Positions 1 to 64,000 of a DNA stretch of 64,000 nt are shown here, piece after piece. The translations under genes were made by a program, and so were the position numbers. Position 1 is the first letter of the stretch, and every line of letters begins with the position of its first letter. The notes under the pieces are model-generated. The model ran no database searches, had not been told where the DNA came from, and saw nothing but the letters and a program-made list of their open reading frames with translations. Source of the DNA: Paludibacteraceae bacterium (GTDB lineage: Bacteria; Bacteroidota; Bacteroidia; Bacteroidales; Paludibacteraceae); NCBI GenBank assembly GCA_017551025.1, contig JAFZNG010000007.1, positions 1 to 64,000 on the forward strand. The letters are read 5' to 3'.

Positions 1-1
1 C

Positions 2-445
2 AACCATCCTATGCAGCGCAAACTGCTGACCACCATCATTGGTCTCCTCAAGCAAGAGACACTCTTGGAACATACCTTGCTTTTCAGCGAACAACTGCTG
101 CACGCGGACTCGGTTCCTTCCCGCAAACGCCAAGTGCTGATGACGTTTCTGCTGGCGCTCAACCAATCATACAAAGAGCATCGCACGGTGCAGTATTACG
201 CGGCGCAGCAGAACTTATCCGCCCGACATTTTGCGGACATCATCAAGCAGGAGTCCCACTACACCCCGATGGACTGGATCAACATGGTCACCATCAATCA
301 GGCGAAGAACCTGCTTCGCCAACCCAACATGCTCGTCAAGCAAGTGGCTGACGAACTCGGCTTCCCTGAGCAGTTCACCTTCCGCAAGTACTTCAAAACC
401 CACACCGGTGTTTCGCCAACGGAATACCAAAGTGAAAACAAATAG
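2..445 (+). CDS. AraC-family transcriptional regulator, 5' truncated
   Basis: This is the C-terminal part of an AraC/XylS-type DNA-binding regulator. The frame is open to the first base of the window, so the true start lies upstream and the visible ATG at 11 is probably internal. The last 100 residues carry the usual two helix-turn-helix units, with LSARHFADIIKQE in the first and VKQVADELGFPEQFTFRKYF followed by TGVSPTEY in the second. The stop is only 4 bp before the next gene, so it is probably co-transcribed with the two flavodoxin-type proteins that follow and may control them. The ligand-sensing half is outside the window, so the inducer cannot be guessed. Confidence 0.85.
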   Translation, partial: NHPMQRKLLTTIIGLLKQETLLEHTLLFSEQLLHADSVPSRKRQVLMTFLLALNQSYKEHRTVQYYAAQQNLSARHFADIIKQESHYTPMDWINMVTINQAKNLLRQPNMLVKQVADELGFPEQFTFRKYFKTHTGVSPTEYQSENK

Positions 446-449
446 AATT

Positions 450-1205
450 ATGATACTATATTTCTCAGGAACAGGTAACAGCCTCGCCATCGCGCGAAAG
501 ATAGCCGAGGCGATAAATGACCAAGTGCTGCCGCTGACCGAAGCGGTTCAGCAGGACTTGACGAACGAGCAATGTATCGGTCTGGTCTTTCCGACCTACG
601 ACTTCAACATGCCTCCGGCTGTGCGAACACTCGTTCCACAACTGAAGATAAGCAAGGAGGCGTACGTCTTTGCCGTCACGACATGCGGCGCTCAAGCAGG
701 CAACAGTCTTTGGACCTTGCGGCGTCTGTTGCGTCAAAAAGGTATTGAACTGGCTTATGCGCACAAGATTCGCGTGCCGGATAACAGCGCCATCGCTTTT
801 GGTCGTAATCCCAATGAGCAGGCATGGAAATTCGAGCGTTTTGCTTTCCGCCTCGACCGCATCATCGCGGACATTCGGGGGCAGAAACATGAATGGCATT
901 TTGCGTGGTGGAGTCTCGCCGGAGGCATCATGGGGTGGTCGTTCCTGGAGAACGGCATGTGGCGCACTTTCCATCCGGTGGTCAACGAAGCCAAATGTAC
1001 CGGTTGCAAGACCTGCGCGCGTGTCTGCCCGATGAGCAATATTGCGGTAGAGGAGAAAGCCCATATTGGCGATAACTGTACCATCTGCCTCGCGTGTGTG
1101 CACGTCTGTCCGCAACAAGCTATTAGCACGAACGGTCGCGAGACTCTCAAGGAGCGTCAGTACCGCCATCCCGACATCAAACTCAAAGACCTAATTAAGC
1201 GATAA
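450..1205 (+). CDS. EFR1-type flavodoxin/ferredoxin fusion protein
   Basis: A 251-residue redox protein with an N-terminal flavodoxin-like domain and a C-terminal two-cluster ferredoxin domain. The protein opens with MILYFSGTGNS, the FMN phosphate loop of flavodoxins. Two 4Fe-4S motifs follow, KCTGCKTCARVCP near residue 181 and NCTICLACVHVCP near residue 209. The frame is open further upstream to 231, but that part is only the shadow of the AraC gene. The ATG at 450 places the flavin loop at the N-terminus as in the family. It probably transfers electrons between an unknown donor and acceptor in the cytoplasm. The next flavodoxin gene starts 3 bp after its stop. Confidence 0.85.
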   Translation: MILYFSGTGNSLAIARKIAEAINDQVLPLTEAVQQDLTNEQCIGLVFPTYDFNMPPAVRTLVPQLKISKEAYVFAVTTCGAQAGNSLWTLRRLLRQKGIELAYAHKIRVPDNSAIAFGRNPNEQAWKFERFAFRLDRIIADIRGQKHEWHFAWWSLAGGIMGWSFLENGMWRTFHPVVNEAKCTGCKTCARVCPMSNIAVEEKAHIGDNCTICLACVHVCPQQAISTNGRETLKERQYRHPDIKLKDLIKR

Positions 1206-1208
1206 ATT

Positions 1209-1697
1209 ATGAAACGAATGATTTTGGCACTTGTATGTGCTGCCATGATGATGCCTATGAATGCAAAGACATTAGTGGCGTATTTCTCCGCCACCGGTAC
1301 TACCAAAGCCGCAGCCGAGAAACTCGCAAAGCAGCACAATGCCGTGCTCTGGGAAATTGAGCCGGCAGAACCTTACACGGCCGCTGATCTGGACTGGCGC
1401 AATCCGCAGTCTCGTTCATCGCTCGAAATGAATGATCCGGAAGAGCGTCCTATGATCAAACAATGCACCGATGTGACGCCGTACGACACCGTTTATGTCG
1501 GTTTTCCGATCTGGTGGGGCATCTGTCCGCGTATCATCAACTCGTGGTTGGATAACAACCTTCCGCAACTGCAAGGCAAAATCCTGATTCCGTTTGCCAC
1601 TAGCGGCAGCAGCGGCATCGAAGAAGCCGAGGAATACCTTCGTCGGACCTATCCCTCGCTCTCTTGGCAGAAAGGACTGCTTTTAAATAAACGATAA
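1209..1697 (+). CDS. Flavodoxin with N-terminal signal peptide
   Basis: A 162-residue flavodoxin-family protein. Residues 1-19 look like a cleavable signal peptide (MKRMILALVCAAMMMPMNA). The mature part opens with TLVAYFSATGTTK, the FMN phosphate-binding loop, and later has VYVGFPIWWGICPRIINSWL and PFATSGSSGIEEA, typical of the Flavodoxin_4 group. It follows the EFR1 gene by 3 bp and ends the regulator-EFR1-flavodoxin unit. A flavodoxin predicted outside the cytoplasm is unusual but occurs in Bacteroidota. The alternative is that the hydrophobic N-terminus stays as a membrane anchor. Its redox partner is unknown. Confidence 0.85.
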   Translation: MKRMILALVCAAMMMPMNAKTLVAYFSATGTTKAAAEKLAKQHNAVLWEIEPAEPYTAADLDWRNPQSRSSLEMNDPEERPMIKQCTDVTPYDTVYVGFPIWWGICPRIINSWLDNNLPQLQGKILIPFATSGSSGIEEAEEYLRRTYPSLSWQKGLLLNKR

Positions 1698-1779
1698 AAC
1701 GGGATATGAGCAATCACGATGGCATACTATTTGCAATATATACAGTAAACCAATGTTTCACCATCAAAAGCAATGCATT

Positions 1780-2526
1780 ATGAGACGTTATTTACTTGCT
1801 ATATTGGTTGCCCTTACGGCCGGCCTTGCCGTGCAGGCGCAGAGTGTTGAACAACAACGCGCGGAGCCTATCGTTCTTTATGGCTATTTGAAAGTGTTCC
1901 CGAATGACCTAGGCACGTTTGATGCAGAGCCGCGAACCGTTATCGCTCGCTTGAATGAGCAGCAGCAATACGGCTATGGTACATGGCGTCTGCCGACCAA
2001 CGAAGAGTTGTCCCTCATGCGAGGAAGCAATGTCATCGGTAGCGGTGAGTATATGACCAAAGAGAATAAAAGGGGTATCGTGCGCCTGGTGACGGACAAA
2101 GAAAAAGGAGATACGCTTTATGCTATCGCGGCCGGATATGTGGACTTAGGTCTGCCGAGTGGTACGCTGTGGAAAGAACAAAATGAAATAGATGGATTCT
2201 GCACCTACGAACAAGCGATCGCTTTGTACGGAAATGGCCTGCCTACCAAAGAACAATTGGAAGAATTGAAACTTATCTGCAAATGGACATGGACCGGTAG
2301 CGGTTATGAGGTAGAAGGTCCGAGTGGTGCGACCATCACCCTGCCTGCAGCAGGCTATCGTGACTGTTACGGCAGCGTAAAAAATGTCGGTTCAGACGGC
2401 TATTTCTGGTCCTCCACGCCTTATAACGGTTCGGAGCTTGCCTTGGAACTGTACTTCAATTCGGGCCAAGTGGACATAGACCTCAACTACCGTTGCGCCG
2501 GTCGATCGGTTCGCCTGGTACGTTAG
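1780..2526 (+). CDS. Secreted protein with FISUMP/DUF1566-like domain
   Basis: A 248-residue secreted protein. I start it at the ATG at 1780 rather than 1753 because it gives a clean signal peptide, MRRYLLAILVALTAGLAVQA. The C-terminal 120 residues have the look of the FISUMP/DUF1566 fold: YVDLGLPSGTLWKEQN, a LPTKEQLEEL stretch, LPAAGYRD and GYFWSSTPYNGS, ending in CAGRSVRLVR. A similar but shorter motif (GYGTWRLPTNEELSLM) occurs near residue 75, so there may be two divergent copies. The function of these extracytoplasmic domains is not known. The next gene starts 24 bp on and has an almost identical signal peptide. Confidence 0.7.
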   Translation: MRRYLLAILVALTAGLAVQAQSVEQQRAEPIVLYGYLKVFPNDLGTFDAEPRTVIARLNEQQQYGYGTWRLPTNEELSLMRGSNVIGSGEYMTKENKRGIVRLVTDKEKGDTLYAIAAGYVDLGLPSGTLWKEQNEIDGFCTYEQAIALYGNGLPTKEQLEELKLICKWTWTGSGYEVEGPSGATITLPAAGYRDCYGSVKNVGSDGYFWSSTPYNGSELALELYFNSGQVDIDLNYRCAGRSVRLVR

Positions 2527-2550
2527 TTAACTTTCAAATTATCAAACATT

Positions 2551-3168
2551 ATGAGACGTTATTTACTTACCATATTAGTAGCCCTGACAGCCAGCCTTGG
2601 TATGCAGGCGCAGTACGTCGTGTCGGACAAGTACAACCTGTGGTTCGAGGACAGCGGTCACGAAGTGACTACCCGCAAAGCCGTGTGGTGCACCGAGGAT
2701 TTCCAGGATCTTTGGAATGGTTACCACGTACGCCTGTACAACGGGCGCATACATATCAAGGACGGTAGCAGCACCGTCGTTTATGGTGACGAGATCGGTC
2801 TGCTGTATAATGGTTATTACTTCGTTCGGCAAGGCGCTACTTGGTATCTGTATGATGCCGATGGCGATAAAGTCGGTGGCGTCTATGGTGAGGAGATGTG
2901 CTATTATCCGTTCAATTATGTGGCTTGTAAGAAGAATGCTAACCTCTGGTATATCTATCGTTGCAATGGCGAGAAACTGAGTTTCTATTCGGAGGTCTGC
3001 CCGTGGATTTGCTGGAACGAATGCTGGATTGTGCAGCAGAGCGGCAGGCAATACGGCATCGACCAATCCGGCTACAAGATCAGCGGAGTCTATGGCGACG
3101 ATGTTACCCTACTGAATGACGGCCGATGGAAATGCGTCCGCGGTAGTTATGTGAGTTATGTGGAGTAA
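2551..3168 (+). CDS. Secreted protein of unknown function
   Basis: A 205-residue protein with signal peptide MRRYLLTILVALTASLGMQA, 16 of 20 positions identical to that of the preceding gene although the mature parts are unrelated. The mature part is rich in Tyr, Trp and Gly and has repeated short units such as GDEIGLLYNGYYFV, GDKVGGVYGEEMCYY and GYKISGVYGDDVTLLNDGRW. These resemble WG-type beta repeats, but the match is not strong enough to name a family. There are five Cys in the mature part. It is probably co-transcribed with the FISUMP-like gene 24 bp upstream. Confidence 0.65.
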   Translation: MRRYLLTILVALTASLGMQAQYVVSDKYNLWFEDSGHEVTTRKAVWCTEDFQDLWNGYHVRLYNGRIHIKDGSSTVVYGDEIGLLYNGYYFVRQGATWYLYDADGDKVGGVYGEEMCYYPFNYVACKKNANLWYIYRCNGEKLSFYSEVCPWICWNECWIVQQSGRQYGIDQSGYKISGVYGDDVTLLNDGRWKCVRGSYVSYVE

Positions 3169-3224
3169 TTGTAAACCCGACTACATAGAGTAAAATTTAA
3201 AGTTTTAAAAAAAACACCACTATT

Positions 3225-3767
3225 ATGGCAACGATTTATGATTTTAAGGCGCTGACGAGTCGCGGCAAAGAACTCGATTTTGCGCAGTTCGAAGGTAAAG
3301 TGTTATTGATTGTTAACACCGCCAGCAAGTGCGGTTTTACCCCGCAGTTCAAAGGCCTCGAGGAACTGAACCAAAAGTACAAAGACCAAGGCCTCGTCAT
3401 TATCGGCTTCCCTTGCAACCAGTTCAAAGAGCAAGACCCGGGCAACGACAGCCAGATCGAGGAGTTCTGCCAGCTCAACTATGGCGTCACCTTCCAGATC
3501 ATGCGCAAGATTGACGTCAACGGCGAGAACGCCGACCCCATCTTTACGTATCTCAAAACCCAAGCGCCCACCGAGGAGTATCACGGCTTGAAAGCTAAAG
3601 CCGCCAAGGCACTCTTCCGCAAGATCAGCGACAGCGCCAAGACGGAGAGCGACATTCAGTGGAACTTCACCAAGTTCCTCATCTCGCGCGACGGCAAGAC
3701 TATCTTACGCTTCGCTCCCACCGCCGAACCCAAAGACTTTGAGAAAGAGATACAGGCATTGTTGTAA
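3225..3767 (+). CDS. Glutathione peroxidase (Cys type)
   Basis: A 180-residue thioredoxin-fold peroxidase that reduces hydrogen peroxide or organic hydroperoxides. The active-site segment is NTASKCGFTPQF with Cys36 where animal enzymes have selenocysteine. The other conserved parts are GFPCNQF near residue 61 (active-site Gln) and DIQWNFTKFLI near residue 148 (active-site Trp). Many bacterial members use thioredoxin rather than glutathione. The length is normal and the start at 3225 gives the family's usual N-terminus. It stands alone between the secreted-protein pair and a convergent AraC gene. Confidence 0.93.
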   Translation: MATIYDFKALTSRGKELDFAQFEGKVLLIVNTASKCGFTPQFKGLEELNQKYKDQGLVIIGFPCNQFKEQDPGNDSQIEEFCQLNYGVTFQIMRKIDVNGENADPIFTYLKTQAPTEEYHGLKAKAAKALFRKISDSAKTESDIQWNFTKFLISRDGKTILRFAPTAEPKDFEKEIQALL

Positions 3768-3782
3768 ACGACCTGTTTCCTG

Positions 3783-4328
3783 TTATTTGCCGGATAGTTG
3801 CAGCCTGAAGTCTTTCGGGCTGCAATTTGTTTGACGTCTGAAAAAGGTGCCGAAATGCGACTGGTTCAGGAATCCCAACTGATCGGATATCTGTTGCACG
3901 GAAAGTGAAGTAGAGGACAAAAGTGACTTGGCTTGGCGTAGTAGAGCCTGATCGATACATCGGTTAGGAGAGGTATCTAAGGTCTGCTTGACTACATTCG
4001 ACAAGTACTTCGGCGCAAGACACATCTGCCCGGCATACCATTCTACGCGATGCTGCTCCCGACAATGCAGCTCAACCAGAGTAATGAATTGTCCACAGAT
4101 CTGCTCCGCACGAGTGAGTGCATGCTTTTTTTTCGGATACGTTGCCTTGCATTCCACTAAATAATACACCAACGAACTTACCATATTCAATGCTGCCTTC
4201 TGCTGATTATCCTCTATGAGGGCACGCAGAAAATCAAAATACCGCAATACCAAATCCAATTGCTCATTTGTCAAATTATTGGTAAATGCGTTGAATTCAA
4301 ATAACTCAGGTACTTTAGAAACGGACAT
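3783..4328 (-). CDS. AraC-family transcriptional regulator
   Basis: A 181-residue regulator. The frame extends to 4400, but the ATG at 4328 is preferred because the -7 promoter box lies at 4346-4353, inside the longer version. The N-terminal 75 residues (helical, no recognised sensor domain) are followed by two helix-turn-helix units: VEWYAGQMCLAPKYLSNVVKQ and SVQQISDQLGFLNQSHFGTFF, ending in NCSPKDFR. It points away from the GH53-like gene at 4478, whose promoter is about 100 bp away, so control of that gene is possible but unproven. It converges on glutathione peroxidase with a 15 bp gap. Confidence 0.88.
   Translation of the reverse strand: MSVSKVPELFEFNAFTNNLTNEQLDLVLRYFDFLRALIEDNQQKAALNMVSSLVYYLVECKATYPKKKHALTRAEQICGQFITLVELHCREQHRVEWYAGQMCLAPKYLSNVVKQTLDTSPNRCIDQALLRQAKSLLSSTSLSVQQISDQLGFLNQSHFGTFFRRQTNCSPKDFRLQLSGK
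3798..3825. terminator. Possible shared terminator hairpin for converging genes
   Basis: TTGCAGCC and GGCTGCAA form a perfect 8-bp stem around an 11- to 12-base loop, followed by ATTTG. It lies inside the 3' end of the AraC coding region, 31 bp after the glutathione peroxidase stop, with no long T-run, so the call is weak. Confidence 0.35.
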
Positions 4329-4345
4329 CTTCTGCAAATTTTGTG

Positions 4346-4377
4346 CAAAGATAATGCTTTTTTTTGATATATACAAG
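4346..4377 (-). promoter_or_regulatory. Bacteroidota -33/-7 promoter for the AraC gene
   Basis: On the minus strand the -7 box TATCTTTG (4353-4346) is preceded exactly 24 bases upstream by CTTGTATATATC (from 4377), a variant of the extended -33 box seen elsewhere in this window. Confidence 0.7.
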
Positions 4378-4442
4378 TTAAAAAGTGAAAAAGCGAACAA
4401 TTTTAGTGAATTGTGCGTAATGCCTATATGCCAAAAAAGCAG

Positions 4443-4450
4443 TAATTTTG
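4443..4450 (+). promoter_or_regulatory. -7 promoter box of the GH53-like gene
   Basis: TAATTTTG fits TAnnTTTG. It lies in the word AAAAAAGCAGTAATTTTGCA, which is repeated exactly before the gene at 21336. The -33 region is weak here. Confidence 0.6.
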
Positions 4451-4477
4451 CAGCGGATTAAAAAAATCTCTAATGTT

Positions 4478-6229
4478 ATGAGAAAAATTTGTACTATTTT
4501 GATCCTGTCGATGATGTGCCTGGGTGCGGTAGCGCAGAGCGGGTATTTTTTCGACATGGATGAGTTGGTAGCCAGCGAAGGCCTTTACCTGCCGCAGAAC
4601 AAGCCCAACCCGTTCAGCGGTTCCACCGACGTCTATCTGGCGGTCGTAGATGATGCGGAATTGAGCATCGTAGTTGCCGATGTGTTTGGAAGCATCGAGG
4701 CACAGTATACCGGTTGTCTGGAGCCTGGTATCCATCGTCTGAGTCTGACGCTGCGCACCAAGGGTACGCACGTGCTGGGCGTTCACCAGAATGACAAGAG
4801 TCGCTCCATAGTGCTGCTCTGTGAGCAAGGCGGCGCAACGAATTGTCTTGAGTACGCTGAGTTTGTCGAACCAATCGACCTCGAACTCTTCCAACAACTG
4901 CTCAACGAAGATAAAGAAGAAGACTTCGTGGCGTACGGAGCACTCCAATCACCAATTACCAATCACCAATCACCAATCCCAACCGACTTCCGCGTAGCCC
5001 TCTCGCTTAGTCCGTTTACGCTCAATCAGTTTGATCAGGGTTATACCTTCCGGATAGGCGATAAGACGGCTACTACGCCGGCACAGTTGCAGCAGATATA
5101 CAAAGACCTGGGATCTACAGAGATGTACGTGCGTTTAGCGACCAAGCGTCATAAGACCTATAATGCCGACGGCACGCTCGACAACACCACCGACGGCAAA
5201 GCGGATGAGAACGCCAACGTCCACACCTTCGATCAGGTGATGCAGACCTGCCGCATTGCTGCGAGCCTCAACATCCCCATCAATCCCGAAGTCATGTGCG
5301 CGTATATCTATATGGACATGGACGGCACGCAAGCGCCGCGATTCTATAAGGCGGATTATCCTGAACTGTATGCCTCCAACCCGACTTGGGCTTCTATCCT
5401 CAAGAACGGTGATGCCAAGTGGGAAGAACTCTCGCTCGAAGACATCTGTACCGTACTGGAGATATACGGTGAGTTCGTAGCAGACTCTATTCTTGCTACC
5501 GGCGCTACTGTCAACGACTGGAACCTCGGCAACGAGGCCAACTTCGGCTTTGCCGGCATCGGTATCGGTACGCCTAACTCCTTTGACCAGACGCTGGCCT
5601 CTGCCGGTCCGATGAAGCGCTATATGTCGTCGCTGTTCAGCCTCTATTGGCTCAAAAAACATGTATGGTGCTATAATGTGAAGCAGTACGCCGCTGTCAA
5701 GCGCGGTATCTTGAAGGCTTATGCCAAAGCCGGCAAGGATGCTTCGAACGTGCGCTTCTCTACGCATATCGCTACCGTTACCTCCACGCCGCGTGCCACA
5801 GCATCGTTCTTCCGGTATATGGCAGAAAACGGCTACGATATGGACGTTGCCGGTATCAGCTATTACCCTTCAGCTCCGGCGATGTCGTTCAATAAGAAGA
5901 AAATGCTCACCAAGACCGTCACGCGTATCAATAAGAAATGCGGTATTCCGGTCTTTATTGGCGAGTTCTCGTACCCGTCGCAAGACATGGTCGGACCGTT
6001 CGCCGGTTGGAACCAACAGCTAAGCAACTATGAGAAGAGCCAGCAAGGCCAAGCCGATATCTACCGCGATGTGATTACTTGGGGTAAGGACCACGGACTA
6101 ATCGGTATCCGTTACTGGGCACCCGACTACGAAGGCGAATGGTACCCGATGTCGATGTTCACCTTCGAGAACAAGGTCGGCACCGCCAAAACCATATTGT
6201 TGAACCATAAATCCATCGTACAGCAATGA
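4478..6229 (+). CDS. Secreted GH53-like glycoside hydrolase with N-terminal sorting-tail-like module
   Basis: A 583-residue secreted protein starting at the ATG at 4478 (signal peptide MRKICTILILSMMCLGAVAQ); the frame upstream is promoter. Residues about 35-120 contain NKPNPFSGSTDVYLAV, ELSIVVADVFGS and GIHRLSL..KGTHVLGV, the pattern of a T9SS type A sorting domain, here at the N-terminus instead of the C-terminus. The rest looks like a clan GH-A barrel. WNLGNE near residue 350 would hold the acid/base Glu, GISYYP follows, and FIGEFSYP near residue 494 would hold the nucleophile. This resembles GH53 endo-beta-1,4-galactanases; the substrate is inferred only. A linker at residues 157-168 is encoded by a 7-bp DNA repeat. 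The stop overlaps the next start (ATGA). Confidence 0.7.
   Translation: MRKICTILILSMMCLGAVAQSGYFFDMDELVASEGLYLPQNKPNPFSGSTDVYLAVVDDAELSIVVADVFGSIEAQYTGCLEPGIHRLSLTLRTKGTHVLGVHQNDKSRSIVLLCEQGGATNCLEYAEFVEPIDLELFQQLLNEDKEEDFVAYGALQSPITNHQSPIPTDFRVALSLSPFTLNQFDQGYTFRIGDKTATTPAQLQQIYKDLGSTEMYVRLATKRHKTYNADGTLDNTTDGKADENANVHTFDQVMQTCRIAASLNIPINPEVMCAYIYMDMDGTQAPRFYKADYPELYASNPTWASILKNGDAKWEELSLEDICTVLEIYGEFVADSILATGATVNDWNLGNEANFGFAGIGIGTPNSFDQTLASAGPMKRYMSSLFSLYWLKKHVWCYNVKQYAAVKRGILKAYAKAGKDASNVRFSTHIATVTSTPRATASFFRYMAENGYDMDVAGISYYPSAPAMSFNKKKMLTKTVTRINKKCGIPVFIGEFSYPSQDMVGPFAGWNQQLSNYEKSQQGQADIYRDVITWGKDHGLIGIRYWAPDYEGEWYPMSMFTFENKVGTAKTILLNHKSIVQQ
4946..4980 (+). repeat. Intragenic heptamer tract, 5 units
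   Basis: Five 7-bp units (CAATCAC, CAATTAC, CAATCAC, CAATCAC, CAATCCC) lie inside the GH53-like gene. The 35 bp encode a QSPITNHQSPIP linker between the N-terminal module and the catalytic domain. Confidence 0.9.
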
Positions 6230-6783
6230 GACGCATAATTCTTTTATCTTTTAGTGTAACGGTCTTTCTACTTTCGACCCTGTGCGGCCAAGCACAAGAG
6301 CGCGATTATAACACGCTCAAGGGTCTCAGTTTCGGTGTCGGTCTGCCGTTCGAGTGCCGCGACCTGCCGGGTGCCGGTATGACGTTCAATATCGGTTACG
6401 ACTGCGCCTATCCCGTGAACGACCATTTTGCGATGGGTTTCTACCTCACCGGAGGCGGTGGTTTCTGGGGCGAGTATAAGCAATACAGCACCGTCGATCA
6501 TTTCCATCCGGTCTTCCGCCTTACGGCCGGTCTGATGATGCAGATTGGTGACCCGCAAAGCCGTCCCTGGCTTGTGGGCGTAGCGCCCTGTACCGGATTC
6601 GGACTCTACGATCTGGATATGGTGCTGCCCGTCGAAGTGCGTTTCGGTAAGTTCATCACCGACCGCTGGTACGTCATGGGCGAACTGACCTATCATGCCT
6701 CTCTCGCCGGTGAGACCGCTACTATCGAACCTTCCATCCGGTTCGGCTATAACTTCGGTCGCAAGATCAAGACGAAAAAGTAA
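6226..6783 (+). CDS. Small outer-membrane beta-barrel protein
   Basis: A 185-residue protein with signal peptide MRRIILLSFSVTVFLLSTLCGQAQ. Alternating strands such as GLSFGVGLPF, GMTFNIGYD, FAMGFYLTGGGGFW, FRLTAGLMMQIG and PSIRFGYNFGRKI suggest an eight-strand barrel. It overlaps the GH53-like gene by 4 bp, so the two are translationally coupled. It may help to hold or export that enzyme, or simply be a co-expressed surface protein. It does not match a named family that I recognise. The gene ends at a strong terminator (6804-6843). Confidence 0.7.
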   Translation: MRRIILLSFSVTVFLLSTLCGQAQERDYNTLKGLSFGVGLPFECRDLPGAGMTFNIGYDCAYPVNDHFAMGFYLTGGGGFWGEYKQYSTVDHFHPVFRLTAGLMMQIGDPQSRPWLVGVAPCTGFGLYDLDMVLPVEVRFGKFITDRWYVMGELTYHASLAGETATIEPSIRFGYNFGRKIKTKK

Positions 6784-6803
6784 GAAACTACTTCTTTTTA
6801 TAC

Positions 6804-6843
6804 GAAAAATCCTGCATATGTTTGTATATGTGGGATTTTTTTT
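6804..6843 (+). terminator. Terminator of the GH53-like operon, merged with the next promoter
   Basis: The arms AAAAATCCTGCATATG and TATATGTGGGATTTTT pair almost fully with a G-T wobble and are followed by more T. The loop and descending arm contain TTTGTATATG, the -33 element of the promoter whose -7 box is at 6845. Confidence 0.85.
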
Positions 6844-6852
6844 GTAATTTTG
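6821..6852 (+). promoter_or_regulatory. -33/-7 promoter for the methyltransferase gene
   Basis: TTTGTATATG at 6821 and TAATTTTG at 6845-6852 are 24 bases apart, the constant spacing of this window. The -33 element lies inside the terminator hairpin. Confidence 0.75.
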
Positions 6853-6883
6853 CGGCAAAAATGTCGCAAAGTAGAAACAAGAT

Positions 6884-7366
6884 ATGATAAAACTACGCGA
6901 TATAGCCGGCTATGTGCTTGGCGGAATTATGTTTGTGGCCTTACTGCCTACCATTATGTGGCTGGCTTCCGGCATGCCGAATATGGCGGTGCATATCGGC
7001 GCTTGGCACGCTATCCTTACAGGCCTTCTCATCCTCGGTGGACTTGGCCTCAGTATCTGGACGATCGTCTATATGAAGACGCGCGGTAAGGGCAACCCGA
7101 TGGATGCCTTCGGCAAGGAGATAGGTTCGCGTACCCGGCACCTCATGACCGATGGACCATACCATCTCAACCGCAACCCGATGCTCACCGGTACACTCGT
7201 CTATCTGGCGGGCTGGATCGTGTGGCTATGGACCTGGCAGGCAGCACTGGTATGGGTCGCTTTCTTCGCTATCATGTTCATGCAAGTGCTGACCGAAGAG
7301 AAACGCCTGCGCCACGATTTCGGTGAGGAATACGAGGCATATTGCCGACATACAAGACGATTTTAG
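6884..7366 (+). CDS. Isoprenylcysteine carboxyl methyltransferase-family membrane protein
   Basis: A 160-residue integral membrane protein with about four hydrophobic segments (residues 8-28, 39-62, 100-120, 122-138). The diagnostic C-terminal part is present: DGPYHLNRNPMLTG, then EEKRLRHDFGEEYEAYCRHTRRF. This is the SAM-binding signature of the ICMT/PEMT superfamily. Bacterial members methylate lipids or other membrane substrates, mostly uncharacterised, and bacteria have no prenylated CaaX proteins, so the name reflects fold only. It has its own promoter and is probably co-transcribed with the metal-binding gene 50 bp downstream. Confidence 0.85.
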   Translation: MIKLRDIAGYVLGGIMFVALLPTIMWLASGMPNMAVHIGAWHAILTGLLILGGLGLSIWTIVYMKTRGKGNPMDAFGKEIGSRTRHLMTDGPYHLNRNPMLTGTLVYLAGWIVWLWTWQAALVWVAFFAIMFMQVLTEEKRLRHDFGEEYEAYCRHTRRF

Positions 7367-7416
7367 CGAAACAAGAAAAGACAGGTAAATCAAACGATAT
7401 ATTCTTAAATACGAAC

Positions 7417-7752
7417 ATGAAACGAATCATTATTTTTCTAATGGCTTTGATGCCGATGATGGTCTTTGGTGCCAACAAGCAGAAAGTCGTTCTTTCCTGC
7501 GATATCCACTGCCAGGGTTGTTGCGATAAGATCATGAAGAATATCGCCTATGAGAAAGGCGTGAAAGACATTGTCTGTGATCTGAAGAACAAGACCGTAA
7601 CGGTGACTTATGATGCTGACAAGACCAATATCCCTACCTTGCTCAAGGCCTTTGAGCGAATCGGCAAACCGGCGAAGGTGAAGAGCCAGGAGCCGCCCAA
7701 GAATGAGCGCCCTCAGACGGATGCCAACACCGGTGCTTCTACACCGCAATGA
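7417..7752 (+). CDS. Periplasmic heavy-metal-associated (HMA) domain protein
   Basis: A 111-residue protein whose ATG at 7417 gives a signal peptide (MKRIIIFLMALMPMMVFGA). The HMA ferredoxin-like fold spans residues 22-90, with CDIHCQGCCDK holding the metal pair Cys32 and Cys35 plus flanking Cys28 and Cys36. The motif HCQGC replaces the usual MTCxxC. The tail (SQEPPKNERPQTDANTGASTPQ) is disordered. It probably binds Cu(I) or a similar thiophilic ion in the periplasm. No metal transporter is nearby. A terminator follows directly. Confidence 0.85.
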   Translation: MKRIIIFLMALMPMMVFGANKQKVVLSCDIHCQGCCDKIMKNIAYEKGVKDIVCDLKNKTVTVTYDADKTNIPTLLKAFERIGKPAKVKSQEPPKNERPQTDANTGASTPQ

Positions 7753-7782
7753 AAAGAAGCGGCCCATTTGGGTCGCTTCTTT
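7753..7782. terminator. Rho-independent terminator
   Basis: AAAGAAGCGGCCC and GGGTCGCTTCTTT form a 13-bp stem with one internal mismatch and an ATTT loop, right after the HMA gene stop. It may also serve the converging small heat-shock gene. Confidence 0.85.
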
Positions 7783-7828
7783 ACTATCAGTCTTCCGACT
7801 TTCGCCTCTAACCATTCGCCATTCGCCA

Positions 7829-8275
7829 TTATTTGATGGCAATCTGACGACTCGTCTTGCCTTCTTCGCGTTTGATCTTCGGCAGCTCGATACTGAGGAT
7901 ACCGTCTTCAACCTTCGCACTAATGGCTTGTTCGTCCACATTGTCCGGTAGCGAGTATTTCTGCTCGAAGTTCGTGTAAGCAAACTCGCGTCTCAGATAG
8001 TGCGTGTGCTTGTCTTCCTCTTTGTGCTCGAACTTGTTCTCGATGGCGACGCACAGGTTGTGGTCTTCATCTACGTGAACACGGCAGAACTCTTTCTTAA
8101 CGCCCGGAGCAGCTAACTCTACGGTGTAACCATTTTGGTTCTCTTTGACGTTAACCGAAGGCGCTACATTGTTTGCGCTGTTCATCACGTCGGTGTTCAA
8201 CCATTCATCTAATACGGTCGGGAACCAGCCTCCCGTCGGCAGCCAACTGTTTCTACGATACATTGCAGGTTTCAT
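7829..8275 (-). CDS. Small heat-shock protein (Hsp20/alpha-crystallin)
   Basis: A 148-residue ATP-independent holdase chaperone that keeps unfolding proteins soluble. The alpha-crystallin domain runs from about residue 40 to 132. It begins PSVNVKENQNGYTVELAAPGV and ends in the conserved AKVEDGILSIELPK. The C-terminal IAI is the IXI motif that docks into neighbouring subunits. A strong Shine-Dalgarno sequence (AGGAGG), rare in this phylum, lies 10 bp before the ATG. Transcription probably starts at a sigma-54 promoter (8363-8378) with three repeats upstream, so expression likely depends on RpoN and an enhancer-binding activator. Confidence 0.95.
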   Translation of the reverse strand: MKPAMYRRNSWLPTGGWFPTVLDEWLNTDVMNSANNVAPSVNVKENQNGYTVELAAPGVKKEFCRVHVDEDHNLCVAIENKFEHKEEDKHTHYLRREFAYTNFEQKYSLPDNVDEQAISAKVEDGILSIELPKIKREEGKTSRQIAIK

Positions 8276-8362
8276 AATCTTTTCCTCCTAATTTAGTTAA
8301 ACAATGTTTGTAGCGTTCAGTGCGTGGCTTCTACGCGTACTTTGCGTTTACACCCTCTATAT

Positions 8363-8378
8363 TGCAACATCTGTGCCA
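8363..8378 (-). promoter_or_regulatory. Sigma-54 (RpoN) promoter of the hsp20 gene
   Basis: On the minus strand the sequence is TGGCACAGATGTTGCA, matching the sigma-54 consensus TGGCACN5TTGCA with GG and GC exactly 10 bases apart. It lies 88 bp before the start codon. No TAnnTTTG box serving this gene is visible on the minus strand between it and the ATG. Confidence 0.85.
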
Positions 8379-8387
8379 GCCCATTTT

Positions 8388-8447
8388 TCTCTGCCAAAAT
8401 GTCCACTCTCTGCCAAAAAGTCCATCTTGGGTGACAAAATGTCTATC
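8388..8447. repeat. Three tandem ~20-bp operator-like repeats upstream of the sigma-54 promoter
   Basis: Units are TCTCTGCCAAAATGTCCAC (8388), TCTCTGCCAAAAAGTCCATC (8407) and TTGGGTGACAAAATGTCTAT (8427). Each holds a TGNCANNNTGNCN-like near-palindrome; the third is TGACAAAATGTC. The 19-20 bp spacing places them on one DNA face, 10-70 bp upstream of the -24 box, as expected for an enhancer-binding protein. Confidence 0.75.
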
Positions 8448-8451
8448 TCAA

Positions 8452-8483
8452 TTTGCGTATGTCAAAAATTATTCGTACCTTTG
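8452..8483 (+). promoter_or_regulatory. -33/-7 promoter before the RhuM remnant
   Basis: TTTGCGTATGTC at 8452 and TACCTTTG at 8476-8483 are 24 bases apart. It is an intact full-consensus promoter in front of a broken gene. Confidence 0.75.
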
Positions 8484-8506
8484 CATGCGAAAAGATTATT
8501 GAAAAA

Positions 8507-8953
8507 ATGGATAACATAGAATTGACACACGACAATATTGTTCTTTACCGCTCGGAAGACGGTAAGGTAAACGTCGATGTAATCTTGACTGACGAGACTG
8601 TATGGGTAACACAGGATCAAATGACGTTGCTCTTTAGTCGTGATAAATCTACTATTTCGCGGCATATAAAGAACATTTTTGAGGATGGTGAACTGGACGA
8701 AAATTCAGTAGTTGCATTTTTTGCAACAACTGCCGCTGATGGTAAAACATATAATGTGGCATACTACAACCTCGATGTTATTATCTCTGTGGGTTATCGT
8801 GTTCATTCTGTGCAAGGTACGCGTTTCCGTGCGAAATGCGGGAGCTGGAATCAGACTACGACAAAGCGATTCGCCAATTATCACTATTTAGTCAAAATCA
8901 ATCCAGTTGTCCGCAAAAATCGGATAACTAAAGAAACGAAAGCTAACCAATAA
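8507..8953 (+). pseudogene. RhuM-family gene with internal deletion
   Basis: The first 105 codons encode the N-terminal part of a RhuM/virulence-type protein: DNIVLYRSEDGKVNVDVIL, VWVTQDQMTLLFSRDKSTIS, and YYNLDVIISVGYRVHSVQGT. The conserved sequence stops after GTRFRAK and the remaining 40 codons look like random frame. In the other frame from 8836 to 8931 there is a 31-codon stretch starting MRELESDYDKAIRQLSLFSQ, which looks like a genuine C-terminus. The central 150-200 codons of a normal gene are therefore missing, and both ends are joined out of frame. The intact family member is about 300-340 residues. The promoter is intact, so a truncated protein could still be made. Confidence 0.7.
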
Positions 8954-8979
8954 TCCCCTTGTCTCACCAACTCCGACAT

Positions 8980-11241
8980 ATGGCTATACGGTTCCTGCTG
9001 ATCATCGGCGGGTTGCTCAGCGTGTGTCAAGGGGTAAGTGCGGCGGTGTATAACGGTAACTGCGGAGCAAACGGAAATAACCTCACATGGTCGCTCAATA
9101 CATCTACCGGTGTGCTAACCATCAGCGGTAGTGGAGATATGGAGCATTATACGTCTTCCCCTCAACCGTGGGCTTCCTACATTTCATATATCAATAGTGT
9201 CGTACTGCCGGAAGGCATCACTAGAATAGGAATACGTGCTTTTAAAAATCACACAGCGCTAAGTTCCATAAATCTCCCATCAACTCTAACAAATATCGGT
9301 CTAGAAGCTTTTCGTGCTACAGCTCTCACAAGTGTTGAGATTCCATCTGGCATGCAAGGGATAAATTATTGGACATTCAAAGATTGTGCAAGTCTAACTA
9401 CAGTTCGTTTGCCGGCAAGTATTACTTCATTGCCTACTCCGGGCGCATTTTGCGGATGTACTAGTCTCCAATATGTATATGTGTCATGGGAAACAGCAAG
9501 TCAGATTCCTACTTGCTCCAATACCTCAAATTTCTTCCATGACCTTACTACGAAACCTACACTCTACGTGCCTTGCGGTACAATTTCTTTGTATCAAAAC
9601 AAAGGCTGGAATAACAAATTCACAATAACTGATATTTTGGCAAGTGGCACTTGCGGCAGTAATCTAACATGGTCACTTAACACATGCGGCACACTAACCA
9701 TCAGCGGAACAGGAGCGATGAGTAATTATCCAGGAATGAATATGCCATGGAGATCGCGTAGAGCATCCATTACATCTGTTGTTATCTCCGATGGAGTCAC
9801 AAGTATCGGATATAATGCGTTCAATGGTTGCTCAAATCTAACATCCGTGACGATTCCTCCGTCCGTTACCTCTATTGAGCAAAATGCATTCTACGGCTGC
9901 TATGCGATGGAGTCGTTATATATTACCGATTTGGCAGCATGGTGTAATGTCGAGTTTGGCGTTTCAGTAGAAGCTACTCCATTTATGCGCAATAATTACA
10001 ATAGTGGTTCTACAGAATATTTAGGTGGAGGAAACCTATATCTGAATGGAACCCTTGTGACAACATTGACGATTCCTGACGGCATTACGGAAATCAAAAA
10101 TCTTACTTTTTTAGGATGTTCAAGTATCACTTCCATTGATTTCAATCAGGTGACCACTATTGGTAGTGCTTCTTTCAAAGGCTGCCATGGTTTGACTTCT
10201 GTCACGCTTCCGGAAGGAGTGACATCTCTCCAAAACGCATTTCCGTATTGTACCCAACTACAGTCGATATCTATACCGGCATCGCTCACTTCTTTGGCCA
10301 GACAAACGCTATATCATAGTGATGCACTAACGGATATTTACGTATATTGGACGGATAATATACCCGGTTGGAAGGAGTATTTCACCTCTAAATCGCCACA
10401 ATCAAGTATCACGCTCCATGTGCCGTGCGGAAAGACTGCAATCTACCAAGCTGCAAGCGGATGGAAGAACTATACGATTGTCGATGATGTGCCTAATATC
10501 AAGAGTGGCACGTACGGACCGGATAATATTGAGTGGTCGTTCGATTATTGCGACAGCACATTGAGTATCACCGGAAACGGTGAATTGCGCTGCGACAACA
10601 ATACCTGGGGTCCCAATGCCGGAGGTATTAATCCTGCTATAGTAAAAAGAGTATTTGTCGGTAAAGGCGTTACTTATCTGGGCATCTACACGCTTTCATA
10701 TATGTCGAATATAGAGTATATTGAGGTAGAAGCCGGCCATCCGACCCATCGAACGGGGTGCAACGCAATCATCCGCATCGGTACGGAGCAAGAAGGCGAC
10801 ACGCTCATATTCGGTTGTCCGCATACCGTCATTCCGACAACTTGTACAACCATTCGTGGCTACGCTTTCTGGGATGATCATCTCGTAACAGAGATGACTA
10901 TTCCTTCTTCTGTGAAGCAAATAGCCAATATGCAAGGCTCCTTATGGCAAGGTAATAACGGACAAGTGTTCTATACCAGCAATAATGCAGGAGAAGGATT
11001 GAAGGATCTGTATGTCGAATGGACTACCCTCGATGATATTCCGGTAGTTCCTAACAATCGGTTGGGCAGTATGACCAACGTCCGGCTCCATGTGCCCTGC
11101 GGTACAACCGCTTTGTACAAACAAGTTACCGGCTGGAAGAATTTTAAAGAATATATAGAAGAATCGACTTCCTTTACCGTTACTGTACAAACAGCAACGG
11201 GGGATACCTCGCAAGGAAGCGTCTCGATAATTGAAAACTGA
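8980..11241 (+). CDS. BspA-like leucine-rich-repeat surface protein ending inside an InlB B-repeat
   Basis: A 753-residue secreted protein. The ATG at 8980 gives a signal peptide ending in VSA; an in-frame TTG at 8959 is less likely. It has three sections, each opening with a NLTWSLNTSTGVLTISGSGDM-type strand pair and followed by LRR_5/TpLRR repeats such as GVTSIGYNAFNGCSNLTSVTIPPSVTSIEQNAFYGC (read in two halves). These are the BspA adhesin family repeats. The last residues, TVQTATGDTSQGSVSIIEN, are the first strand of an InlB-type B-repeat that stops abruptly. The stop codon belongs to a repetitive spacer (CTGAAAA type). There is no sorting tail, so secretion by T9SS would depend on its neighbours. 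Confidence 0.85.
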   Translation: MAIRFLLIIGGLLSVCQGVSAAVYNGNCGANGNNLTWSLNTSTGVLTISGSGDMEHYTSSPQPWASYISYINSVVLPEGITRIGIRAFKNHTALSSINLPSTLTNIGLEAFRATALTSVEIPSGMQGINYWTFKDCASLTTVRLPASITSLPTPGAFCGCTSLQYVYVSWETASQIPTCSNTSNFFHDLTTKPTLYVPCGTISLYQNKGWNNKFTITDILASGTCGSNLTWSLNTCGTLTISGTGAMSNYPGMNMPWRSRRASITSVVISDGVTSIGYNAFNGCSNLTSVTIPPSVTSIEQNAFYGCYAMESLYITDLAAWCNVEFGVSVEATPFMRNNYNSGSTEYLGGGNLYLNGTLVTTLTIPDGITEIKNLTFLGCSSITSIDFNQVTTIGSASFKGCHGLTSVTLPEGVTSLQNAFPYCTQLQSISIPASLTSLARQTLYHSDALTDIYVYWTDNIPGWKEYFTSKSPQSSITLHVPCGKTAIYQAASGWKNYTIVDDVPNIKSGTYGPDNIEWSFDYCDSTLSITGNGELRCDNNTWGPNAGGINPAIVKRVFVGKGVTYLGIYTLSYMSNIEYIEVEAGHPTHRTGCNAIIRIGTEQEGDTLIFGCPHTVIPTTCTTIRGYAFWDDHLVTEMTIPSSVKQIANMQGSLWQGNNGQVFYTSNNAGEGLKDLYVEWTTLDDIPVVPNNRLGSMTNVRLHVPCGTTALYKQVTGWKNFKEYIEESTSFTVTVQTATGDTSQGSVSIIEN

Positions 11242-11311
11242 CAACTGAAAATTCGCTCAGCGAATAATCGTTCGAGTGAAACGAGATAAGAATACTGAAA
11301 ACTGAAATATT
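11231..11311 (+). repeat. Repetitive spacer with CTGAAAA-type units and two small hairpins
   Basis: Units AAAACTG, ACAACTG and AAAATTC lie at the left end and TACTGAAAACTGAAAT at the right. Between them are short inverted repeats (ATTCGCTCAGCGAAT and CTCGTTTC-type GTTCGAGTGAAACGAG). The first unit supplies the stop codon of the LRR gene. Confidence 0.75.
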
Positions 11312-11334
11312 AACTAAATAACACACCAATCAAA

Positions 11335-11841
11335 ATGAAACGTTTAATGATTTTATGCGCAGCAGTGGCATTCGCTGCAAGCGCGATGGCTCAATCAGCA
11401 AATGACAATCAAACTGTAGATTGTAACGGTTCCGTTACTATCAAGGCCACACCGGTTTCTGGTTATCACTTCGTGAAATGGGTGGACGCTGCTTCAAACG
11501 AGTACACCGATGCTACGATGACCGTATCGAGTATCAAAGAAGCAAAGACCTTCACCGCTCACTTCGCTGCTAACCAAGCGATTGATCCGAGTATCAGCGA
11601 CCCGACAAACCCGAATCCGGGTCTTGGTGACGTACTGAGCCTTGTTCCGAAGACGGATGACGACTGTTTGGTATTTGACCACTGGAGTGATGGCAATACC
11701 GACAATCCGCGTAGCTTTACCTACGAAGGTGTAGCTCCAACCTTCACTGCTGTCTTCGTAACCAAGACATACAATGTCAATGTGACTACCGCTACGGGTG
11801 ACAACACGCAAGGTACTGTTGAGTTCGTAACTGTGCCCTAA
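11335..11841 (+). CDS. Secreted InlB B-repeat protein, middle part of a split protein
   Basis: A 168-residue protein with a clear signal peptide (MKRLMILCAAVAFAASAMAQ). The mature part starts in the middle of an InlB-type B-repeat: VTIKATPVSGYHFVKWVDAA, then TFTAHFA. It continues with a second, degenerate repeat (CLVFDHWSDGNTDNPRSF, TFTAVFV). It ends with VNVTTATGDNTQGTVEFVTVP, again only the first strand of a repeat. The missing first strand is the end of the upstream gene, and the missing last part opens the downstream gene. No sorting tail is present. It probably acts only with its neighbours at the cell surface. Confidence 0.75.
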   Translation: MKRLMILCAAVAFAASAMAQSANDNQTVDCNGSVTIKATPVSGYHFVKWVDAASNEYTDATMTVSSIKEAKTFTAHFAANQAIDPSISDPTNPNPGLGDVLSLVPKTDDDCLVFDHWSDGNTDNPRSFTYEGVAPTFTAVFVTKTYNVNVTTATGDNTQGTVEFVTVP

Positions 11842-11846
11842 TCGGT

Positions 11847-11886
11847 CGATATAACGAAATAACGATATAACGTTATAACGAAAAAA
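11847..11886 (+). repeat. Octamer tract, 5 units
   Basis: Units are CGATATAA, CGAAATAA, CGATATAA, CGTTATAA and CGAAAAAA, starting 5 bp after the stop codon and ending 10 bp before the next start. Confidence 0.92.
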
Positions 11887-11896
11887 ATAAAACACC

Positions 11897-12685
11897 TTGC
11901 AACGTAAGTTGCGTTACATATTAGTCTTTGCTCTTTGCTCCTTGTTCCTGACTCCGGGACGGGCAGATGAGGTGGCTTGCGGCACATGGCTGCAGTTACG
12001 CGCCGTGCCTGTGGAGGACTGGCATTTTGAGCGATGGTCGGATGGTAACACCGATTCGGTGCGACTGATTGAAATCACGTCGGACACCACCCTCTATGCC
12101 CATTTTGCGCCCAATTGTGGCGACTACGCCGCCTTGCCGGTAGTATCTCTCTACGACTGGCTGCTGATGCTCGACGTGAAGACCATCCAAGCGAAGGGGT
12201 ATTTCTTCGCCGAAGATAACGTCACGTGGTACCGCGTCCGAGGAGTACCCGACAAGATTGAAGAGGATGTCGGCAAGGATGATGAGCCGTTAACCACCGG
12301 TTATTACCTCACCATCGACCGGTCCTTCAAAGGCACAGGCGATTACTATGCCATCGTGGATGTGAGCGGTAGTCCGTCAGGACTGCTGTGCACGAGCCTT
12401 ATGCGTTCGGAATTAGTGCATTACACTTCTTCCGCTGCTCCTCCTGCGCCATTCCTCGAACCCACTATGGTACGACCGAACGAACAGCAACGACTCTTGC
12501 AACTCAACCCCGATTATCCGACAACCGTCACCATCTACGACATGTCCGGACATCGGCTGCAAACCCTTACTGCCGAAGGTGTCGAACGGCTATCTATCCA
12601 AGCCGCTCCGGTTGCCGGCTGCTACCAAGTCCTCGTCCAAAACGGCGAACAACGAACCGTATTACGATATATTGTAGTAAAATAG
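11897..12685 (+). CDS. Secreted protein with partial B-repeat and T9SS sorting domain
   Basis: A 262-residue protein with a TTG start; no ATG is available before the signal peptide (MQRKLRYILVFALCSLFLTPGRA). The mature part begins with the second half of a B-repeat (ACGTWLQLRAVPVEDWHFERWSDGNTDS, read in two parts), continuing the strand that ends the upstream gene. Residues about 75-180 are an unrecognised domain with KTIQAKGYFFAEDNVTWYRV. The last 75 residues are a type A sorting domain (TVTIYDMSGHRLQTL, GCYQVLVQNGEQRTVLRYIV). It supplies the only T9SS tail of the three-gene set. The h-region DNA is a 7-bp repeat. Confidence 0.75.
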   Translation: MQRKLRYILVFALCSLFLTPGRADEVACGTWLQLRAVPVEDWHFERWSDGNTDSVRLIEITSDTTLYAHFAPNCGDYAALPVVSLYDWLLMLDVKTIQAKGYFFAEDNVTWYRVRGVPDKIEEDVGKDDEPLTTGYYLTIDRSFKGTGDYYAIVDVSGSPSGLLCTSLMRSELVHYTSSAAPPAPFLEPTMVRPNEQQRLLQLNPDYPTTVTIYDMSGHRLQTLTAEGVERLSIQAAPVAGCYQVLVQNGEQRTVLRYIVVK

Positions 12686-12687
12686 GT

Positions 12688-12727
12688 CGATATAACGATA
12701 TAACGTCATAACGTTATAACGAAAAAA
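12688..12727 (+). repeat. Octamer tract, 5 units
   Basis: Units are CGATATAA, CGATATAA, CGTCATAA, CGTTATAA and CGAAAAAA. It begins 2 bp after one stop and ends 5 bp before the next ATG. It is nearly the same sequence as 11847-11886. Confidence 0.92.
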
Positions 12728-12732
12728 TCGAA

Positions 12733-13686
12733 ATGACGAAAAGAATTGTAACCATATTAGTCCTTGTTCTTGTTCTTGGTTCCTTGTTCTTGGTTCCAAA
12801 AATATCCGCCCACACCTCGATGGTTTCGATTGGTGTAAGAGGTGGTGGACAGACTTATTTGTCGTCCACTACCGACCCATCGAGTAGTGTGCAAGGCACG
12901 TTCGGAGCTGCAGGAACAGTCGATCTTCGTTATACGTTCTACGGCTGTCTGACCGACCGTTTCGGTATCGGTTTTACCCTCGGCGCAGGAGTCGGTTACG
13001 GTTCAACGGGTATCAAAGGCAACCATACCGACACCTATACCAACTTCGACTACCTCGGCAACCAAATGGACTATACCGTTTCTTCTGCCTTCAAGCAGAC
13101 CGATCGGTTCGCCAAAGGTGAAGCGACCCTCATGGCCTCTTTCTGCTTCGGAAACGTCATCCTCAATATCGGTCCACGCTTCATGATACCTTTCTCAGCG
13201 TCATCCTCATTGACCATCACCGAAGCCAATATCGATGCCTACTACCCGGCCTATAACGTCCATGTAGTCAACGAACAGATCACCGGCGAACTGGAGACGC
13301 CGTACAACTGTAACCCGTCACCCGTCATCCGTAACCCATACTCAGTTCTGATGGCCGCCGAATTAGGTTACGAATGGTATTTCAACGCAAAGTCCTGCCT
13401 CGGTTTCCAACTCTATGCTGATGTAAGCGTGTGGGATAAGAAGGGTGACGGGTTACCGGTTACAGGTTATGGGGCACCTTTTATCCAAATATCTCCTATT
13501 ACGGACGCTGCGAACCCTGTTCCGACGGTGACGGTAGGGGATGTGGACCCGCTTATCTCCGGCCGTCGTTACCTCGACTTCGGTGTTCGTGTGTACTATG
13601 CCTTCTCTGTTTCCGACAATTCCTCTCGTCGCATCCGTCCCTCCCGCGACTCCCGTCAGCACCGCAACCGAATATTGTTGTATTAA
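12733..13686 (+). CDS. Outer-membrane beta-barrel protein
   Basis: A 317-residue protein with a signal peptide (MTKRIVTILVLVLVLGSLFLVPKISA). Alternating amphipathic strands (VSIGVRGGGQTYL, GTVDLRYTFYG, FGIGFTLGAGVGYG, VILNIGPRFMIPF, AAELGYEWYFN, FGVRVYYAF) indicate a barrel of roughly 10-12 strands. No named family is recognised; PorT-like or OmpA-like barrels are the nearest look. It follows the T9SS-tail gene through an octamer tract, so it is probably co-expressed and may anchor or export the LRR/B-repeat proteins. The DNA for the signal peptide contains TTCTTGGTTCC repeats. The last 20 residues are Arg-rich and look non-barrel. Confidence 0.7.
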   Translation: MTKRIVTILVLVLVLGSLFLVPKISAHTSMVSIGVRGGGQTYLSSTTDPSSSVQGTFGAAGTVDLRYTFYGCLTDRFGIGFTLGAGVGYGSTGIKGNHTDTYTNFDYLGNQMDYTVSSAFKQTDRFAKGEATLMASFCFGNVILNIGPRFMIPFSASSSLTITEANIDAYYPAYNVHVVNEQITGELETPYNCNPSPVIRNPYSVLMAAELGYEWYFNAKSCLGFQLYADVSVWDKKGDGLPVTGYGAPFIQISPITDAANPVPTVTVGDVDPLISGRRYLDFGVRVYYAFSVSDNSSRRIRPSRDSRQHRNRILLY

Positions 13687-13692
13687 CACCCT

Positions 13693-14088
13693 TCATTCAC
13701 GCATCTCTCTCAAAATCGTCACATACACGAATTGGTAGAAGTGATAATACCGCTTACTGCCTTCCGGAATAGTCGCCCGATAGGCGGCATAGCGTGCCAC
13801 CCATTCTTCGCGCTCTTGCGCTAACTCCGGTTTACTCTCAATATCATGCGCCGTGCGCTGCGCCGCCTTGATCATCTCACGATTTCGCGTCGCACCATCA
13901 CTCCACGCGCCTTCATGAAAATGATAGTAAAACAATTCGTGCCATTTACTGCCATTCTCATCGTAATTGTTTTCTGTGTATTCATGCCGGCGAACCACTA
14001 ATCGTCTGCGGTTCTCCTGCCCTTCCTTGACGCTGTCTATCGCGCCCCAGACGGTTTTTATTCCGTCCACAAATGTACATCTTGCCAT
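13693..14088 (-). CDS. Hypothetical protein beside the DUF3987 gene
   Basis: A 131-residue, charged, mostly helical protein (MARCTFVDGIKTVWGAIDSV ... KRYYHFYQFVYVTILREMRE) without signal peptide or membrane segment. I do not recognise the family. It shares strand with the DUF3987 gene 268 bp upstream and ends 6 bp from the convergent barrel gene. The setting suggests cargo of a small integrated element. Aromatic and His residues are common (HELFYYHFHEGAW). Confidence 0.6.
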   Translation of the reverse strand: MARCTFVDGIKTVWGAIDSVKEGQENRRRLVVRRHEYTENNYDENGSKWHELFYYHFHEGAWSDGATRNREMIKAAQRTAHDIESKPELAQEREEWVARYAAYRATIPEGSKRYYHFYQFVYVTILREMRE

Positions 14089-14220
14089 ATTTGATAAATT
14101 TAATTGTTAATATCGAACCAAATACGAGTCAACTACAGGGTAACTACGAGCCAATCCTAGACAATACTCGTACCTTCACCGTAGTCACATCGTACCCTCG
14201 TCCTAATCAATCTCCCTTTT

Positions 14221-14238
14221 GGTCGCATACTTGCGACC
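14221..14238. repeat. Short perfect hairpin in the DUF3987 spacer
   Basis: GGTCGC and GCGACC pair around ATACTT. It lies in the 268-bp spacer between the hypothetical gene and DUF3987. There is no T-run, so it is not a standard terminator. Confidence 0.6.
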
Positions 14239-14257
14239 AGATCCGCTTATGTTTTGG

Positions 14258-14352
14258 TGATGATAAAGTGATAAACTGATAAAGTTGTACTTAATGTGCT
14301 GATTTATAGCATTGTACACTTTATATAAAGTTTATCACTTTATCACTTTATC
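14258..14352. repeat. Inverted array of TGATAAAG octamers
   Basis: The left array reads TGATAAAG, TGATAAAC, TGATAAAG and then TTGTAC. The right array is the inverse: GTACACTTTATATAAAG, TTTATCAC, TTTATCAC, TTTATCA. The 8-bp period and symmetry resemble iterons or a large cruciform, 5 bp after the DUF3987 stop. Confidence 0.75.
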
Positions 14353-14356
14353 ATAT

Positions 14357-15649
14357 CTACACTATTTTTTTATATACTCCGTAGCGTATCTTTTTAACTT
14401 GTCCTATTTCTTCCCATCGCATATTCCATCGCGCAGCCGTTGCTTGCGATATTCCTTGCGCCTTTGCTTCTTGAATCAATACCTTATGTTCATATTCTCC
14501 CGGCAACTGCTCAAACAGCACCTTCCGTTGATCCAGCGGCTTCACTTCCGGCACGAGTTCCTGCTTGTCGCCTTCTATCATCCGATACGCCTGAGCCATA
14601 TGCAGTAGCAGTTTATTCCCGATCATCTCTGCCGTCTCATAATCCTCATCCGTGCATAGAATAACGTTGTTTGGATTGCCGGATGCTATCCGGCTATTTT
14701 CTTTGTTCTCTTCTCGGCGTAAAAACGCCGAGCCCATCCGCATCGCACTCAGTATCATCGCTATCCGTTCGATTTGGATGGCCATTCTCACTACCGCCGA
14801 GTGAAAGTTATCGCCCAGCAGCCCGATCAGCGTTCCGTATTCCGTCTCCAGGTGTTCGCCAAGTCGCTCTTTCTGCGCATCCGTCAACGACCATTCTATC
14901 TCTCCGCCTTGCATAAGTTGCTCATATACTTTCAATAGCTGCCGTCCTACCATACTCGGTACCGCGCTCTGCGTCGCTTTCGCACACACATACCGCTTGT
15001 TAAACGGATGCGTCTCGCGGATGCATAGCGTCAGCAGACGCGAGAAATAACCATTCTCCACACTTGGCACCAAGGCCTTGTACTGGTTAAACGTGCCCGT
15101 AAGCAACATGCTCAGTCGCGGATTCCGAATCTCGGACGATCCCGTACAACGGTTACGACTTATTGCTTCGTGTTCGGCTGCCTTGCGCAGCGCCGTGTTA
15201 TAGTTCGCTGCAGCGTTCTTCCAGATGTCCGTGATCACCGATCCTTCACTCTCATGCATATACCCGCAGCCGTTCTGCGCTTCCAGCGCCTTGTACCATG
15301 CGGCAAGCGTGCTGTCGCCGGAGATAAGCATCGGGTACTGCTCATCCAGTACGCGCACCATTTCGAGTGCCTGATTAGCAATTCCTTTACCTGACGCTGA
15401 GGCGGCAAGAATGAAGCATTGCAGGTTGCTAAAATACTTCTTCCCTGTCGGGCCATAGCGAAAATAGAGATTAGGTACACACGCGCTCGCGGCTGTAAGT
15501 GTCGCCATGAGCAGGATATCCTGCTCTTCCGGCGTACTCGCCAACGAAAGCATCGTTTGTAATGGTTGCGGCAGGTTTTGCATCTCGAGGTTCTCTACGA
15601 TGCGGAGGTTTGCCTGCTCCTCTGAGTTCAATACATTCATCTTTTCCAT
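14357..15649 (-). CDS. DUF3987 protein (mobile-element helicase-like)
   Basis: A 430-residue cytoplasmic protein of the DUF3987 group, common on Bacteroidota mobile elements and thought to be replication-related. An ATPase-like loop, CFILAASASGKGIANQA, lies near residue 85. Other family parts are HESEGSVITDIW near residue 135 and MLLTGTFNQYKALVPSVENGYFSRLL near residue 185 (in two runs). The last 60 residues (HKVLIQEAKAQGISQATAAR) form a helix-turn-helix. The usual N-terminal VirE-like or primase domain is missing, so this is a short version. No integrase is visible, so the element is probably a remnant. Confidence 0.75.
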   Translation of the reverse strand: MEKMNVLNSEEQANLRIVENLEMQNLPQPLQTMLSLASTPEEQDILLMATLTAASACVPNLYFRYGPTGKKYFSNLQCFILAASASGKGIANQALEMVRVLDEQYPMLISGDSTLAAWYKALEAQNGCGYMHESEGSVITDIWKNAAANYNTALRKAAEHEAISRNRCTGSSEIRNPRLSMLLTGTFNQYKALVPSVENGYFSRLLTLCIRETHPFNKRYVCAKATQSAVPSMVGRQLLKVYEQLMQGGEIEWSLTDAQKERLGEHLETEYGTLIGLLGDNFHSAVVRMAIQIERIAMILSAMRMGSAFLRREENKENSRIASGNPNNVILCTDEDYETAEMIGNKLLLHMAQAYRMIEGDKQELVPEVKPLDQRKVLFEQLPGEYEHKVLIQEAKAQGISQATAARWNMRWEEIGQVKKIRYGVYKKIV

Positions 15650-15915
15650 AATTAATAAGGTTTTTTAGTTAAACAATTAGATTTGATATCCTCGTGCCCT
15701 GTATGCGCTAAGAAATCAAAATCTATTATATAATATATACGCCCTCCAAGCTCTTTCCGTATAGCCCTAAGTGGCAAGTTGCAGCCGTGCAACAGTAAAA
15801 CCACCCCTAACTATCCATGTATCAGCCAATTAAAAAATGCTATTTCCCTGCTGTTGCATTTTTGAGGTGGCAATATTTTGCGTATTATTTGCATATTGTA
15901 CCTTTGTGGGAGCCG

Positions 15916-15936
15916 TTTTTGATTCATTTTGGGACT
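15916..15936 (+). repeat. Copy 1 of a 21-bp repeated element
   Basis: TTTTGATTCATTTTGGGACT, with one more T at its left end, is identical to 21218-21238. A diverged copy is at 19549-19569. All three precede AATTATTTGC-like or promoter sequence. Confidence 0.8.
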
Positions 15937-16024
15937 AATTATTTGCAGAAACAGATAAAAAGTATCTCAAAACACTAGAGATAAGCAAAAATTAGTGTTT
16001 GAAAACACTTTTTTGCACAAACCT

Positions 16025-16056
16025 CTTGCAAGTATCATAAAAAAGTTGTACCTTTG
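16025..16056 (+). promoter_or_regulatory. -33/-7 promoter of the TA remnant
   Basis: CTTGCAAGTATC at 16025 and TACCTTTG at 16049-16056 are 24 bases apart. A strong AAAGGAGG ribosome site precedes the ATG at 16082. Confidence 0.75.
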
Positions 16057-16081
16057 CAGCAAAATTAGGAAAGGAGGCATT

Positions 16082-16269
16082 ATGACCGCTTTACAATTAA
16101 ATGCAGAAATGAATGCTTGGCTTAATTCCACCCAGAACCATTACGGGGAGATAGGGCTGGTCAATGGAGCAGACGGATTACTTCCAAGCATCGCTTGATA
16201 TATGAAATTCTTGAAACAGAAGTTGTCGTGCTGATTCTTACAGCCTACGGTCATTATGATGACAAATAA
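16082..16269 (+). pseudogene. Toxin-antitoxin remnant: antitoxin start fused out of frame to a Txe/YoeB-type toxin end
   Basis: The ATG at 16082 begins MTALQLNAEMNAWLN, the standard opening of Bacteroidota antitoxins found before YoeB/Txe toxins. After about 16 codons the match ends. From 16132 in the +1-shifted frame the reading is PEPLRGDRAGQWSRRITSKH, then RLIYEILETEVVVLILTAYG and HYDDK, stop at 16269. This is the last third of a Txe/YoeB-family mRNA endonuclease, including the conserved WSRRI, HRLIY and C-terminal HY. About 300 bp, the rest of the antitoxin and the toxin start, are deleted. No functional pair can be made. The translated frame ends at 16198. Confidence 0.8.
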
Positions 16270-16403
16270 AATGTTTAATTTTACCCCCCCCTATATTACA
16301 AATGGCGGTATAATATCCGACTATAGTTAACCGAATTACAAGCGGTGCTTGACATGTGTCAGGCATCGCTTGTGCGTTTATAAGCAAACAAAACTCTATA
16401 TTT

Positions 16404-16883
16404 ATGAGAAAATTTTTCATCCTTGCTCTTTGCTTCTTGTTCCTTGCTCCGCTCATGGCGCAAGAAGCACCCGTCCAGAGACTCAACGTCTGGAAGATGG
16501 ACGGCACACAGATCCAGTTCTTGCTCACCGACGAGCCTGTGACCACTTTCGAAAACGGCAACCTCGTCATCACCACGAACCAAGGTGTGTACTCATATCC
16601 GCTCGCGCAGATGAAGAAATACACCCACGAAGGTTTGCCGGAAGGTATTGACGTGCCGAGCGTAGCACCCGGTGACATCCTTGTTCGCCAGAACAACGAA
16701 GCCATGCTCATTGAAGGTTTGCCCGACAACCAACTCGTGGAGGTCTATAGCGCCGACGGCAAACTCATTCTCTCGCAACGCGCCGTAGGTGGTCAATCCA
16801 CCCTTCTCAACCTTGCTAACCAGCCGCAAGGCACATACATCGTAAACGTAGGTCAAACCTCCTTTAAATTTGTGAAACAATGA
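16404..16883 (+). CDS. Small secreted protein with T9SS sorting domain, first of a pair
   Basis: A 159-residue protein; the ATG at 16404 gives signal peptide MRKFFILALCFLFLAPLMAQ. Residues 25-80 form a short beta module (RLNVWKMDGTQIQFLL, GNLVITTNQGVYSYPLAQMK) also visible in the next gene and at 21336 and 21734. The last 75 residues are a type A sorting domain (LVEVYSADGKLILSQ, QGTYIVNVGQTSFKFVK). It overlaps the following large gene by 4 bp (ATGA). The signal-peptide DNA is built from 7-bp units. It may serve as the exported anchor or chaperone of the large protein. Confidence 0.75.
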   Translation: MRKFFILALCFLFLAPLMAQEAPVQRLNVWKMDGTQIQFLLTDEPVTTFENGNLVITTNQGVYSYPLAQMKKYTHEGLPEGIDVPSVAPGDILVRQNNEAMLIEGLPDNQLVEVYSADGKLILSQRAVGGQSTLLNLANQPQGTYIVNVGQTSFKFVKQ

Positions 16884-19492
16884 GACGCCTCCTTTTATCC
16901 TTAGTACTTGGTACTTTGTCCCTTGGTACTTTTGCCCAAGAGGCTTTCTACATCTATCGTAACGATGGTGACTTCAACGGTTTCTTCTACGACGAAGTAG
17001 TAGAGATGCGTTATTCTAAGATTGCGTTAGATTCCACGGAGCGCGAACAATATGTTACATACGAAGTGGAGTTGGCGGACACGACCTATCGTATCCCTCT
17101 CGCGGCAATCGACTCTATCGGTTTCCAACAGCCGGAGATACGATTCAATCCGAAAGTTAAACTGATTCAGAATGAAGGTTTAAGTCCGTATCTAAAGGAT
17201 ATAAATGAGTATGGATATCCTGAAGAATTAGTTGCGCTTTTTGAGGATCTGCCTATGGCTCTTGTTCCGCAAGTTGGCGATGTGTTAATCGGCGTAGGAA
17301 CGGATGACTGCGGTGAGGTCTATGAAAAATTAGGCGGCAGTTTCAGTTTGGTAGTTCAACGAGTTTCCTCCAGTGGTAACCAAATCTTTGTTTATGGCCG
17401 TCAAGTGGAAGAGGTCGGTGAGGTGTTCGAACAATTCATCTCGGTAGAACAAATCGGAGTAGATGAAGAAGGTAAAATACGTCGTCGTATCGCAGGCTGC
17501 GATGAAAATGGTCTTCCACGCAGGATAACGCAAGTAGAGGGGGATCATTTTGGTGAACTGATCAATTTTAATGGCAACATCAATAAAGATTGGAGTATTC
17601 CTAACGATTCCTCCAAAGTGGTGCTGAACGCAGATATCAATTTCCAGGTTTTCATGCGTGCGCAATATAATATTACCCTCTTGGGTGGTGTGTATGTGAA
17701 GATCACCAATGAGTTTCGTACGCGTGTCAAACCCTCGCTCGCTATATCCTTAAACGGCGAATTGAGAGCTAACTCCGACAACCCATATTCCATTTATCTG
17801 TCGGAGGTGTTATTCCCTGTTTCTTGTCCGGTCTTCGCAATTAAGCCTTGGCCGAGTTATTTCATGCATTTGTCCGGTAGTATAGATGCAAAACTGAACT
17901 TCCCGCAGATCTATTTGGGTATGGGAATAGAGTACACCATTAATTCCAATAATTTATTCCCGTTAGGAGTTAACATCTATTGGGCTCCGGATGATGGCAC
18001 GAAGCCGGATGACGAGATGCTCTCCGCCGAGTTCTCTGTTTCCGGTTCGATCCATCAAGGCATAGAGTTCGAAGGTATGATTAGTACCGCCAGCTGGTTC
18101 AAAAAAGTCCTGCAGGTGGCTGCCGGTGTACATTTCTATGTAGGACCGAAAATGACGGCATCCATATCATTCAAACATGATTTCTTCCAAGATAACTATC
18201 ATAACAGCCTATATACGCTCCTTTCGTCAGGTAAGATTGATTTGTCTCTCATCTCAATCCTGATGGAATTATCCGCTAAAACCAAATTGGGTTGGTATGA
18301 CCCTCAGGAAAAGACATTCTTCAGTGGCACAAAGGATTTTCTGGAACACCAGATACGACTATTGCCGGTGTTCGACAAGACAGAAGTGGAATTCACCGAG
18401 ACAGATGCCATCGTGAAATTAAAACCTAAGAGTGGAACAAACCTCAAGTTCACCACTTACTATCTGGGTATATACGATGCAGCACAAGGTTTGTCTGTTA
18501 CAGATGATTCTATCGCACCGAAAGAAATAATGCAAGGCAACAGATGGATTGAAAGGGAGTCGGACGAAGAAATCGACCATATAACTACGATTCCTTTACA
18601 AAGATTAGAAGTAGGTAAAAAATACTTTGCCGTACCTGTGATCGATGATAACGACCTGAATTTCATTGCGCATGGGACGGAACGGGAATTTTCAGTACCG
18701 TTGTATATGAAGATGGATAAAGACAGTTTGCATTTTGATGTTAGCGGAAACCCTAAACAAACGATTAATTTCACAACCAATTGTTCTCCTGACATGATGC
18801 GATTTGTCTATCTGTGGGACTTGCATTTAATTGACGAAGATAGCATTGAAACGTTGGATAAAGCAAACGGAAATTATCAACTGCACGTGAAGGCTGCTCC
18901 GAATCGTTACTTATTCGGCCAATCTTGTAATTATTCAAAAAAGGACTATAATTGTCCTTACTTAAATCTTTTAAGCAATTCGAATCAGCCTTATCCTATT
19001 GGTTTCTCGCAAGATGATAACGACTTAAGTAATGTGCACCTCACGGCAGGTGGACGATTTAAATTTATAGCTAACGGAGATATATTTACTGCATCTGCCC
19101 ATTTTGAAGGAATGGTTAGTGCTACGCGTACCGGCGATAGTATTATTACCATTTCAGGCACCTCGACATCAGAGTACGAAACGTCTACTATACAATTGAC
19201 GCTCGTCCGGCAACCAGGATCTAGAGGTTATGGCCAATTGTTTAAAGTTTCCGGTACGATAACAACATCCGGTATAGATGAAAGAACCACGATTACTTTT
19301 GCCGACATGGACGGAGTATCATATAAAACAAGCGGCGCGAGTGTAGTAAACACGCATAGCGGAACGATAACATCAGGTGTAACACATGTTCGATGGAATG
19401 GGCTAGATCCGGAGCAAACATATAATATGAGTACCGATCAAAACGCAGAAGTATACGTTGATCTTTATCCCAAAGTCCCCGGAGACGAGTAA
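16880..19492 (+). CDS. Large secreted protein of unknown function
   Basis: An 870-residue protein with signal peptide MRRLLLSLVLGTLSLGTFAQ. The N-terminal module reads FYIYRNDGDFNGFFYDEVVE, then YRIPLAAIDSIGF, which is common at the start of Bacteroidota surface proteins. The middle (residues 90-460) is beta-rich with SGSIDAKLNFPQIYLGMGIE and SGSIHQGIEFEGM. Residues about 490-600 look like an Ig or fibronectin-like unit. The C-terminal 200 residues are beta strands around SARHFEGMVSATRTGDSIIT-like sequence. No catalytic motif or sorting tail was found. It is translationally coupled to the small tail-bearing gene and ends at a good terminator. Confidence 0.7.
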   Translation: MRRLLLSLVLGTLSLGTFAQEAFYIYRNDGDFNGFFYDEVVEMRYSKIALDSTEREQYVTYEVELADTTYRIPLAAIDSIGFQQPEIRFNPKVKLIQNEGLSPYLKDINEYGYPEELVALFEDLPMALVPQVGDVLIGVGTDDCGEVYEKLGGSFSLVVQRVSSSGNQIFVYGRQVEEVGEVFEQFISVEQIGVDEEGKIRRRIAGCDENGLPRRITQVEGDHFGELINFNGNINKDWSIPNDSSKVVLNADINFQVFMRAQYNITLLGGVYVKITNEFRTRVKPSLAISLNGELRANSDNPYSIYLSEVLFPVSCPVFAIKPWPSYFMHLSGSIDAKLNFPQIYLGMGIEYTINSNNLFPLGVNIYWAPDDGTKPDDEMLSAEFSVSGSIHQGIEFEGMISTASWFKKVLQVAAGVHFYVGPKMTASISFKHDFFQDNYHNSLYTLLSSGKIDLSLISILMELSAKTKLGWYDPQEKTFFSGTKDFLEHQIRLLPVFDKTEVEFTETDAIVKLKPKSGTNLKFTTYYLGIYDAAQGLSVTDDSIAPKEIMQGNRWIERESDEEIDHITTIPLQRLEVGKKYFAVPVIDDNDLNFIAHGTEREFSVPLYMKMDKDSLHFDVSGNPKQTINFTTNCSPDMMRFVYLWDLHLIDEDSIETLDKANGNYQLHVKAAPNRYLFGQSCNYSKKDYNCPYLNLLSNSNQPYPIGFSQDDNDLSNVHLTAGGRFKFIANGDIFTASAHFEGMVSATRTGDSIITISGTSTSEYETSTIQLTLVRQPGSRGYGQLFKVSGTITTSGIDERTTITFADMDGVSYKTSGASVVNTHSGTITSGVTHVRWNGLDPEQTYNMSTDQNAEVYVDLYPKVPGDE

Positions 19493-19506
19493 TCCCTTTC
19501 CTCTCT

Positions 19507-19537
19507 CATCCCTGTCACCCGCGTGGCAGGGATGTTT
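19507..19537 (+). terminator. Rho-independent terminator
   Basis: CATCCCTG and CAGGGATG form an 8-bp stem with a 15-base loop, followed by TTTCTTTCT, 15 bp after the stop of the large secreted protein. Confidence 0.75.
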
Positions 19538-19641
19538 CTTTCTCGCTCTTTTTGAATCATTTTGAACCTTTTTGGACTGAAAACCAAAAAATCTCTGATT
19601 TTATTTGCACATATCAAAAAGCGGACAAAAATTTGTTGTAC

Positions 19642-19680
19642 TTCGGTCCTCCCTACTTCATGAAGCAGGGTCCCACCGAA
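19642..19680. repeat. 39-bp imperfect palindrome
   Basis: The outer arms are TTCGGT and ACCGAA. The inner core CCTACTTC/GAAGCAGG meets at ATG, so the whole element can form a nearly continuous hairpin or cruciform. A second hairpin follows 7 bp later. Confidence 0.7.
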
Positions 19681-19760
19681 GGTACTATCGCACGTTTGTG
19701 CGAATAACAAGCCTAATAGCCCTAAAAATTCAAATAAATTCGATTTTTATGTCTCTTAGA

Positions 19761-19792
19761 CTTGCATATTCCAAATTTTTGTTGTACCTTTG
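19761..19792 (+). promoter_or_regulatory. -33/-7 promoter of the ATPase gene
   Basis: CTTGCATATTCC at 19761 and TACCTTTG at 19785-19792 are 24 bases apart, 67 bp before the chosen start codon. Confidence 0.75.
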
Positions 19793-19858
19793 CAGCGAAT
19801 TTTAAAATGTAATGGTCATTTCGGAAATGGCGATTACAAAAAAATAAGTAACGCTACT

Positions 19859-21172
19859 ATGCAATTCTTCGACAGAATTAGGGAGACAGAGTCCCTACAG
19901 CAGATTCGGCAGTTATCGCTGCAGCACGCGCAGTTCACGGTGCTAACCGGAAGAAGACGTATCGGAAAGACGTCTCTTGTCTTTCACGCGTATCAAGAAC
20001 CGTTCCTCTATTTCTTCGTGAGCAAAAAAGCAGAAAGCGAATTGTGCGAAGCGTACCAAAAAGAAATGGCGGATAAGTTAGGCATGCCTATGCTGGGTCG
20101 TGTCACGCGCTTTGCGGACATCTTTGAATATCTGATGCAACTCGCCAAGCAACGACCCATTACTTTGTTTATCGATGAGTTTCAAGAGTTCCTAAAAGTG
20201 AATCCATCTGTGTATAGCGATATGCAGAAGAGTTGGGATATCAACAAAGCAGATGCGCACATCAACCTGATTGTAGGCGGTTCGGTGCAATCAATGATTC
20301 ATAAGATTTTTGAGGATAAGAAAGAACCCCTTTATAATCGTCAAACAACGATGATGAGACTCAATCGGTTCACTCCGTCGGTACTCAAAGAGATTCTGTC
20401 CGCTCATCATCCCGATTATACGCCTGATGACCTATTGGCGCTCTATAGCTTCACAGGAGGTGTCGCCAAATACGTCGAGCTGCTGATGGATAAAGGTGCT
20501 GTTACGCGGCAGCAGATGATAGAGGCTATCGTGCAACCCGATTCAGTCTTCTTGGCCGAAGGGAAGAACCTGCTGATTGAGGAGTTCGGAAAAGACTACG
20601 GCGTCTATTTCTCTATTCTCTCGGCGATTGCAACCGGCCATAGTCAGCGCAGTCAGATTGAAGACATCCTCGGCAAAGAGATAGGCGGGTACCTGACGAT
20701 GTTAGAGGACACCTACGGCATCATTCGCAAGCACAAACCACTATTTGCCACCACGAATAGCAATGTGCGGTACCGGCTGGATGATAACTTCCTCACGTTC
20801 TGGTTCCGGTTCATATTCAAGTATAACTATATGCTGGAGATAGATGCGTTTGAGGCTTTGCGCGAAATCATTGAACGGGACTATGAGACGTTCTCCGGCA
20901 AGATGTTAGAGCGCTATTTCAAAGACCTGCTTATCGAATCGAAGCAGTTTACGCAGATAGACAACTGGTGGAGTCGTAATGGCGAGGACGAGATTGATAT
21001 TATTGCGATTAATGAATTGACCAAGCAAGCATCGTTCTATGAAGTAAAGCGTAGCGAACGCGAATTGGATATGCCGCTTTTGGAGCAGCGCAAGAACACT
21101 TTCCTTGTCGCTACACGCCAGCTAAAGAAATACGCCATCACGACTACCGGACTATCCATGAACGATATGTAA
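19859..21172 (+). CDS. AAA ATPase of the ATPase_2/DUF234 group
   Basis: A 437-residue cytoplasmic protein. The frame opens at 19790, but that would overlap the -7 box, so the ATG at 19859 is chosen. Walker A is GRRRIGKTSLV near residue 32 and Walker B is ITLFIDEFQEF near residue 101. A winged-helix section follows (FTGGVAKYVELLMDKGAV). The C-terminal DUF234 nuclease-like part contains WWSRNGEDEIDIIAIN and ASFYEVKRSE, with the D/E-x-K arrangement of PD-(D/E)XK nucleases. Such genes occur in many copies in Bacteroidota and Archaea; their role is not established. It has its own promoter and terminator. Confidence 0.85.
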   Translation: MQFFDRIRETESLQQIRQLSLQHAQFTVLTGRRRIGKTSLVFHAYQEPFLYFFVSKKAESELCEAYQKEMADKLGMPMLGRVTRFADIFEYLMQLAKQRPITLFIDEFQEFLKVNPSVYSDMQKSWDINKADAHINLIVGGSVQSMIHKIFEDKKEPLYNRQTTMMRLNRFTPSVLKEILSAHHPDYTPDDLLALYSFTGGVAKYVELLMDKGAVTRQQMIEAIVQPDSVFLAEGKNLLIEEFGKDYGVYFSILSAIATGHSQRSQIEDILGKEIGGYLTMLEDTYGIIRKHKPLFATTNSNVRYRLDDNFLTFWFRFIFKYNYMLEIDAFEALREIIERDYETFSGKMLERYFKDLLIESKQFTQIDNWWSRNGEDEIDIIAINELTKQASFYEVKRSERELDMPLLEQRKNTFLVATRQLKKYAITTTGLSMNDM

Positions 21173-21191
21173 ACAATCTACTCCCCCATTT

Positions 21192-21222
21192 CGGTCGTCA
21201 CTCTGGTGGCGACCGTTTTTTT
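21192..21222 (+). terminator. Rho-independent terminator of the ATPase gene
   Basis: CGGTCGTCAC and GTGGCGACCG pair with one wobble around a short loop, then TTTTTTT. The T-run is the left end of the 21-bp repeated element. Confidence 0.9.
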
Positions 21223-21238
21223 GATTCATTTTGGGACT
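21218..21238 (+). repeat. Copy 2 of the 21-bp repeated element
   Basis: Identical to 15916-15936. It joins the terminator T-run to the promoter of the gene at 21336. Confidence 0.8.
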
Positions 21239-21252
21239 TTTTGGACGAATTA

Positions 21253-21284
21253 TTTGCGCAGCTCGAAAAAAAGCAGTAATTTTG
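21253..21284 (+). promoter_or_regulatory. -33/-7 promoter of the carbohydrate-binding operon
   Basis: TTTGCGCAGCTC at 21253 and TAATTTTG at 21277-21284 are 24 bases apart. The -7 region shares a 20-base word with 4433-4452. Confidence 0.75.
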
Positions 21285-21335
21285 CAGCGGATTTCAGATT
21301 GATATACATATAACGCTTTAGAAAGGATATTAGTC

Positions 21336-21737
21336 ATGAGAAAAATAATGGTATTTCTGGCTGTGTGCTCTGCGATGCTGGTGCAGGCAGCAACGTACAA
21401 TTACCTGGTGTTTACCAGCAACGGAGGTACGACGACCGGTTTCAACGTGAGCAACCTCACGCTGACGGTCAGCGGCAGTAATCTGCAAGTGACCAACAAC
21501 GAGGGCACGGTGAATCTGGTATTGACCGACTTGGCTTCGATGCAGTTCTCCACCTCTGCGGATTCGATTACGGCGATCGACAATGTGTTGGATGCCGACC
21601 GCGCGGTACGGGTATTCAGTATTACGGGCACTTCGCTCGGTTCTTTTGGTTCGATGCTCGAGGCGGTGCAACACCTCAGTGCAGGTACGTACGTGATTAC
21701 AAATGGTAAAAACGCTCAAACGATTGTAGTAAGATGA
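21336..21737 (+). CDS. Small secreted protein with T9SS-like tail, first of a pair
   Basis: A 133-residue protein with signal peptide MRKIMVFLAVCSAMLVQA. The first 60 mature residues (YLVFTSNGGTTTGFNV, LQVTNNEGTVNLVLTDLASM) match the short beta module of the gene at 16404. The last 55 residues (DADRAVRVFSITGTSLGSFG, AGTYVITNGKNAQTIVVR) look like a short sorting domain. It overlaps the next gene by 4 bp (ATGA). The arrangement repeats that of 16404/16880, so it is probably the exported partner of the large carbohydrate-binding protein. Confidence 0.75.
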   Translation: MRKIMVFLAVCSAMLVQAATYNYLVFTSNGGTTTGFNVSNLTLTVSGSNLQVTNNEGTVNLVLTDLASMQFSTSADSITAIDNVLDADRAVRVFSITGTSLGSFGSMLEAVQHLSAGTYVITNGKNAQTIVVR

Positions 21738-23689
21738 AAAAGATCATAGCATTGAGCCTCGTGCTCCTTTCGCCTTTCGCCTTTCACCTTTCACCTTTAT
21801 TTGCGCAGACGCTAAACGTGCAGGTGGGACAAGTGACGTATCAGTTCCCTGCTAACCAGGCAGGAGAGATGAACTATTCCAATGGCACGACGCTTACGAT
21901 CATGGGCAAAACGTTTACGCTGAGCGAGATCGATAATATGTACGTGGACGAGACGGCCGTGACGGATAATCTTGTCAGCATCGTCTATGGCAGCAGTTCG
22001 GCGACGGTGACCGTTGCCGGTAACGTGGCGCAATACGTAGAGCCGACGCTGAGCGGTGCGCATGTGACGATCGCGCAGACGAATACCGAAGCCGTATGGG
22101 GAAATGAGATCACGTATCAACTGAGCGGTAGCACCGCAAACGGTTCGCTCACGCTCGGCGGTTCGTACAAGTGTACGGTAACCCTGGCTGGCGTGACGCT
22201 GACAAATCCTCTCGGTGCCGCCATCACGATCACCAACTCCAAGCGTATCCAGTTGAGCGCCAAAAAGAATACCGTCAATACCTTGACCGACGGTGCATCG
22301 GGTTCGCAGAAAGCTTGTATCTATAGCAAGGGTCAGTTGCAATTGCAAGGCAACGGTACGCTCAACGTGGTGGGTAATACCAAGCACGGCATCAAGAGTG
22401 CATCGTATATCGCCATTAAAAATCTGACGCTAAACATCACCTCCACCGTAGGTGACGGTATCAGTTGCGAGGAATACATGGAGATCAAGAGCGGTACGAT
22501 CACCCTCAGCGGCATCGGCGATGACGGTATCCAGTGCGATCTGGGGGGCACCGTTTCCACGGGTATCACTACCGATCATGAGGATGAGGATACCGGCAAT
22601 ATCTATATCTCCGGCGGTACTGTCAACGTGACGGTTTCTGCTGCAGCTGCCAAGGGTATCAAATGTGCCGGCGACCTGTATGTTACCAACGGCGCCATCA
22701 CGGCGACTACTTCCGGTGGCGGTGCATGGGACAGCACGGATAAGAAAGTCAAAGCCAGTGCAGGTATCAGTGCCGACGGCAATATCGCCATCAGTGGTGG
22801 TACACTCCTGCTCAAGAGCACCGGCGTAGGCGGTAAGGGCATCAGTGGCGACGGTACATTCGTCGTGAGTGATTCGGCCAGCATCACCATCACCACCAGC
22901 GGACAGGCTGTCGTAGCTTCGTCCAGCGGAACACTGAGTACCGTATCGAATTCGCAGACTCTGGATCGCTATACCACCAACTACAAGGCTTCGCCGAAGG
23001 GTATCAAGATCGACGGTGCTGTCACGATCAACGGTGGCGTCATCACCATCACCACGAGCGGTGCCGGAGGCGAAGGCATGGAGAGCAAGGGTGTGCTCAC
23101 CATCAACGACGGACAGATCACTATCAACGCCTACGACGACGGTATCAATTGCTCCAGCCATATGTATATCAATGGCGGCTATATCTTCTCGCACGCTACG
23201 AACAACGACGGCCTCGATGCCAACGGCAACATGTATATCAAGGGAGGTTTCGTCTATGCCAAGAGTGCAAGCAGTCCGGAGGTGGCTCTGGATGCCAATA
23301 CCGAAGGCGGCTATAAGCTCTATATCACCGGCGGTACGATCATCGCTGTAGGCGGTCTGGAGAGCGGTGCCAGCGTGAGTGGCGGTACGGCTAAGCAGAC
23401 TACTTCCTGGACAGCCAACAGTTGGTACGCACTCTATAACGGCAGCACACTCGTCTGTGCCTTTAAGACGCCGAATCAGTCTACCTCTTCCGGTGGCGGC
23501 GGTCGTCCGGGTGGCGGTGGTGGCAGTAGCCAGAAACTGGTGGTATATACCTCCTCTACGCCCGCTCTCAAATCCGGCGTTACCGTCAGTGGTGGCGAGT
23601 CGTATTTTGGCGGCATGGCCAATTTCGGTGGCACCGTCAGCGGTGGTTCTACAGTCACCCTGAGTAACTATAGTAGTAGCGGATGGTAA
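21734..23689 (+). CDS. Carbohydrate-binding domain protein (DUF4353/Cthe_2159-like beta-helix)
   Basis: A 651-residue secreted protein. The signal peptide (MKKIIALSLVLLSPFAFHLS ...) is encoded over a 7-bp DNA repeat (CTTTCGC, CTTTCAC). After the N-terminal beta module (residues 25-75) comes a long parallel beta-helix with repeated GNIYISGGTVNV, NIAISGGTLLL, VLTINDGQITI and MYINGGYIF rungs, and KGIK.. turns. This fits the carbohydrate-binding family typified by Cthe_2159, which binds acidic plant polysaccharide with calcium. A Gly-rich linker (GGGGRPGGGGGSS) and a short C-terminal strand section follow. No catalytic residues are evident. It probably binds pectin-like glycans at the surface. 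Confidence 0.85.
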   Translation: MKKIIALSLVLLSPFAFHLSPLFAQTLNVQVGQVTYQFPANQAGEMNYSNGTTLTIMGKTFTLSEIDNMYVDETAVTDNLVSIVYGSSSATVTVAGNVAQYVEPTLSGAHVTIAQTNTEAVWGNEITYQLSGSTANGSLTLGGSYKCTVTLAGVTLTNPLGAAITITNSKRIQLSAKKNTVNTLTDGASGSQKACIYSKGQLQLQGNGTLNVVGNTKHGIKSASYIAIKNLTLNITSTVGDGISCEEYMEIKSGTITLSGIGDDGIQCDLGGTVSTGITTDHEDEDTGNIYISGGTVNVTVSAAAAKGIKCAGDLYVTNGAITATTSGGGAWDSTDKKVKASAGISADGNIAISGGTLLLKSTGVGGKGISGDGTFVVSDSASITITTSGQAVVASSSGTLSTVSNSQTLDRYTTNYKASPKGIKIDGAVTINGGVITITTSGAGGEGMESKGVLTINDGQITINAYDDGINCSSHMYINGGYIFSHATNNDGLDANGNMYIKGGFVYAKSASSPEVALDANTEGGYKLYITGGTIIAVGGLESGASVSGGTAKQTTSWTANSWYALYNGSTLVCAFKTPNQSTSSGGGGRPGGGGGSSQKLVVYTSSTPALKSGVTVSGGESYFGGMANFGGTVSGGSTVTLSNYSSSGW

Positions 23690-23713
23690 AAACGGAACAG
23701 AACCGATACAACG

Positions 23714-23749
23714 CAAAAAAAGAAGAGACCCGAAAGTCTCTTCTTTTTT
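23714..23749. terminator. Bidirectional terminator
   Basis: AAAAAAGAAGAGAC and GTCTCTTCTTTTTT pair perfectly around CCGAAA. It ends the carbohydrate-binding operon and, read the other way, the tRNA-Gln transcript. Confidence 0.93.
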
Positions 23750-23750
23750 G

Positions 23751-23821
23751 TTGCTCAACCAGGACTCGAACCCAGACAGACAGAACCAGAATCTGTAGTG
23801 CTACCATTACACCATTGAGCA
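23751..23821 (-). tRNA. tRNA-Gln (anticodon CTG)
   Basis: The cloverleaf on the minus strand has acceptor TGCTCAA/TTGAGCA, D arm GTGTAATGGTAGCAC, anticodon stem ACAGA/TCTGT with loop TTCTGGT (anticodon CTG, reading CAG) and T arm with loop TTCGAGT. CCA is not encoded. It has its own -33/-7 promoter and shares the terminator at 23714. Confidence 0.93.
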
Positions 23822-23853
23822 AAAAAATGTGCTCTGTTTTTCAAAAGCGGGTG

Positions 23854-23885
23854 CAAAAGTACTGCTTTTTTCTGATATATGCAAA
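23854..23885 (-). promoter_or_regulatory. -33/-7 promoter of tRNA-Gln
   Basis: On the minus strand TTTGCATATATC starts at 23885 and TACTTTTG lies at 23861-23854, 24 bases on. It closely resembles the promoter of tRNA-Lys. Confidence 0.8.
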
Positions 23886-23908
23886 TTTTTCGTGAAAAAA
23901 ATGCGTTT

Positions 23909-24712
23909 TTAGAGGTGTTTTTTTAGAAAATCGAGCCAATCGACCATGTGTTGGCGTGTAAAACGGTGTTTTGCGCGGTAGGCTTTCGCCTCAAAACGCC
24001 GTGGACGGAAACGGTAGGTTTGACTTAAATGGCTGACGCAGGTGTCTACCGCCGAGACAGGAAAAAGATGATCTTCGGTGCCGTATTGTAATAAGAACGC
24101 GCGCGGGTATATACGCGGGGCGATGGTGTAGAACTCAACGCTATCCAGTTGTGGCCGGCGCATCGAGAGCCACGAATCGTTTTGACGGTTCTGGGTCAGC
24201 GTGGTCATCCAGTTGGCGGCACAGCAGACACGCACGCGACGATCCTCGGCCGCCAGTTGCCAGGCGCGGTACGCACCCATCGAGAACCCGCAAGCGGCAA
24301 TGCGTCGCGGGTTGACATAGGGTAGGGATTGCAGGTAATCGATCGAGGCTTGGTCGTCCCGTAGCGTTAGGTTGAACCACTCGCCCTGTAGCGAGTCATA
24401 GTACGCCGTTTGGCTGAGCGTGCTGCGGCGCGAACCCCAGTAACGGGCGTCTACGGCCAGCACCACGTAGCCGTGTGCCACCAGCGTGTCGGCGATATAC
24501 TGACCGTCGTAAAACTTATTCACCCACCGCTCGTCGCGAAATTTCTGTGCCCCCAGCTCGTAGTAGGCACCATGATCGTGCATAAGCAGTACGGCCGGCC
24601 AGCCACCGCAGGGTTGCTTGCCTTCCGGAACGAGCAAAATAGATTGTCCTATGCTCCGCCCCGGAAAGAGGGCGAGGCATAGGACAATCCATATAATCAG
24701 GCGACGCAGCAT
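23909..24712 (-). CDS. Secreted alpha/beta hydrolase (dienelactone hydrolase-like)
   Basis: A 267-residue hydrolase with signal peptide MLRRLIIWIVLCLALFPGRS. The nucleophile elbow is ACGFSMGAYRAW near residue 145. The acid is probably Asp in LLQYGTEDHLFP near residue 215, and the base His in KAKHRFTRQH-like sequence near the end (YRAKHRFT). Other family parts are AVLLMHDHGA (oxyanion side) and AVDARYWGSRR. The substrate is unknown; esters of sugars or acyl groups are likely. The start follows the stop of the TPR-like gene directly, so the two are co-translated at the end of the ispG operon. Confidence 0.85.
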   Translation of the reverse strand: MLRRLIIWIVLCLALFPGRSIGQSILLVPEGKQPCGGWPAVLLMHDHGAYYELGAQKFRDERWVNKFYDGQYIADTLVAHGYVVLAVDARYWGSRRSTLSQTAYYDSLQGEWFNLTLRDDQASIDYLQSLPYVNPRRIAACGFSMGAYRAWQLAAEDRRVRVCCAANWMTTLTQNRQNDSWLSMRRPQLDSVEFYTIAPRIYPRAFLLQYGTEDHLFPVSAVDTCVSHLSQTYRFRPRRFEAKAYRAKHRFTRQHMVDWLDFLKKHL

Positions 24713-25435
24713 TTATTTCTTCTGCTTGGCGATCTTGGCCTTGAGTTCGGGCAAGTAGGTGTCGCGCACGTACTTATAGTTCGGGAACTCACGAAGCAAT
24801 GCGGTAGCCTTCTGTAGCGCCGTCTCCAGGTCGCCCTGCTTCTCGTAGCATTGTGCTACGGTCAGCAAGGTAGCAGGACGGTTCCAGCAGTATTTCCACT
24901 GAGGTGCCTGGTAGTACTTCTCGCATTTCTTGAAGAGTTCGAGTGCCTCCTTCTTGTTGCCGATGCCGCGCGGAGCGTAGAAGAGTACGTTGGCGCGGTA
25001 GCCCAGCGTGATAGGATTGGTCGGGTTCTTCTCGGCTGCCGAAGTGGCGAGCTTGAGCGTGCTCACAAAGTGGGCCGACTTACCCATCATGATCTCAAAG
25101 GCATAGATCGACGACATGTACATGTCATAGTAGCCTGCGGGCAGTTTCGACTGCATCTCCTCTACGTGGGCGCGGAAACGCTCTACGTAGGGCGCTGCCT
25201 GCTTCTTGCTGACATCGAGCGTAGCGGCACAGTAGCCGTACTCGTAAGCCATGAGACGCAGGCGTTGCTGGGTAGTCGCTTGTGCCCAGTTGGTGCCGTC
25301 GATATAGTTCTTCCAGCGCTGCATGTTATTCTCCAGGTAGGCATCCATGAGGGATTTGTCGGCCTCGGAGAACTGTGCAAACGCCGTGCCGCACAGGCTC
25401 AACGCCAGGAGTAGTATACTGATCAGTCGTTTCAT
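24713..25435 (-). CDS. Periplasmic TPR-like protein
   Basis: A 240-residue protein with signal peptide [20 protein letters not shown]. The mature part is all-helical. The C-terminal half holds repeat-like pairs, notably NKKEALELFKKCEKYYQ and LLTVAQCYEKQGDLETALQKA, that fit tetratricopeptide repeats. It probably works as a protein-binding scaffold in the periplasm. Its ATG overlaps the stop of the PPi-PFK gene by 1 bp (TAATG), and its own stop abuts the hydrolase start. The genomic link with glycolysis is not explained by the sequence. Confidence 0.75.
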   Translation of the reverse strand: MKRLISILLLALSLCGTAFAQFSEADKSLMDAYLENNMQRWKNYIDGTNWAQATTQQRLRLMAYEYGYCAATLDVSKKQAAPYVERFRAHVEEMQSKLPAGYYDMYMSSIYAFEIMMGKSAHFVSTLKLATSAAEKNPTNPITLGYRANVLFYAPRGIGNKKEALELFKKCEKYYQAPQWKYCWNRPATLLTVAQCYEKQGDLETALQKATALLREFPNYKYVRDTYLPELKAKIAKQKK

Positions 25436-27093
25436 TATGCTTGCTCCAGTTTGAGGGTGTGGGTGGGTTGGTCGCAGACCTCCGTAGGACCGTAGTACTG
25501 GATCGGACCCGGGTAGATATACGAGGTGTTGGCGTCAGCCCACTCGGCACGATGCTCCTTGAGATAGCGGAAAGGTGCACCGTTGAGGTCCACGAGCGCC
25601 TTCTGGATCACCGGTTTCATCTTACCGTTACGACGCTCCATGTTGAACATCATCGTGATAGGTACACCACCGGCAATCCACTCTGCTGCAGGCTTGGTCA
25701 GGTTCTTCACGCTGGACATGTAACCGGTCTTACCGGCTGCGATGAGGTGGGTAGCCGTTACGCCGAGCGAGTAGCAGTAATCAGCATCGAAGTTCGAGGG
25801 GATAGCGCAGCGTCCTTCGTAACCGAAGAAGTGGTTGAGAGCCGCAAACTTACCCTTGAACGTACCCTGTGCCTTCAATTGAGCAAGACGCTTGCCTACC
25901 ATTTCGATGAGCAGTTTCTCGGTCTCGATCTGGCTGACCATAACGTTTCCGTGCGGGTCGCGGTCGAGCGTGAGCTGACGAGCGATACCCTTCGGCAGCG
26001 AGCGGTAGAGTTCGCAGGAAGCCGGCGTAAGCATCGACTTCACGTATTCGCGTTTTGCATCGTCGCCCTCGAGCGAGGTGAACTCCTCGTTGGCCGCGAG
26101 CATATCGTTGAGTTCCTGGATGAGGACGCGCATAGCTGGGATGAACTCGATAAGTCCCTCGGGGATGAGGATGGTACCGAAGTTCTGGCCGTGGTTGGCG
26201 CGATCGACGATCACCTCGACGATCTGCTCTACGATATCGTTGAGCGTCATCTTCTTAGCCTCTACTTCCTCAGAGATAAGGCAGATATTCGGTTGGCTCT
26301 GCAGCGCGCACTCGAGGGCGATATGCGAAGCCGAACGGCCCATGAGGCGGATGAAGTGCCAGTATTTCTTAGCCGAGTTGGCGTCGCGCTGGATATTACC
26401 GATGAGCTCGCTGTAAACCTTACAAGCGGTATCGAAACCGAACGAGGTCTCGATCATCTCGTTCTTGAGGTCGCCGTCGATGGTCTTCGGGCAACCGATA
26501 ACCTGGATGCCACATTGTTTCTGCAGGTAGTACTCAGCCAGCACGCAAGCGTTGGTGTTGGAGTCGTCACCACCGATGATAACGATCGCCTTGATGCCCA
26601 GATCCTGGCACACCTTGATACCGTTGTCGAACTGCCAGGTCTCCTCGAGTTTGGTACGACCCGAACCGATGATATCGAAACCACCCGTGTTGCGGTACTC
26701 ATCGATGATGTCACCGGTGAGTTCCTGGTACTTGCCGTCGATCAGACCGCTGGGGCCACCGAGGAAGCCGTAGAGCTTGTTGTCGGGGTTCAGGGCTTTC
26801 AGTCCGTCGTACAGACCCGAGATAACGTTATGGCCGCCGGGAGCTTGACCACCGGAGAGGATGACGCCTACGCTGATGGGTTCGGCCAGATGATTCTTGC
26901 CTTCAGCAGGTTCCATCTTGATGATCGGCATGCCGTAGGTGTTGGGGAAGAGTTTCTTGATTTCCTCTTGGTCAGCTACGGACTCGGTTGCTTTGCCTTC
27001 TACCAGGCGTACGGCGCCTTGCAGAGCCACCGGCATCTTGGGTTGATAACTCTGGCGAGCTATCTGCAGTGGGGATTTTTGCATTGTTTTCAT
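25435..27093 (-). CDS. pfp: Pyrophosphate-dependent 6-phosphofructokinase
   Basis: A 552-residue enzyme that phosphorylates fructose 6-phosphate with pyrophosphate in a reversible glycolytic step. It is of the long (about 550-residue) PPi-PFK type. The diagnostic GGDDSNTNA near residue 174 has Asp in place of the Gly found in ATP enzymes. [10 protein letters not shown] near residue 80, PKTIDGDL near residue 203 and a [14 protein letters not shown] run are also conserved. It follows ispG with a 15 bp gap and is followed by a 1-bp overlap with the TPR-like gene, so all four minus-strand genes form one operon. Confidence 0.95.
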
Positions 27094-27108
27094 AAAGATT
27101 ACGTTTTT

Positions 27109-28509
27109 TTATTGTTTATCTTGTTCGATTAGTTTCAATAGTTGTTCTACCGCTTCCTCTTGCGGGATATTCTTGAGCACGCATTCCTTGCCGCGATAGA
27201 GACTGACGCGTTCGCGACCGGCACCTACATAGCCGTAGTCGGCATCGGCCATCTCACCCGGACCGTTGACGATACAGCCCATGATGCCGATCTTTAGCCC
27301 CTCCAGGTGTCTGGTGGCTTCTTTGACCTCATGGATCGTCTTCTCCAGGTCAAAGAGCGTACGGCCGCAACCCGGGCACGAGATATATTCGGTTTTGTAC
27401 ATCCGTACGCGTGCCGCCTGCAGGATGTCTTTGCTCAGGAAGTTGAGTTTCGACTCCGAGAAGTTGGGATTGACCAAGGTCAGTTCCGTTGCCTTGTAGT
27501 CCCACAAGAGTCGTCCGCACTCGGCGGCAGCCTGCAGGCAGAATAGTTCCCAGTCTGATTCGTAGGACGAGTAGCGCACCTCGGCATTGCCGCCAATGTT
27601 GTCGAGCACTTCGGCTACGACGGATCCGTCGTAGCGAGGCGACTCGTCATCGGCGAAGTAGTCCACCAGGTCGCGAGCCACGGGAATCTCGTTCTCGGGT
27701 GCCTCGCTCAGGCTCACGCGGATAGTGTCGCCGTAACCGTCTGCTAGTAGGGCACCGATGCCCACGGCCGACTTGATACGTCCGTCTTCACCTTCACCGG
27801 CTTCGGTGACGCCCAGATGGAGCGGATAGTCCATCTTCTCGTGCTTCATCTCACGCACCAGCAGGCGGACGGTATCCACCATGACGCGGGTGTTGCTTGC
27901 CTTGATGGAGATGACGATATTGGGGAAGTGTTCGTCCTCGGCTACGCGCAGGAACTCCATAACCGATTCTACCATGCCGGCCGGCGTATCGCCGTAGCGC
28001 GACATGATACGGTCGGAGAGCGAACCGTGGTTGACGCCCAAGCGAATGGCGGTATGGTGTTCGCGGCATATATCGAGCAGGCGCGTGAAGCGTTCGCGCA
28101 GGCGTTGCAGTTCCTGGCGATACTCGGTGTTGGAGTAGTCGATATGCTTGAATTTACGTGCCGGGTCGATATAGTTGCCGGGATTGATACGCACTTTCTC
28201 TACGACCTGGGCGGCCGCATCGGCCACGTCGGCCTGGAAATGGACGTCGGCTACGAGGGGCACGGAGGTGAGGACCTGTTCGTGGATCTCACGCAGCGAC
28301 TCTACTTCACGCATACCTTGGGTAGTATAGCGGAGCAGTTCCGCACCGGCTTCGATACACCGGCGTGCCTGCTCCACGGAGGCGTCAATGTCGTTGGTGG
28401 AGGTGTTGGCCATCGTCTGGACGCGGATAGGATAGTCGCTACCGAGACAGATGTTACCAACCTCTACAGGATGGGTTTTTCGTCGTTGATATGTTAATTT
28501 TAGTTGCAT
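27109..28509 (-). CDS. ispG: 4-hydroxy-3-methylbut-2-enyl diphosphate synthase
   Basis: A 466-residue iron-sulfur enzyme of the MEP isoprenoid pathway that converts MEcPP to HMBPP. The TIM-barrel half is clear (RVQTMANTSTNDIDASVEQA, VPLVADVHFQ, VRINPGNY, GVTEAGEGEDGRIKSAVGIG). The C-terminal cluster-binding half has CPGCGRT near residue 375 and GIMGCIVNGPGEMADADYGY near residue 406. The protein is longer than the simple bacterial form (about 370) but shorter than the usual Bacteroidota form with a full extra domain (about 600). The region between barrel and cluster domain is only about 100 residues. It heads the operon with PPi-PFK. Confidence 0.95.
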   Translation of the reverse strand: MQLKLTYQRRKTHPVEVGNICLGSDYPIRVQTMANTSTNDIDASVEQARRCIEAGAELLRYTTQGMREVESLREIHEQVLTSVPLVADVHFQADVADAAAQVVEKVRINPGNYIDPARKFKHIDYSNTEYRQELQRLRERFTRLLDICREHHTAIRLGVNHGSLSDRIMSRYGDTPAGMVESVMEFLRVAEDEHFPNIVISIKASNTRVMVDTVRLLVREMKHEKMDYPLHLGVTEAGEGEDGRIKSAVGIGALLADGYGDTIRVSLSEAPENEIPVARDLVDYFADDESPRYDGSVVAEVLDNIGGNAEVRYSSYESDWELFCLQAAAECGRLLWDYKATELTLVNPNFSESKLNFLSKDILQAARVRMYKTEYISCPGCGRTLFDLEKTIHEVKEATRHLEGLKIGIMGCIVNGPGEMADADYGYVGAGRERVSLYRGKECVLKNIPQEEAVEQLLKLIEQDKQ

Positions 28510-28516
28510 ATATGGC

Positions 28517-28529
28517 GGGCAAAATGCCC
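28517..28529. repeat. Short hairpin upstream of ispG
   Basis: GGGCA and TGCCC pair around AAA just upstream of the ispG start, in its 5' leader. Its function is unknown. No clear TAnnTTTG box is visible for ispG. Confidence 0.4.
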
Positions 28530-28565
28530 AAAATGACGTTTTCTTGTTAAAATTTTACAAAAATA

Positions 28566-28597
28566 TTTGCGTATGTCAAAAAAAAGCAGTACTTTTG
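28566..28597 (+). promoter_or_regulatory. -33/-7 promoter of tRNA-Lys
   Basis: TTTGCGTATGTC at 28566 and TACTTTTG at 28590-28597 are 24 bases apart. It is one of the two best matches to the extended promoter in the window. Confidence 0.85.
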
Positions 28598-28621
28598 CAC
28601 CCGCTTTTGCAAAAAAGCCGG

Positions 28622-28693
28622 GAATCAGTAGCTCAGCAGGTAGAGCACATCCCTTTTAAGGATGGGGTCCTGGGTTCGAGCCCCAGCTGGTTC
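28622..28693 (+). tRNA. tRNA-Lys (anticodon TTT)
   Basis: The cloverleaf has acceptor GAATCAG/CTGGTTC, D arm GCTCAGCAGGTAGAGC, anticodon stem CATCC/GGATG with loop CTTTTAA (anticodon TTT) and T arm CTGGG-TTCGAGC-CCCAG. CCA is not encoded. A terminator follows 4 bp on. Confidence 0.95.
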
Positions 28694-28697
28694 ACAA

Positions 28698-28732
28698 GAG
28701 GGAGACGAGGCAACTCGCCTCCCTCTTTTTTT
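28698..28732 (+). terminator. Terminator of tRNA-Lys
   Basis: GAGGGAGACGAG and CTCGCCTCCCTC pair with one mismatch around GCAA, then seven T. It overlaps the last codon of leuS on the other strand and may serve both. Confidence 0.9.
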
Positions 28733-31535
28733 ATCCCATCACGATATTGACGATGCGGCCCGGTACGACGATGATCTTGCGGATCTCGGCGCCGTTGAGG
28801 TACTTGGCCGTATCTTCGTGCGCCAGTACCAGTTTCTCTACCTCTTCCTTCGGGGTGTCCTTGGGGCACTCGAAGGTGAAGCGTACCTTGCCGTTGAACT
28901 GCACAGGATATTTCTGTACGGACTCAACGAGGTAGGCTTCGTTGCAAATCGGCCAAGTCTGGTCGATAACGAAACTCTCGTTGCCACAACGGTGCCATGC
29001 CTCCTCGGCGATATGCGGTGCATAGGGCGCGATGAGGATAGCCAGTTGCTCCAGGATGCTGCGCTTATGGCACTTGAGCGCGTAGAGTTCGCTCTGCGCA
29101 ATCATGAGTGCCGGGATGGAGGTGTTGAACGAGAAGTTCTCGATATCCCAGCTCAGCTTCTTGATGAGCTTATGCAGCGACTTGAGTTCCTCTGCCGTAG
29201 GTTCGCCGTCCTCGATGGTCTCGTACATATTCCAGAATTTCTTCAAGAAGCGGTGTACACCGTCAATACCGTTGGTGTCCCAGGGTTTGGACATCTCCAG
29301 CGGACCGAGGAACATCTCATAGAGACGCAGCGTGTCGGCTCCGAATTGGGCGATCACGTCATCAGGGTTGACTACGTTGAACATCGACTTGGACATCTTC
29401 TCGATTGCCCAACCGCAGATATACTGCTTCGGACCGGCGAGATAGGGATTGTCGTCGTAGGAAGAGCCGTCGGCGAATACGAACTCGGCGTTCTTGAACT
29501 CGGGCATCCAGTTGCGGAAAGCGTCGATGTCGAGTACGTCGTTGTGGACGATATTGACGTTCACGTGGATGGGTTGCACCTTGTCCTTGTATTCGGGATT
29601 GTCGATGAGGTTGTACGAGATATAGAGATTGCCGGTTGCTCCTTCGCCGATATAACGATAGACGAAGTTGGAGCGGCCTTGTATCATACCTTGGTTAATC
29701 AACTTCTTGAACGGCTCGTCTTCGCATACATAACCGAGGTCGTAGAGGAACTTGTTCCAGAAACGCGAGTAGATCAAGTGACCTGTTGCGTGCTCCGAAC
29801 CGCCGAGGTAGAGATCTACCTGACGCCAATAGTCATTGGCCTCGCGGGAGACGAGCGCTTCCTGGTTCTTGTTGTCCATATAGCGCAGGTAGTAAGCCGA
29901 ACTGCCGGCGAAGCCCGGCATGGTGCAGAGCTCGAGCGGGAAGACGGTCTGGTTGTCGATAAGCGATTTGTCCACTACCTTACGGTTCTTCTCGTCCCAT
30001 GCCCAAACGGGGGCATTGCCGAGCGGCGGTTCGCCGGTCTCGGTGGGCTTGAAGTCGGTGACCTCAGGCAGGAGCAGCGGCAGACACTCGTCCGGCAGAG
30101 TATAAGGCATACCGTCCTTATAGTAGATCGGGAAGGGTTCGCCCCAGTAACGCTGACGCGAGAAGATGGCATCACGCAGACGGTAGTTGACCTTAACGCG
30201 GCCGATGCCGGTGTTGGTGATATATTCCTTCATCGCCTGGATGGCATCCTTAACCTCCATACCGTTGAGAAAGCCGGAGTTCATCATGATGCCTTCCTTG
30301 GCGTCGAACGACTCGTTAGATACGTCAGCCCCCTCGATGAGCGGGATAATCGGCAAATTAAAGTGCTTCGCAAAGGCGTAGTCGCGGCTGTCGTGTGCCG
30401 GCACGGCCATGATGGCGCCTGTGCCGTAACCTGCGAGTACGTAATCGGAGATATAAATAGGTATCTCGCCCTTGGTAAGCGGGTTGATAGCATACGAGCC
30501 GGTGAATACGCCGGTCACCTTACGATCGGCGATACGCTCACGCTCGGTACGATGCTTGCATCGGTCGAGGTAGGCATCTACTTCGGCGCGTTGTTCGGGA
30601 GTGACCACTTTCTCTACATACTCGCTCTCCGGAGCCAGTACCATAAAGGTAACACCAAAGACGGTGTCGGCACGGGTGGTGAAGATGGTGAAATGCAGAT
30701 CTTGGCCTTTGATGGCAAATTGCATCTCAGCACCCTCGGAACGACCGATCCAATTGCGTTGGGTCTCTTTGAGCGAGTCGGTCCAATCGATACGGTCGAG
30801 TCCTTCCAGCAGACGCGGGGCATAAGCGCTCACGCGCAGACACCACTGACGCATCACGCGTTGCTCTACGGGGAAGCCGCCACGTACGGAGAGACCTTCG
30901 CTGACCTCATCGTTGGCGAGGACGGTACCGAGCGCCGGGCACCAGTTGACTTTTTGGTCGGCCAGATAGGCGAGACGGTACTGCATCAAGCGTTCCTGCT
31001 TCTCGCGTTCGGTCATAGTGGCCCACTTGGGGTCATTGGCTTCGAACTCGGCGATGAGGTCGCTGATAGGACGGGCACGGTTGAGGGTCTTGTCGTAGTA
31101 GCTGTTGAACATCTGCGAGAAGGCCCACTGTGTCCAGTGGTAGAAGTCGGGATCGCAGGTACGCACCTCGCGGCTCCAATCGTAGCAGAAACCGATCTTG
31201 CGGAGTTGCTCGATATAGTGGGCGATGTTCTCCATGGTGGTCTTCTCTGGGTGCTGACCGGTCTGGATAGCATATTGCTCAGCCGGCAGACCGTAACTAT
31301 CGAAGCCCATCGGATGGAGGACATTGAAGCCACGAAGGCGTTTGTAGCGACTATAAATATCGCTGGCTATGTAGCCCAGCGGGTGGCCGACGTGAAGGCC
31401 GGCACCCGAAGGGTATGGAAACATATCCAGCACGTAGTAGTGCGGTTTGCTACTTTCGTTACTTACCTTATAAGCATCGGCCTTTTCCCAGGCCTCTTGC
31501 CATTTTTTCTCTATTTCAGAAAAATTGTATTCCAT
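28731..31535 (-). CDS. leuS: Leucyl-tRNA synthetase
   Basis: A 934-residue class I synthetase that charges tRNA-Leu. The HIGH motif is [10 protein letters not shown] near residue 47. KMSKSMFN near residue 711 is the second ATP-binding loop. The CP1 editing domain is present ([34 protein letters not shown], read in order), and the [14 protein letters not shown] zinc-region is reduced to one Cys. The C-terminal anticodon-binding and LeuRS tail end at IVNIVMG. It follows transketolase on the same strand through a CGTTATAA-type octamer tract. Confidence 0.97.
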
Positions 31536-31551
31536 TGATTTTATTAATTGT

Positions 31552-31583
31552 CGTTATGACGTTATAACGGTATATCGTTATTA
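31552..31583 (-). repeat. Octamer tract between transketolase and leuS
   Basis: In plus-strand notation the units are CGTTATGA, CGTTATAA, CGGTATAT and CGTTATTA. It starts at the transketolase stop codon itself. Confidence 0.88.
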
Positions 31584-33593
31584 CGAGAGGAGGGCTTTGA
31601 CCTGTTTGTATACGTTCTCTGCCGTGAAGCCGAGTTTCTCGTCGAGGACTTTGTACGGGGCAGAGAAGCCGAAGGAGTTAAGACCCCAGATGGCGCCATT
31701 CTCGCCTACGAGGCTCTCGAGCGTGCAGGGCAGACCGGCGGTCATACCGAAGCGCTTGATGCCACGCGGCAGCACTTCGTCCTGGTACTCCTTGGGTTGC
31801 TCGCGGAAGAGTCCTTCGCTCGGTACGCTGACGATCTGCAGACGGATACCTTCTGCACGAAGCAGTTCAGCACCGGCGAGCAGGGTCGATACCTCGCTGC
31901 CGGAAGCCAGCAGTACGACTTGCGGGTTCTCGTCTTTCGATACGATATAGGCACCGCGGCGGAAGCCCTCGAGGTTGACGTTAGGCACCGGAGCAATGTC
32001 CTGACGACTAAGGATGAGGGCCGTCGGGGTAGCGGTATTCTCGATAGCGGCACGCCAAGCGAGGGTGGTCTCTTCAGCGTCGGCAGGACGAAGTACGAGC
32101 ATCGACGGAGCACCGTGATGGTTGTGCAGTTTCTCCATGAGACGGATCTGTGCCTCTTGCTCTACGGGTTCGTGGGTAGGACCGTCTTCGCCTACACGGA
32201 AGGCGTCGTGCGACCAGATGAACTTAACAGGCAGTTCCATGAGGGCAGCCATACGTACAGCGGGTTTCATATAATCGCTGAATACGAAGAACGTGCCGCA
32301 AGCGGGGATAACACCGCCGTGGAGCGCCATACCAATCATGACGCATGCCATGGTGAGTTCGGACACACCGGCTTGGAGGAACTGGCCGGAGAAGTCGCCA
32401 CGCGTAAAGGCGTGGGTCTTCTTAAGGAAGCCGTCGGTCTTATCGGAGTTGCTGAGGTCAGCAGACGAAACAATCATGTTGCCTACGTTCTCGGCCAGGA
32501 AGGAGAGCACTACTCCGCTGGCGTTGCGGGTAGCGGCACCGGCTTTCTGCTCGATGAGCGACCAGTCGATGCACGGTGCTTCTCCGGACATGAAGGTCTC
32601 GTATTCCTTAGCTGCCTCAGGGTTGGCCTGTGCCCACTGGTGATAAGCAGCATAGCGCTCGTTGGCGATCTCGCGCAGCTCTACGGCACGGTCGTCGTAG
32701 AGTTTCTTTACCTCGGGGAAGATCTGGAACGGGTTCTGCGGGTCGCCGCCAAGATTCTCAATCGTGCGCTCGAACGATGCACCGGCTTTGCTGAGCGGAG
32801 CACCGTGGGTAGAGCACTTACCTTCCCAGTTAGCACCTTCGGCGGTCACGCAACCCTTACCCATCGTCGTGTTACCGATGATAAGAGACGGTTGACCTTG
32901 ATGGGCTTTGGCCTTGATAATTGCTTCGCGGATAGCATCGGGATCGTTGCCCGGGATAACCTGTACAAACCATCCCCAAGCTTTGTATTTAGCTTCTACG
33001 TCCTCGCTGGTCACCTCGCCGCACTCGGTGGAGAGCTGGATGGTATTGGAGTCGTAGAACATGATGAGGTTATCGAGTCCGAGGTGACCGGCCAGACGGC
33101 CTGCACCCTGTGAAATCTCTTCTTGTACGCCACCATCCGAGATGAAGGCATAGATGGTCGGGTTGTGGATCGCACCGAAGCGCTGGTTGAACCACTTAGC
33201 AGCGATGGCTGCACCTACGGCGAAGGTATGTCCTTGTCCGAGCGGACCGGAGGTGTTCTCGATCATTCGCTCGATCTCGCGCTCGGGGTGACCGGGTGTA
33301 ACCGAACCCCACTGACGCAGGTTCTGGAGGTCGGCGAGGGTGAACTTACCGGCGAGGCAGAGTTGGCCATAGAGCATCGGAGCCATATGTCCGGGGTCGA
33401 GGAAGAAGCGGTCGCGTGCTTCCCAACCGGGATTCTCGGGATCGTACTCGAGGAACTCAGAGAAGAGGACGTTGATGAAGTCTGCGCCACCCATCGCTCC
33501 ACCGGGGTGACCACTCTTAGCTTTCTCTACTGCTGCGGCAGCCAGGATACGGATGTTATCCGCTGCGCGATTCATAAGTTGTGTCTTGTTCAT
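31581..33593 (-). CDS. tkt: Transketolase
   Basis: A 670-residue thiamine-diphosphate enzyme of the pentose phosphate pathway that moves two-carbon units between sugar phosphates. The N-terminal domain shows KSGHPGGAMGGADF, GHMAPMLYG, GPLGQGHTFAVGAAIA and the TPP motif region FISDGGVQEEISQG. The middle domain has GVSELTMACVMIGMALHGGV, KFIWSHDAFRVGEDGPTHEP and the C-terminal part VVLLASGSEVST. The length is standard. It lies between an envelope gene and leuS in a probable five-gene minus-strand operon, with octamer tracts in both flanking spacers. Confidence 0.97.
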   Translation of the reverse strand: MNKTQLMNRAADNIRILAAAAVEKAKSGHPGGAMGGADFINVLFSEFLEYDPENPGWEARDRFFLDPGHMAPMLYGQLCLAGKFTLADLQNLRQWGSVTPGHPEREIERMIENTSGPLGQGHTFAVGAAIAAKWFNQRFGAIHNPTIYAFISDGGVQEEISQGAGRLAGHLGLDNLIMFYDSNTIQLSTECGEVTSEDVEAKYKAWGWFVQVIPGNDPDAIREAIIKAKAHQGQPSLIIGNTTMGKGCVTAEGANWEGKCSTHGAPLSKAGASFERTIENLGGDPQNPFQIFPEVKKLYDDRAVELREIANERYAAYHQWAQANPEAAKEYETFMSGEAPCIDWSLIEQKAGAATRNASGVVLSFLAENVGNMIVSSADLSNSDKTDGFLKKTHAFTRGDFSGQFLQAGVSELTMACVMIGMALHGGVIPACGTFFVFSDYMKPAVRMAALMELPVKFIWSHDAFRVGEDGPTHEPVEQEAQIRLMEKLHNHHGAPSMLVLRPADAEETTLAWRAAIENTATPTALILSRQDIAPVPNVNLEGFRRGAYIVSKDENPQVVLLASGSEVSTLLAGAELLRAEGIRLQIVSVPSEGLFREQPKEYQDEVLPRGIKRFGMTAGLPCTLESLVGENGAIWGLNSFGFSAPYKVLDEKLGFTAENVYKQVKALLS

Positions 33594-33621
33594 AATATTA
33601 TAAAGTTTTTTATTTTATTTT

Positions 33622-33661
33622 CGTAATGACGTAATGACGTAATTTCGTAATGACGACGGGG
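33622..33661 (-). repeat. Octamer tract between the DUF6048-like gene and transketolase
   Basis: In plus-strand notation the units are CGTAATGA, CGTAATGA, CGTAATTT, CGTAATGA and CGACGGGG. It begins directly at the end of the upstream stop codon. Confidence 0.9.
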
Positions 33662-34336
33662 TTAAAAGTGCCATCCCAGGTAATAGTTAAATCCCCAGGC
33701 GGAGTCGTCGCGGATGCCGAATCCGGGGATGTAGCGGGGCAGTTGTTCGTCCTCACCGGCTTTGCGGGTGAAGAGGATGCGGTAGCGCACGTTCCAACCC
33801 ATCATAAAGCCTTTGTAGACCTGTACCTGGCAGCCGAGCACCACTTCGCCCCAGCAGTCAGCCTTGAAGTGCCGTCCGTAGGCGGGCAGTTCGAAGCTCT
33901 GCATGCCGCATCCGAGACGCAGGCCGACGAGTGCGGCACTAAGGCTCTCGGGGTGGCGGCGAAAGGCGTTGAGGTCTACACCTGCGCGGAAGAATCCTCC
34001 GGCTCCGCGGTGGAGCACACTGTCGGGTTGACAGACGGCATTGGCGCCTCCGAGTTCCAGCGTGGGGTAGTAGCGTTGCTTAAGTCGGCAACTGGCGGCT
34101 ATTTCAAAGGTCTGTATCTCGCCTTTGCCTTTGACGAGGTCGATGACGGTGCTGGCCAGGTCGAGCTTGAGGATGGTGCCCTGGTAGATGGGTTCCGGCT
34201 TTTGGGCGGAGTCGCGGCGCACCAGGGCGACGGTCTCGATGCTGTCGCTGGGCGGCACTACAATCGTATCGTCCGCCCACGCGATGCTCGCGCACGCGAG
34301 CAACATGATCAATACTATGAGCCTACAACCTTTCAC
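33662..34336 (-). CDS. Outer-membrane protein, DUF6048-like
   Basis: A 224-residue secreted protein starting with GTG at 34336 (signal peptide VKGCRLIVLIMLLACASIAW-ADD, with Met at the start). The rest looks like a barrel: YYPTLELGGANAVC, GFFRAGVDLNAF, ALVGLRLGCGMQSFEL, WGEVVLGCQVQVYKG, GWNVRYRILF and a final WGFNYYLGWHF with terminal Phe. It resembles the DUF6048 group of Bacteroidota. The function is unknown. The start codon lies within a 7-bp repeat tract that begins at the stop of the upstream gene. Confidence 0.7.
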   Translation of the reverse strand: MKGCRLIVLIMLLACASIAWADDTIVVPPSDSIETVALVRRDSAQKPEPIYQGTILKLDLASTVIDLVKGKGEIQTFEIAASCRLKQRYYPTLELGGANAVCQPDSVLHRGAGGFFRAGVDLNAFRRHPESLSAALVGLRLGCGMQSFELPAYGRHFKADCWGEVVLGCQVQVYKGFMMGWNVRYRILFTRKAGEDEQLPRYIPGFGIRDDSAWGFNYYLGWHF

Positions 34337-34354
34337 CTATCACTTATAACCTTA
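34320..34354 (-). repeat. Heptamer tract carrying a GTG start codon
   Basis: On the minus strand the units after the upstream TAA are GGTTATA, AGTGATA, GGTGAAA, GGTTGTA and GGCTCAT. The GTG of the third unit is the start of the DUF6048-like gene. Confidence 0.75.
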
Positions 34355-34867
34355 CCAGAGTCCTCGTACTTCTTCTTTTAGTGCGGCGAGCGCGAGCGCG
34401 TTAGGCGTGTCGCCGTTCATGGTGTAGGCCTGGGTGAGCAGTTTGGCATAGTCGAGACTGCTGCTACCTTCGGGCATCTGGATGGCCATGGTGTTGACGA
34501 AGGCACCCATCTCATCGCGGGCGCGGATAAAGCGGTCCCAGAGTTCTTCGGAGACGTATATCTGCTGACTCATATTATGGTCAAACTCGAGGCGTATGGT
34601 TCGCAGTAGGTGTTGCTGAAGCTGCATGACGGTCATGGAACTGATGTTCTGAACGTCGAGCAACATATGCTCGGGTTGGGTACGTTCGAGCACGAGGGTG
34701 AGGCGTTCGTAGGCACGCAGGCGCACGGCGTTGATCTCCTTCTGGGTCGTTTTCTTGAGTTCCCAGAGACGTTTCTGTTCTTCGTTTTTGAAGAGTTTGT
34801 AGAGCACAAGCCATGTAGCAAAAAGTACGATGAGCGAGGGCAGGGTATATTTCAAAACTTCCAGCAT
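34352..34867 (-). CDS. Conserved membrane-anchored helical protein
   Basis: A 171-residue protein with one N-terminal membrane segment (residues 4-24, YTLPSLIVLFATWLVLYKLF) followed by a charged helix likely to form a coiled coil (KNEEQKRLWELKKTTQKEIN) and a helical cytoplasmic domain (YVSEELWDRFIRARDEMGAF). I do not know its function. Similar proteins occur in many Bacteroidota next to housekeeping genes. It heads the operon that continues with the DUF6048-like gene, tkt and leuS, and has a clear promoter at 34919-34950. Confidence 0.7.
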   Translation of the reverse strand: MLEVLKYTLPSLIVLFATWLVLYKLFKNEEQKRLWELKKTTQKEINAVRLRAYERLTLVLERTQPEHMLLDVQNISSMTVMQLQQHLLRTIRLEFDHNMSQQIYVSEELWDRFIRARDEMGAFVNTMAIQMPEGSSSLDYAKLLTQAYTMNGDTPNALALAALKEEVRGLW

Positions 34868-34882
34868 AATAGATTCGGTATT

Positions 34883-34900
34883 TTACGGTATTAACCGTAA
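34883..34900. repeat. Leader hairpin
   Basis: TTACGGT and ACCGTAA pair around ATTA in the 5' leader of the minus-strand operon, 16 bp before its first start codon. Confidence 0.55.
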
Positions 34901-34918
34901 TAATTTATTATTCGGGTG

Positions 34919-34950
34919 CAAAATTACAAAAAAAATCTCACATACGCAAG
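34919..34950 (-). promoter_or_regulatory. -33/-7 promoter of the envelope-tkt-leuS operon
   Basis: On the minus strand CTTGCGTATGTGAG starts at 34950 and TAATTTTG lies at 34926-34919, 24 bases on. The -33 part is inside the terminator of the upstream gene. Confidence 0.8.
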
Positions 34951-34968
34951 TGTACGTGAGATTTTTTT
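34931..34968 (-). terminator. Terminator of the giant-protein operon, merged with the next promoter
   Basis: AAATCTCACATAC and GTACGTGAGATTT pair with one wobble around GCAAGT and are flanked by A- and T-runs. It follows the small-protein stop directly. It shares layout and much sequence with 6804-6843. Confidence 0.85.
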
Positions 34969-34969
34969 A

Positions 34970-35416
34970 CTATTCTTCTTGATTCTTTAACTTTTCGGGT
35001 CTTGGTTTGCGTTGCGTCCCGAAATGTGCGTATAGGCCATATATCAGTGCGAACAGGAGTAGCGCAAGCGGACTGCCTACGGGTGCGGGATTGGCAATCT
35101 CACCGACACCCAGATCCGTCTCATCTTCCGGATCTCCAAAACCATCTCTGCGTATGTTACCGATACGGGGTGCGTACTTGGCAGCGTTGTCGTCGGCTAT
35201 AGGCGTGAAGGTAGCAGGCGCATCGTAGCGATAGATGGAAGTGGTATGGAACTGATAAGCGGGTGCTACGCCCCAGTTTCCCGTTCCCGGCATGGGCGTC
35301 TCGGCGGAGGCTGCAGGGCACGAATAACCCCACAGCATGCACCATGCCGCTATCAGCCATATGTATCTATTCCAATGCTTCAATTTGTTCATTCTTTCAA
35401 TCATCTTCATCATCAT
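34970..35416 (-). CDS. Small envelope protein with C-terminal PVG-TM-basic tail
   Basis: A 148-residue protein; several Met codons near the start make residue 1 uncertain. The N-terminus is a signal peptide (IWLIAAWCMLWGYSCPAASA). The middle is Tyr- and Asp-rich without a known domain. The C-terminus has NPAPVGSPLALLLFALIYGL, that is a short PVGS motif, a membrane segment and a basic end (TQRKPRPEKLK). This three-part layout resembles sorting signals of the sortase or exosortase type, though no such enzyme is in the window. It overlaps the giant gene by 4 bp and is probably its processing or anchoring partner. Confidence 0.7.
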   Translation of the reverse strand: MMMKMIERMNKLKHWNRYIWLIAAWCMLWGYSCPAASAETPMPGTGNWGVAPAYQFHTTSIYRYDAPATFTPIADDNAAKYAPRIGNIRRDGFGDPEDETDLGVGEIANPAPVGSPLALLLFALIYGLYAHFGTQRKPRPEKLKNQEE

Positions 35417-38400
35417 CTAATTTTCTGTCCGAACATTGTATAAACATGCCCGTTACGCAAAATGAGCACGTGTCCGTTACGTATAATCTTTATGGCACCG
35501 GAGTTGTCGGTATTCGAGGTGCTGCCGATACCTGTCGGCGTGGTCGTCTCGTTCGGAGCATAGCCCGGGCGGCGGATATAGTAGCGTCGCTCGTGGCTCA
35601 CTTCGGGCGTCTCGATCGGGAGGCATATACCGTCGGCGATGGGGCGCTCGGTGTCCATGAGTGCGTCGTAGAGCACGAGTTGGCCGCTGATGCTGTTCAC
35701 GCCCGTGAACCACAGGTAGGTCACCGGTTCGAAAGCACTGACGAGACTCTCGGTCATCGAGAAGGATAGCGGTACGTTCACAATCGAGTCAAGCAGGTCG
35801 ATACTCAGTCCGTAGCCCTGCTCTGCCGCATAGATATTGAACGGCGTGGACGGGGTGGAGGAAGAGTAGCTGTTGAGGTTGACGGTCGTCAGCATTGCGT
35901 CCTCACCGGACAATACCTCGTTGTGGTATCCCTGTCCGATTCGCAGACGGGACGTACATACCGCACCGGCGGGGTTGGTGGCCGTGACGGTCATGATACC
36001 TTTTTGAAGGCTCTGACCTTGACGTTTCGGCGCCGGACTCGGTGAAGGCAACGGACGAACTTTCTGACTCGCTGCGGTAACGATGCGGTTGGTATTGAGC
36101 GTTACCCGCTTGGAAGTGGCAGCCTCAGCCACTTTCACCACCATCGCGTGCATCGGCGGCAGGTAACACTGTCGGTTGGTAATCGTATCGAGACTCGGGT
36201 TGGCGGTTATGGCTGCATCGACGGTGGATTTGGTTACCGTTTGCCACGAGCCTTCGGCGTCAATATACTGGAATTCGTTGACCAGACCGTTGTCCGCAAC
36301 GAAGCCCCATATGTCGATATAGCCCATGGTCGGGTTGCCGAAGACGAAGGACGTGGAGGCAGTGCCGTTGGTAAGCGTATACTTGGGTGCCGGTACGGAG
36401 TCCGGATAGAACGCCAGTTTGCCCGCCTTGCCGCTGCCGCCTGCATTTTCGTCCCGCTGTGCGCGCAGGCCCGTCTCGCTGATGTCTGACTGGTCGCCCG
36501 AGGCGTAATAGTAATAATAGGTATCGTCGTTCTTGGGCAGTCGTACTGCGGCGGACTGTTCGGACTTGGTGCGGGCATAAACGGCCCATCCTTGTGCCGG
36601 AGATAGATCCTCGGTCATGCCGTTAGCCAGGCGTGACCAATCGGCAGAGGCATTACGCGTGGAGTCGGATACCTGATCGCCGTTACCCTTCTGGATTATG
36701 GTCTTGTCGTACAGCGAGAGCCAGAAGGTGGCATTGCCAGTCTTGTAGTTACGGCCGTTGGCATCGAACGAACCGACGGACCACATCTTGGTCTCGCCCG
36801 ACAGGTCGGCATCCGCCATATAGATATCGCCGCTCAGCATACCTGTCACAGGTGCGGCACGTAGTGCCCACTTCTTGTAAGGCATGGTCATATCGACTAC
36901 GGTGACGTCGCAGGTGAGGTTCTGCTGCTGGCCGATTGCTGCACCGGGCAGGAAGCGGATATCGTCACACGTGTTATACACGAAGCCTACGGCCTGTACA
37001 GAATCTTTATAACCTGTTAGCGGATCGTTGTACGGCAGGCACGGAGCCGGCATGTTTGTCATGGCCGGGATGATAATATCCGTCGACGACAGCGGTGCAA
37101 AACGCGCATTCTCGTGGATGACCACATTGTCTGCCGTTACGCCAATCCAGTTCATCGGGTCGTTCCAGTTGTTATTACCCTGGTCGGCCGGCGCCCAACG
37201 CAGCACGTCCGGCACGACGGACACGATGAATGGTACATTACCAATCGGGCAACCGTCCTTGTCGTTCGGGTCATCCGTTGCGGAAACCATTTCGATATTG
37301 AAGGTATAGCTATATCCCGGACGCATCTCATAGTTGTTGTTCGATGCCGGGGTGAGGATGATGGTATCACCCTTGGTGTAATACCGGCTGATATCACGTG
37401 GCCAAACTCTTCCGGGCGTCAAATTCAGTTTATGCACACCTTCACGATAGTTCGGGTCGTCGGTCGAGATGAGCGTAATGGCATGGATACCTATCATCGT
37501 TCGGATGGAGTCTATAGGAACAGCCAATTCCTTGTTGGCGTTCTCTGCATCGGCGAGAACGGTGATGGGTAGTTTAGCTTGCGTAGAGTCGCGATGGAGA
37601 CCGCCGATAATCAACGGTGTACCCGTATCGGTCTCTCGGGACTTCAGTTTGATGACGATTGGCGTCGGACAAACCTCCATACCCTTTTCCTCCAAATCAT
37701 CTGTACCGGTACCCTCGATCGGGAAGACTACGTATTTTGCGGAATCCTTCGAATTGACACTTACTAAGATATTTTGCTTATAGAGCGTGAGGAAACCCTT
37801 GTTCACCAAATCGGTCAATACTTGGTAGGCACTCTTGTCCGTATCGAGCGTACATTTCTTCTGGATGTTATCCATCACATTGCGGTTGACCTCACCCAGG
37901 TTCTTGGCAAACCGGTTGCTGTTTGATTCTCCGGCTCCCGGTTCGTAACGCAGGACTTGTCGGATGACCTTTTCGATATCGCTGTACTTGTAACCATAAG
38001 TGGCCTCACTCGTCGCACTCGTTGTATCGCCATAGAGCAACCAGTCGCAGCTACACGAACCGGTCAACGGCATCGGTGCCACACTATCCTGGATGAGCGT
38101 ACCACGAACGCGCATACTGACATCGTAGGTCGTGTTAGCGCACATGCCACTTACCTCTTTCTCCTCCTGTTCCTCGCCGTTGAGCATCAGCATCATTCGG
38201 TTGGTTACTTTCAGATCACTGGTCATGGCGCATAGACTGCTCATCAGGCCCTCATACCCCAAGGACATACGCACCGTGTACTTCTTGTCGGCCGTCATCT
38301 TCGCTTTGTGCACCACGTAGAGTACCGGACGGATATCTCCATCCAGGTTCTCATACATATATCCCTGGCGGAACAACTCTTTGCTGGGGTCCAATTCCTT

Positions 38401-41400
38401 TGCCTCAATCGATTCTTCGAACTTCCTGGCCAGTTCATTCAGGTTAGAGAATATCAAATTCTCATCCATCGGAATAAAGTCGTGCGCAGGCATATGGATC
38501 GCACCGAAGATAGTATCAGGTGCAACCTTTACTTCGTCTACGATTTTTCCAGTGTGTTCTCTATTCTCATTGAGATAACCATCAATCATAGGCACGAAAC
38601 ATGTGTCCTTCCCGTCACTGGAAACCTCTTCCACGGTATAGGTCACGTCCTCATTGTTGTAACTAACATCCGTGAAGCCCTGATAGTCAACACGCAGTAC
38701 CACATGGATGACAGAGTCATTCTCATTCGCCTCCACACACTTGGTGTTGGCCTGGTATGCAATCAACGGCGGCTTGGTGGCGAAGACGCACATGTCATCG
38801 ATAATGAAGTCGTTGCCATCGAAGTCGGACGCCATATTGTAGATGCGTACACGGAAGTCATCGTATGCTTTCTCGTGCTCGATGGGGAAGAAAATCTGGC
38901 TCCACTTATCCGAGGGCTGGATATCGCCGGTCATATACGTTGTGATATCTTCCCATTTCTTAGCTTTGTCATCCCATCCTTGTACCGAGAAGGTGAAGTT
39001 CGGATTGGCTTTACCTTTCTGGTTGCTCGGGTTGCCTACGTAGGCCGAGAAATACATCTTCTGTCCTTCGCAGAGGTGTGTGCTCAACGAAAGCGCTGCC
39101 ACCTGGCCCGACGACGACATACCGTCGCAGTAAATCATGTAGCCGTTCTCGGCACCGCCGTGCTGCTCCATCTTATGCCAGTAGTTGGAGTAGGGGATGC
39201 GGTTGACTAGTCCGTACTCACCCACACCCGGGAAGTTCGGTGCAAAGTCATTATGGTAACGGTTATCCGGAATCTCCGGGCCCACAGGATAACTGTATCC
39301 GTACGATGCGTCTTTCCAGGGCAACGGATGCGGATAAACATGATAGCTGCTACCCGGCTGGATATAGTCGAAGTTTAGACGCTCGAGCACTTCGTAGTCT
39401 TGCTCTATCTCGTCGTTGGTGATGATGGCCTTGGCGTTTTTACCGGTTCCCTTCTCCTGGAATGGACCGTACTTATTCGGGTTGTGATAAACAACCTTGT
39501 AACGGCATATATTGAACCAATAACCGCCAGGTACGGTGGTATCTTTTTCCGGATCACCACCACGCGTAGTGGCTTTACTCTGCGCACGCAAACAGTAATA
39601 AACGGTATCGGCTGCACCACCCGTAGTACTACCTTTAGCAGGAACGCTCAGGAAGTCATCGCTCTCGGTTACCGTATACGAACAAGGTGAGTAGGTCTTG
39701 GAGGACGGATCATAGATATACCACTCGCAGTCAGCATCCCATCCACCGCACCAGATCATCGTGTCCTTGCGCGCTTTGTTCCAACCACCGGTCTCCCAGT
39801 TATCATCGTGCATGTAGTAGCCGAGCAGGGATTCCGAGTGACCCTTCTTTGTCAGGTTCTCGTAGTTATAGCGTTGCTCGGTACTTAGCAGCAGGCGGTT
39901 ACCGGTCGGCGCCATCACCACATGGTCTTCCATGTATTTCTCGTCTTTGAGTTCGTACGTGGCAGCGTTCGCTGACTTATAGTGATCCAACGTATCCGCC
40001 ATTTCGGTCCAGGGGTGAAGTTCGAATATCTCACGCAACGAAAGGGTCGGTTCGATAATCTCCTGCATCGTATCCAACGCCGCTATATCCACCTGGTTGA
40101 TGCTTGTCAGTGACAGCGGTAGGTTGTCGTAGTAGTTGCTGATATCGACCACGTAGGTCAGCGTCTTCTCGTTCTGCGGTGCCTTTACCAACGGCGATTT
40201 GGCAGGCGGATCGACTTTCGTATTATAATCCCTGGCAGGATAGTGGAATACCGTATAACGACCCATCTGAACCAATATCTTGCCTTTCGAATGATCCTCT
40301 TCGTCTACCCATACCGAGTCACCGATGATACGATAGGGGAAGTTGTACTTACCTACGTTTCGCGGAGGAGCAATCCACAGCGAGTCTAAGACGTCCATGT
40401 CACTCACATCAAAGTCCAACTCGTCTTTTCCTTCGCGGTACCAACGCCACCAGCCGTAGAAACCACGTTCACGAACCGGCAACTCTACATCCTGGTCCGA
40501 TTCAGCATAAGGCGCCGGGTTGTAGTAGTACAGAATACGCTTGTTCTCGTGAACCTGCTGCATACCGTCCACTTTCTCGTCACCCGTGACACCACGGCTG
40601 TGGGTCAAGGTCTGGTTGTTCGCATACTGGAACAGACTCGCCTGCGATATCGTCAGACGGTAGTTAACGAATTTCGTCTGAGAATTCTTGTCCGTCACGA
40701 TATACGCAAAATAGATATACGCCAAGCGCGGCGAACGAACACCGTCTTTCTTACATTTTACCGTAACGGAGTGATCTCCGATAGCGCTAATCTCGCACCA
40801 GTCGGGTATCTTACCGTACTCGTCAATCAAACGAATCTCCGCCGTGTTGATATTGTCCAGGTCCATGCTGGCTGTTAAGCTAACCGGATCTCCCGCGTCG
40901 TAAACAATAACATTGTTGTCTTTATCCAGCGTTTTTGTTCCCGTGTATTGGGATGTATTCAGCACAAAGGTGTGACAGCTATCCGATTCTACGACACCTA
41001 CGCCCTTTGGCAGCGTAGCCGGGAAGGCATAGTTGTACTCCTCGCCCTCAACGGAACAGATGATGGAGTCGTAGGGCGCGGTATGGTAGGTCTTACGTAC
41101 CAACGGGATCTTCAATGAGGCGTCCGAAAGCGAATTGACGTTCTTCCAGTCCTTGAACCGATAGGTCGGCGCACCGTCCTTGAGCGATAGTGTCACCATC
41201 AGCGTATCCACTATATTCACATACTTACCATCAATCGTCACATTCTTCGGACTTTCAGTAGGAAGCGGTGTCGGCGTGATCGTTGTGATTAAAGTGGATG
41301 CATCCGTGACGGGAGTTCCTAAATCACTGACAACAGGTGGACCTTCGGGATCTTTGTCAAACGTACGAGCGTCCGCTTTGCGGGTAATGGTGTAGTTGGT

Positions 41401-44400
41401 TCGCCAGTCTCCGCCTGCTGCGGTCAGAGTCGTTAAATCCGTCTGGTTCTCACGGCAAAGGTAGGTAAGTGTATTACCAACCAGCATCGAGTATTCACGA
41501 TAGGCTTTATAGCGCGTCTGAATAGACTTGCTATCTCCGTTGTTATAACCGAATACCAAGGAATCAAGGCTCGGATACGTGCCGTTATTGAGCAGCTGGT
41601 ATTCTTGCGACAGATAAGCCCAACTGAATACCGTTCCCTCTTCTTTCGTGTCCACCAGAGTCAATGCCGTTCCGGTGAACTGCAACCACTTGTCTGCACC
41701 AAATTTCAGTTTTACCTGCTCCTCAATGTTTCCGTTGTCGTTGGTGTAGACATGCTCGTATTCGTACGTCAGAAGCGAGGAGTCCGAAACGTGTACACCG
41801 GGTGTGGTTCCGACAATATTGAAATGCAGATTTATGCCGTACAGCGTCTTCAGTCCCAACTGACTCGCGTCTTCTTTATTGTATTCAAACTTCCACGGCG
41901 TGATATACTGCTTGTCGCTGTTATTCGCATCTTTAGAACCTTTTTTCAGTTCCTGCTTGTTGCGTTGCCAACGTGAGTTGTTCAGGTCAAAGTTACGGAA
42001 AGCCAGTGCGCCGTTCTCAATCGTAATGAAGAATCGCTTGCCGCTCGTGGGATGTATAGCCGACCAAACGAGTTCGTCACCCGTCAGGTCCGTTTGTATC
42101 AACGGTACTTTGGCTGTAATAGGATACGATACAGCGTCGATGGTGACGGTGCTCGTCACGGTCAGCGTATCCAGATTATCGCCTTCTGCGTTTTGCGCTT
42201 TCGTAGTCAGCGTGATAGCGGAAGCGGTCTTCGTGCCGATAGTGAAGTAGGTGCCCCCTTCTTTGAGCGTACAGGTTGCCAAGTTCAAGTCCCATCCGGT
42301 CGTTATCGTATCTCGACCCAATACCTCCGTCCTTATCTCGTGGTCTTCCGAATCGTATAGAACGCTATACCGCTCCCGAATCACATGGAAGTTCAGCGTC
42401 TGGCTCTGACCGGCTAAAGCACCGAAGCTATAGAGGTCAAGGACCGGTTTGAGAATATAGTTCGTCTGCTCTGCACCGTAGTGATACGTCTTTGTCTTTA
42501 CCAAAATATCGCGGTAGCGAGAGCCATCGGCGGCCACGGTCAGTCCGTCATCCGCACTCTGCTTCTTCCAGCGACCGTAGTACGCCTTAATCTTAGAGGT
42601 ACTTGCCGGCATCAGTCGAACGCGCAGGGTATCAACGATATCCTGCGTTGGACCTATCGGAGAGGCTGCACCGCTGTGGATATTGCAGCAGAAGGCATTC
42701 TCCGTCTCCTCCATCGAGGCACGATTGGCTTCGTCCACTTCGCTGAAGATGGCACGGCTGTCGGGTATGAAAGTAAACTCCTGACGTAAACGATAGTCAT
42801 TCGACAGACGCAACTCCGTCGCGGTATGGAATGTCTTACTGCGATCCGGGTGGAAATAAATCGTATCCTCCCCTACCTTCATCTGCGCCAGCAAATGCTT
42901 ACCGATCAACTTTGACCATACCTGCTCAAGCTGTGCCTCGTTATGATCATCGAACGTAATCTCGTCTCGCCAAGGTGTGGCAGCATCCGACGTATCCGGC
43001 AAGATGATATAATGCTCATCTACAACACCCACACCGGAAATCATAAAGTCGGTTCCGGCTGCATCCGTACCGTCAAACTGGTTGCCCGATGGGTTGTACA
43101 CGATGTTAGACTGAACGTGATTAGGACGCTCATCCCTGGTAATCACACCGGCAACTCGGTGCAGATAGTGTGTCGAGGAGAGCTTAGTATTCTCAATACA
43201 CGGATTACCCGGTGTAGGCCAACCTTCCGAAGATTTAAACAAACCCGACCACGTGTTGTTGGCAATGATCGTATTCGGGGCGGCGTAGAACAAACCGACG
43301 TACTCATCCTCGTTCGGCTGATGATCCTCGTAGAAGACCAAGGAGTCTTTGGCTCCGCGCATGGTGATGTACATAGGATCCCACACATGTTCGTCGCCTA
43401 CGCATTCCGCACATACGCCCTCATTACCCAAAATGGTGTACGAAGTGAGATAATTCGGGTCGGAGTTGTTAGCGTCACCAATACCCTGCCTAACTTCCGT
43501 CCAATCCGTATAAGTGCGAGCGTGGGCAAAACGAGGTGCTTCACCCGGGTGCGTCAAGAAATAGCGCTTGCCATCGTCTTTTACAAACGAGACAGCCACG
43601 TTGATCGAACCCGTATAGGTCGCTTGCGCATAGAGATCTAATATGTATTTACCATCAATCGGAGTTAAGGTGCTAAGATCCACCGTCGCGCCTGCCAAAT
43701 ACTCGGTGCCTGTACCGTTGGCATTAGTGGTCCATTTGGTAAAAGTATATCCTTCTATCAAGCGTGCGTTTTGCACAGTTACGGTGGAGTTGCCCTTCTC
43801 CGGGTGTTGGTCCGGAATATCTACTCCAAAGTGACCGTTGTTGTGGTATCGGATATACTTCGTTGCCTCAGCCTCTACGAATTCAATGTTGCCATTCGGT
43901 TCCGGACTATCCGTGTAGATTCGTGGCCAGCCGTACAGTCCTTTCGACGAACCACCGGTTCCCGCTACCGGAATATCCGGAGCCTTCACCCACTGGCTCC
44001 AGCCGATAATCTCCGCACCCGGATCCGTCATGCTGAATACCGAGTCGGTGAGCAACACGACGCGACCTTCGAGATCCATATATTCACCGTCTATATACCA
44101 CATTTGATCGGACATCCATGTGTTTGCGCTTGTTTGACGCATCGGCACATTCACACCGCTGCTGGTCTGGAAGAAATAACCTTTTGGCTCAAACGTTGCG
44201 CCTAAGTTCGCTTCACCGGAAGTGGTGTCAATCACTGCACATCCGTACGCTCCGGGACCGGGCGCATAGGTTGTTGGTGCATCCTTCAGCGCCCTCACGC
44301 GCAGTTCCCTAATGGAGTGGAACTCTGAATATGACTTTGGATCCGTGCTAGAGCCTAAGGGAATGCCCGCTGCTGAAGAATAGAATTTGTTATCCTTACC

Positions 44401-45468
44401 CACATAGTAATACGCGCTGTCATACGTCTGTATCTGTCCGTCCGGGGATTTGAAAATTGCCGTTTCACCCTCGCGTTCCATACAGGCAAAATGGTCTAAC
44501 GTGTAAATCTTACGCGCCGACGTACTATCCGTCATCGTGTTGGACTGACGATATTTCACATAGTTCTGTACGTCCCATCCGAGGAAATACGAACTACAGG
44601 ACGAGAACGGCTTATTCAGCGGGTAGATGCGGAATAGTGTACGTGTGGTGGGATTATGCTTGTCGTCTGCGAAAGCATAAGCCGCCTTACCGGGACTAAT
44701 CGTTCCGGCATTCCATGTCTTATTGGAATTCGTTCGGTTGAAGGTTACCAAAGAGGCATTTGTGTACGCGTTTGGGGAGTTGGAACGCGGGATATCGAAC
44801 CAATATACCTCACGGTAAAGCATTCCGGCAAAGCCGACACCCATCTTTCCGTCGAAAGCCCAAGATTGGTCACCTGTGCCGCGGTGATACGTTCCATCCA
44901 ATGCCAAGGTGTTATTCGGGTCCATGTTCGTAGTGGCGCGTACAGTCGGTACTACAAAGACGACATCGCAGAGGTCACCATGACTGTGATTGTCGGTCAA
45001 GTAGCCAAGGAACTTAAAGGCGCTAGATTTAGTGGGACTCTCCGCCGCGTACAAGGTCTTACCACTATTTCCCCACATGGTGTAGCTGATACCGCCCAAG
45101 GAATAGTTGACTTTACCGGAAATACGCGTCAAAGCAGTATCCACCGTCCACACGGAAGCGGGAGAAGGCGTTGTCGCGCCTGCCGCCTGAGGAATGAGCT
45201 TCAGATAATCACCGGCGGCATAGTTGAACTTACCACCCGATGACGTGGAACTCGTGTAACTTGGATAGTCGCACACGAAATACTCCTTGCCGTCTATCAC
45301 GACAGAAAGCAGGAACTGGTCTCCCGGTTCAAAATTCAACACCAAACCGGCGTCCGTCGGGGTCCATCCGACAGCGAGCATGCGGAGCGGGGTGAGTAAA
45401 AGACATGAGAGTAAGAAGGTCTTGGCGACTCCCTTCCACGTAGTAAATATCGATGTATTATGCTTCAT
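35413..45468 (-). CDS. Giant secreted surface protein (about 3,350 residues)
   Basis: The ATG at 45468 gives a signal peptide (TWKGVAKTFLLSCLLLTPLR...); the frame extends upstream to 45537 through the promoter. The protein is beta-rich, acidic and Thr/Tyr-rich. About residues 2080-2240 look like a jelly-roll binding module (SGQVAALSLSTHLCEGQKMY, DFIIDDMCVF). NNNWNDPMNWIGV near residue 2780 is common in large Bacteroidota surface proteins. The end, IKIIRNGHVLILRNGHVYTM followed by FGQKIR, is a short T9SS-type tail. Several B-repeat or Ig-like units are likely, but I cannot name a family. It may be an adhesin or part of a surface layer. Confidence 0.75.
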   Translation of the reverse strand: MKHNTSIFTTWKGVAKTFLLSCLLLTPLRMLAVGWTPTDAGLVLNFEPGDQFLLSVVIDGKEYFVCDYPSYTSSTSSGGKFNYAAGDYLKLIPQAAGATTPSPASVWTVDTALTRISGKVNYSLGGISYTMWGNSGKTLYAAESPTKSSAFKFLGYLTDNHSHGDLCDVVFVVPTVRATTNMDPNNTLALDGTYHRGTGDQSWAFDGKMGVGFAGMLYREVYWFDIPRSNSPNAYTNASLVTFNRTNSNKTWNAGTISPGKAAYAFADDKHNPTTRTLFRIYPLNKPFSSCSSYFLGWDVQNYVKYRQSNTMTDSTSARKIYTLDHFACMEREGETAIFKSPDGQIQTYDSAYYYVGKDNKFYSSAAGIPLGSSTDPKSYSEFHSIRELRVRALKDAPTTYAPGPGAYGCAVIDTTSGEANLGATFEPKGYFFQTSSGVNVPMRQTSANTWMSDQMWYIDGEYMDLEGRVVLLTDSVFSMTDPGAEIIGWSQWVKAPDIPVAGTGGSSKGLYGWPRIYTDSPEPNGNIEFVEAEATKYIRYHNNGHFGVDIPDQHPEKGNSTVTVQNARLIEGYTFTKWTTNANGTGTEYLAGATVDLSTLTPIDGKYILDLYAQATYTGSINVAVSFVKDDGKRYFLTHPGEAPRFAHARTYTDWTEVRQGIGDANNSDPNYLTSYTILGNEGVCAECVGDEHVWDPMYITMRGAKDSLVFYEDHQPNEDEYVGLFYAAPNTIIANNTWSGLFKSSEGWPTPGNPCIENTKLSSTHYLHRVAGVITRDERPNHVQSNIVYNPSGNQFDGTDAAGTDFMISGVGVVDEHYIILPDTSDAATPWRDEITFDDHNEAQLEQVWSKLIGKHLLAQMKVGEDTIYFHPDRSKTFHTATELRLSNDYRLRQEFTFIPDSRAIFSEVDEANRASMEETENAFCCNIHSGAASPIGPTQDIVDTLRVRLMPASTSKIKAYYGRWKKQSADDGLTVAADGSRYRDILVKTKTYHYGAEQTNYILKPVLDLYSFGALAGQSQTLNFHVIRERYSVLYDSEDHEIRTEVLGRDTITTGWDLNLATCTLKEGGTYFTIGTKTASAITLTTKAQNAEGDNLDTLTVTSTVTIDAVSYPITAKVPLIQTDLTGDELVWSAIHPTSGKRFFITIENGALAFRNFDLNNSRWQRNKQELKKGSKDANNSDKQYITPWKFEYNKEDASQLGLKTLYGINLHFNIVGTTPGVHVSDSSLLTYEYEHVYTNDNGNIEEQVKLKFGADKWLQFTGTALTLVDTKEEGTVFSWAYLSQEYQLLNNGTYPSLDSLVFGYNNGDSKSIQTRYKAYREYSMLVGNTLTYLCRENQTDLTTLTAAGGDWRTNYTITRKADARTFDKDPEGPPVVSDLGTPVTDASTLITTITPTPLPTESPKNVTIDGKYVNIVDTLMVTLSLKDGAPTYRFKDWKNVNSLSDASLKIPLVRKTYHTAPYDSIICSVEGEEYNYAFPATLPKGVGVVESDSCHTFVLNTSQYTGTKTLDKDNNVIVYDAGDPVSLTASMDLDNINTAEIRLIDEYGKIPDWCEISAIGDHSVTVKCKKDGVRSPRLAYIYFAYIVTDKNSQTKFVNYRLTISQASLFQYANNQTLTHSRGVTGDEKVDGMQQVHENKRILYYYNPAPYAESDQDVELPVRERGFYGWWRWYREGKDELDFDVSDMDVLDSLWIAPPRNVGKYNFPYRIIGDSVWVDEEDHSKGKILVQMGRYTVFHYPARDYNTKVDPPAKSPLVKAPQNEKTLTYVVDISNYYDNLPLSLTSINQVDIAALDTMQEIIEPTLSLREIFELHPWTEMADTLDHYKSANAATYELKDEKYMEDHVVMAPTGNRLLLSTEQRYNYENLTKKGHSESLLGYYMHDDNWETGGWNKARKDTMIWCGGWDADCEWYIYDPSSKTYSPCSYTVTESDDFLSVPAKGSTTGGAADTVYYCLRAQSKATTRGGDPEKDTTVPGGYWFNICRYKVVYHNPNKYGPFQEKGTGKNAKAIITNDEIEQDYEVLERLNFDYIQPGSSYHVYPHPLPWKDASYGYSYPVGPEIPDNRYHNDFAPNFPGVGEYGLVNRIPYSNYWHKMEQHGGAENGYMIYCDGMSSSGQVAALSLSTHLCEGQKMYFSAYVGNPSNQKGKANPNFTFSVQGWDDKAKKWEDITTYMTGDIQPSDKWSQIFFPIEHEKAYDDFRVRIYNMASDFDGNDFIIDDMCVFATKPPLIAYQANTKCVEANENDSVIHVVLRVDYQGFTDVSYNNEDVTYTVEEVSSDGKDTCFVPMIDGYLNENREHTGKIVDEVKVAPDTIFGAIHMPAHDFIPMDENLIFSNLNELARKFEESIEAKELDPSKELFRQGYMYENLDGDIRPVLYVVHKAKMTADKKYTVRMSLGYEGLMSSLCAMTSDLKVTNRMMLMLNGEEQEEKEVSGMCANTTYDVSMRVRGTLIQDSVAPMPLTGSCSCDWLLYGDTTSATSEATYGYKYSDIEKVIRQVLRYEPGAGESNSNRFAKNLGEVNRNVMDNIQKKCTLDTDKSAYQVLTDLVNKGFLTLYKQNILVSVNSKDSAKYVVFPIEGTGTDDLEEKGMEVCPTPIVIKLKSRETDTGTPLIIGGLHRDSTQAKLPITVLADAENANKELAVPIDSIRTMIGIHAITLISTDDPNYREGVHKLNLTPGRVWPRDISRYYTKGDTIILTPASNNNYEMRPGYSYTFNIEMVSATDDPNDKDGCPIGNVPFIVSVVPDVLRWAPADQGNNNWNDPMNWIGVTADNVVIHENARFAPLSSTDIIIPAMTNMPAPCLPYNDPLTGYKDSVQAVGFVYNTCDDIRFLPGAAIGQQQNLTCDVTVVDMTMPYKKWALRAAPVTGMLSGDIYMADADLSGETKMWSVGSFDANGRNYKTGNATFWLSLYDKTIIQKGNGDQVSDSTRNASADWSRLANGMTEDLSPAQGWAVYARTKSEQSAAVRLPKNDDTYYYYYASGDQSDISETGLRAQRDENAGGSGKAGKLAFYPDSVPAPKYTLTNGTASTSFVFGNPTMGYIDIWGFVADNGLVNEFQYIDAEGSWQTVTKSTVDAAITANPSLDTITNRQCYLPPMHAMVVKVAEAATSKRVTLNTNRIVTAASQKVRPLPSPSPAPKRQGQSLQKGIMTVTATNPAGAVCTSRLRIGQGYHNEVLSGEDAMLTTVNLNSYSSSTPSTPFNIYAAEQGYGLSIDLLDSIVNVPLSFSMTESLVSAFEPVTYLWFTGVNSISGQLVLYDALMDTERPIADGICLPIETPEVSHERRYYIRRPGYAPNETTTPTGIGSTSNTDNSGAIKIIRNGHVLILRNGHVYTMFGQKIR

Positions 45469-45493
45469 AATCAAACGAAATGCAAAAATCGCG

Positions 45494-45525
45494 CAAAGGT
45501 ACAAAAAAATACGCATATACGCAAT
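45494..45525 (-). promoter_or_regulatory. -33/-7 promoter of the giant gene
   Basis: On the minus strand ATTGCGTATATGCG starts at 45525 and TACCTTTG lies at 45501-45494, 24 bases on and 26 bp before the ATG. Confidence 0.8.
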
Positions 45526-45594
45526 ATATACGCGCATATTTTGACGAAATGTTAAGAAAAAGTGTAAGATTTTTACGTATTGTATAGAAAATTG

Positions 45595-45646
45595 GGTGCA
45601 GCGTGTAGGGTGTAGCGTGTAGAATGAAGGGTGTAGTGCGGAGTCT
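45595..45646 (+). repeat. GTGTAGG heptamer tract, left copy
   Basis: Units include GTGTAGG, GTGTAGC, GTGTAGA, ATGAAGG and GTGTAGT. A second tract of the same type is at 45740. Confidence 0.88.
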
Positions 45647-45672
45647 AAAAAATGTGCGTAATAAGCATTATA

Positions 45673-45735
45673 ACCTACTAATCACCTACTAATCACCTAC
45701 TAATCACCTACTAATAACCTACTAATCACCTACTA
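45673..45735 (+). repeat. 11-bp tandem repeat ACCTACTAATC
   Basis: Nearly six tandem copies of ACCTACTAATC with two substitutions. The copies are contiguous with no spacers, so this is not a CRISPR array. Confidence 0.95.
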
Positions 45736-45739
45736 TTAT

Positions 45740-45778
45740 ATGGTGGATGGTGTAGGGTGTAGGGTGTAGAGTAAGGAG
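45740..45778 (+). repeat. GTGTAGG heptamer tract, right copy
   Basis: Units are GGTGGAT, three GGTGTAG and AGTAAGG. It is close in sequence to the left copy. Confidence 0.88.
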
Positions 45779-45843
45779 ATTTGCAAAATGGACTGAGCAA
45801 AATGAAAATTTCTGGTAGAAAAAAGCACTTTTCTTTAGAAATA

Positions 45844-45875
45844 TTTGCGTATGTCAGAAAAAAGCAGTACTTTTG
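45844..45875 (+). promoter_or_regulatory. -33/-7 promoter of the ribosomal cluster
   Basis: TTTGCGTATGTC at 45844 and TACTTTTG at 45868-45875 are 24 bases apart. About 115 bp of leader precedes rpsL. Confidence 0.85.
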
Positions 45876-45994
45876 CATGCTTTTTCGGCGCGTGTGTACG
45901 ACGTTGTGCGTGTAAGAGCGCAAAAAACGTATATAATATAGCGCGTGGAAGCACGGAACATTTATTAATACAAAAATTTAATTAACAAAACAAA

Positions 45995-46375
45995 ATGCCT
46001 ACAATTCAACAATTAGTTAGAAAAGGAAGAGCAGAACTGGTGGACAAGTCGAAGAGCCCCGCTCTCGATAGCTGTCCGCAGCGTCGTGGCGTTTGTGTAC
46101 GTGTTTACACAACCACCCCTAAGAAACCTAATTCCGCACTGCGTAAGGTAGCGCGTGTTCGTCTGACCAACACCAAGGAAGTCAACGCTTACATCCCGGG
46201 TGAGGGCCACAACCTGCAAGAGCACAGTATCGTTATGGTACGTGGCGGTCGTGTAAAAGACCTGCCGGGTGTTCGTTATCACATCGTTCGTGGTACGCTG
46301 GATACCGCCGGTGTAGCTAACCGTCTGCAACGCCGTAGTAAGTATGGTGCGAAACGCCCCAAGGCGAAAAAATAA
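45995..46375 (+). CDS. rpsL: 30S ribosomal protein S12
   Basis: A 126-residue decoding-centre protein. [12 protein letters not shown] and [17 protein letters not shown] are the two loops facing the A site, with the Lys residues whose change gives streptomycin resistance in other bacteria still in the sensitive form. It opens the str part of the cluster. The 204-bp spacer to rpsG is unusually long and repetitive. Confidence 0.98.
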
Positions 46376-46382
46376 TTTTTCG

Positions 46383-46452
46383 CGTTAAAGAGTTAAAATG
46401 GTGACTGCGTCACGTTAAAAAGTTAAAGTGGTGACAAAAGTCACGTTAAACC
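46383..46452 (+). repeat. ~30-bp repeat with GTGAC hairpins, rpsL-rpsG spacer
   Basis: Two units begin CGTTAAAGAGTTAAAATG and CGTTAAAAAGTTAAAGTG, each ending in a GTGAC-loop-GTCAC hairpin. A partial third unit follows. The same repeat fills the rpsG-fusA spacer. Confidence 0.9.
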
Positions 46453-46579
46453 AAAATGCTCTGAATTTTATTAACTAAGTGTTCCATAGATGGGACCGAT
46501 TAACATGGGTTGAGGGTTGAGTAAGCCGCTTCGGGTAAGCGACTGAAGCAACAGACAGCCAAAAAAACAAAACAAAACA

Positions 46580-47056
46580 ATGAGAAAAGCAAAACCAAAG
46601 AAACGCGTCATCCTGCCGGATCCTAAGTTCGGCGAAGTGATGGTCGCTAAGTTTGTAAACCATCTGATGCTGGATGGTAAGAAGAGTACTGCATACGACG
46701 TATTCTACCACGCACTGGAGAATGTAGATGCTAAGATGAAGCAGGAGGACAAGACTGCTCTCGATATCTGGAAGCAGGCGCTGGATAACATCACGCCGCT
46801 CGTAGAGGTTAAGTCGAAGCGTATCGGTGGTGCAACCTTCCAAGTGCCGACCGAAATTCGTGCTGACCGCAAGGAGTCGATTGCAATGAAGAACATGATC
46901 AACTTTGCTCGCAAGCGCGGTGGTCACTCGATGGCCGAGAAGCTCGCAGCTGAGATCATGGACGCATTCAATAACCAGGGTGGTGCTTTCAAGCGTAAAG
47001 AGGATATGCACCGTATGGCTGAGGCTAACCGTGCATTCGCTCATTTTAGATTCTAA
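46580..47056 (+). CDS. rpsG: 30S ribosomal protein S7
   Basis: A 158-residue primary binder of the 3' domain of 16S r[23 protein letters not shown] and the [16 protein letters not shown]-like segment ([12 protein letters not shown]) are typical. In Escherichia coli S7 represses the str operon by binding the rpsL-rpsG spacer; here that spacer has two GTGAC hairpins, so a similar control is possible but not shown. Confidence 0.98.
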
Positions 47057-47061
47057 TGAAT

Positions 47062-47130
47062 CGTTAGAAGGTTAAAAAGGTGACTGACGTTACGTTAGAT
47101 AGTTAAAAAGGTGACAAGGTCACGTTAAGG
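47062..47130 (+). repeat. ~30-bp repeat with GTGAC hairpins, rpsG-fusA spacer
   Basis: Two units begin CGTTAGAAGGTTAAAAAG and CGTTAGATAGTTAAAAAG. The second ends in the GTGAC-AAG-GTCAC hairpin. A partial third unit follows. Confidence 0.9.
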
Positions 47131-47155
47131 TACAAAAGATTGAAAGAATAAACAA

Positions 47156-49270
47156 ATGGCAAAACACGATTTACATTTGAATCGAAACATCGGTATCATG
47201 GCGCACATCGATGCCGGTAAGACAACCACCTCGGAGCGTATCCTGTACTACACCGGTCTGACACACAAGATCGGTGAGGTGCACGACGGTGCTGCTACGA
47301 TGGACTGGATGGAGCAAGAGCAAGAGCGTGGTATCACGATCACGAGTGCTGCTACCACTACGTTCTGGAACTACGATGGTCAGAAGTACAAGATCAACCT
47401 GATCGACACTCCGGGTCACGTGGACTTTACCGTAGAGGTAGAGCGTTCGCTCCGTATCCTGGACGGTGCTGTAATGGCGCTGTGCTCGGTAGGTGGCGTT
47501 CAGCCGCAGTCTGAGACCGTTTGGCGTCAGGCTGACAAGTATAACGTGCCGCGTATCTGCTATGTAAACAAGATGGACCGTTCGGGTGCCAACTTCTACG
47601 ACGTAGTTCGTCAGATCAAGGAAGTACTGGGTGCCACGCCGTGTGCTATCCAGATTCCTATCGGCGCAGAGGAGACCTTCAAGGGTGTCGTTGACCTCGT
47701 GAAGATGAAAGCTATCCTCTGGCACGACGAGACCATGGGTGCTGAGTACAGCGAGGAGCCGATCCCTGCTGATCTCCAGGCCGAGGCTGAGGAGTGGCGT
47801 GACAAGATGCTCGAGACTATTTCGGAGTTTGACGACACGCTGATGGAGAAATACTTCGACGATCCCAGCACGATTACGGAGGACGAGATTCGCGTAGCTA
47901 TCCGCAAGGGTACGCTCTCGATGAAAATGTTCCCGGTAATTTGCGGTAGTTCGTTCAAGAACAAGGGTGTGCAGACGATGCTCGACGCCGTATGTGCATA
48001 CTTGCCGAGTCCGATGGACACGCCGGAGATCTTCGGTACGGATCCTCAGAGTGGCGACCAACTCGTTCGCAAGCCGGACGATAACGAGCCGCTTTGTGCA
48101 CTCGCATTCAAGATCGCTACCGATCCGTACGTAGGACGTCTCTGCTACTTCCGTGTCTATTCGGGTAAACTGGATGCCGGTTCGTACGTTTACAACCCCC
48201 GTTCGGGTAAGAAGGAGCGTATCAGCCGTATCTTCCAGATGCACTCGAACCACCAGAATCCGGTGGATACCATCCTCGCGGGCGACATAGGCGCGGGCGT
48301 AGGATTTAAGGATATACGCACGGGCGATACGCTCTGCTCGGAGGATAAGCCGATCGTACTCGAGTCGATCGAGTTCCCGGCACCGGTGATCGGTATCAGT
48401 GTTGAGCCGAAGAGCCAGGCTGACCTGGATAAACTGGGTGTAGGTCTTGCTAAGTTGGCCGAAGAGGATCCGACGTTCACCGTTAAGACCGATGAGCAGA
48501 CGGGTCAGACCGTTATCTCGGGTATGGGTGAGCTCCACCTGGAGATCATCATCGACCGTCTGAAACGTGAGTTCAAGGTTGAGTGTAACCAAGGTCGTCC
48601 GCAAGTGGCATACCGTGAGGCTATCAGCGCTCCGGTTGAGCTGCGCGAGACGTACAAGAAGCAGAGTGGTGGTCGTGGTAAGTTCGCGGATATGATTGTT
48701 CGCGTAGAGCCGGCCGACGAAGGCTTCGAGGGTACGCTGCAATTTGAGGATATCGTGAAGGGTGGTAACATTCCTAAGGAGTATATCCCGGCTATCCAGA
48801 AGGGCTTCGAGAGTGCTATGAAGACCGGTGTACTGGCAGGCTTCCCGCTTGATAAACTGAAAGTAACGGTTATCGACGGTAGCTTCCACCCGGTAGACTC
48901 TGACCAGCTGAGCTTCGAGATCTGTGCACAGATGGCATTCAAGAGTGCTTGTGCGAAGGCTAAACCGGTGCTGATGGAGCCTATCATGAAGGTAGAGGTC
49001 GTTACGCCGGAAGAGAGCATGGGTGATGTCATCGGTGACTTGAACAAGCGTCGTGGCCAGGTAGAGGGTATGGACACCGCACACAACGGTGCACGTATCG
49101 TGAAGGCTAAGGTGCCGTTGAGCGAGATGTTCGGTTATGTAACCGCTCTGCGTACGATCACCTCCGGTCGCGCAACGAGTTCGATGGAGTTCAGCCACTA
49201 TGATGCGGTTTCTTCCTCGATCGCCAAGACCGTACTTACTGAGTGCGGCGGTCGTGTCGATCTCGTGTAA
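47156..49270 (+). CDS. fusA: Elongation factor G
   Basis: A 704-residue translational GTPase that drives translocation. G1 is [10 protein letters not shown], the switch II region [17 protein letters not shown] and G4 NKMDR. Domains II-V follow with the usual [14 protein letters not shown] and [13 protein letters not shown] parts. No tuf follows, as expected for Bacteroidota. An octamer tract begins 4 bp after its stop. Confidence 0.98.
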
Positions 49271-49274
49271 AAGA

Positions 49275-49314
49275 CGTTATGACGTTATAACGTTATGACG
49301 TCATGACGACAAGA
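49275..49314 (+). repeat. Octamer tract after fusA
   Basis: Units are CGTTATGA, CGTTATAA, CGTTATGA, CGTCATGA and CGACAAGA. It belongs to the same family as those at 11847, 12688, 31552 and 33622. Confidence 0.92.
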
Positions 49315-49321
49315 AAATAGC

Positions 49322-49356
49322 GGAACGGCGCGTGCGAGCGCGTACGCGTACGTTCC
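49322..49356 (+). promoter_or_regulatory. GC-rich hairpin in the rpsJ leader
   Basis: GGAACG and CGTTCC form the outer stem, with GCGT/ACGC inside. It has no T-run, so is more likely a leader structure than a terminator. It lies 116 bp before rpsJ. Confidence 0.55.
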
Positions 49357-49471
49357 TATAAAATAATTACTATAGATTGGCGGGTCATCTAAGCGTATGA
49401 CTCTTTAGGTGGTCTGCGGTCTATGAAATTAAAAAATAAAAATTAAGAATTAAAAATTTATTTAATTTATT

Positions 49472-49777
49472 ATGAGTCAAAAAATTCGTATCAAACTGAA
49501 ATCGTTCGACCACAACTTGGTGGACAAGTCCGCTGAGAAGATTGTCAAGACGGTGAAGGCTACGGGTGCTATCGTAAGTGGTCCAATTCCACTGCCCACC
49601 CACAAGCGCATCTTTACCGTAAACCGCTCAACCTTCGTTAACAAGAAAGCTCGTGAGCAATTCGAGTTGGCAAGTTACAAGCGACTGATTGACATCTATG
49701 AGAGCAACAACAAGACCGTTGAGGCGCTGATGAAGCTCGAACTTGCTAGTGGTGTAGAAGTAGAGATCAAGGTTTGA
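49472..49777 (+). CDS. rpsJ: 30S ribosomal protein S10
   Basis: A 101-residue protein of the 30S head that also joins NusB in antitermination. [20 protein letters not shown] and [17 protein letters not shown] are standard. It opens the S10 cluster after a 201-bp spacer containing an octamer tract, a GC-rich hairpin and an AT-rich 8-bp repeat (AATTAAGA type) just before the start codon. Confidence 0.98.
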
Positions 49778-49906
49778 TAGTTTTGCTTTTTCGCGGCATC
49801 TTCGGCTTTTCGGTTCGGTCATTATGGACCCCATAACTCCCTTACCGGAAAAACCAAATCTGCTCACGAAAAACTCAAAACGGAAAAAGTAACAAAACAA
49901 AAACAA

Positions 49907-50013
49907 CCATCTCCCACGGATAGTGACTAGACGACTAGACGAACTAGACGAACTAGAAATCCTAGACGTCCTAGATGGCCTAGACGGCTGAGAGAACCCG
50001 TGGGTGAGGATGG
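49907..50013 (+). promoter_or_regulatory. Structured repeat element in the rpsJ-rplC spacer
   Basis: CCATCTCCCACGG (49907) and CCGTGGGTGAGGATGG (49998) can close a stem around a tract of 9-bp units (ACTAGACGA, ACTAGACGA, ACTAGAAAT, CCTAGACGT, CCTAGATGG, CCTAGACGG). It ends 37 bp before rplC. Confidence 0.75.
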
Positions 50014-50050
50014 GAAAAATTATTAACAAACTAAAACAAACTAAGCAACA

Positions 50051-50668
50051 ATGCCAGGTTTATTAGGAAAAAAGATCGGAATGACTTCCGTCTTTGGTGC
50101 CGACGGCAAAAACATCCCGTGCACCGTTATTGAGGCTGGTCCTTGCGTTGTTACGCAACTGAAGACCGTTGAGAAAGACGGCTATCAGGCTGTTCAGATT
50201 GGCTTCATGCCGAAGAGCGAGAAGCACACGAACAAGGCTGAGGCCGGTCACTTCAAGGCTGCAGGCGTACAACCGATGCGTCACCTCGCAGAATTTGATT
50301 TTGATGGAGAGCTGACCCTGGGTCAGACGCTCACCGCTGCAGACCTCTTTGAGGAGGGTATGTACGTGGACGTTATCGGTACCAGCAAGGGTAAAGGTTT
50401 CCAGGGTGTAGTTAAGCGTCACGGTTTCGGTGGTGTAGGTCAGTCGACCCACGGCCAGGACGACCGTCTGCGTGCTCCGGGTTCGGTAGGTGCGTGTGCA
50501 TATCCTAGCCGTATTTTCCCGGGTACCCGCATGGCAGGTCACATGGGAACCGACCGCGTAACGGTTCAGAACCTCACCATTCTGAAGGTGATTCCCGAGT
50601 ACAACTTGATCATGGTCAAGGGTAGTGTACCGGGTGCAAAGAACTCAGTCGTAATCATTAACAAGTAA
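50051..50668 (+). CDS. rplC: 50S ribosomal protein L3
   Basis: A 205-residue protein that organises the peptidyl-transferase region. [16 protein letters not shown] and the loop [20 protein letters not shown], with GTRMAGHMG, are typical. The residue methylated in E. coli (Gln150 region) corresponds to the GQSTHGQ loop. A 273-bp spacer with a large structured repeat separates it from rpsJ. Confidence 0.98.
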
Positions 50669-50676
50669 TTAGCAGT

Positions 50677-51306
50677 ATGGAACTTAGTATTTTGAACATG
50701 GCCGGTAAGGAAACCGGCAAGAAGATTGCTCTGAACGATGCTATCTTCGGTATCGAGCCTAACGACCACGCTATTTACTTGGACGTTAAGCAATTCTTGG
50801 CTGCGAACCGTCAGGGTACAGCTAAAGCAAAACAGCGTAGTGAGAACGCACACTCGACCCGCAAACTCGGTCGCCAGAAAGGTGGCGGAGGTGCACGTCC
50901 GGGTGATCTGAAGTCTCCGGTACGCGTAGGTGGTGGTACGATTTTCGGCCCGGTACCTCGTGACTATGACTTCAAACTGAACAAGAAAGTTAAGCAATTG
51001 GCCCGTAAGTCGGCTCTGAGTCTGCGTGCAAAGCAGCAGGAGTTGGTAGTACTGGATGCTCTGAAGTTTGACGCTCCGAAGACCAAGGCTATGGTAGAGG
51101 TGCTGAACGCACTGAAGCTGGCCGGTAAGAAGGTGTTGTTTATCACGGCAGAGAACGACCAGAACGTAATCAAGTCGGCAGCTAACCTGCAGAAGACGAA
51201 CGTAGTAACGGCTAATGAGCTGAACACTTACACTATCATGAATTCCAACGTAGTAGTTATGACCGAGGCATCGGCCGCTGCTATCGAGGCAACTTTTAAA
51301 GCTTAA
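50677..51306 (+). CDS. rplD: 50S ribosomal protein L4
   Basis: A 209-residue protein with a long loop reaching the exit tunnel (STRKLGRQKGGGGARPGDLK). In E. coli L4 also represses the S10 operon through its leader; no such activity can be read from this sequence. The gap to rplC is 8 bp. Confidence 0.97.
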   Translation: MELSILNMAGKETGKKIALNDAIFGIEPNDHAIYLDVKQFLAANRQGTAKAKQRSENAHSTRKLGRQKGGGGARPGDLKSPVRVGGGTIFGPVPRDYDFKLNKKVKQLARKSALSLRAKQQELVVLDALKFDAPKTKAMVEVLNALKLAGKKVLFITAENDQNVIKSAANLQKTNVVTANELNTYTIMNSNVVVMTEASAAAIEATFKA

Positions 51307-51321
51307 GGGAGGTTAACAGTT

Positions 51322-51612
51322 ATGGCAATTATTTTGAAACCCATCGTCACTGAGAAGATGACCGCCGCAGGCGAGAAGTTGAACCGTTACGGTTTTCAGG
51401 TAGCTCGCAATGCCAACAAGATTGAGATCAAGAAGGCAGTAGAAGAAATGTACAACGTACAGGTAGCTGACGTGAACACGTTGATCGTGGCTCCGAAGAC
51501 CAAGCAGCGCTACACGAAGAGCGGTTTGCTCCGTGGCGCAAAGCAGGCTTACAAGAAAGCTATCGTTACGTTGAAAGAAGGTGAAACAATTGATTTTTAT
51601 AGCAACATTTAA
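51322..51612 (+). CDS. rplW: 50S ribosomal protein L23
   Basis: A 96-residue exit-site protein that docks trigger factor and [23 protein letters not shown] and [17 protein letters not shown] are typical. A GGGAGG ribosome site precedes the ATG, unlike most genes here. The gap to rplB is 2 bp. Confidence 0.97.
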
Positions 51613-51614
51613 AA

Positions 51615-52439
51615 ATGGCTGTACGTAAATTTAAGCCCTCAACACCGGGGCAAAGACACAAAGTTATTGGCGCGTTTGAGACAATTACTGCAAGCGCACC
51701 AGAAAAGTCTCTTGTGTACGGAAAGCGCAAGACGGGTGGTCGTAACCACGTAGGTAAGATGACCATGCGTTATATTGGCGGTGGACACAAGCAGAAGTAT
51801 CGTGTAATTGACTTCAAGCGCAACAAAGATGGTGTACCGGCAACAGTAAAGACTATAGAGTACGATCCGAACCGTTCGGCTCGCATTGCACTGCTATTCT
51901 ATGCTGATGGCGAAAAGCGCTACATTCTTGCACCTAATGGACTGCAAGTAGGTCAAACGGTAATGTCGGGCGCAGAGGCTGCTCCCGAAGTAGGTAATGC
52001 ACTTCCTATGGTAAACATCCCTCTGGGTACGTTGATTCACAACATTGAGCTTCGTCCCGGTCAGGGTGCTTGCATGGTTCGTTCTGCAGGTACGTTTGCA
52101 CAGTTGTCTTCTCGTGAGGACAAGTATGCAATCATCAAGTTGCCTTCGGGCGAGTTGCGTAAGGTGCTGAGCGCATGTAAGGCAACTGTAGGAGTTGTAG
52201 GTAACAGTGATCACGCCCTGGAGAAGAGCGGTAAGGCAGGTCGCAGTCGTTGGCTGGGTCGTCGTCCGCACAACCGCGGTGTATCTATGAACCCTGTAGA
52301 TCACCCGATGGGTGGTGGTGAAGGCCGTCAGAGCGGTGGACATCCGCGTAGCCGTAAGGGTCTGCTCGCTAAGGGTTATAAGACTCGCGCTCCGAAGAAC
52401 CAGAGCAATCAGTACATTATTGAAAGACGTAAGAAGTAA
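51615..52439 (+). CDS. rplB: 50S ribosomal protein L2
   Basis: A 274-residue protein needed for subunit joining and peptidyl transfer. The conserved C-terminal [20 protein letters not shown] holds the His close to the catalytic centre. The RNA-binding core ([20 protein letters not shown]) is intact. Confidence 0.98.
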
Positions 52440-52464
52440 AACCTATTAAAATCAGATTAACATT

Positions 52465-52731
52465 ATGAGTCGTTCATTGAAAAAAGGACCGTTTATTAGC
52501 GTAAAGCTGGAGAAGAAGGTGCTGGCTATGAATGAGGCTAACAAGAAAGAAGTTGTTAAGACCTGGAGCCGTGCATCGATGATCTCTCCTGATTTTGTAG
52601 GTCATACTATTGCAGTTCACAATGGAAACAAATTCATTCCTGTTTACGTAACGGAGAACATGGTAGGTCACAAGTTGGGCGAGTTTGCTCCGACGCGCAC
52701 CTTCCGCGGTCACTCGGGTAACAGAAAGTAA
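52465..52731 (+). CDS. rpsS: 30S ribosomal protein S19
   Basis: An 88-residue protein of the 30S head. [39 protein letters not shown] and [16 protein letters not shown] are all standard. It pairs with S13 near the A-site finger. Confidence 0.98.
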
Positions 52732-52774
52732 TCCATTGAATCATTAATCAACATTAAAAAAACCTAAGATTAAA

Positions 52775-53182
52775 ATGGGTGCTAGAAAACATAATACAGC
52801 TGAGGCAATGAAGGAAGCTCGCAAGAGCCAATATTTTGCTAAGCTTAACAACGTGCCTACCAGCCCGCGTAAGATGCGTCTCGTAGCAGACATGATCCGT
52901 GGCATGGAGGTGAACCGCGCTCTGGGTGCACTGCATTTCTCGACCAAAGAGGCTAGCCGTGCGCTGGAGAAACTGCTCAAATCGGCCATTGCCAACTGGG
53001 AAACCAAGACCGGCAAGAAGGCTGATCAAGAGACACTGTATGTTAGTAACATCATGGTTGACGGCGGCTTGATGCTCAAGCGCATGTTGCCCGCTCCTCA
53101 AGGCCGCGCTTATCGTGTGCGCAAGCGTTCGAACCATGTTACTATATTTGTAGATACCAAGAATACTAACGCTGAAAAGTAA
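52775..53182 (+). CDS. rplV: 50S ribosomal protein L22
   Basis: A 135-residue protein lining the exit tunnel with a long beta hairpin ([20 protein letters not shown]), where changes give macrolide resistance in other bacteria. [20 protein letters not shown] is the typical N-terminal part. Confidence 0.97.
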
Positions 53183-53191
53183 TTAACCAAA

Positions 53192-53923
53192 ATGGGACAG
53201 AAAATTAATCCAATTGCAAACCGCCTGGGTATTGTACGTGGTTGGGATTCCAACTGGTTTGGCGGTAAGAATTTCGGAGATACGCTGCTTGAGGATGCTA
53301 AGATCCGCAAGTACCTGAATGCCCGTTTGGCTGAGGCTAGTATTTCCCGTATCGTTATTGAAAGAACTCTGAAGTTGGTAACTGTTACTGTCTGCACCGC
53401 TCGCCCCGGTTACATCATCGGTAAGGGTGGACAAGAAGTTGACAAATTGAAAGAGGAATTGAAGAAAATCACCAAGCAGGATGTGCAGATCAACATCTTC
53501 GAGGTACGTCGTCCGGAATTGGATGCTACGATCGTAGCAAACAAGATCGCTCGTCAGCTCGAGGGCAAGATTGCATATCGCCGTGCTGTGAAGATGGCTA
53601 TCCAATCGACCATGCGCATGGGTGCTGAGGGTATTAAGGTACAAGTCAGCGGACGTCTCAACGGTGCCGAAATGGCTCGTAAGGAGATGTACAAGGAAGG
53701 TCGTACGCCTCTGCACACGCTGCGTGCTGACATCGACTACTGCCACGTTGGTGCACTGACCAAGGTAGGTATTATCGGTGTAAAGGTTTGGATTTGCCGT
53801 GGCGAAGTATTCGGCAAGAAGGACCTGGCTCCTAACTTCACGCAGGCTAAGGAGAATCGTCCTGACCGTCGCAACGATCGTCGTGACGACCGCCGTGGTG
53901 GTTTCCGCAGAAACAAAAAATAA
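53192..53923 (+). CDS. rpsC: 30S ribosomal protein S3
   Basis: A 243-residue protein at the mRNA entry. The KH-domain motif is [20 protein letters not shown]. The last 30 residues are a charged Arg/Asp-rich tail ([20 protein letters not shown]) longer than in E. coli, which probably contacts RNA. Confidence 0.97.
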
Positions 53924-53954
53924 TGTTCAACGATTTGTAGATTAGAAAACAGTT

Positions 53955-54386
53955 ATGTTACAACCAAAGAAAACTAAATTCCGCCGCTGTCAGAAGGGTC
54001 GCATCAAGGGTGTGGCTCATCGCGGCCAAGAACTGGTATTCGGTTCTTTCGGTATCAAGAGTCTTGGTACCATCTGGTTGACCGGTCGTCAAATCGAAGC
54101 AGCCCGTATCGCCGTTACCCGTCATATGCAACGTCAAGGTCAGGTTTGGATCCGCGTATTCCCGGATAAGCCTATCACGAAGAAGCCGTTGGATGTACGT
54201 ATGGGTAAAGGTAAAGGTGCTCCGGAAGGCTTTGTAGTTCCATTGGAGCCGGGCCGTATTATCTTCGAGATTGACGGCGTACCCTTCGAGGTAGCAAAAG
54301 AGGCACTCCGCCTGGCTGCTCAGAAGTTGCCTGTAACCACTAAATTTGTCGTAAGACGTGACTACGACGCAACTCAAAATGTTTAA
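53955..54386 (+). CDS. rplP: 50S ribosomal protein L16
   Basis: A 143-residue protein that positions tRNA in the A site. [40 protein letters not shown] and [20 protein letters not shown] are standard. Confidence 0.98.
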
Positions 54387-54394
54387 TTAGGATT

Positions 54395-54589
54395 ATGAAA
54401 ACAGCTGAAATCAAAGAATTAAAAACTGCTGAGCTCCAAGAGCGCTTGGAGGCTGAGAAGGCAAGTTTGACTCAGATGAAGTTGAATCACAGCATTTCTC
54501 CGCTTGACAATCCTTTGCAGATTAAGGTTGCTCGCAGAAACATTGCACGAATTGCAACTGAGCTTCGTGCTCGTGAAATTAACAAGTAA
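54395..54589 (+). CDS. rpmC: 50S ribosomal protein L29
   Basis: A 64-residue helical-hairpin protein at the tunnel exit. MKTAEIKELKTAELQERLEA and QIKVARRNIARIATELRARE are the two helices. The gap to rplP is 8 bp. Confidence 0.95.
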   Translation: MKTAEIKELKTAELQERLEAEKASLTQMKLNHSISPLDNPLQIKVARRNIARIATELRAREINK

Positions 54590-54604
54590 AAAACGACAAA
54601 GACA

Positions 54605-54859
54605 ATGGAAAGAAATTTAAGAAAAGAGCGCGTGGGAATCGTGGTTTCCAACAAGATGGACAAGACTATCGTCGTTGCCGTTAAGTGGAAAGAGAAACAT
54701 CCCATCTATGGCAAGTTTGTCAATAAGACTCGCAAGTTCCACGCTCATGACGAGAAGAACGAGGCAGGTATGGGTGATACCGTACGCATCATGGAGACTC
54801 GTCCGTTGAGCAAGACCGTGCGTTGGCGTTTAACTCAAATTGTAGAAAGGGCTAAGTAA
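54605..54859 (+). CDS. rpsQ: 30S ribosomal protein S17
   Basis: An 84-residue OB-fold protein. [39 protein letters not shown] and [20 protein letters not shown] are standard. The gap to rplN is 2 bp. Confidence 0.97.
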
Positions 54860-54861
54860 TT

Positions 54862-55227
54862 ATGGTACAGCAAGAATCAAGACTTATCGTTGCGGACAAC
54901 TCGGGTGCTAAAGAGGCGCTTGTAATCCGCGTTCTGGGCGGCACCAAGAAACGTTATGCCAGCCTTGGAGACACCGTAGTGGTAGCCGTTAAGGGCGTTA
55001 TCCCTTCGAGCGAGATCAAGGACGGTACGGTAACCCGTGCTATCGTCGTTCGCGTGAAGAAGGAAGTACGTCGTGCAGACGGCAGTTATATTCGCTTTGA
55101 CGACAACGCTTGCGTATTGGTTAACAATGCAGGTGAGTTGCGTGGTAGCCGTATTTTCGGTCCGGTAGCTCGTGAATTGCGTCAGACGAACATGAAGATT
55201 ATATCGTTGGCACCAGAAGTGCTCTAA
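54862..55227 (+). CDS. rplN: 50S ribosomal protein L14
   Basis: A 121-residue protein at the subunit interface. [40 protein letters not shown] and [13 protein letters not shown] are typical. Confidence 0.98.
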
Positions 55228-55247
55228 TCATCTAAAACGTTACAGTA

Positions 55248-55556
55248 ATGGCAAAATTACATATCAAAAAAGGTGATACCGTTTTCGTAAACGCAGGCGC
55301 TTCGAAGGGCAAGACCGGCCGTGTGCTGGAGGTGCTCGTTGACAAGCAGCGTGCTATCGTAGAGGGTGTCAACATGGTATCGAAGAGTACCAAACCTAAT
55401 GCAAAGAATCCGCAAGGCGGAATCGTAAAACAAGAGGCTCCCATCCATATTTCGAACCTCAACCCCGTTGAGGACGGCAAGCCGGTACGTGTAGGTCGCG
55501 TACAGAAGGATGGCAAGCTTGTACGTGTAAGTAAAAAAACCGGTAAGGAGATCTAA
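55248..55556 (+). CDS. rplX: 50S ribosomal protein L24
   Basis: A 102-residue assembly-initiating protein with an N-terminal KOW motif ([20 protein letters not shown]). [20 protein letters not shown] is typical of bacterial L24. The gap to rplE is 2 bp. Confidence 0.97.
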
Positions 55557-55558
55557 GT

Positions 55559-56101
55559 ATGAATACAGCTAGTATGAAGCAGGATTACAAGGAGCGTATC
55601 GTTCCTATCCTGATGAAAGAGTTCGGTTACACTACAGTAATGCAGTGCCCGCGTCTTGAGAAGATTGTGCTCAACCAGGGTCTCGGCGAAGCCGTAGCAG
55701 ACAAGAAGATCATCGAGGTGGCTCTCCAGGAGATGACCGCTATCGCAGGTCAGAAGGCTGTAGCCACGGAGTCGAAGAAGGATATCGCCGGTTTCAAGGT
55801 TCGTAAGAAAATGCCGATCGGCGTACGCGTTACGTTGCGTGGCGACCAGATGTACGAGTTCCTCGAGCGCCTGGTTCGCGTAGCACTGCCGCGTATCCGC
55901 GACTTCAAGGGTATTAACAACAAGATGGACGGCCGTGGTAACTACACGCTGGGTATCACGGAGCAGATCATCTTCCCGGAAATCAACATTGATAACATCA
56001 CCAAACTGCTGGGTATGAACATTACGTTCGTTACTACGGCTAACACCGATGAGGAGGGCTTCGCTCTGCTGCGTGAGTTTGGTTTACCTTTCAAAAAGTA
56101 A
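55559..56101 (+). CDS. rplE: 50S ribosomal protein L5
   Basis: A 180-residue 5S rRNA-binding protein of the central protuberance. [38 protein letters not shown] and [18 protein letters not shown] are standard. Confidence 0.98.
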
Positions 56102-56110
56102 GACAAGACT

Positions 56111-56380
56111 ATGGCAAAAGAATCAATGAAAGCCCGCGAGGTGAAGCGTGCAGCCCTGGTAGCAAAATATGCTGCTAAGCGTGCTCAACTCCTCAAGGAT
56201 GGAGACTATGAAGGTCTCCAGGCACTGCCCAAGAACGCCAGCCCGGTACGTCTGCACAACCGTTGCAAGATCACCGGTCGTCCGAAAGGTTATATGCGTG
56301 TCTTCGGTCTGAGCCGTATCCAGTTCCGCGAGATGGCTTCCAAGGGTTTGATCCCGGGAGTAAAGAAAGCAAGCTGGTAA
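56111..56380 (+). CDS. rpsN: 30S ribosomal protein S14 (zinc-free type)
   Basis: An 89-residue S14 of the long type with the C-terminal [20 protein letters not shown] and [18 protein letters not shown]. It has only one Cys, so no zinc knuckle. It is followed by a 126-bp spacer with two hairpins. Confidence 0.97.
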
Positions 56381-56389
56381 AAAAATATT

Positions 56390-56443
56390 CCGTAAGTTCC
56401 GGAACATCCGAGTACATGGCTCGGTATGTCCGGAAAACTACGG
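56390..56443 (+). promoter_or_regulatory. Long stem-loop between rpsN and rpsH
   Basis: CCGTA, TTCCGGAACAT and CGAG on the left pair with CTCG, ATGTCCGGAA and TACGG on the right with small bulges around TACATGG. There is no T-run, so it is more likely regulatory than a terminator. Confidence 0.7.
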
Positions 56444-56470
56444 CAAGTTAACTTAATTTATTAAACAATG

Positions 56471-56485
56471 TCAGGACAGTCCTGA
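56471..56485 (+). promoter_or_regulatory. Second hairpin in the rpsH leader
   Basis: TCAGGA and TCCTGA pair around CAG, followed by TAATTTTAAAA. It lies 21 bp before rpsH. Confidence 0.55.
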
Positions 56486-56506
56486 TAATTTTAAAACAAC
56501 AAAACA

Positions 56507-56902
56507 ATGACAGATCCTATTGCAGATTACCTCACTCGACTGAGGAATGCTATCAAAGCCGGCCACCGTGTGGTAGAAGTTCCGGCTTCGAATCTGAAGA
56601 AAGAGATCACTCGCATCTTGTTTGAGAAGGGTTATATCCTCTCGTACAAGTTTGTAGAGGATGGCCCTCAGGGAACGATTAAGATTGCCCTGAAGTATGA
56701 TCCGGTTAACAAAGTTAACGCCATCAAGAGTTTGCAACGTGTGTCCACTCCGGGTTTGCGTCAGTATGTAGGTTATCGTGAGATGCCGCGCGTATTGAAC
56801 GGTCTGGGTATCGCTATCCTGAGCACCTCTAAGGGTGTGATGACCAACAAGGAAGCGCTTGTACAGAAACTGGGTGGTGAAGTTATTTGCTATGTTTATT
56901 AA
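56507..56902 (+). CDS. rpsH: 30S ribosomal protein S8
   Basis: A 131-residue 16S-binding protein. MTDPIADYLTRLRNAIKAGH and GIAILSTSKGVMTNKEALVQ are typical. In E. coli S8 represses the spc operon by binding mRNA near rplE; the two hairpins just upstream here are candidates for a related site, but the E. coli motif is not evident. Confidence 0.98.
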   Translation: MTDPIADYLTRLRNAIKAGHRVVEVPASNLKKEITRILFEKGYILSYKFVEDGPQGTIKIALKYDPVNKVNAIKSLQRVSTPGLRQYVGYREMPRVLNGLGIAILSTSKGVMTNKEALVQKLGGEVICYVY

Positions 56903-56920
56903 TGTAAGGAGGAGAAGATT

Positions 56921-57478
56921 ATGTCTAGAATTGGAAAACTTCCTATTGCAATCCCTGCAGGCGTAACTGTAGCAGTTAGCGCAGACAACGTAGTGACCGT
57001 AAAGGGTCCGAAAGGTGAACTCGTACAAGCAGTTGATCCGCTGATCACCGTTACGGTAGAGGATGGCGTATGCCACGTAACTCGTCCGAACGATGAGAAA
57101 GAGGCTCGCTCGAAGCATGGTCTGTACCGTGCGCTGATCCACAACATGGTGGTAGGTGTGAGCGAAGGTTATACCAAGGTGCTGGAACTGGTCGGTGTAG
57201 GTTACCGTGTTGAGTTGGCTCAGCCGAACGTGCTGAACTTCTCGCTGGGTTATACACACCCGATCTATCTCGGCTTGCCGAAGGAGATCAAGGTAGAGAC
57301 CAAGTCGGAGCGTAACCAGAACCCGCTCGTAATCCTGGAGTCGGCTGACAAGCAGTTGATCGGTCAGGTTTGCGCTAAGATCCGTTCGTTCCGTAAGCCG
57401 GAGCCGTATAAGGGTAAAGGTATTCGCTTCCAAGGTGAAGTGGTTCGTCGTAAGGCTGGTAAGTCGGCTGGTAAATAA
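56921..57478 (+). CDS. rplF: 50S ribosomal protein L6
   Basis: A 185-residue protein near the factor-binding site. [28 protein letters not shown] and the C-terminal [20 protein letters not shown] are standard. AAGGAGG precedes the ATG, one of the few Shine-Dalgarno sites here. Confidence 0.98.
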
Positions 57479-57498
57479 AATTAGAAAGGAGTAAGATT

Positions 57499-57843
57499 AT
57501 GCTAAAGAAAATTGCACGTCGCCTTAAGATTAAGGCATCTATCCGCACCAAGGTGTCGGGTACCGCAGAGCGTCCTCGCCTGACCGTATTCCGCTCTAAT
57601 AGCCAGATTTACGCTCAGGTAATCGACGACACGAAGGGTATGACCCTGGCTAGCGCTTCGTCGCTTGCTATCAAGGATAAAATGACCAAGACTGAGAAAG
57701 CTCAACAGGTTGGAAAACTGATTGCTGAGGCTGCTAAGAAAGCAGGCGTAGAGGCAGTCGTATTCGATCGTAACGGCTATCTGTATCATGGTCGAGTTCA
57801 ATCACTTGCAGACGCTGCTCGCGAGGCAGGTCTCAAATTCTAA
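57499..57843 (+). CDS. rplR: 50S ribosomal protein L18
   Basis: A 114-residue 5S rRNA-binding protein. [20 protein letters not shown] and [20 protein letters not shown] are typical. AAAGGAG precedes the ATG. Confidence 0.98.
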
Positions 57844-57858
57844 AATGACGATAGAGAT

Positions 57859-58365
57859 ATGAATCGTGTAAAAACTACTCAAGATCTGGAGCTCAAGGAG
57901 CGCTTGGTCGCTGTCAACCGCGTAACGAAAGTTACCAAGGGTGGACGTACTTTCACCTTCGCTGCTATCGTTGTTGTTGGAAATGAGAACGGCATCGTAG
58001 GTCAGGGTCTCGGTAAGGCAGGCGAAGTAACGGCTGCTATCGCCAAGGCTACTGAGGCAGCAAAGAAGAACCTGATTCAGGTTCCTGTACTGAAGGGTAC
58101 TATTCCTCACGAGCAGTATGCTAAGTTCGGTGGTGCCCGTGTATATATCCAACCCGCTACTCACGGTACGGGAGTGAAGGCCGGTGGTGCTATGCGTGCC
58201 GTATTGGAGTCGGTCGGTGTAACCGACGTGCTCGCAAAGGCAAAAGGTAGCAGCAACCCTCACAACCTCGTGAAGGCTACTATTCAGGCACTCGCAGAAC
58301 TGCGTGACGCCCGCACCGTAGCTCAGAACCGTGGCGTAAGCATGTCAACTGTGTTTAACGGATAA
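57859..58365 (+). CDS. rpsE: 30S ribosomal protein S5
   Basis: A 168-residue protein affecting fidelity. The double-stranded RNA-binding part [20 protein letters not shown] and GLGKAGEV are present, followed by the S5 fold ([20 protein letters not shown]). Confidence 0.98.
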
Positions 58366-58379
58366 ATCTCAGAAGAACT

Positions 58380-58556
58380 ATGGCAAAGATTAAAATTCAA
58401 CAAGTACGCAGCATTATCCGCTGCCCGAAGGATCAGAAAGAGACCATGTGGGCTCTTGGTCTGAAGAAAATGAATGCTGTGGTAGAGCATGAGGCTAATC
58501 CCGCTATCATGGGCATGGTTGAGAAGGTAAAGCACCTTGTAAAAGTAATTGATTAA
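58380..58556 (+). CDS. rpmD: 50S ribosomal protein L30
   Basis: A 58-residue protein between rpsE and rplO. It starts MAKIKIQQVRSIIRCPKDQK and ends HLVKVID, with the L30 core TMWALGLKKMNAVVEHEANP. The length and order fit the spc cluster. Confidence 0.95.
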   Translation: MAKIKIQQVRSIIRCPKDQKETMWALGLKKMNAVVEHEANPAIMGMVEKVKHLVKVID

Positions 58557-58580
58557 TTGAACTTTTAAGATTGAAGCATT

Positions 58581-59027
58581 ATGGAATTAAATAATTTAAC
58601 TCCGGCTGCCGGTTCGGTAAAGACCGCAAAGCGTATCGGTCGTGGTGCCGGTTCGGGTCTGGGTGGAACATCTACCCGTGGTCACAAGGGTGCTAAGTCA
58701 CGTTCGGGTTACAGCAAGAAAATCGGTTTCGAGGGTGGTCAAATGCCTATGCAGCGCCGTCTGCCGAAGTTCGGTTTTAAGAATATCAACCGCGTTGAGT
58801 ACAAGGCCATCAACCTCTCTACGCTTCAGGCACTCGCAGAGGCTAAGAAGCTGGAGAAGATCGGTCTGATCGAACTGCACGAGGCTGGTTTCATCAACAA
58901 GACCCAACTCGTTAAGATTCTTGGTAACGGCACGCTGACCGCTAAGCTGACCGTAGAGGCTAACGCCTTCTCGAAGACGGCTGAAGAGGCTATCACCGCT
59001 GCCGGTGGTAACGTAGTGAAAATCTAA
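58581..59027 (+). CDS. rplO: 50S ribosomal protein L15
   Basis: A 148-residue assembly protein. The Gly-rich N-terminal part GRGAGSGLGGTSTRGHKGAK and GFEGGQMPMQRRLPKFGFKN are standard. A strong hairpin lies 10 bp after the stop, before secY. Confidence 0.98.
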   Translation: MELNNLTPAAGSVKTAKRIGRGAGSGLGGTSTRGHKGAKSRSGYSKKIGFEGGQMPMQRRLPKFGFKNINRVEYKAINLSTLQALAEAKKLEKIGLIELHEAGFINKTQLVKILGNGTLTAKLTVEANAFSKTAEEAITAAGGNVVKI

Positions 59028-59037
59028 AACGTTATGA

Positions 59038-59092
59038 AGTCTTGAGCTAGTCGAATGAAAGCTCGCTTTCGCAATTCGACGACGCCAAGACT
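59038..59092 (+). promoter_or_regulatory. Two-part stem-loop between rplO and secY
   Basis: AGTCTTG/CAAGACT closes an outer stem and GTCGAAT/ATTCGAC an inner stem around AAGCTCGCTTT. The following sequence is CCAGAAAAAAC without T-run, so an attenuator or RNA-processing site is more likely than a terminator. Confidence 0.7.
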
Positions 59093-59114
59093 CCAGAAAA
59101 AACTTTAGTTTTTT

Positions 59115-60455
59115 ATGAAATTTATTGAAACAATTAAGAATATCTGGAAGGTTGAGGACCTCCGCAACCGACTGCTGACCACGCTTTTGTTCGTGCTCAT
59201 CTATCGTTTCGGATCGTTTGTAGTCCTTCCGGGTATCAACCCACAGGCTTTGGCAGCACTGCGTTCGCAGACTGCCGGAGGTCTGATGGCGTTGCTGGAT
59301 ATGTTCTCGGGTGGTGCCTTCTCGAATGCATCGGTGTTCGCGCTGGGTATTATGCCTTACATCTCCGCATCGATCGTAGTACAGCTACTCACTATTGCAG
59401 TGCCGTACTTCCAGAAGATGCAGAAAGAGGGTGAGTCGGGCCGCCAGAAGATGAACCAGATTACGCGCTATCTGACTGTGGCGATCTTGCTGTTCCAGGG
59501 TCCGAGTTACCTGGTGAACCTGTCTGTACAGATGGCACAGGCCGGTCAGCCTTTGGCTATCGGACTGAACTGGTTCACGATCTCGTCGACCGTACTGCTC
59601 TGTGCAGGCTCTATGTTCGTCATGTGGCTGGGTGAGCGTATTACCGACCGCGGTGTAGGAAACGGTATTTCCTTCATCATCTTGATCGGTATTATTGCCC
59701 GTTTCCCGGCTGCTGTGGTACAGGAGTTCGGTAGTCGTCTGAACGACGCCGGTGGTGGACTGATCGTATTCCTGATCGAGGTAGTGGTACTGCTGGCCGT
59801 GCTGGCATTCGCTATCCTGCTCGTTCAGGGAACTCGCAAGTTGCCGGTACAGTACGCTAAGCGTGTAGTGGGTAACAAGCAGTACGGAGGTGTACGCCAG
59901 TATATTCCGTTGAAGGTCAACGCGGCTAACGTGATGCCTATCATTTTTGCGCAGGCTATCATGTTTATTCCTATCGCTCTGATGGGCTTCAGCTCGGAGG
60001 GTAGCGGTTGGTTTGCACGCCAGTTTGCCGACAACAACGGCTTCTTGTACAACTTCGTATTCTTCCTGCTCATCATCGCCTTCACCTATTTCTATACAGC
60101 GATTATCATCAATCCTGTACAGATGGCTGAGAACCTGAAACTGAACAACGGTTTCATTCCGGGTGTTAAGCCGGGTAAGAAGACGGCTGAGTACATTGAT
60201 TCGATCATGAGTCGCATCACCTTGCCGGGTTCTATCCTGCTGGGTATCATCGCTATCCTGCCTGCATTCGCACGCCTGTTCGGCGTAACGATGGGCTTTG
60301 CGCAGTTCTTTGGTGGAACGTCGCTGCTCATCATGGTAGGTGTGATCCTGGATACACTGCAGCAGATTGAGAGCCACCTGCTGATGCGTCACTATGACGG
60401 ATTCTTTGATTCCGGAATGCGTATCAAAGGACGCACCGGTGCCATGGCTTACTAA
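59115..60455 (+). CDS. secY: Preprotein translocase subunit SecY
   Basis: A 446-residue membrane channel of the Sec pathway, with ten membrane segments. RLLTTLLFVLIYRFGSFVVL, ALGIMPYISASIVVQLLTIA and a C-terminal YDGFFDSGMRIKGRTGAMAY are typical. It exports all the signal-peptide proteins seen here. The usual adk does not follow. Confidence 0.98.
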   Translation: MKFIETIKNIWKVEDLRNRLLTTLLFVLIYRFGSFVVLPGINPQALAALRSQTAGGLMALLDMFSGGAFSNASVFALGIMPYISASIVVQLLTIAVPYFQKMQKEGESGRQKMNQITRYLTVAILLFQGPSYLVNLSVQMAQAGQPLAIGLNWFTISSTVLLCAGSMFVMWLGERITDRGVGNGISFIILIGIIARFPAAVVQEFGSRLNDAGGGLIVFLIEVVVLLAVLAFAILLVQGTRKLPVQYAKRVVGNKQYGGVRQYIPLKVNAANVMPIIFAQAIMFIPIALMGFSSEGSGWFARQFADNNGFLYNFVFFLLIIAFTYFYTAIIINPVQMAENLKLNNGFIPGVKPGKKTAEYIDSIMSRITLPGSILLGIIAILPAFARLFGVTMGFAQFFGGTSLLIMVGVILDTLQQIESHLLMRHYDGFFDSGMRIKGRTGAMAY

Positions 60456-60486
60456 TCGTCGAATTGTAAATTGTAGACTAAGGTAG

Positions 60487-61272
60487 ATGATTTATCTCAA
60501 GACAGACGAAGAAGTAGAGCTCATGCGAGCAAGCAACATCCTGCTGGGTAAGACTTATGCCGAAGTGGCTAAGTCTATCCGGCCGGGTGTGTCGACTGCC
60601 GAACTGGACAAGATTGCCTATGAGTTCATTATGGACAACGGCGGCAAACCTGCTTGTCTGGGTTATGACGGTTATCCCGCAACGCTCTGTACGTCGGTCA
60701 ATGGCGTGGTAGTACATGGCATCCCGTCGAAGGATTGCATCTTGCGCGAGGGTGATATTATCTCGGTTGACTCGTCGATCAATCTCAATGGTTGGCATTC
60801 CGATTCGGCCTATACCTTCCCGGTAGGGGAGATTGCGCCGGAGGTGATGCAACTATTGCGCACCACCAAAGAGGCCCTCTATCTGGGCATCGAGCAGGCG
60901 GTGACCGGACGACGTCTGGGAGATATCAGTGCCACGATCCAGCAACACTGCGAGAAGGCCGGTTACGGCGTGGTTCGTGAGTTTGTGGGTCACGGTATCG
61001 GTCGTGAGATGCACGAGGATCCCGAGGTATGCAACTATGGTCGTCGTGGCAACGGTATTATGCTCAAGTCGGGCATGACGCTGGCTATCGAACCGATGAT
61101 CACGCTTGGCCGTCGCCAGGTGGTCATCGAGGATGACGGCTGGACAGCCCGTACTGCGGATCGCAAGCCTGCGGCTCATTACGAGCACTCGGTGTGCGTA
61201 CGCAACGGCAAGGCAGATATCCTATCCACGTTCGACTATATCCGCGAGGTATTGGGAGACCGGTTTATCTAA
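60487..61272 (+). CDS. map: Methionine aminopeptidase, type I
   Basis: A 261-residue cytoplasmic metalloprotease that removes the first Met. Metal ligands lie in ISVDSSINLNGWHSDSAYTF (two Asp), GHGIGREMHEDPEV (His), LAIEPMITLG (Glu) and HYEHSVCVRNG (Glu). It follows secY after 31 bp containing AATTGTA repeats. Confidence 0.97.
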   Translation: MIYLKTDEEVELMRASNILLGKTYAEVAKSIRPGVSTAELDKIAYEFIMDNGGKPACLGYDGYPATLCTSVNGVVVHGIPSKDCILREGDIISVDSSINLNGWHSDSAYTFPVGEIAPEVMQLLRTTKEALYLGIEQAVTGRRLGDISATIQQHCEKAGYGVVREFVGHGIGREMHEDPEVCNYGRRGNGIMLKSGMTLAIEPMITLGRRQVVIEDDGWTARTADRKPAAHYEHSVCVRNGKADILSTFDYIREVLGDRFI

Positions 61273-61308
61273 ATAAGCTACAATAACAATCCAAACCAAT
61301 TAGCAACA

Positions 61309-61527
61309 ATGGCAAAACAAGATTCGATTGAAGTTGACGGCACGATCATTGAGTCGCTGAGTAATGCGATGTTTCGTGTGCAACTTGAGAATGGTCCGAT
61401 TATTACGGCGCATATCTCCGGCAAGATGCGTATGCACTATATTAAGATCTTGACCGGCGACCGCGTAAAAGTGGAGATGAGTCCGTACGACCTGACAAAA
61501 GGACGTATATCGTTCCGTTACAAGTAA
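61309..61527 (+). CDS. infA: Translation initiation factor IF-1
   Basis: A 72-residue OB-fold factor that binds the A site during initiation. [40 protein letters not shown] and [19 protein letters not shown] are standard. Confidence 0.98.
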
Positions 61528-61531
61528 TGAT

Positions 61532-61556
61532 AGTCGAAAGTCGAAAGACAAAAGAC
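61532..61556 (+). repeat. Heptamer tract, left half of a 25-bp inverted pair
   Basis: Units AGTCGAA, AGTCGAA, AGACAAA and AGAC. Complementary to 62180-62204 at 24 of 25 positions, so the two could pair in one mRNA around rpmJ and rpsM. Confidence 0.9.
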
Positions 61557-61601
61557 AAAAGACTATCAGAATTAACTAATTAAATTAACACTTTTACTAG
61601 T

Positions 61602-61718
61602 ATGAAAGTAAGAGCATCAGTAAAGAAGCGCAATGCAGACTGCAAGATTGTACGTCGCAAAGGCAAGCTTTATGTTATTAACAAAAAAGAACCTAAAATG
61701 AAAATGCGTCAAGGATAA
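61602..61718 (+). CDS. rpmJ: 50S ribosomal protein L36 (zinc-free type)
   Basis: A 38-residue protein, [20 protein letters not shown] then [18 protein letters not shown]. Only one of the usual zinc-binding Cys is left, as is common in Bacteroidota. It lies between infA and rpsM. Confidence 0.95.
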
Positions 61719-61768
61719 CGCGTCATTTAGGCTTTAACAATTAAAATCAAATCCTTAAGTAAGAAATT

Positions 61769-62149
61769 ATGGCTATAAGAATTGTCGGTGTAGATCTGCC
61801 GCAAAATAAGTGCGGTGAAGTCGGATTGACTTACATCTACGGAATAGGTCGCTCAAGCGCAAAGAAAATCCTGGCAGAGGCAGGCGTAGACCCAAGCATC
61901 AAGGTGCAGGATTGGACGGACGACCAAGCAGCTAAGATTCGTGAGATCATCGGTGCAAAGTACAAAGTAGAAGGTGATCTTCGTTCGGAAACCCAGCTCA
62001 ACATCAAGCGTTTGATGGATGTCGGTTGTTACCGCGGTGTTCGCCACCGTATCGGTCTGCCGGTTCGTGGTCAATCTACCAAGAACAACGCTCGTACCCG
62101 TAAGGGACGTAAGAAAACAGTTGCAAATAAGAAGAAAGCAACGAAGTAA
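61769..62149 (+). CDS. rpsM: 30S ribosomal protein S13
   Basis: A 126-residue protein bridging to the large subunit. [31 protein letters not shown] and the basic C-terminus [20 protein letters not shown] are standard. Confidence 0.98.
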
Positions 62150-62179
62150 TTTAATTAACAACCACGTCGTGAGTTTTTA

Positions 62180-62204
62180 GACTTTTGTCTTTCGACTTTC
62201 GACT
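62180..62204 (+). repeat. Heptamer tract, right half of the 25-bp inverted pair
   Basis: Units are GACTTTT, GTCTTTC, GACTTTC and GACT, the inverse complement of 61532-61556 with one mismatch. Confidence 0.9.
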
Positions 62205-62224
62205 AAAAATATTCATCAAACATT

Positions 62225-62614
62225 ATGGCAAAGAAAACAGTAGCAGCTAAGAAGCGCGTTGTTAAGATTGACGGCGTAGGCCAGCTCCACGTAATGTCGT
62301 CTTTCAACAATGTTATCGTTACAATGGCCAATGGTGACGGACAGGTTATTTCCTGGTCTTCGGCTGGTAAAATGGGCTTCCGTGGCTCTAAGAAAAATAC
62401 TCCTTATGCAGCTCAGATGGCTGCAGCAGACTGCGGTAAGGTAGCATACGACCTGGGTCTGCGCAAGGTAAAAGCATACGTTAAGGGTCCTGGACAGGGA
62501 CGTGAATCGGCTATCCGTGCTTGTGTAGCAGCGGGTATTGAGGTAACAGAGATCGTAGACGTTACGCCTATGCCTCACAACGGCTGTCGTCCCCCGAAAC
62601 GTCGTCGCGTATAA
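62225..62614 (+). CDS. rpsK: 30S ribosomal protein S11
   Basis: A 129-residue platform protein near the E site. [40 protein letters not shown] and the C-terminal [14 protein letters not shown] are standard. Confidence 0.98.
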
Positions 62615-62619
62615 TAAAT

Positions 62620-62650
62620 TTGTAAATTGTAAATTCTAAAATTGTAAATT
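62620..62650 (+). repeat. Heptamer tract between rpsK and rpsD
   Basis: Units are TTGTAAA, TTGTAAA, TTCTAAA and ATTGTAAA. It starts 5 bp after the rpsK stop and runs up to the rpsD start. Confidence 0.85.
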
Positions 62651-62653
62651 ATT

Positions 62654-63259
62654 ATGGCAAGATATATAGGCCCCAAATCACGTATTGCACGTCGTTTCGG
62701 TGAACCGATCTTCGGTCCGGACAAAGTGCTTGACAAGCGCAATTATGCACCGGGACAACACGGTGTAAACCGTCGCAAGAAAAACTCTGAGTATGGTACG
62801 CAGCTCGCAGAGAAGCAGAAAGCTAAATACACCTATGGTGTACTGGAGAAACAATTCCGTCTGCTTTTCGCTCGCGCAAGCCGTGCTAAGGGTATTACCG
62901 GTGAGATTCTTCTCCAACTCCTGGAGAGTCGTCTCGATAATATCGTTTACCGTCTCGGTATTGCTCCGACCCGTGCTGCTGCACGTCAGTTGGTAAGCCA
63001 CCGTCACATCACGGTAGACGGCAAGGTGGTAAACATCCCGTCTTACTCCGTTAAGCCCGGCCAGATCGTGGCAGTACGTGAGAAAGCTAAATCGCTGGAA
63101 GTAATTGCTGCTTCCTTGGAGGGTTTCAACCACAGTAAGTATAGCTGGCTCGAGTGGAATCAGGCCAATATGGCAGGTAAGTACCTGAATATTCCTCAGC
63201 GCGAGGAGATTCCTGAGAACATTAAGGAGCAGTTAATCGTTGAGTTGTACTCTAAATAA
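62654..63259 (+). CDS. rpsD: 30S ribosomal protein S4 (zinc-free type)
   Basis: A 201-residue assembly protein that in many bacteria represses the alpha operon. [20 protein letters not shown] lacks the zinc Cys of some S4 forms. The S4 RNA-binding domain ([36 protein letters not shown]) is intact. Confidence 0.98.
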
Positions 63260-63270
63260 TCATTAAATTC

Positions 63271-64000
63271 ATGGCAATATTAGATTTTATTAAGCCTAAC
63301 AAGGTTATCATGTTGGACTCGACCGCGACGAAAGGCACTTTTGAATTTCGTCCTCTCGAGCCGGGTTATGGTATTACCATCGGTAATGCCATCCGTCGCG
63401 TGCTCTTAGGTTCGCTGGAGGGATATGCTATCTGTTCCATTAAGATTAGCGGTATTGATCATGAATTTGCTACTATCCCTGGCGTCATCACAGACGTAAC
63501 GAACCTGATCCTCAATCTCAAACAAGTACGCTTCCGCCTCATCGAGGGTATGGAGGCTACGGGCGAGACCGCTAAGGTGCACGTACAGAAGGCGAAAGCC
63601 TTTACCGCGGCCGAACTGGGCGAGGTGCTGCAGAACTTCGAGGTGCTCAACCCCGAACTGCGTCTTGCAGAGCTCGACGAAACAGCTAACTTTGAGCTTG
63701 AGTTTACTATTAACAAGGGACGTGGCTACGTACCCGGAGACGAGAACCGTCATGCCGATGATAAGATCGGTACGCTGGCTATCGACTCCATCTACACGCC
63801 TATCCGCAATGTCAAGATCGCTGTTGACCAGTATCGTGTTGAGCAGCGTACTGACTATGAGAAATTGACCCTGGAGATCACGACCGACGGTTCGATCACC
63901 CCGCAGAACGCGCTGACCGAAGCCGCTAAGATCCTGATCTACCACTTCATGCTGTTCTCCGACGAGCGTATCGTACTGGAGGAGGAGACCAAGAGTCCGA
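63271..64000 (+). CDS. rpoA: RNA polymerase subunit alpha, 3' truncated
   Basis: The first 243 residues of the alpha subunit, cut by the window end. The N-terminal dimer and assembly domain shows [40 protein letters not shown] and [20 protein letters not shown]. The C-terminal DNA-contact domain lies outside. It is the platform on which the beta subunits assemble. Confidence 0.97.

What the first reader, a model, noticed from the sequence alone, without database searches (positions are those of the whole stretch)
8980..12685. One LRR/InlB-repeat/T9SS protein split into three secreted proteins, twice at the same point of a repeat
The LRR gene ends with TATGDTSQGSV.. and the next gene ends with TATGDNTQGTV.., each only the first strand of an InlB B-repeat. 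The following gene each time starts, right after a new signal peptide, with the remaining part (..ATPVSGYHFVKW, ..RAVPVEDWHFERW). Two independent breaks at the same turn, each with stop, spacer, start and signal peptide, argue against simple decay. The pieces could reassemble by strand complementation, with only the third carrying the sorting tail.
Basis: partly seen in the sequence, partly recalled or inferred. Interest (0 to 1): 0.78.

Follow-up and report, generated by a model that had tools for sequence, protein, structure and literature searches.

The report
Surface proteins sharing parts of domains
Neighbouring genes in a group of gut bacteria each encode part of a shared protein domain, so their separately exported products probably snap together, perhaps locked by a sulphur bridge, to build one surface structure; this follows from sequence comparison and has not been tested in the laboratory.

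Summary
Confirmed and enlarged. Both breaks at 8980-12685 are real and not a local accident. In at least 60 of 178 genus genomes (hand count of a cut list) genes open with a signal peptide followed by the last two thirds of a B-repeat. Of 124 such genes with an upstream ORF in range, 119 follow a gene ending in the missing first third (112 by a held-out profile, 7 by eye). In 118 scored junctions the cut falls at the same loop. In intact repeats the two parts co-vary as one fold. All 55 linker subunits carry one cysteine at the acceptor start and one in the last whole repeat; 48 have no other. One-chain relatives keep matching cysteine pairs inside one polypeptide. T9SS models hit 33 of 63 anchors and 0 of 54 linkers. 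Best reading: head, linker and anchor join by sharing a B-repeat, probably disulfide-locked, and are exported on the anchor's single T9SS tail. Sharing is well supported; disulfide and export route are inferred.

The parts
8980..11241 (+). gene 1, head: BspA-type LRR protein ending in a donor end
   Evidence: (PF13306)
11098..11100 (+). Cys707 in the LRR cap (LHVPCG), proposed partner of gene 2 Cys30
11173..11238 (+). donor end 1: FTVTVQTATGDTSQGSVSIIEN, first third of a B-repeat
   Evidence: model positions 16-34 of 89
11242..11334 (+). 93-bp spacer with AACTGAA-type repeats
11335..11841 (+). gene 2, linker: signal peptide, acceptor, second repeat, donor end
11335..11391 (+). signal peptide of gene 2 (by eye)
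11407..11577 (+). acceptor 1: remaining two thirds of the repeat
11422..11424 (+). Cys30, acceptor cysteine
11665..11667 (+). Cys111 in the last repeat before donor end 2, proposed partner of gene 3 Cys28
11764..11838 (+). donor end 2: TYNVNVTTATGDNTQGTVEFVTVP with one residue before it
   Evidence: model positions 11-33
11842..11896 (+). 55-bp spacer with ATAACGNT octamers
11897..12685 (+). gene 3, anchor: signal peptide, acceptor, middle domain, T9SS tail
11966..12112 (+). acceptor 2
11978..11980 (+). Cys28, acceptor cysteine
12476..12676 (+). T9SS type A sorting domain, residues 194-260
   Evidence: TIGR04183
12733..13686 (+). gene 4, barrel-like outer membrane protein found behind many anchors

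Best explanation
Genes 1 to 3 encode three exported chains of one surface assembly. Each upstream chain ends in the first third of a B-repeat (donor end); the next chain starts, behind its signal peptide, with the remaining two thirds (acceptor). In the periplasm the donor completes the acceptor's fold and so joins head (LRR) to linker to anchor; a cysteine of the donor chain, in its last repeat, beside its hairpin or in its LRR cap, then bonds the acceptor cysteine. The anchor's T9SS tail carries the assembly through the outer membrane, perhaps held by the gene-4 barrel. Shown by sequence: adjacency, common cut, co-variation of both parts in one-chain repeats, cysteine placement, tail distribution, purifying selection. 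Inferred: physical complementation (about 0.8), disulfide (about 0.65), joint secretion (about 0.6), role of the barrel.
For: Restarts follow donor ends in 119 of 124 (112 by a profile trained on the other half of the loci, 7 by eye). Composite: 118 of 118 junctions align as one repeat when joined, 117 beat the start alone by 3 bits, 114 beat the best of five shuffled tails by 3 bits. In 341 cysteine-free one-chain repeats 17 of the top 36 couplings cross the cut, the share expected if both sides are one domain, against 0 or 1 in ten re-pairings. Cysteines: 55 of 55 linkers have both, 48 no other; 67 of 68 heads have one in a defined place against 437 of 1220 control windows of the same heads. 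One-chain chains: an LRR-cap cysteine goes with an acceptor-slot cysteine in 39 of 46, without the cap 12 of 294. T9SS models: 33 of 63 anchors, 0 of 54 linkers. dN well below dS. The anchor fused to B-repeats in L134 lacks both cysteines.
Against: No structure. No VKOR over cut-off in 178 genus genomes, no DsbB or Thioredoxin_4 in the own genome. Across the split joints, contact positions showed no co-variation beyond what shared ancestry gives to other positions. Five restarts lack an upstream donor (L133 twice, L174, L198, L226), and 16 of 133 donor ends have no detected restart next. The acceptor-cysteine count is partly selected, since the search profile contains it. Within linkers the two cysteines could bond each other: that pairing is also frequent in adjacent repeats of one chain (12 of 20 against 22 of 185). 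Small gain in the Pfam test. TIGR04183 misses 30 of 63 anchors. The held-out halves share related operons.
Confidence: 0.75

Rival explanations
1. Decay: one long surface protein broken by insertions of short repeats, the restarts being chance reading frames.
For: Spacers in the window hold tandem repeats; in G009 the anchor is truncated beside such repeats.
Against: The same breaks recur in many species, often with spacers of a few bases or overlapping genes, each with signal peptide and cysteine; dN is well below dS, mostly in the tail too.
Confidence: 0.04
2. Each chain folds alone: the donor end is a harmless leftover or a separate sorting tag, and the acceptor part is a complete domain by itself. 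Adjacency reflects duplication of one gene.
For: No structure available; PF18998 alone scores the acceptor well; no pair-specific co-variation at the split joints.
Against: In intact repeats both parts co-vary as one domain; the acceptor begins at the cut in every scored junction; the donor end is nearly always in front of a restart.
Confidence: 0.13
3. Complementation happens, but the cysteines do not bond between chains: they stay reduced, bind metal or bond inside one chain.
For: No VKOR, DsbB or Thioredoxin_4 found; linkers have exactly two cysteines, which could pair internally.
Against: Long linkers keep the two at opposite ends; small anchors have a single mature cysteine in 6 of 7 cases; heads add one near the joint.
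Confidence: 0.3
4. The linker polymerises: its donor end fits its own acceptor, giving a fibre with the head at the tip and the anchor at the base.
For: Head and linker donor ends of one operon resemble each other more than those of other operons (0.35 against 0.27 identity, 47 operons).
Against: Shared ancestry gives the same; linker and anchor acceptors differ; no stoichiometry data.
Confidence: 0.25

Closest known systems
Donor-strand complementation in pili, including type V (Mfa/FimA) pili of Bacteroidales
   Same: Separately exported subunits joined head to tail because one completes the fold of the next.
   Different: Here the shared fold is a B-repeat, a hairpin is donated, a matched cysteine pair accompanies the joint and the last subunit has a T9SS tail. 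PMC4789730 and PMC5954841 seen as listings only; the rest is recalled.
SprB adhesin and SprF barrel of Flavobacterium johnsoniae
   Same: T9SS-exported adhesin with a barrel partner; many gene-4 homologs end in Cys-X-Cys like the SprF tail (PMC12635249 section 6 read).
   Different: SprB is a type B cargo (abstract of PMC9143113); here the anchor has a type A tail and the adhesin is three chains. The window's gene 4 lacks Cys-X-Cys and no PorP/SprF model matched.
InlB B-repeat (PF18998, PF09479)
   Same: The shared domain belongs to this family; the solved repeat resembles a beta-grasp fold in which a long loop links beta2 and beta3 (PMC8900821 passages).
   Different: In InlB the repeat lies in one chain; here it is spread over two.
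Cohesin-dockerin modules (recalled)
   Same: A common plug joins different heads to a shared partner.
   Different: There two complete domains bind; here two parts of one domain do.

Membership tests
InlB-type B-repeat (PF18998) | Profile match over the curated cut-off (23.6 bits) | tested here: met
   Acceptors of genes 2 and 3: 39.6 and 23.8 bits; joined with the donor ends 41.5 and 27.4. Gene 3 as a whole protein scores 20.6, below cut-off.
T9SS type A cargo | C-terminal sorting domain | tested here: met
   Gene 3: TIGR04183 26.6 bits, cut-off 23; genes 1 and 2: none.
T9SS type A cargo | T9SS translocon in the genome | tested here: met
   SprA model TIGR04189, 2697.9 bits, G000:C33.
Donor-strand pili (chaperone-usher or type V) | Pilin-family domain in the subunits | tested here: not met
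   None among Pfam and NCBIfam matches of genes 1-3.
Donor-strand pili (chaperone-usher or type V) | Usher or pilus assembly genes in the neighbourhood | not tested
   No search made.
Donor-strand pili (chaperone-usher or type V) | A strand of one subunit completes the fold of the next | tested here: inconclusive
   Sequence agrees; no structure.
SprB/SprF system | Barrel of the PorP/SprF family | tested here: not met
   No such model among matches of gene 4 and nine homologs at E up to 1.
SprB/SprF system | Cys-X-Cys in the barrel's C-tail | tested here: not met
   Absent in the window's gene 4; present in 11 listed homologs.
SprB/SprF system | Attachment to the moving track | not testable with these tools
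   Needs experiment.
Cohesin-dockerin | Dockerin in the partner | tested here: not met
   No dockerin among matches of genes 1-4 or ten heads; one head, L188, matches Cohesin (27.1 bits, cut-off 24.1).

The most novel reading that the evidence does not exclude
A general coupling system for surface assemblies in this genus: interchangeable heads (LRR, endonuclease I, others) plug by a donated B-repeat hairpin into a linker that can polymerise, each joint is sealed by an inter-chain disulfide, and the finished fibre is exported through T9SS on the one tail of its anchor and, in part of the operons, held by a barrel tied to the moving periplasmic track.
Probability: 0.25. Interest if true: 0.95.

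Novelty: categorically new. Interest (0 to 1): 0.85.

Why it matters
If true, this is a way to build multi-chain surface structures in Gram-negative bacteria without any pilus-type subunit: one domain is divided between two genes, and the cut itself is the joint. It would make directly testable whether T9SS can export a pre-assembled complex on a single tail. It would add a large set of inter-chain disulfides to a compartment where the authors of PMC12635249 call permanent ones almost unknown (passages). It also warns that many short B-repeat genes in gut Bacteroidales are subunits and not fragments, and it offers a modular plug for joining proteins.

Tried and rejected
A test for pair-specific co-variation across the split joints was negative: contact pairs rose above re-paired controls (0.039 against 0.029), but other pairs rose more clearly (0.075 against 0.057), as shared ancestry would give. 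PDB by sequence gave no real relative. That the spacer repeats cause the breaks was dropped, because breaks recur with unrelated and often very short spacers. A first donor-end expression was too loose (127 of 961 other ORFs, some of them real donors) and was replaced by a held-out profile. The order survey (393 genomes; list cut) showed matches starting at model position 1 or 2 only in G000 and G063, both of the genus; the next best, G218 of another genus (position 6), is part of a multi-repeat protein with no restart seen. My first look at the own genome read one strand only, so for matches on the other strand it says nothing. Papers were searched; no listing described this arrangement.
Full report
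Observation. Genes 1, 2 and 3 lie at 8980-11241, 11335-11841 and 11897-12685. Genes 1 and 2 end with TVTVQTATGDTSQGSVSIIEN and NVNVTTATGDNTQGTVEFVTVP. Genes 2 and 3 restart with a signal peptide (by eye) and then VDCNGSVTIKATPVSGYHFVKW and VACGTWLQLRAVPVEDWHFERW. Given separately, the restarts match PF18998 from model position 18 on and the tails give no hit. Of genes 1-4 only gene 3 has a T9SS tail. The genome has the T9SS translocon protein SprA.

The arrangement is conserved. Searching relatives with genes 2 and 3 gave separate ORFs of similar length in several species, at 41-69% identity for the best gene-2 matches. A profile of 21 restarts (signal peptide plus acceptor), run over 178 genomes of the genus, gave matches starting at model position 1 to 6 in 60 of them. 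This is a hand count of a list that was cut, so a lower bound for the list; such a start was not checked by eye in each. I fetched 60 further regions besides those.

Adjacency. In these regions 126 distinct restarts were found, 124 with an upstream ORF in range and 2 at contig ends. Upstream genes score as donor ends in 112 of 124 with a profile trained on the other half of the loci; related operons occur in both halves. Seven more are donor ends by eye (L130, L182, L207, L215, L217, L224, L225). Five are not: L133 twice, L174, L198, L226. L226 also lacks the acceptor cysteine. In the converse direction 117 of 133 distinct donor ends are followed by a detected restart; this is biased, because most regions were chosen for restarts. 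Of the other 16, four have a restart that missed a threshold of score or distance (L080, L139, L190, L211), ten are followed by another donor-end gene (two heads in a row in L128, L130, L135, L176, L178, L181, L202, and three in the L197 series), one has a truncated anchor (L019, same locus as L121) and one (L215) has nothing found in range.

One domain, one cut. A profile was built from 264 one-chain repeats in loci without split genes (built, used). In 118 junctions (of 123; those with donor score 10 or more) the donor end covers positions 10-34 and the restart 37-86 (medians). The donor stops at 33-35 in 98 of 118. Joined, the median score is 72.6 bits against 57.3 for the restart alone; 117 of 118 gain more than 3 bits, 114 beat the best of five shuffled tails by 3 bits. 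Coupling analysis of one-chain repeats (513; 341 without any cysteine) finds many couplings across the cut: 17 of the top 36 in the cysteine-free set, which is the share that all pairs across the cut make up, against 0 or 1 in ten re-paired controls. So in intact repeats the two parts form one fold. The solved InlB repeat is beta-grasp-like, with a long loop between beta2 and beta3 (PMC8900821, passages). A restart without its hairpin should be unable to finish its fold; that is inference.

Cysteines. Of 55 linkers, 55 carry the acceptor cysteine and 55 a cysteine just before the aromatic-x-F-x-x-W motif of the last whole repeat; 48 carry no other mature cysteine. In an alignment of 54 linkers both are invariant. 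The second lies outside the search profile and is no effect of selection; the first partly is. Over all repeats the acceptor-slot cysteine stands in 128 of 129 restarts and 41 of 328 repeats classed internal (at least 5 of these 41 are restarts that the class rule missed: L080, L139, L190, L211, L223); the other slot in 50 of 70 repeats before a donor end, 17 of 328 internal ones and 0 of 129 restarts. Of 68 heads, 67 have a cysteine in one of four placements: 28 in the last repeat, 21 near the start of the hairpin, 13 in the LRR cap, 5 as a twin motif; the same rule is met by 437 of 1220 random windows of the same heads, which are rich in cysteine. Of 63 anchors 62 have the acceptor cysteine (61 by script, L178 by eye); of the 7 smallest, 6 have no other mature one.

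The same pairs inside one chain. In internal repeats, an LRR-cap cysteine upstream goes with an acceptor-slot cysteine in 39 of 46; without the cap it is 12 of 294 (by simple pattern, related proteins not removed). Six of the seven exceptions have a cysteine just before the hairpin instead. In adjacent repeats of one chain, the last-repeat-type cysteine is followed by the acceptor-type one in 3 of 3, against 2 of 202 without it; two of the three are related proteins. The reverse order (acceptor slot, then the other slot in the next repeat) is also frequent, 12 of 20 against 22 of 185, as expected from two-repeat linkers; so a bond inside the linker is not excluded. In L134, where the anchor domain is fused to B-repeats, neither cysteine is present. 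In cysteine-free repeats position 40 (acceptor slot) couples with 13 (z 3.6) and 16 (z 2.9), and 39 with 17 (z 4.2), near the entry of the repeat; the largest value across the cut in the controls was 2.0 to 3.2. A disulfide between chains would explain these patterns; none was observed.

Against the disulfide. No VKOR above cut-off in 178 genomes, no DsbB or Thioredoxin_4 in the own genome; other oxidant families were not searched. A precedent exists: SprF and PorG form inter-chain disulfides with GldK through Cys-X-Cys motifs, and the authors call such bonds almost unknown between periplasmic proteins (PMC12635249, passages and section 6).

Selection and sorting. In the 30 linker pairs shown (76-96% identity) dN is 0.02-0.18 and dS 0.28 or more; in the last 22 codons dN is 0-0.33, mostly below dS, on few sites. 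TIGR04183 matches 33 of 63 anchors; no T9SS model matches any of 54 linkers. Several other anchors end in a short motif like that of other large secreted proteins of this genome; calling it a sorting tail is recalled, not tested. Behind many anchors a barrel-like protein is encoded, often abutting or overlapping. Gene 4 and nine homologs match no PorP/SprF model, but 11 homologs listed end in Cys-X-Cys, and L122 and L196.

Heads. Ten head genes were scanned (of 67 listed): endonuclease I, ASH and cohesin-like, a weak LRR match, B-repeats, and four without any match. The plug is not tied to one function.

Verdict. That parts of the repeat are shared between chains rests on adjacency, one cut, co-variation in intact repeats and cysteine placement. 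What is missing is structure and biochemistry. No specific pairing signal was found at the split joints. Outside the genus the rows listed showed no split form. I rate it as a new kind of assembly that works like donor-strand complementation but fails the membership test of those pili; the paper searches named above listed no description of it, and that library lacks most subscription journals.

Noticed in passing
window 11226-11307, 11847-11880, 12688-12721, 31552-31585, 49275-49300: Spacers carry 7- and 8-bp tandem repeats; an octamer pattern gives 17 matches (overlapping, both strands, up to 3 mismatches) against 0.07 expected.
   Followed up: partly
window 4448-6229: A GH53-type gene contains SPITNHQSPIP, which looks like a heptamer repeat inserted in frame.
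   Followed up: no
window 8453-8953: RhuM-family gene cut short: 166 aa, matching positions 1-56 of 252 of PF13310.
   Followed up: no
L123, L185, L186, L187, L189, L194, L199, L201, L210, L215, L217 (gene behind the anchor): Barrel-like proteins ending in a Cys-X-Cys tail as in SprF; absent from the window's gene 4.
   Followed up: partly
L121 6441-8349: In G009 the anchor gene is truncated next to a short tandem repeat and the barrel gene is short.
   Followed up: partly
L128, L130, L135, L176, L178, L181, L202: Two donor-end head genes in a row in front of one acceptor, as if alternative heads shared a linker.
   Followed up: partly
L083, L101, L110, L171, L179 (one-chain LRR proteins): Where the acceptor-slot cysteine is missing after an LRR cap, a cysteine just before the hairpin takes its place in 6 of 7 repeats.
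   Followed up: partly
178 genus genomes: No VKOR over the cut-off although many secreted proteins carry placed cysteines.
   Followed up: partly
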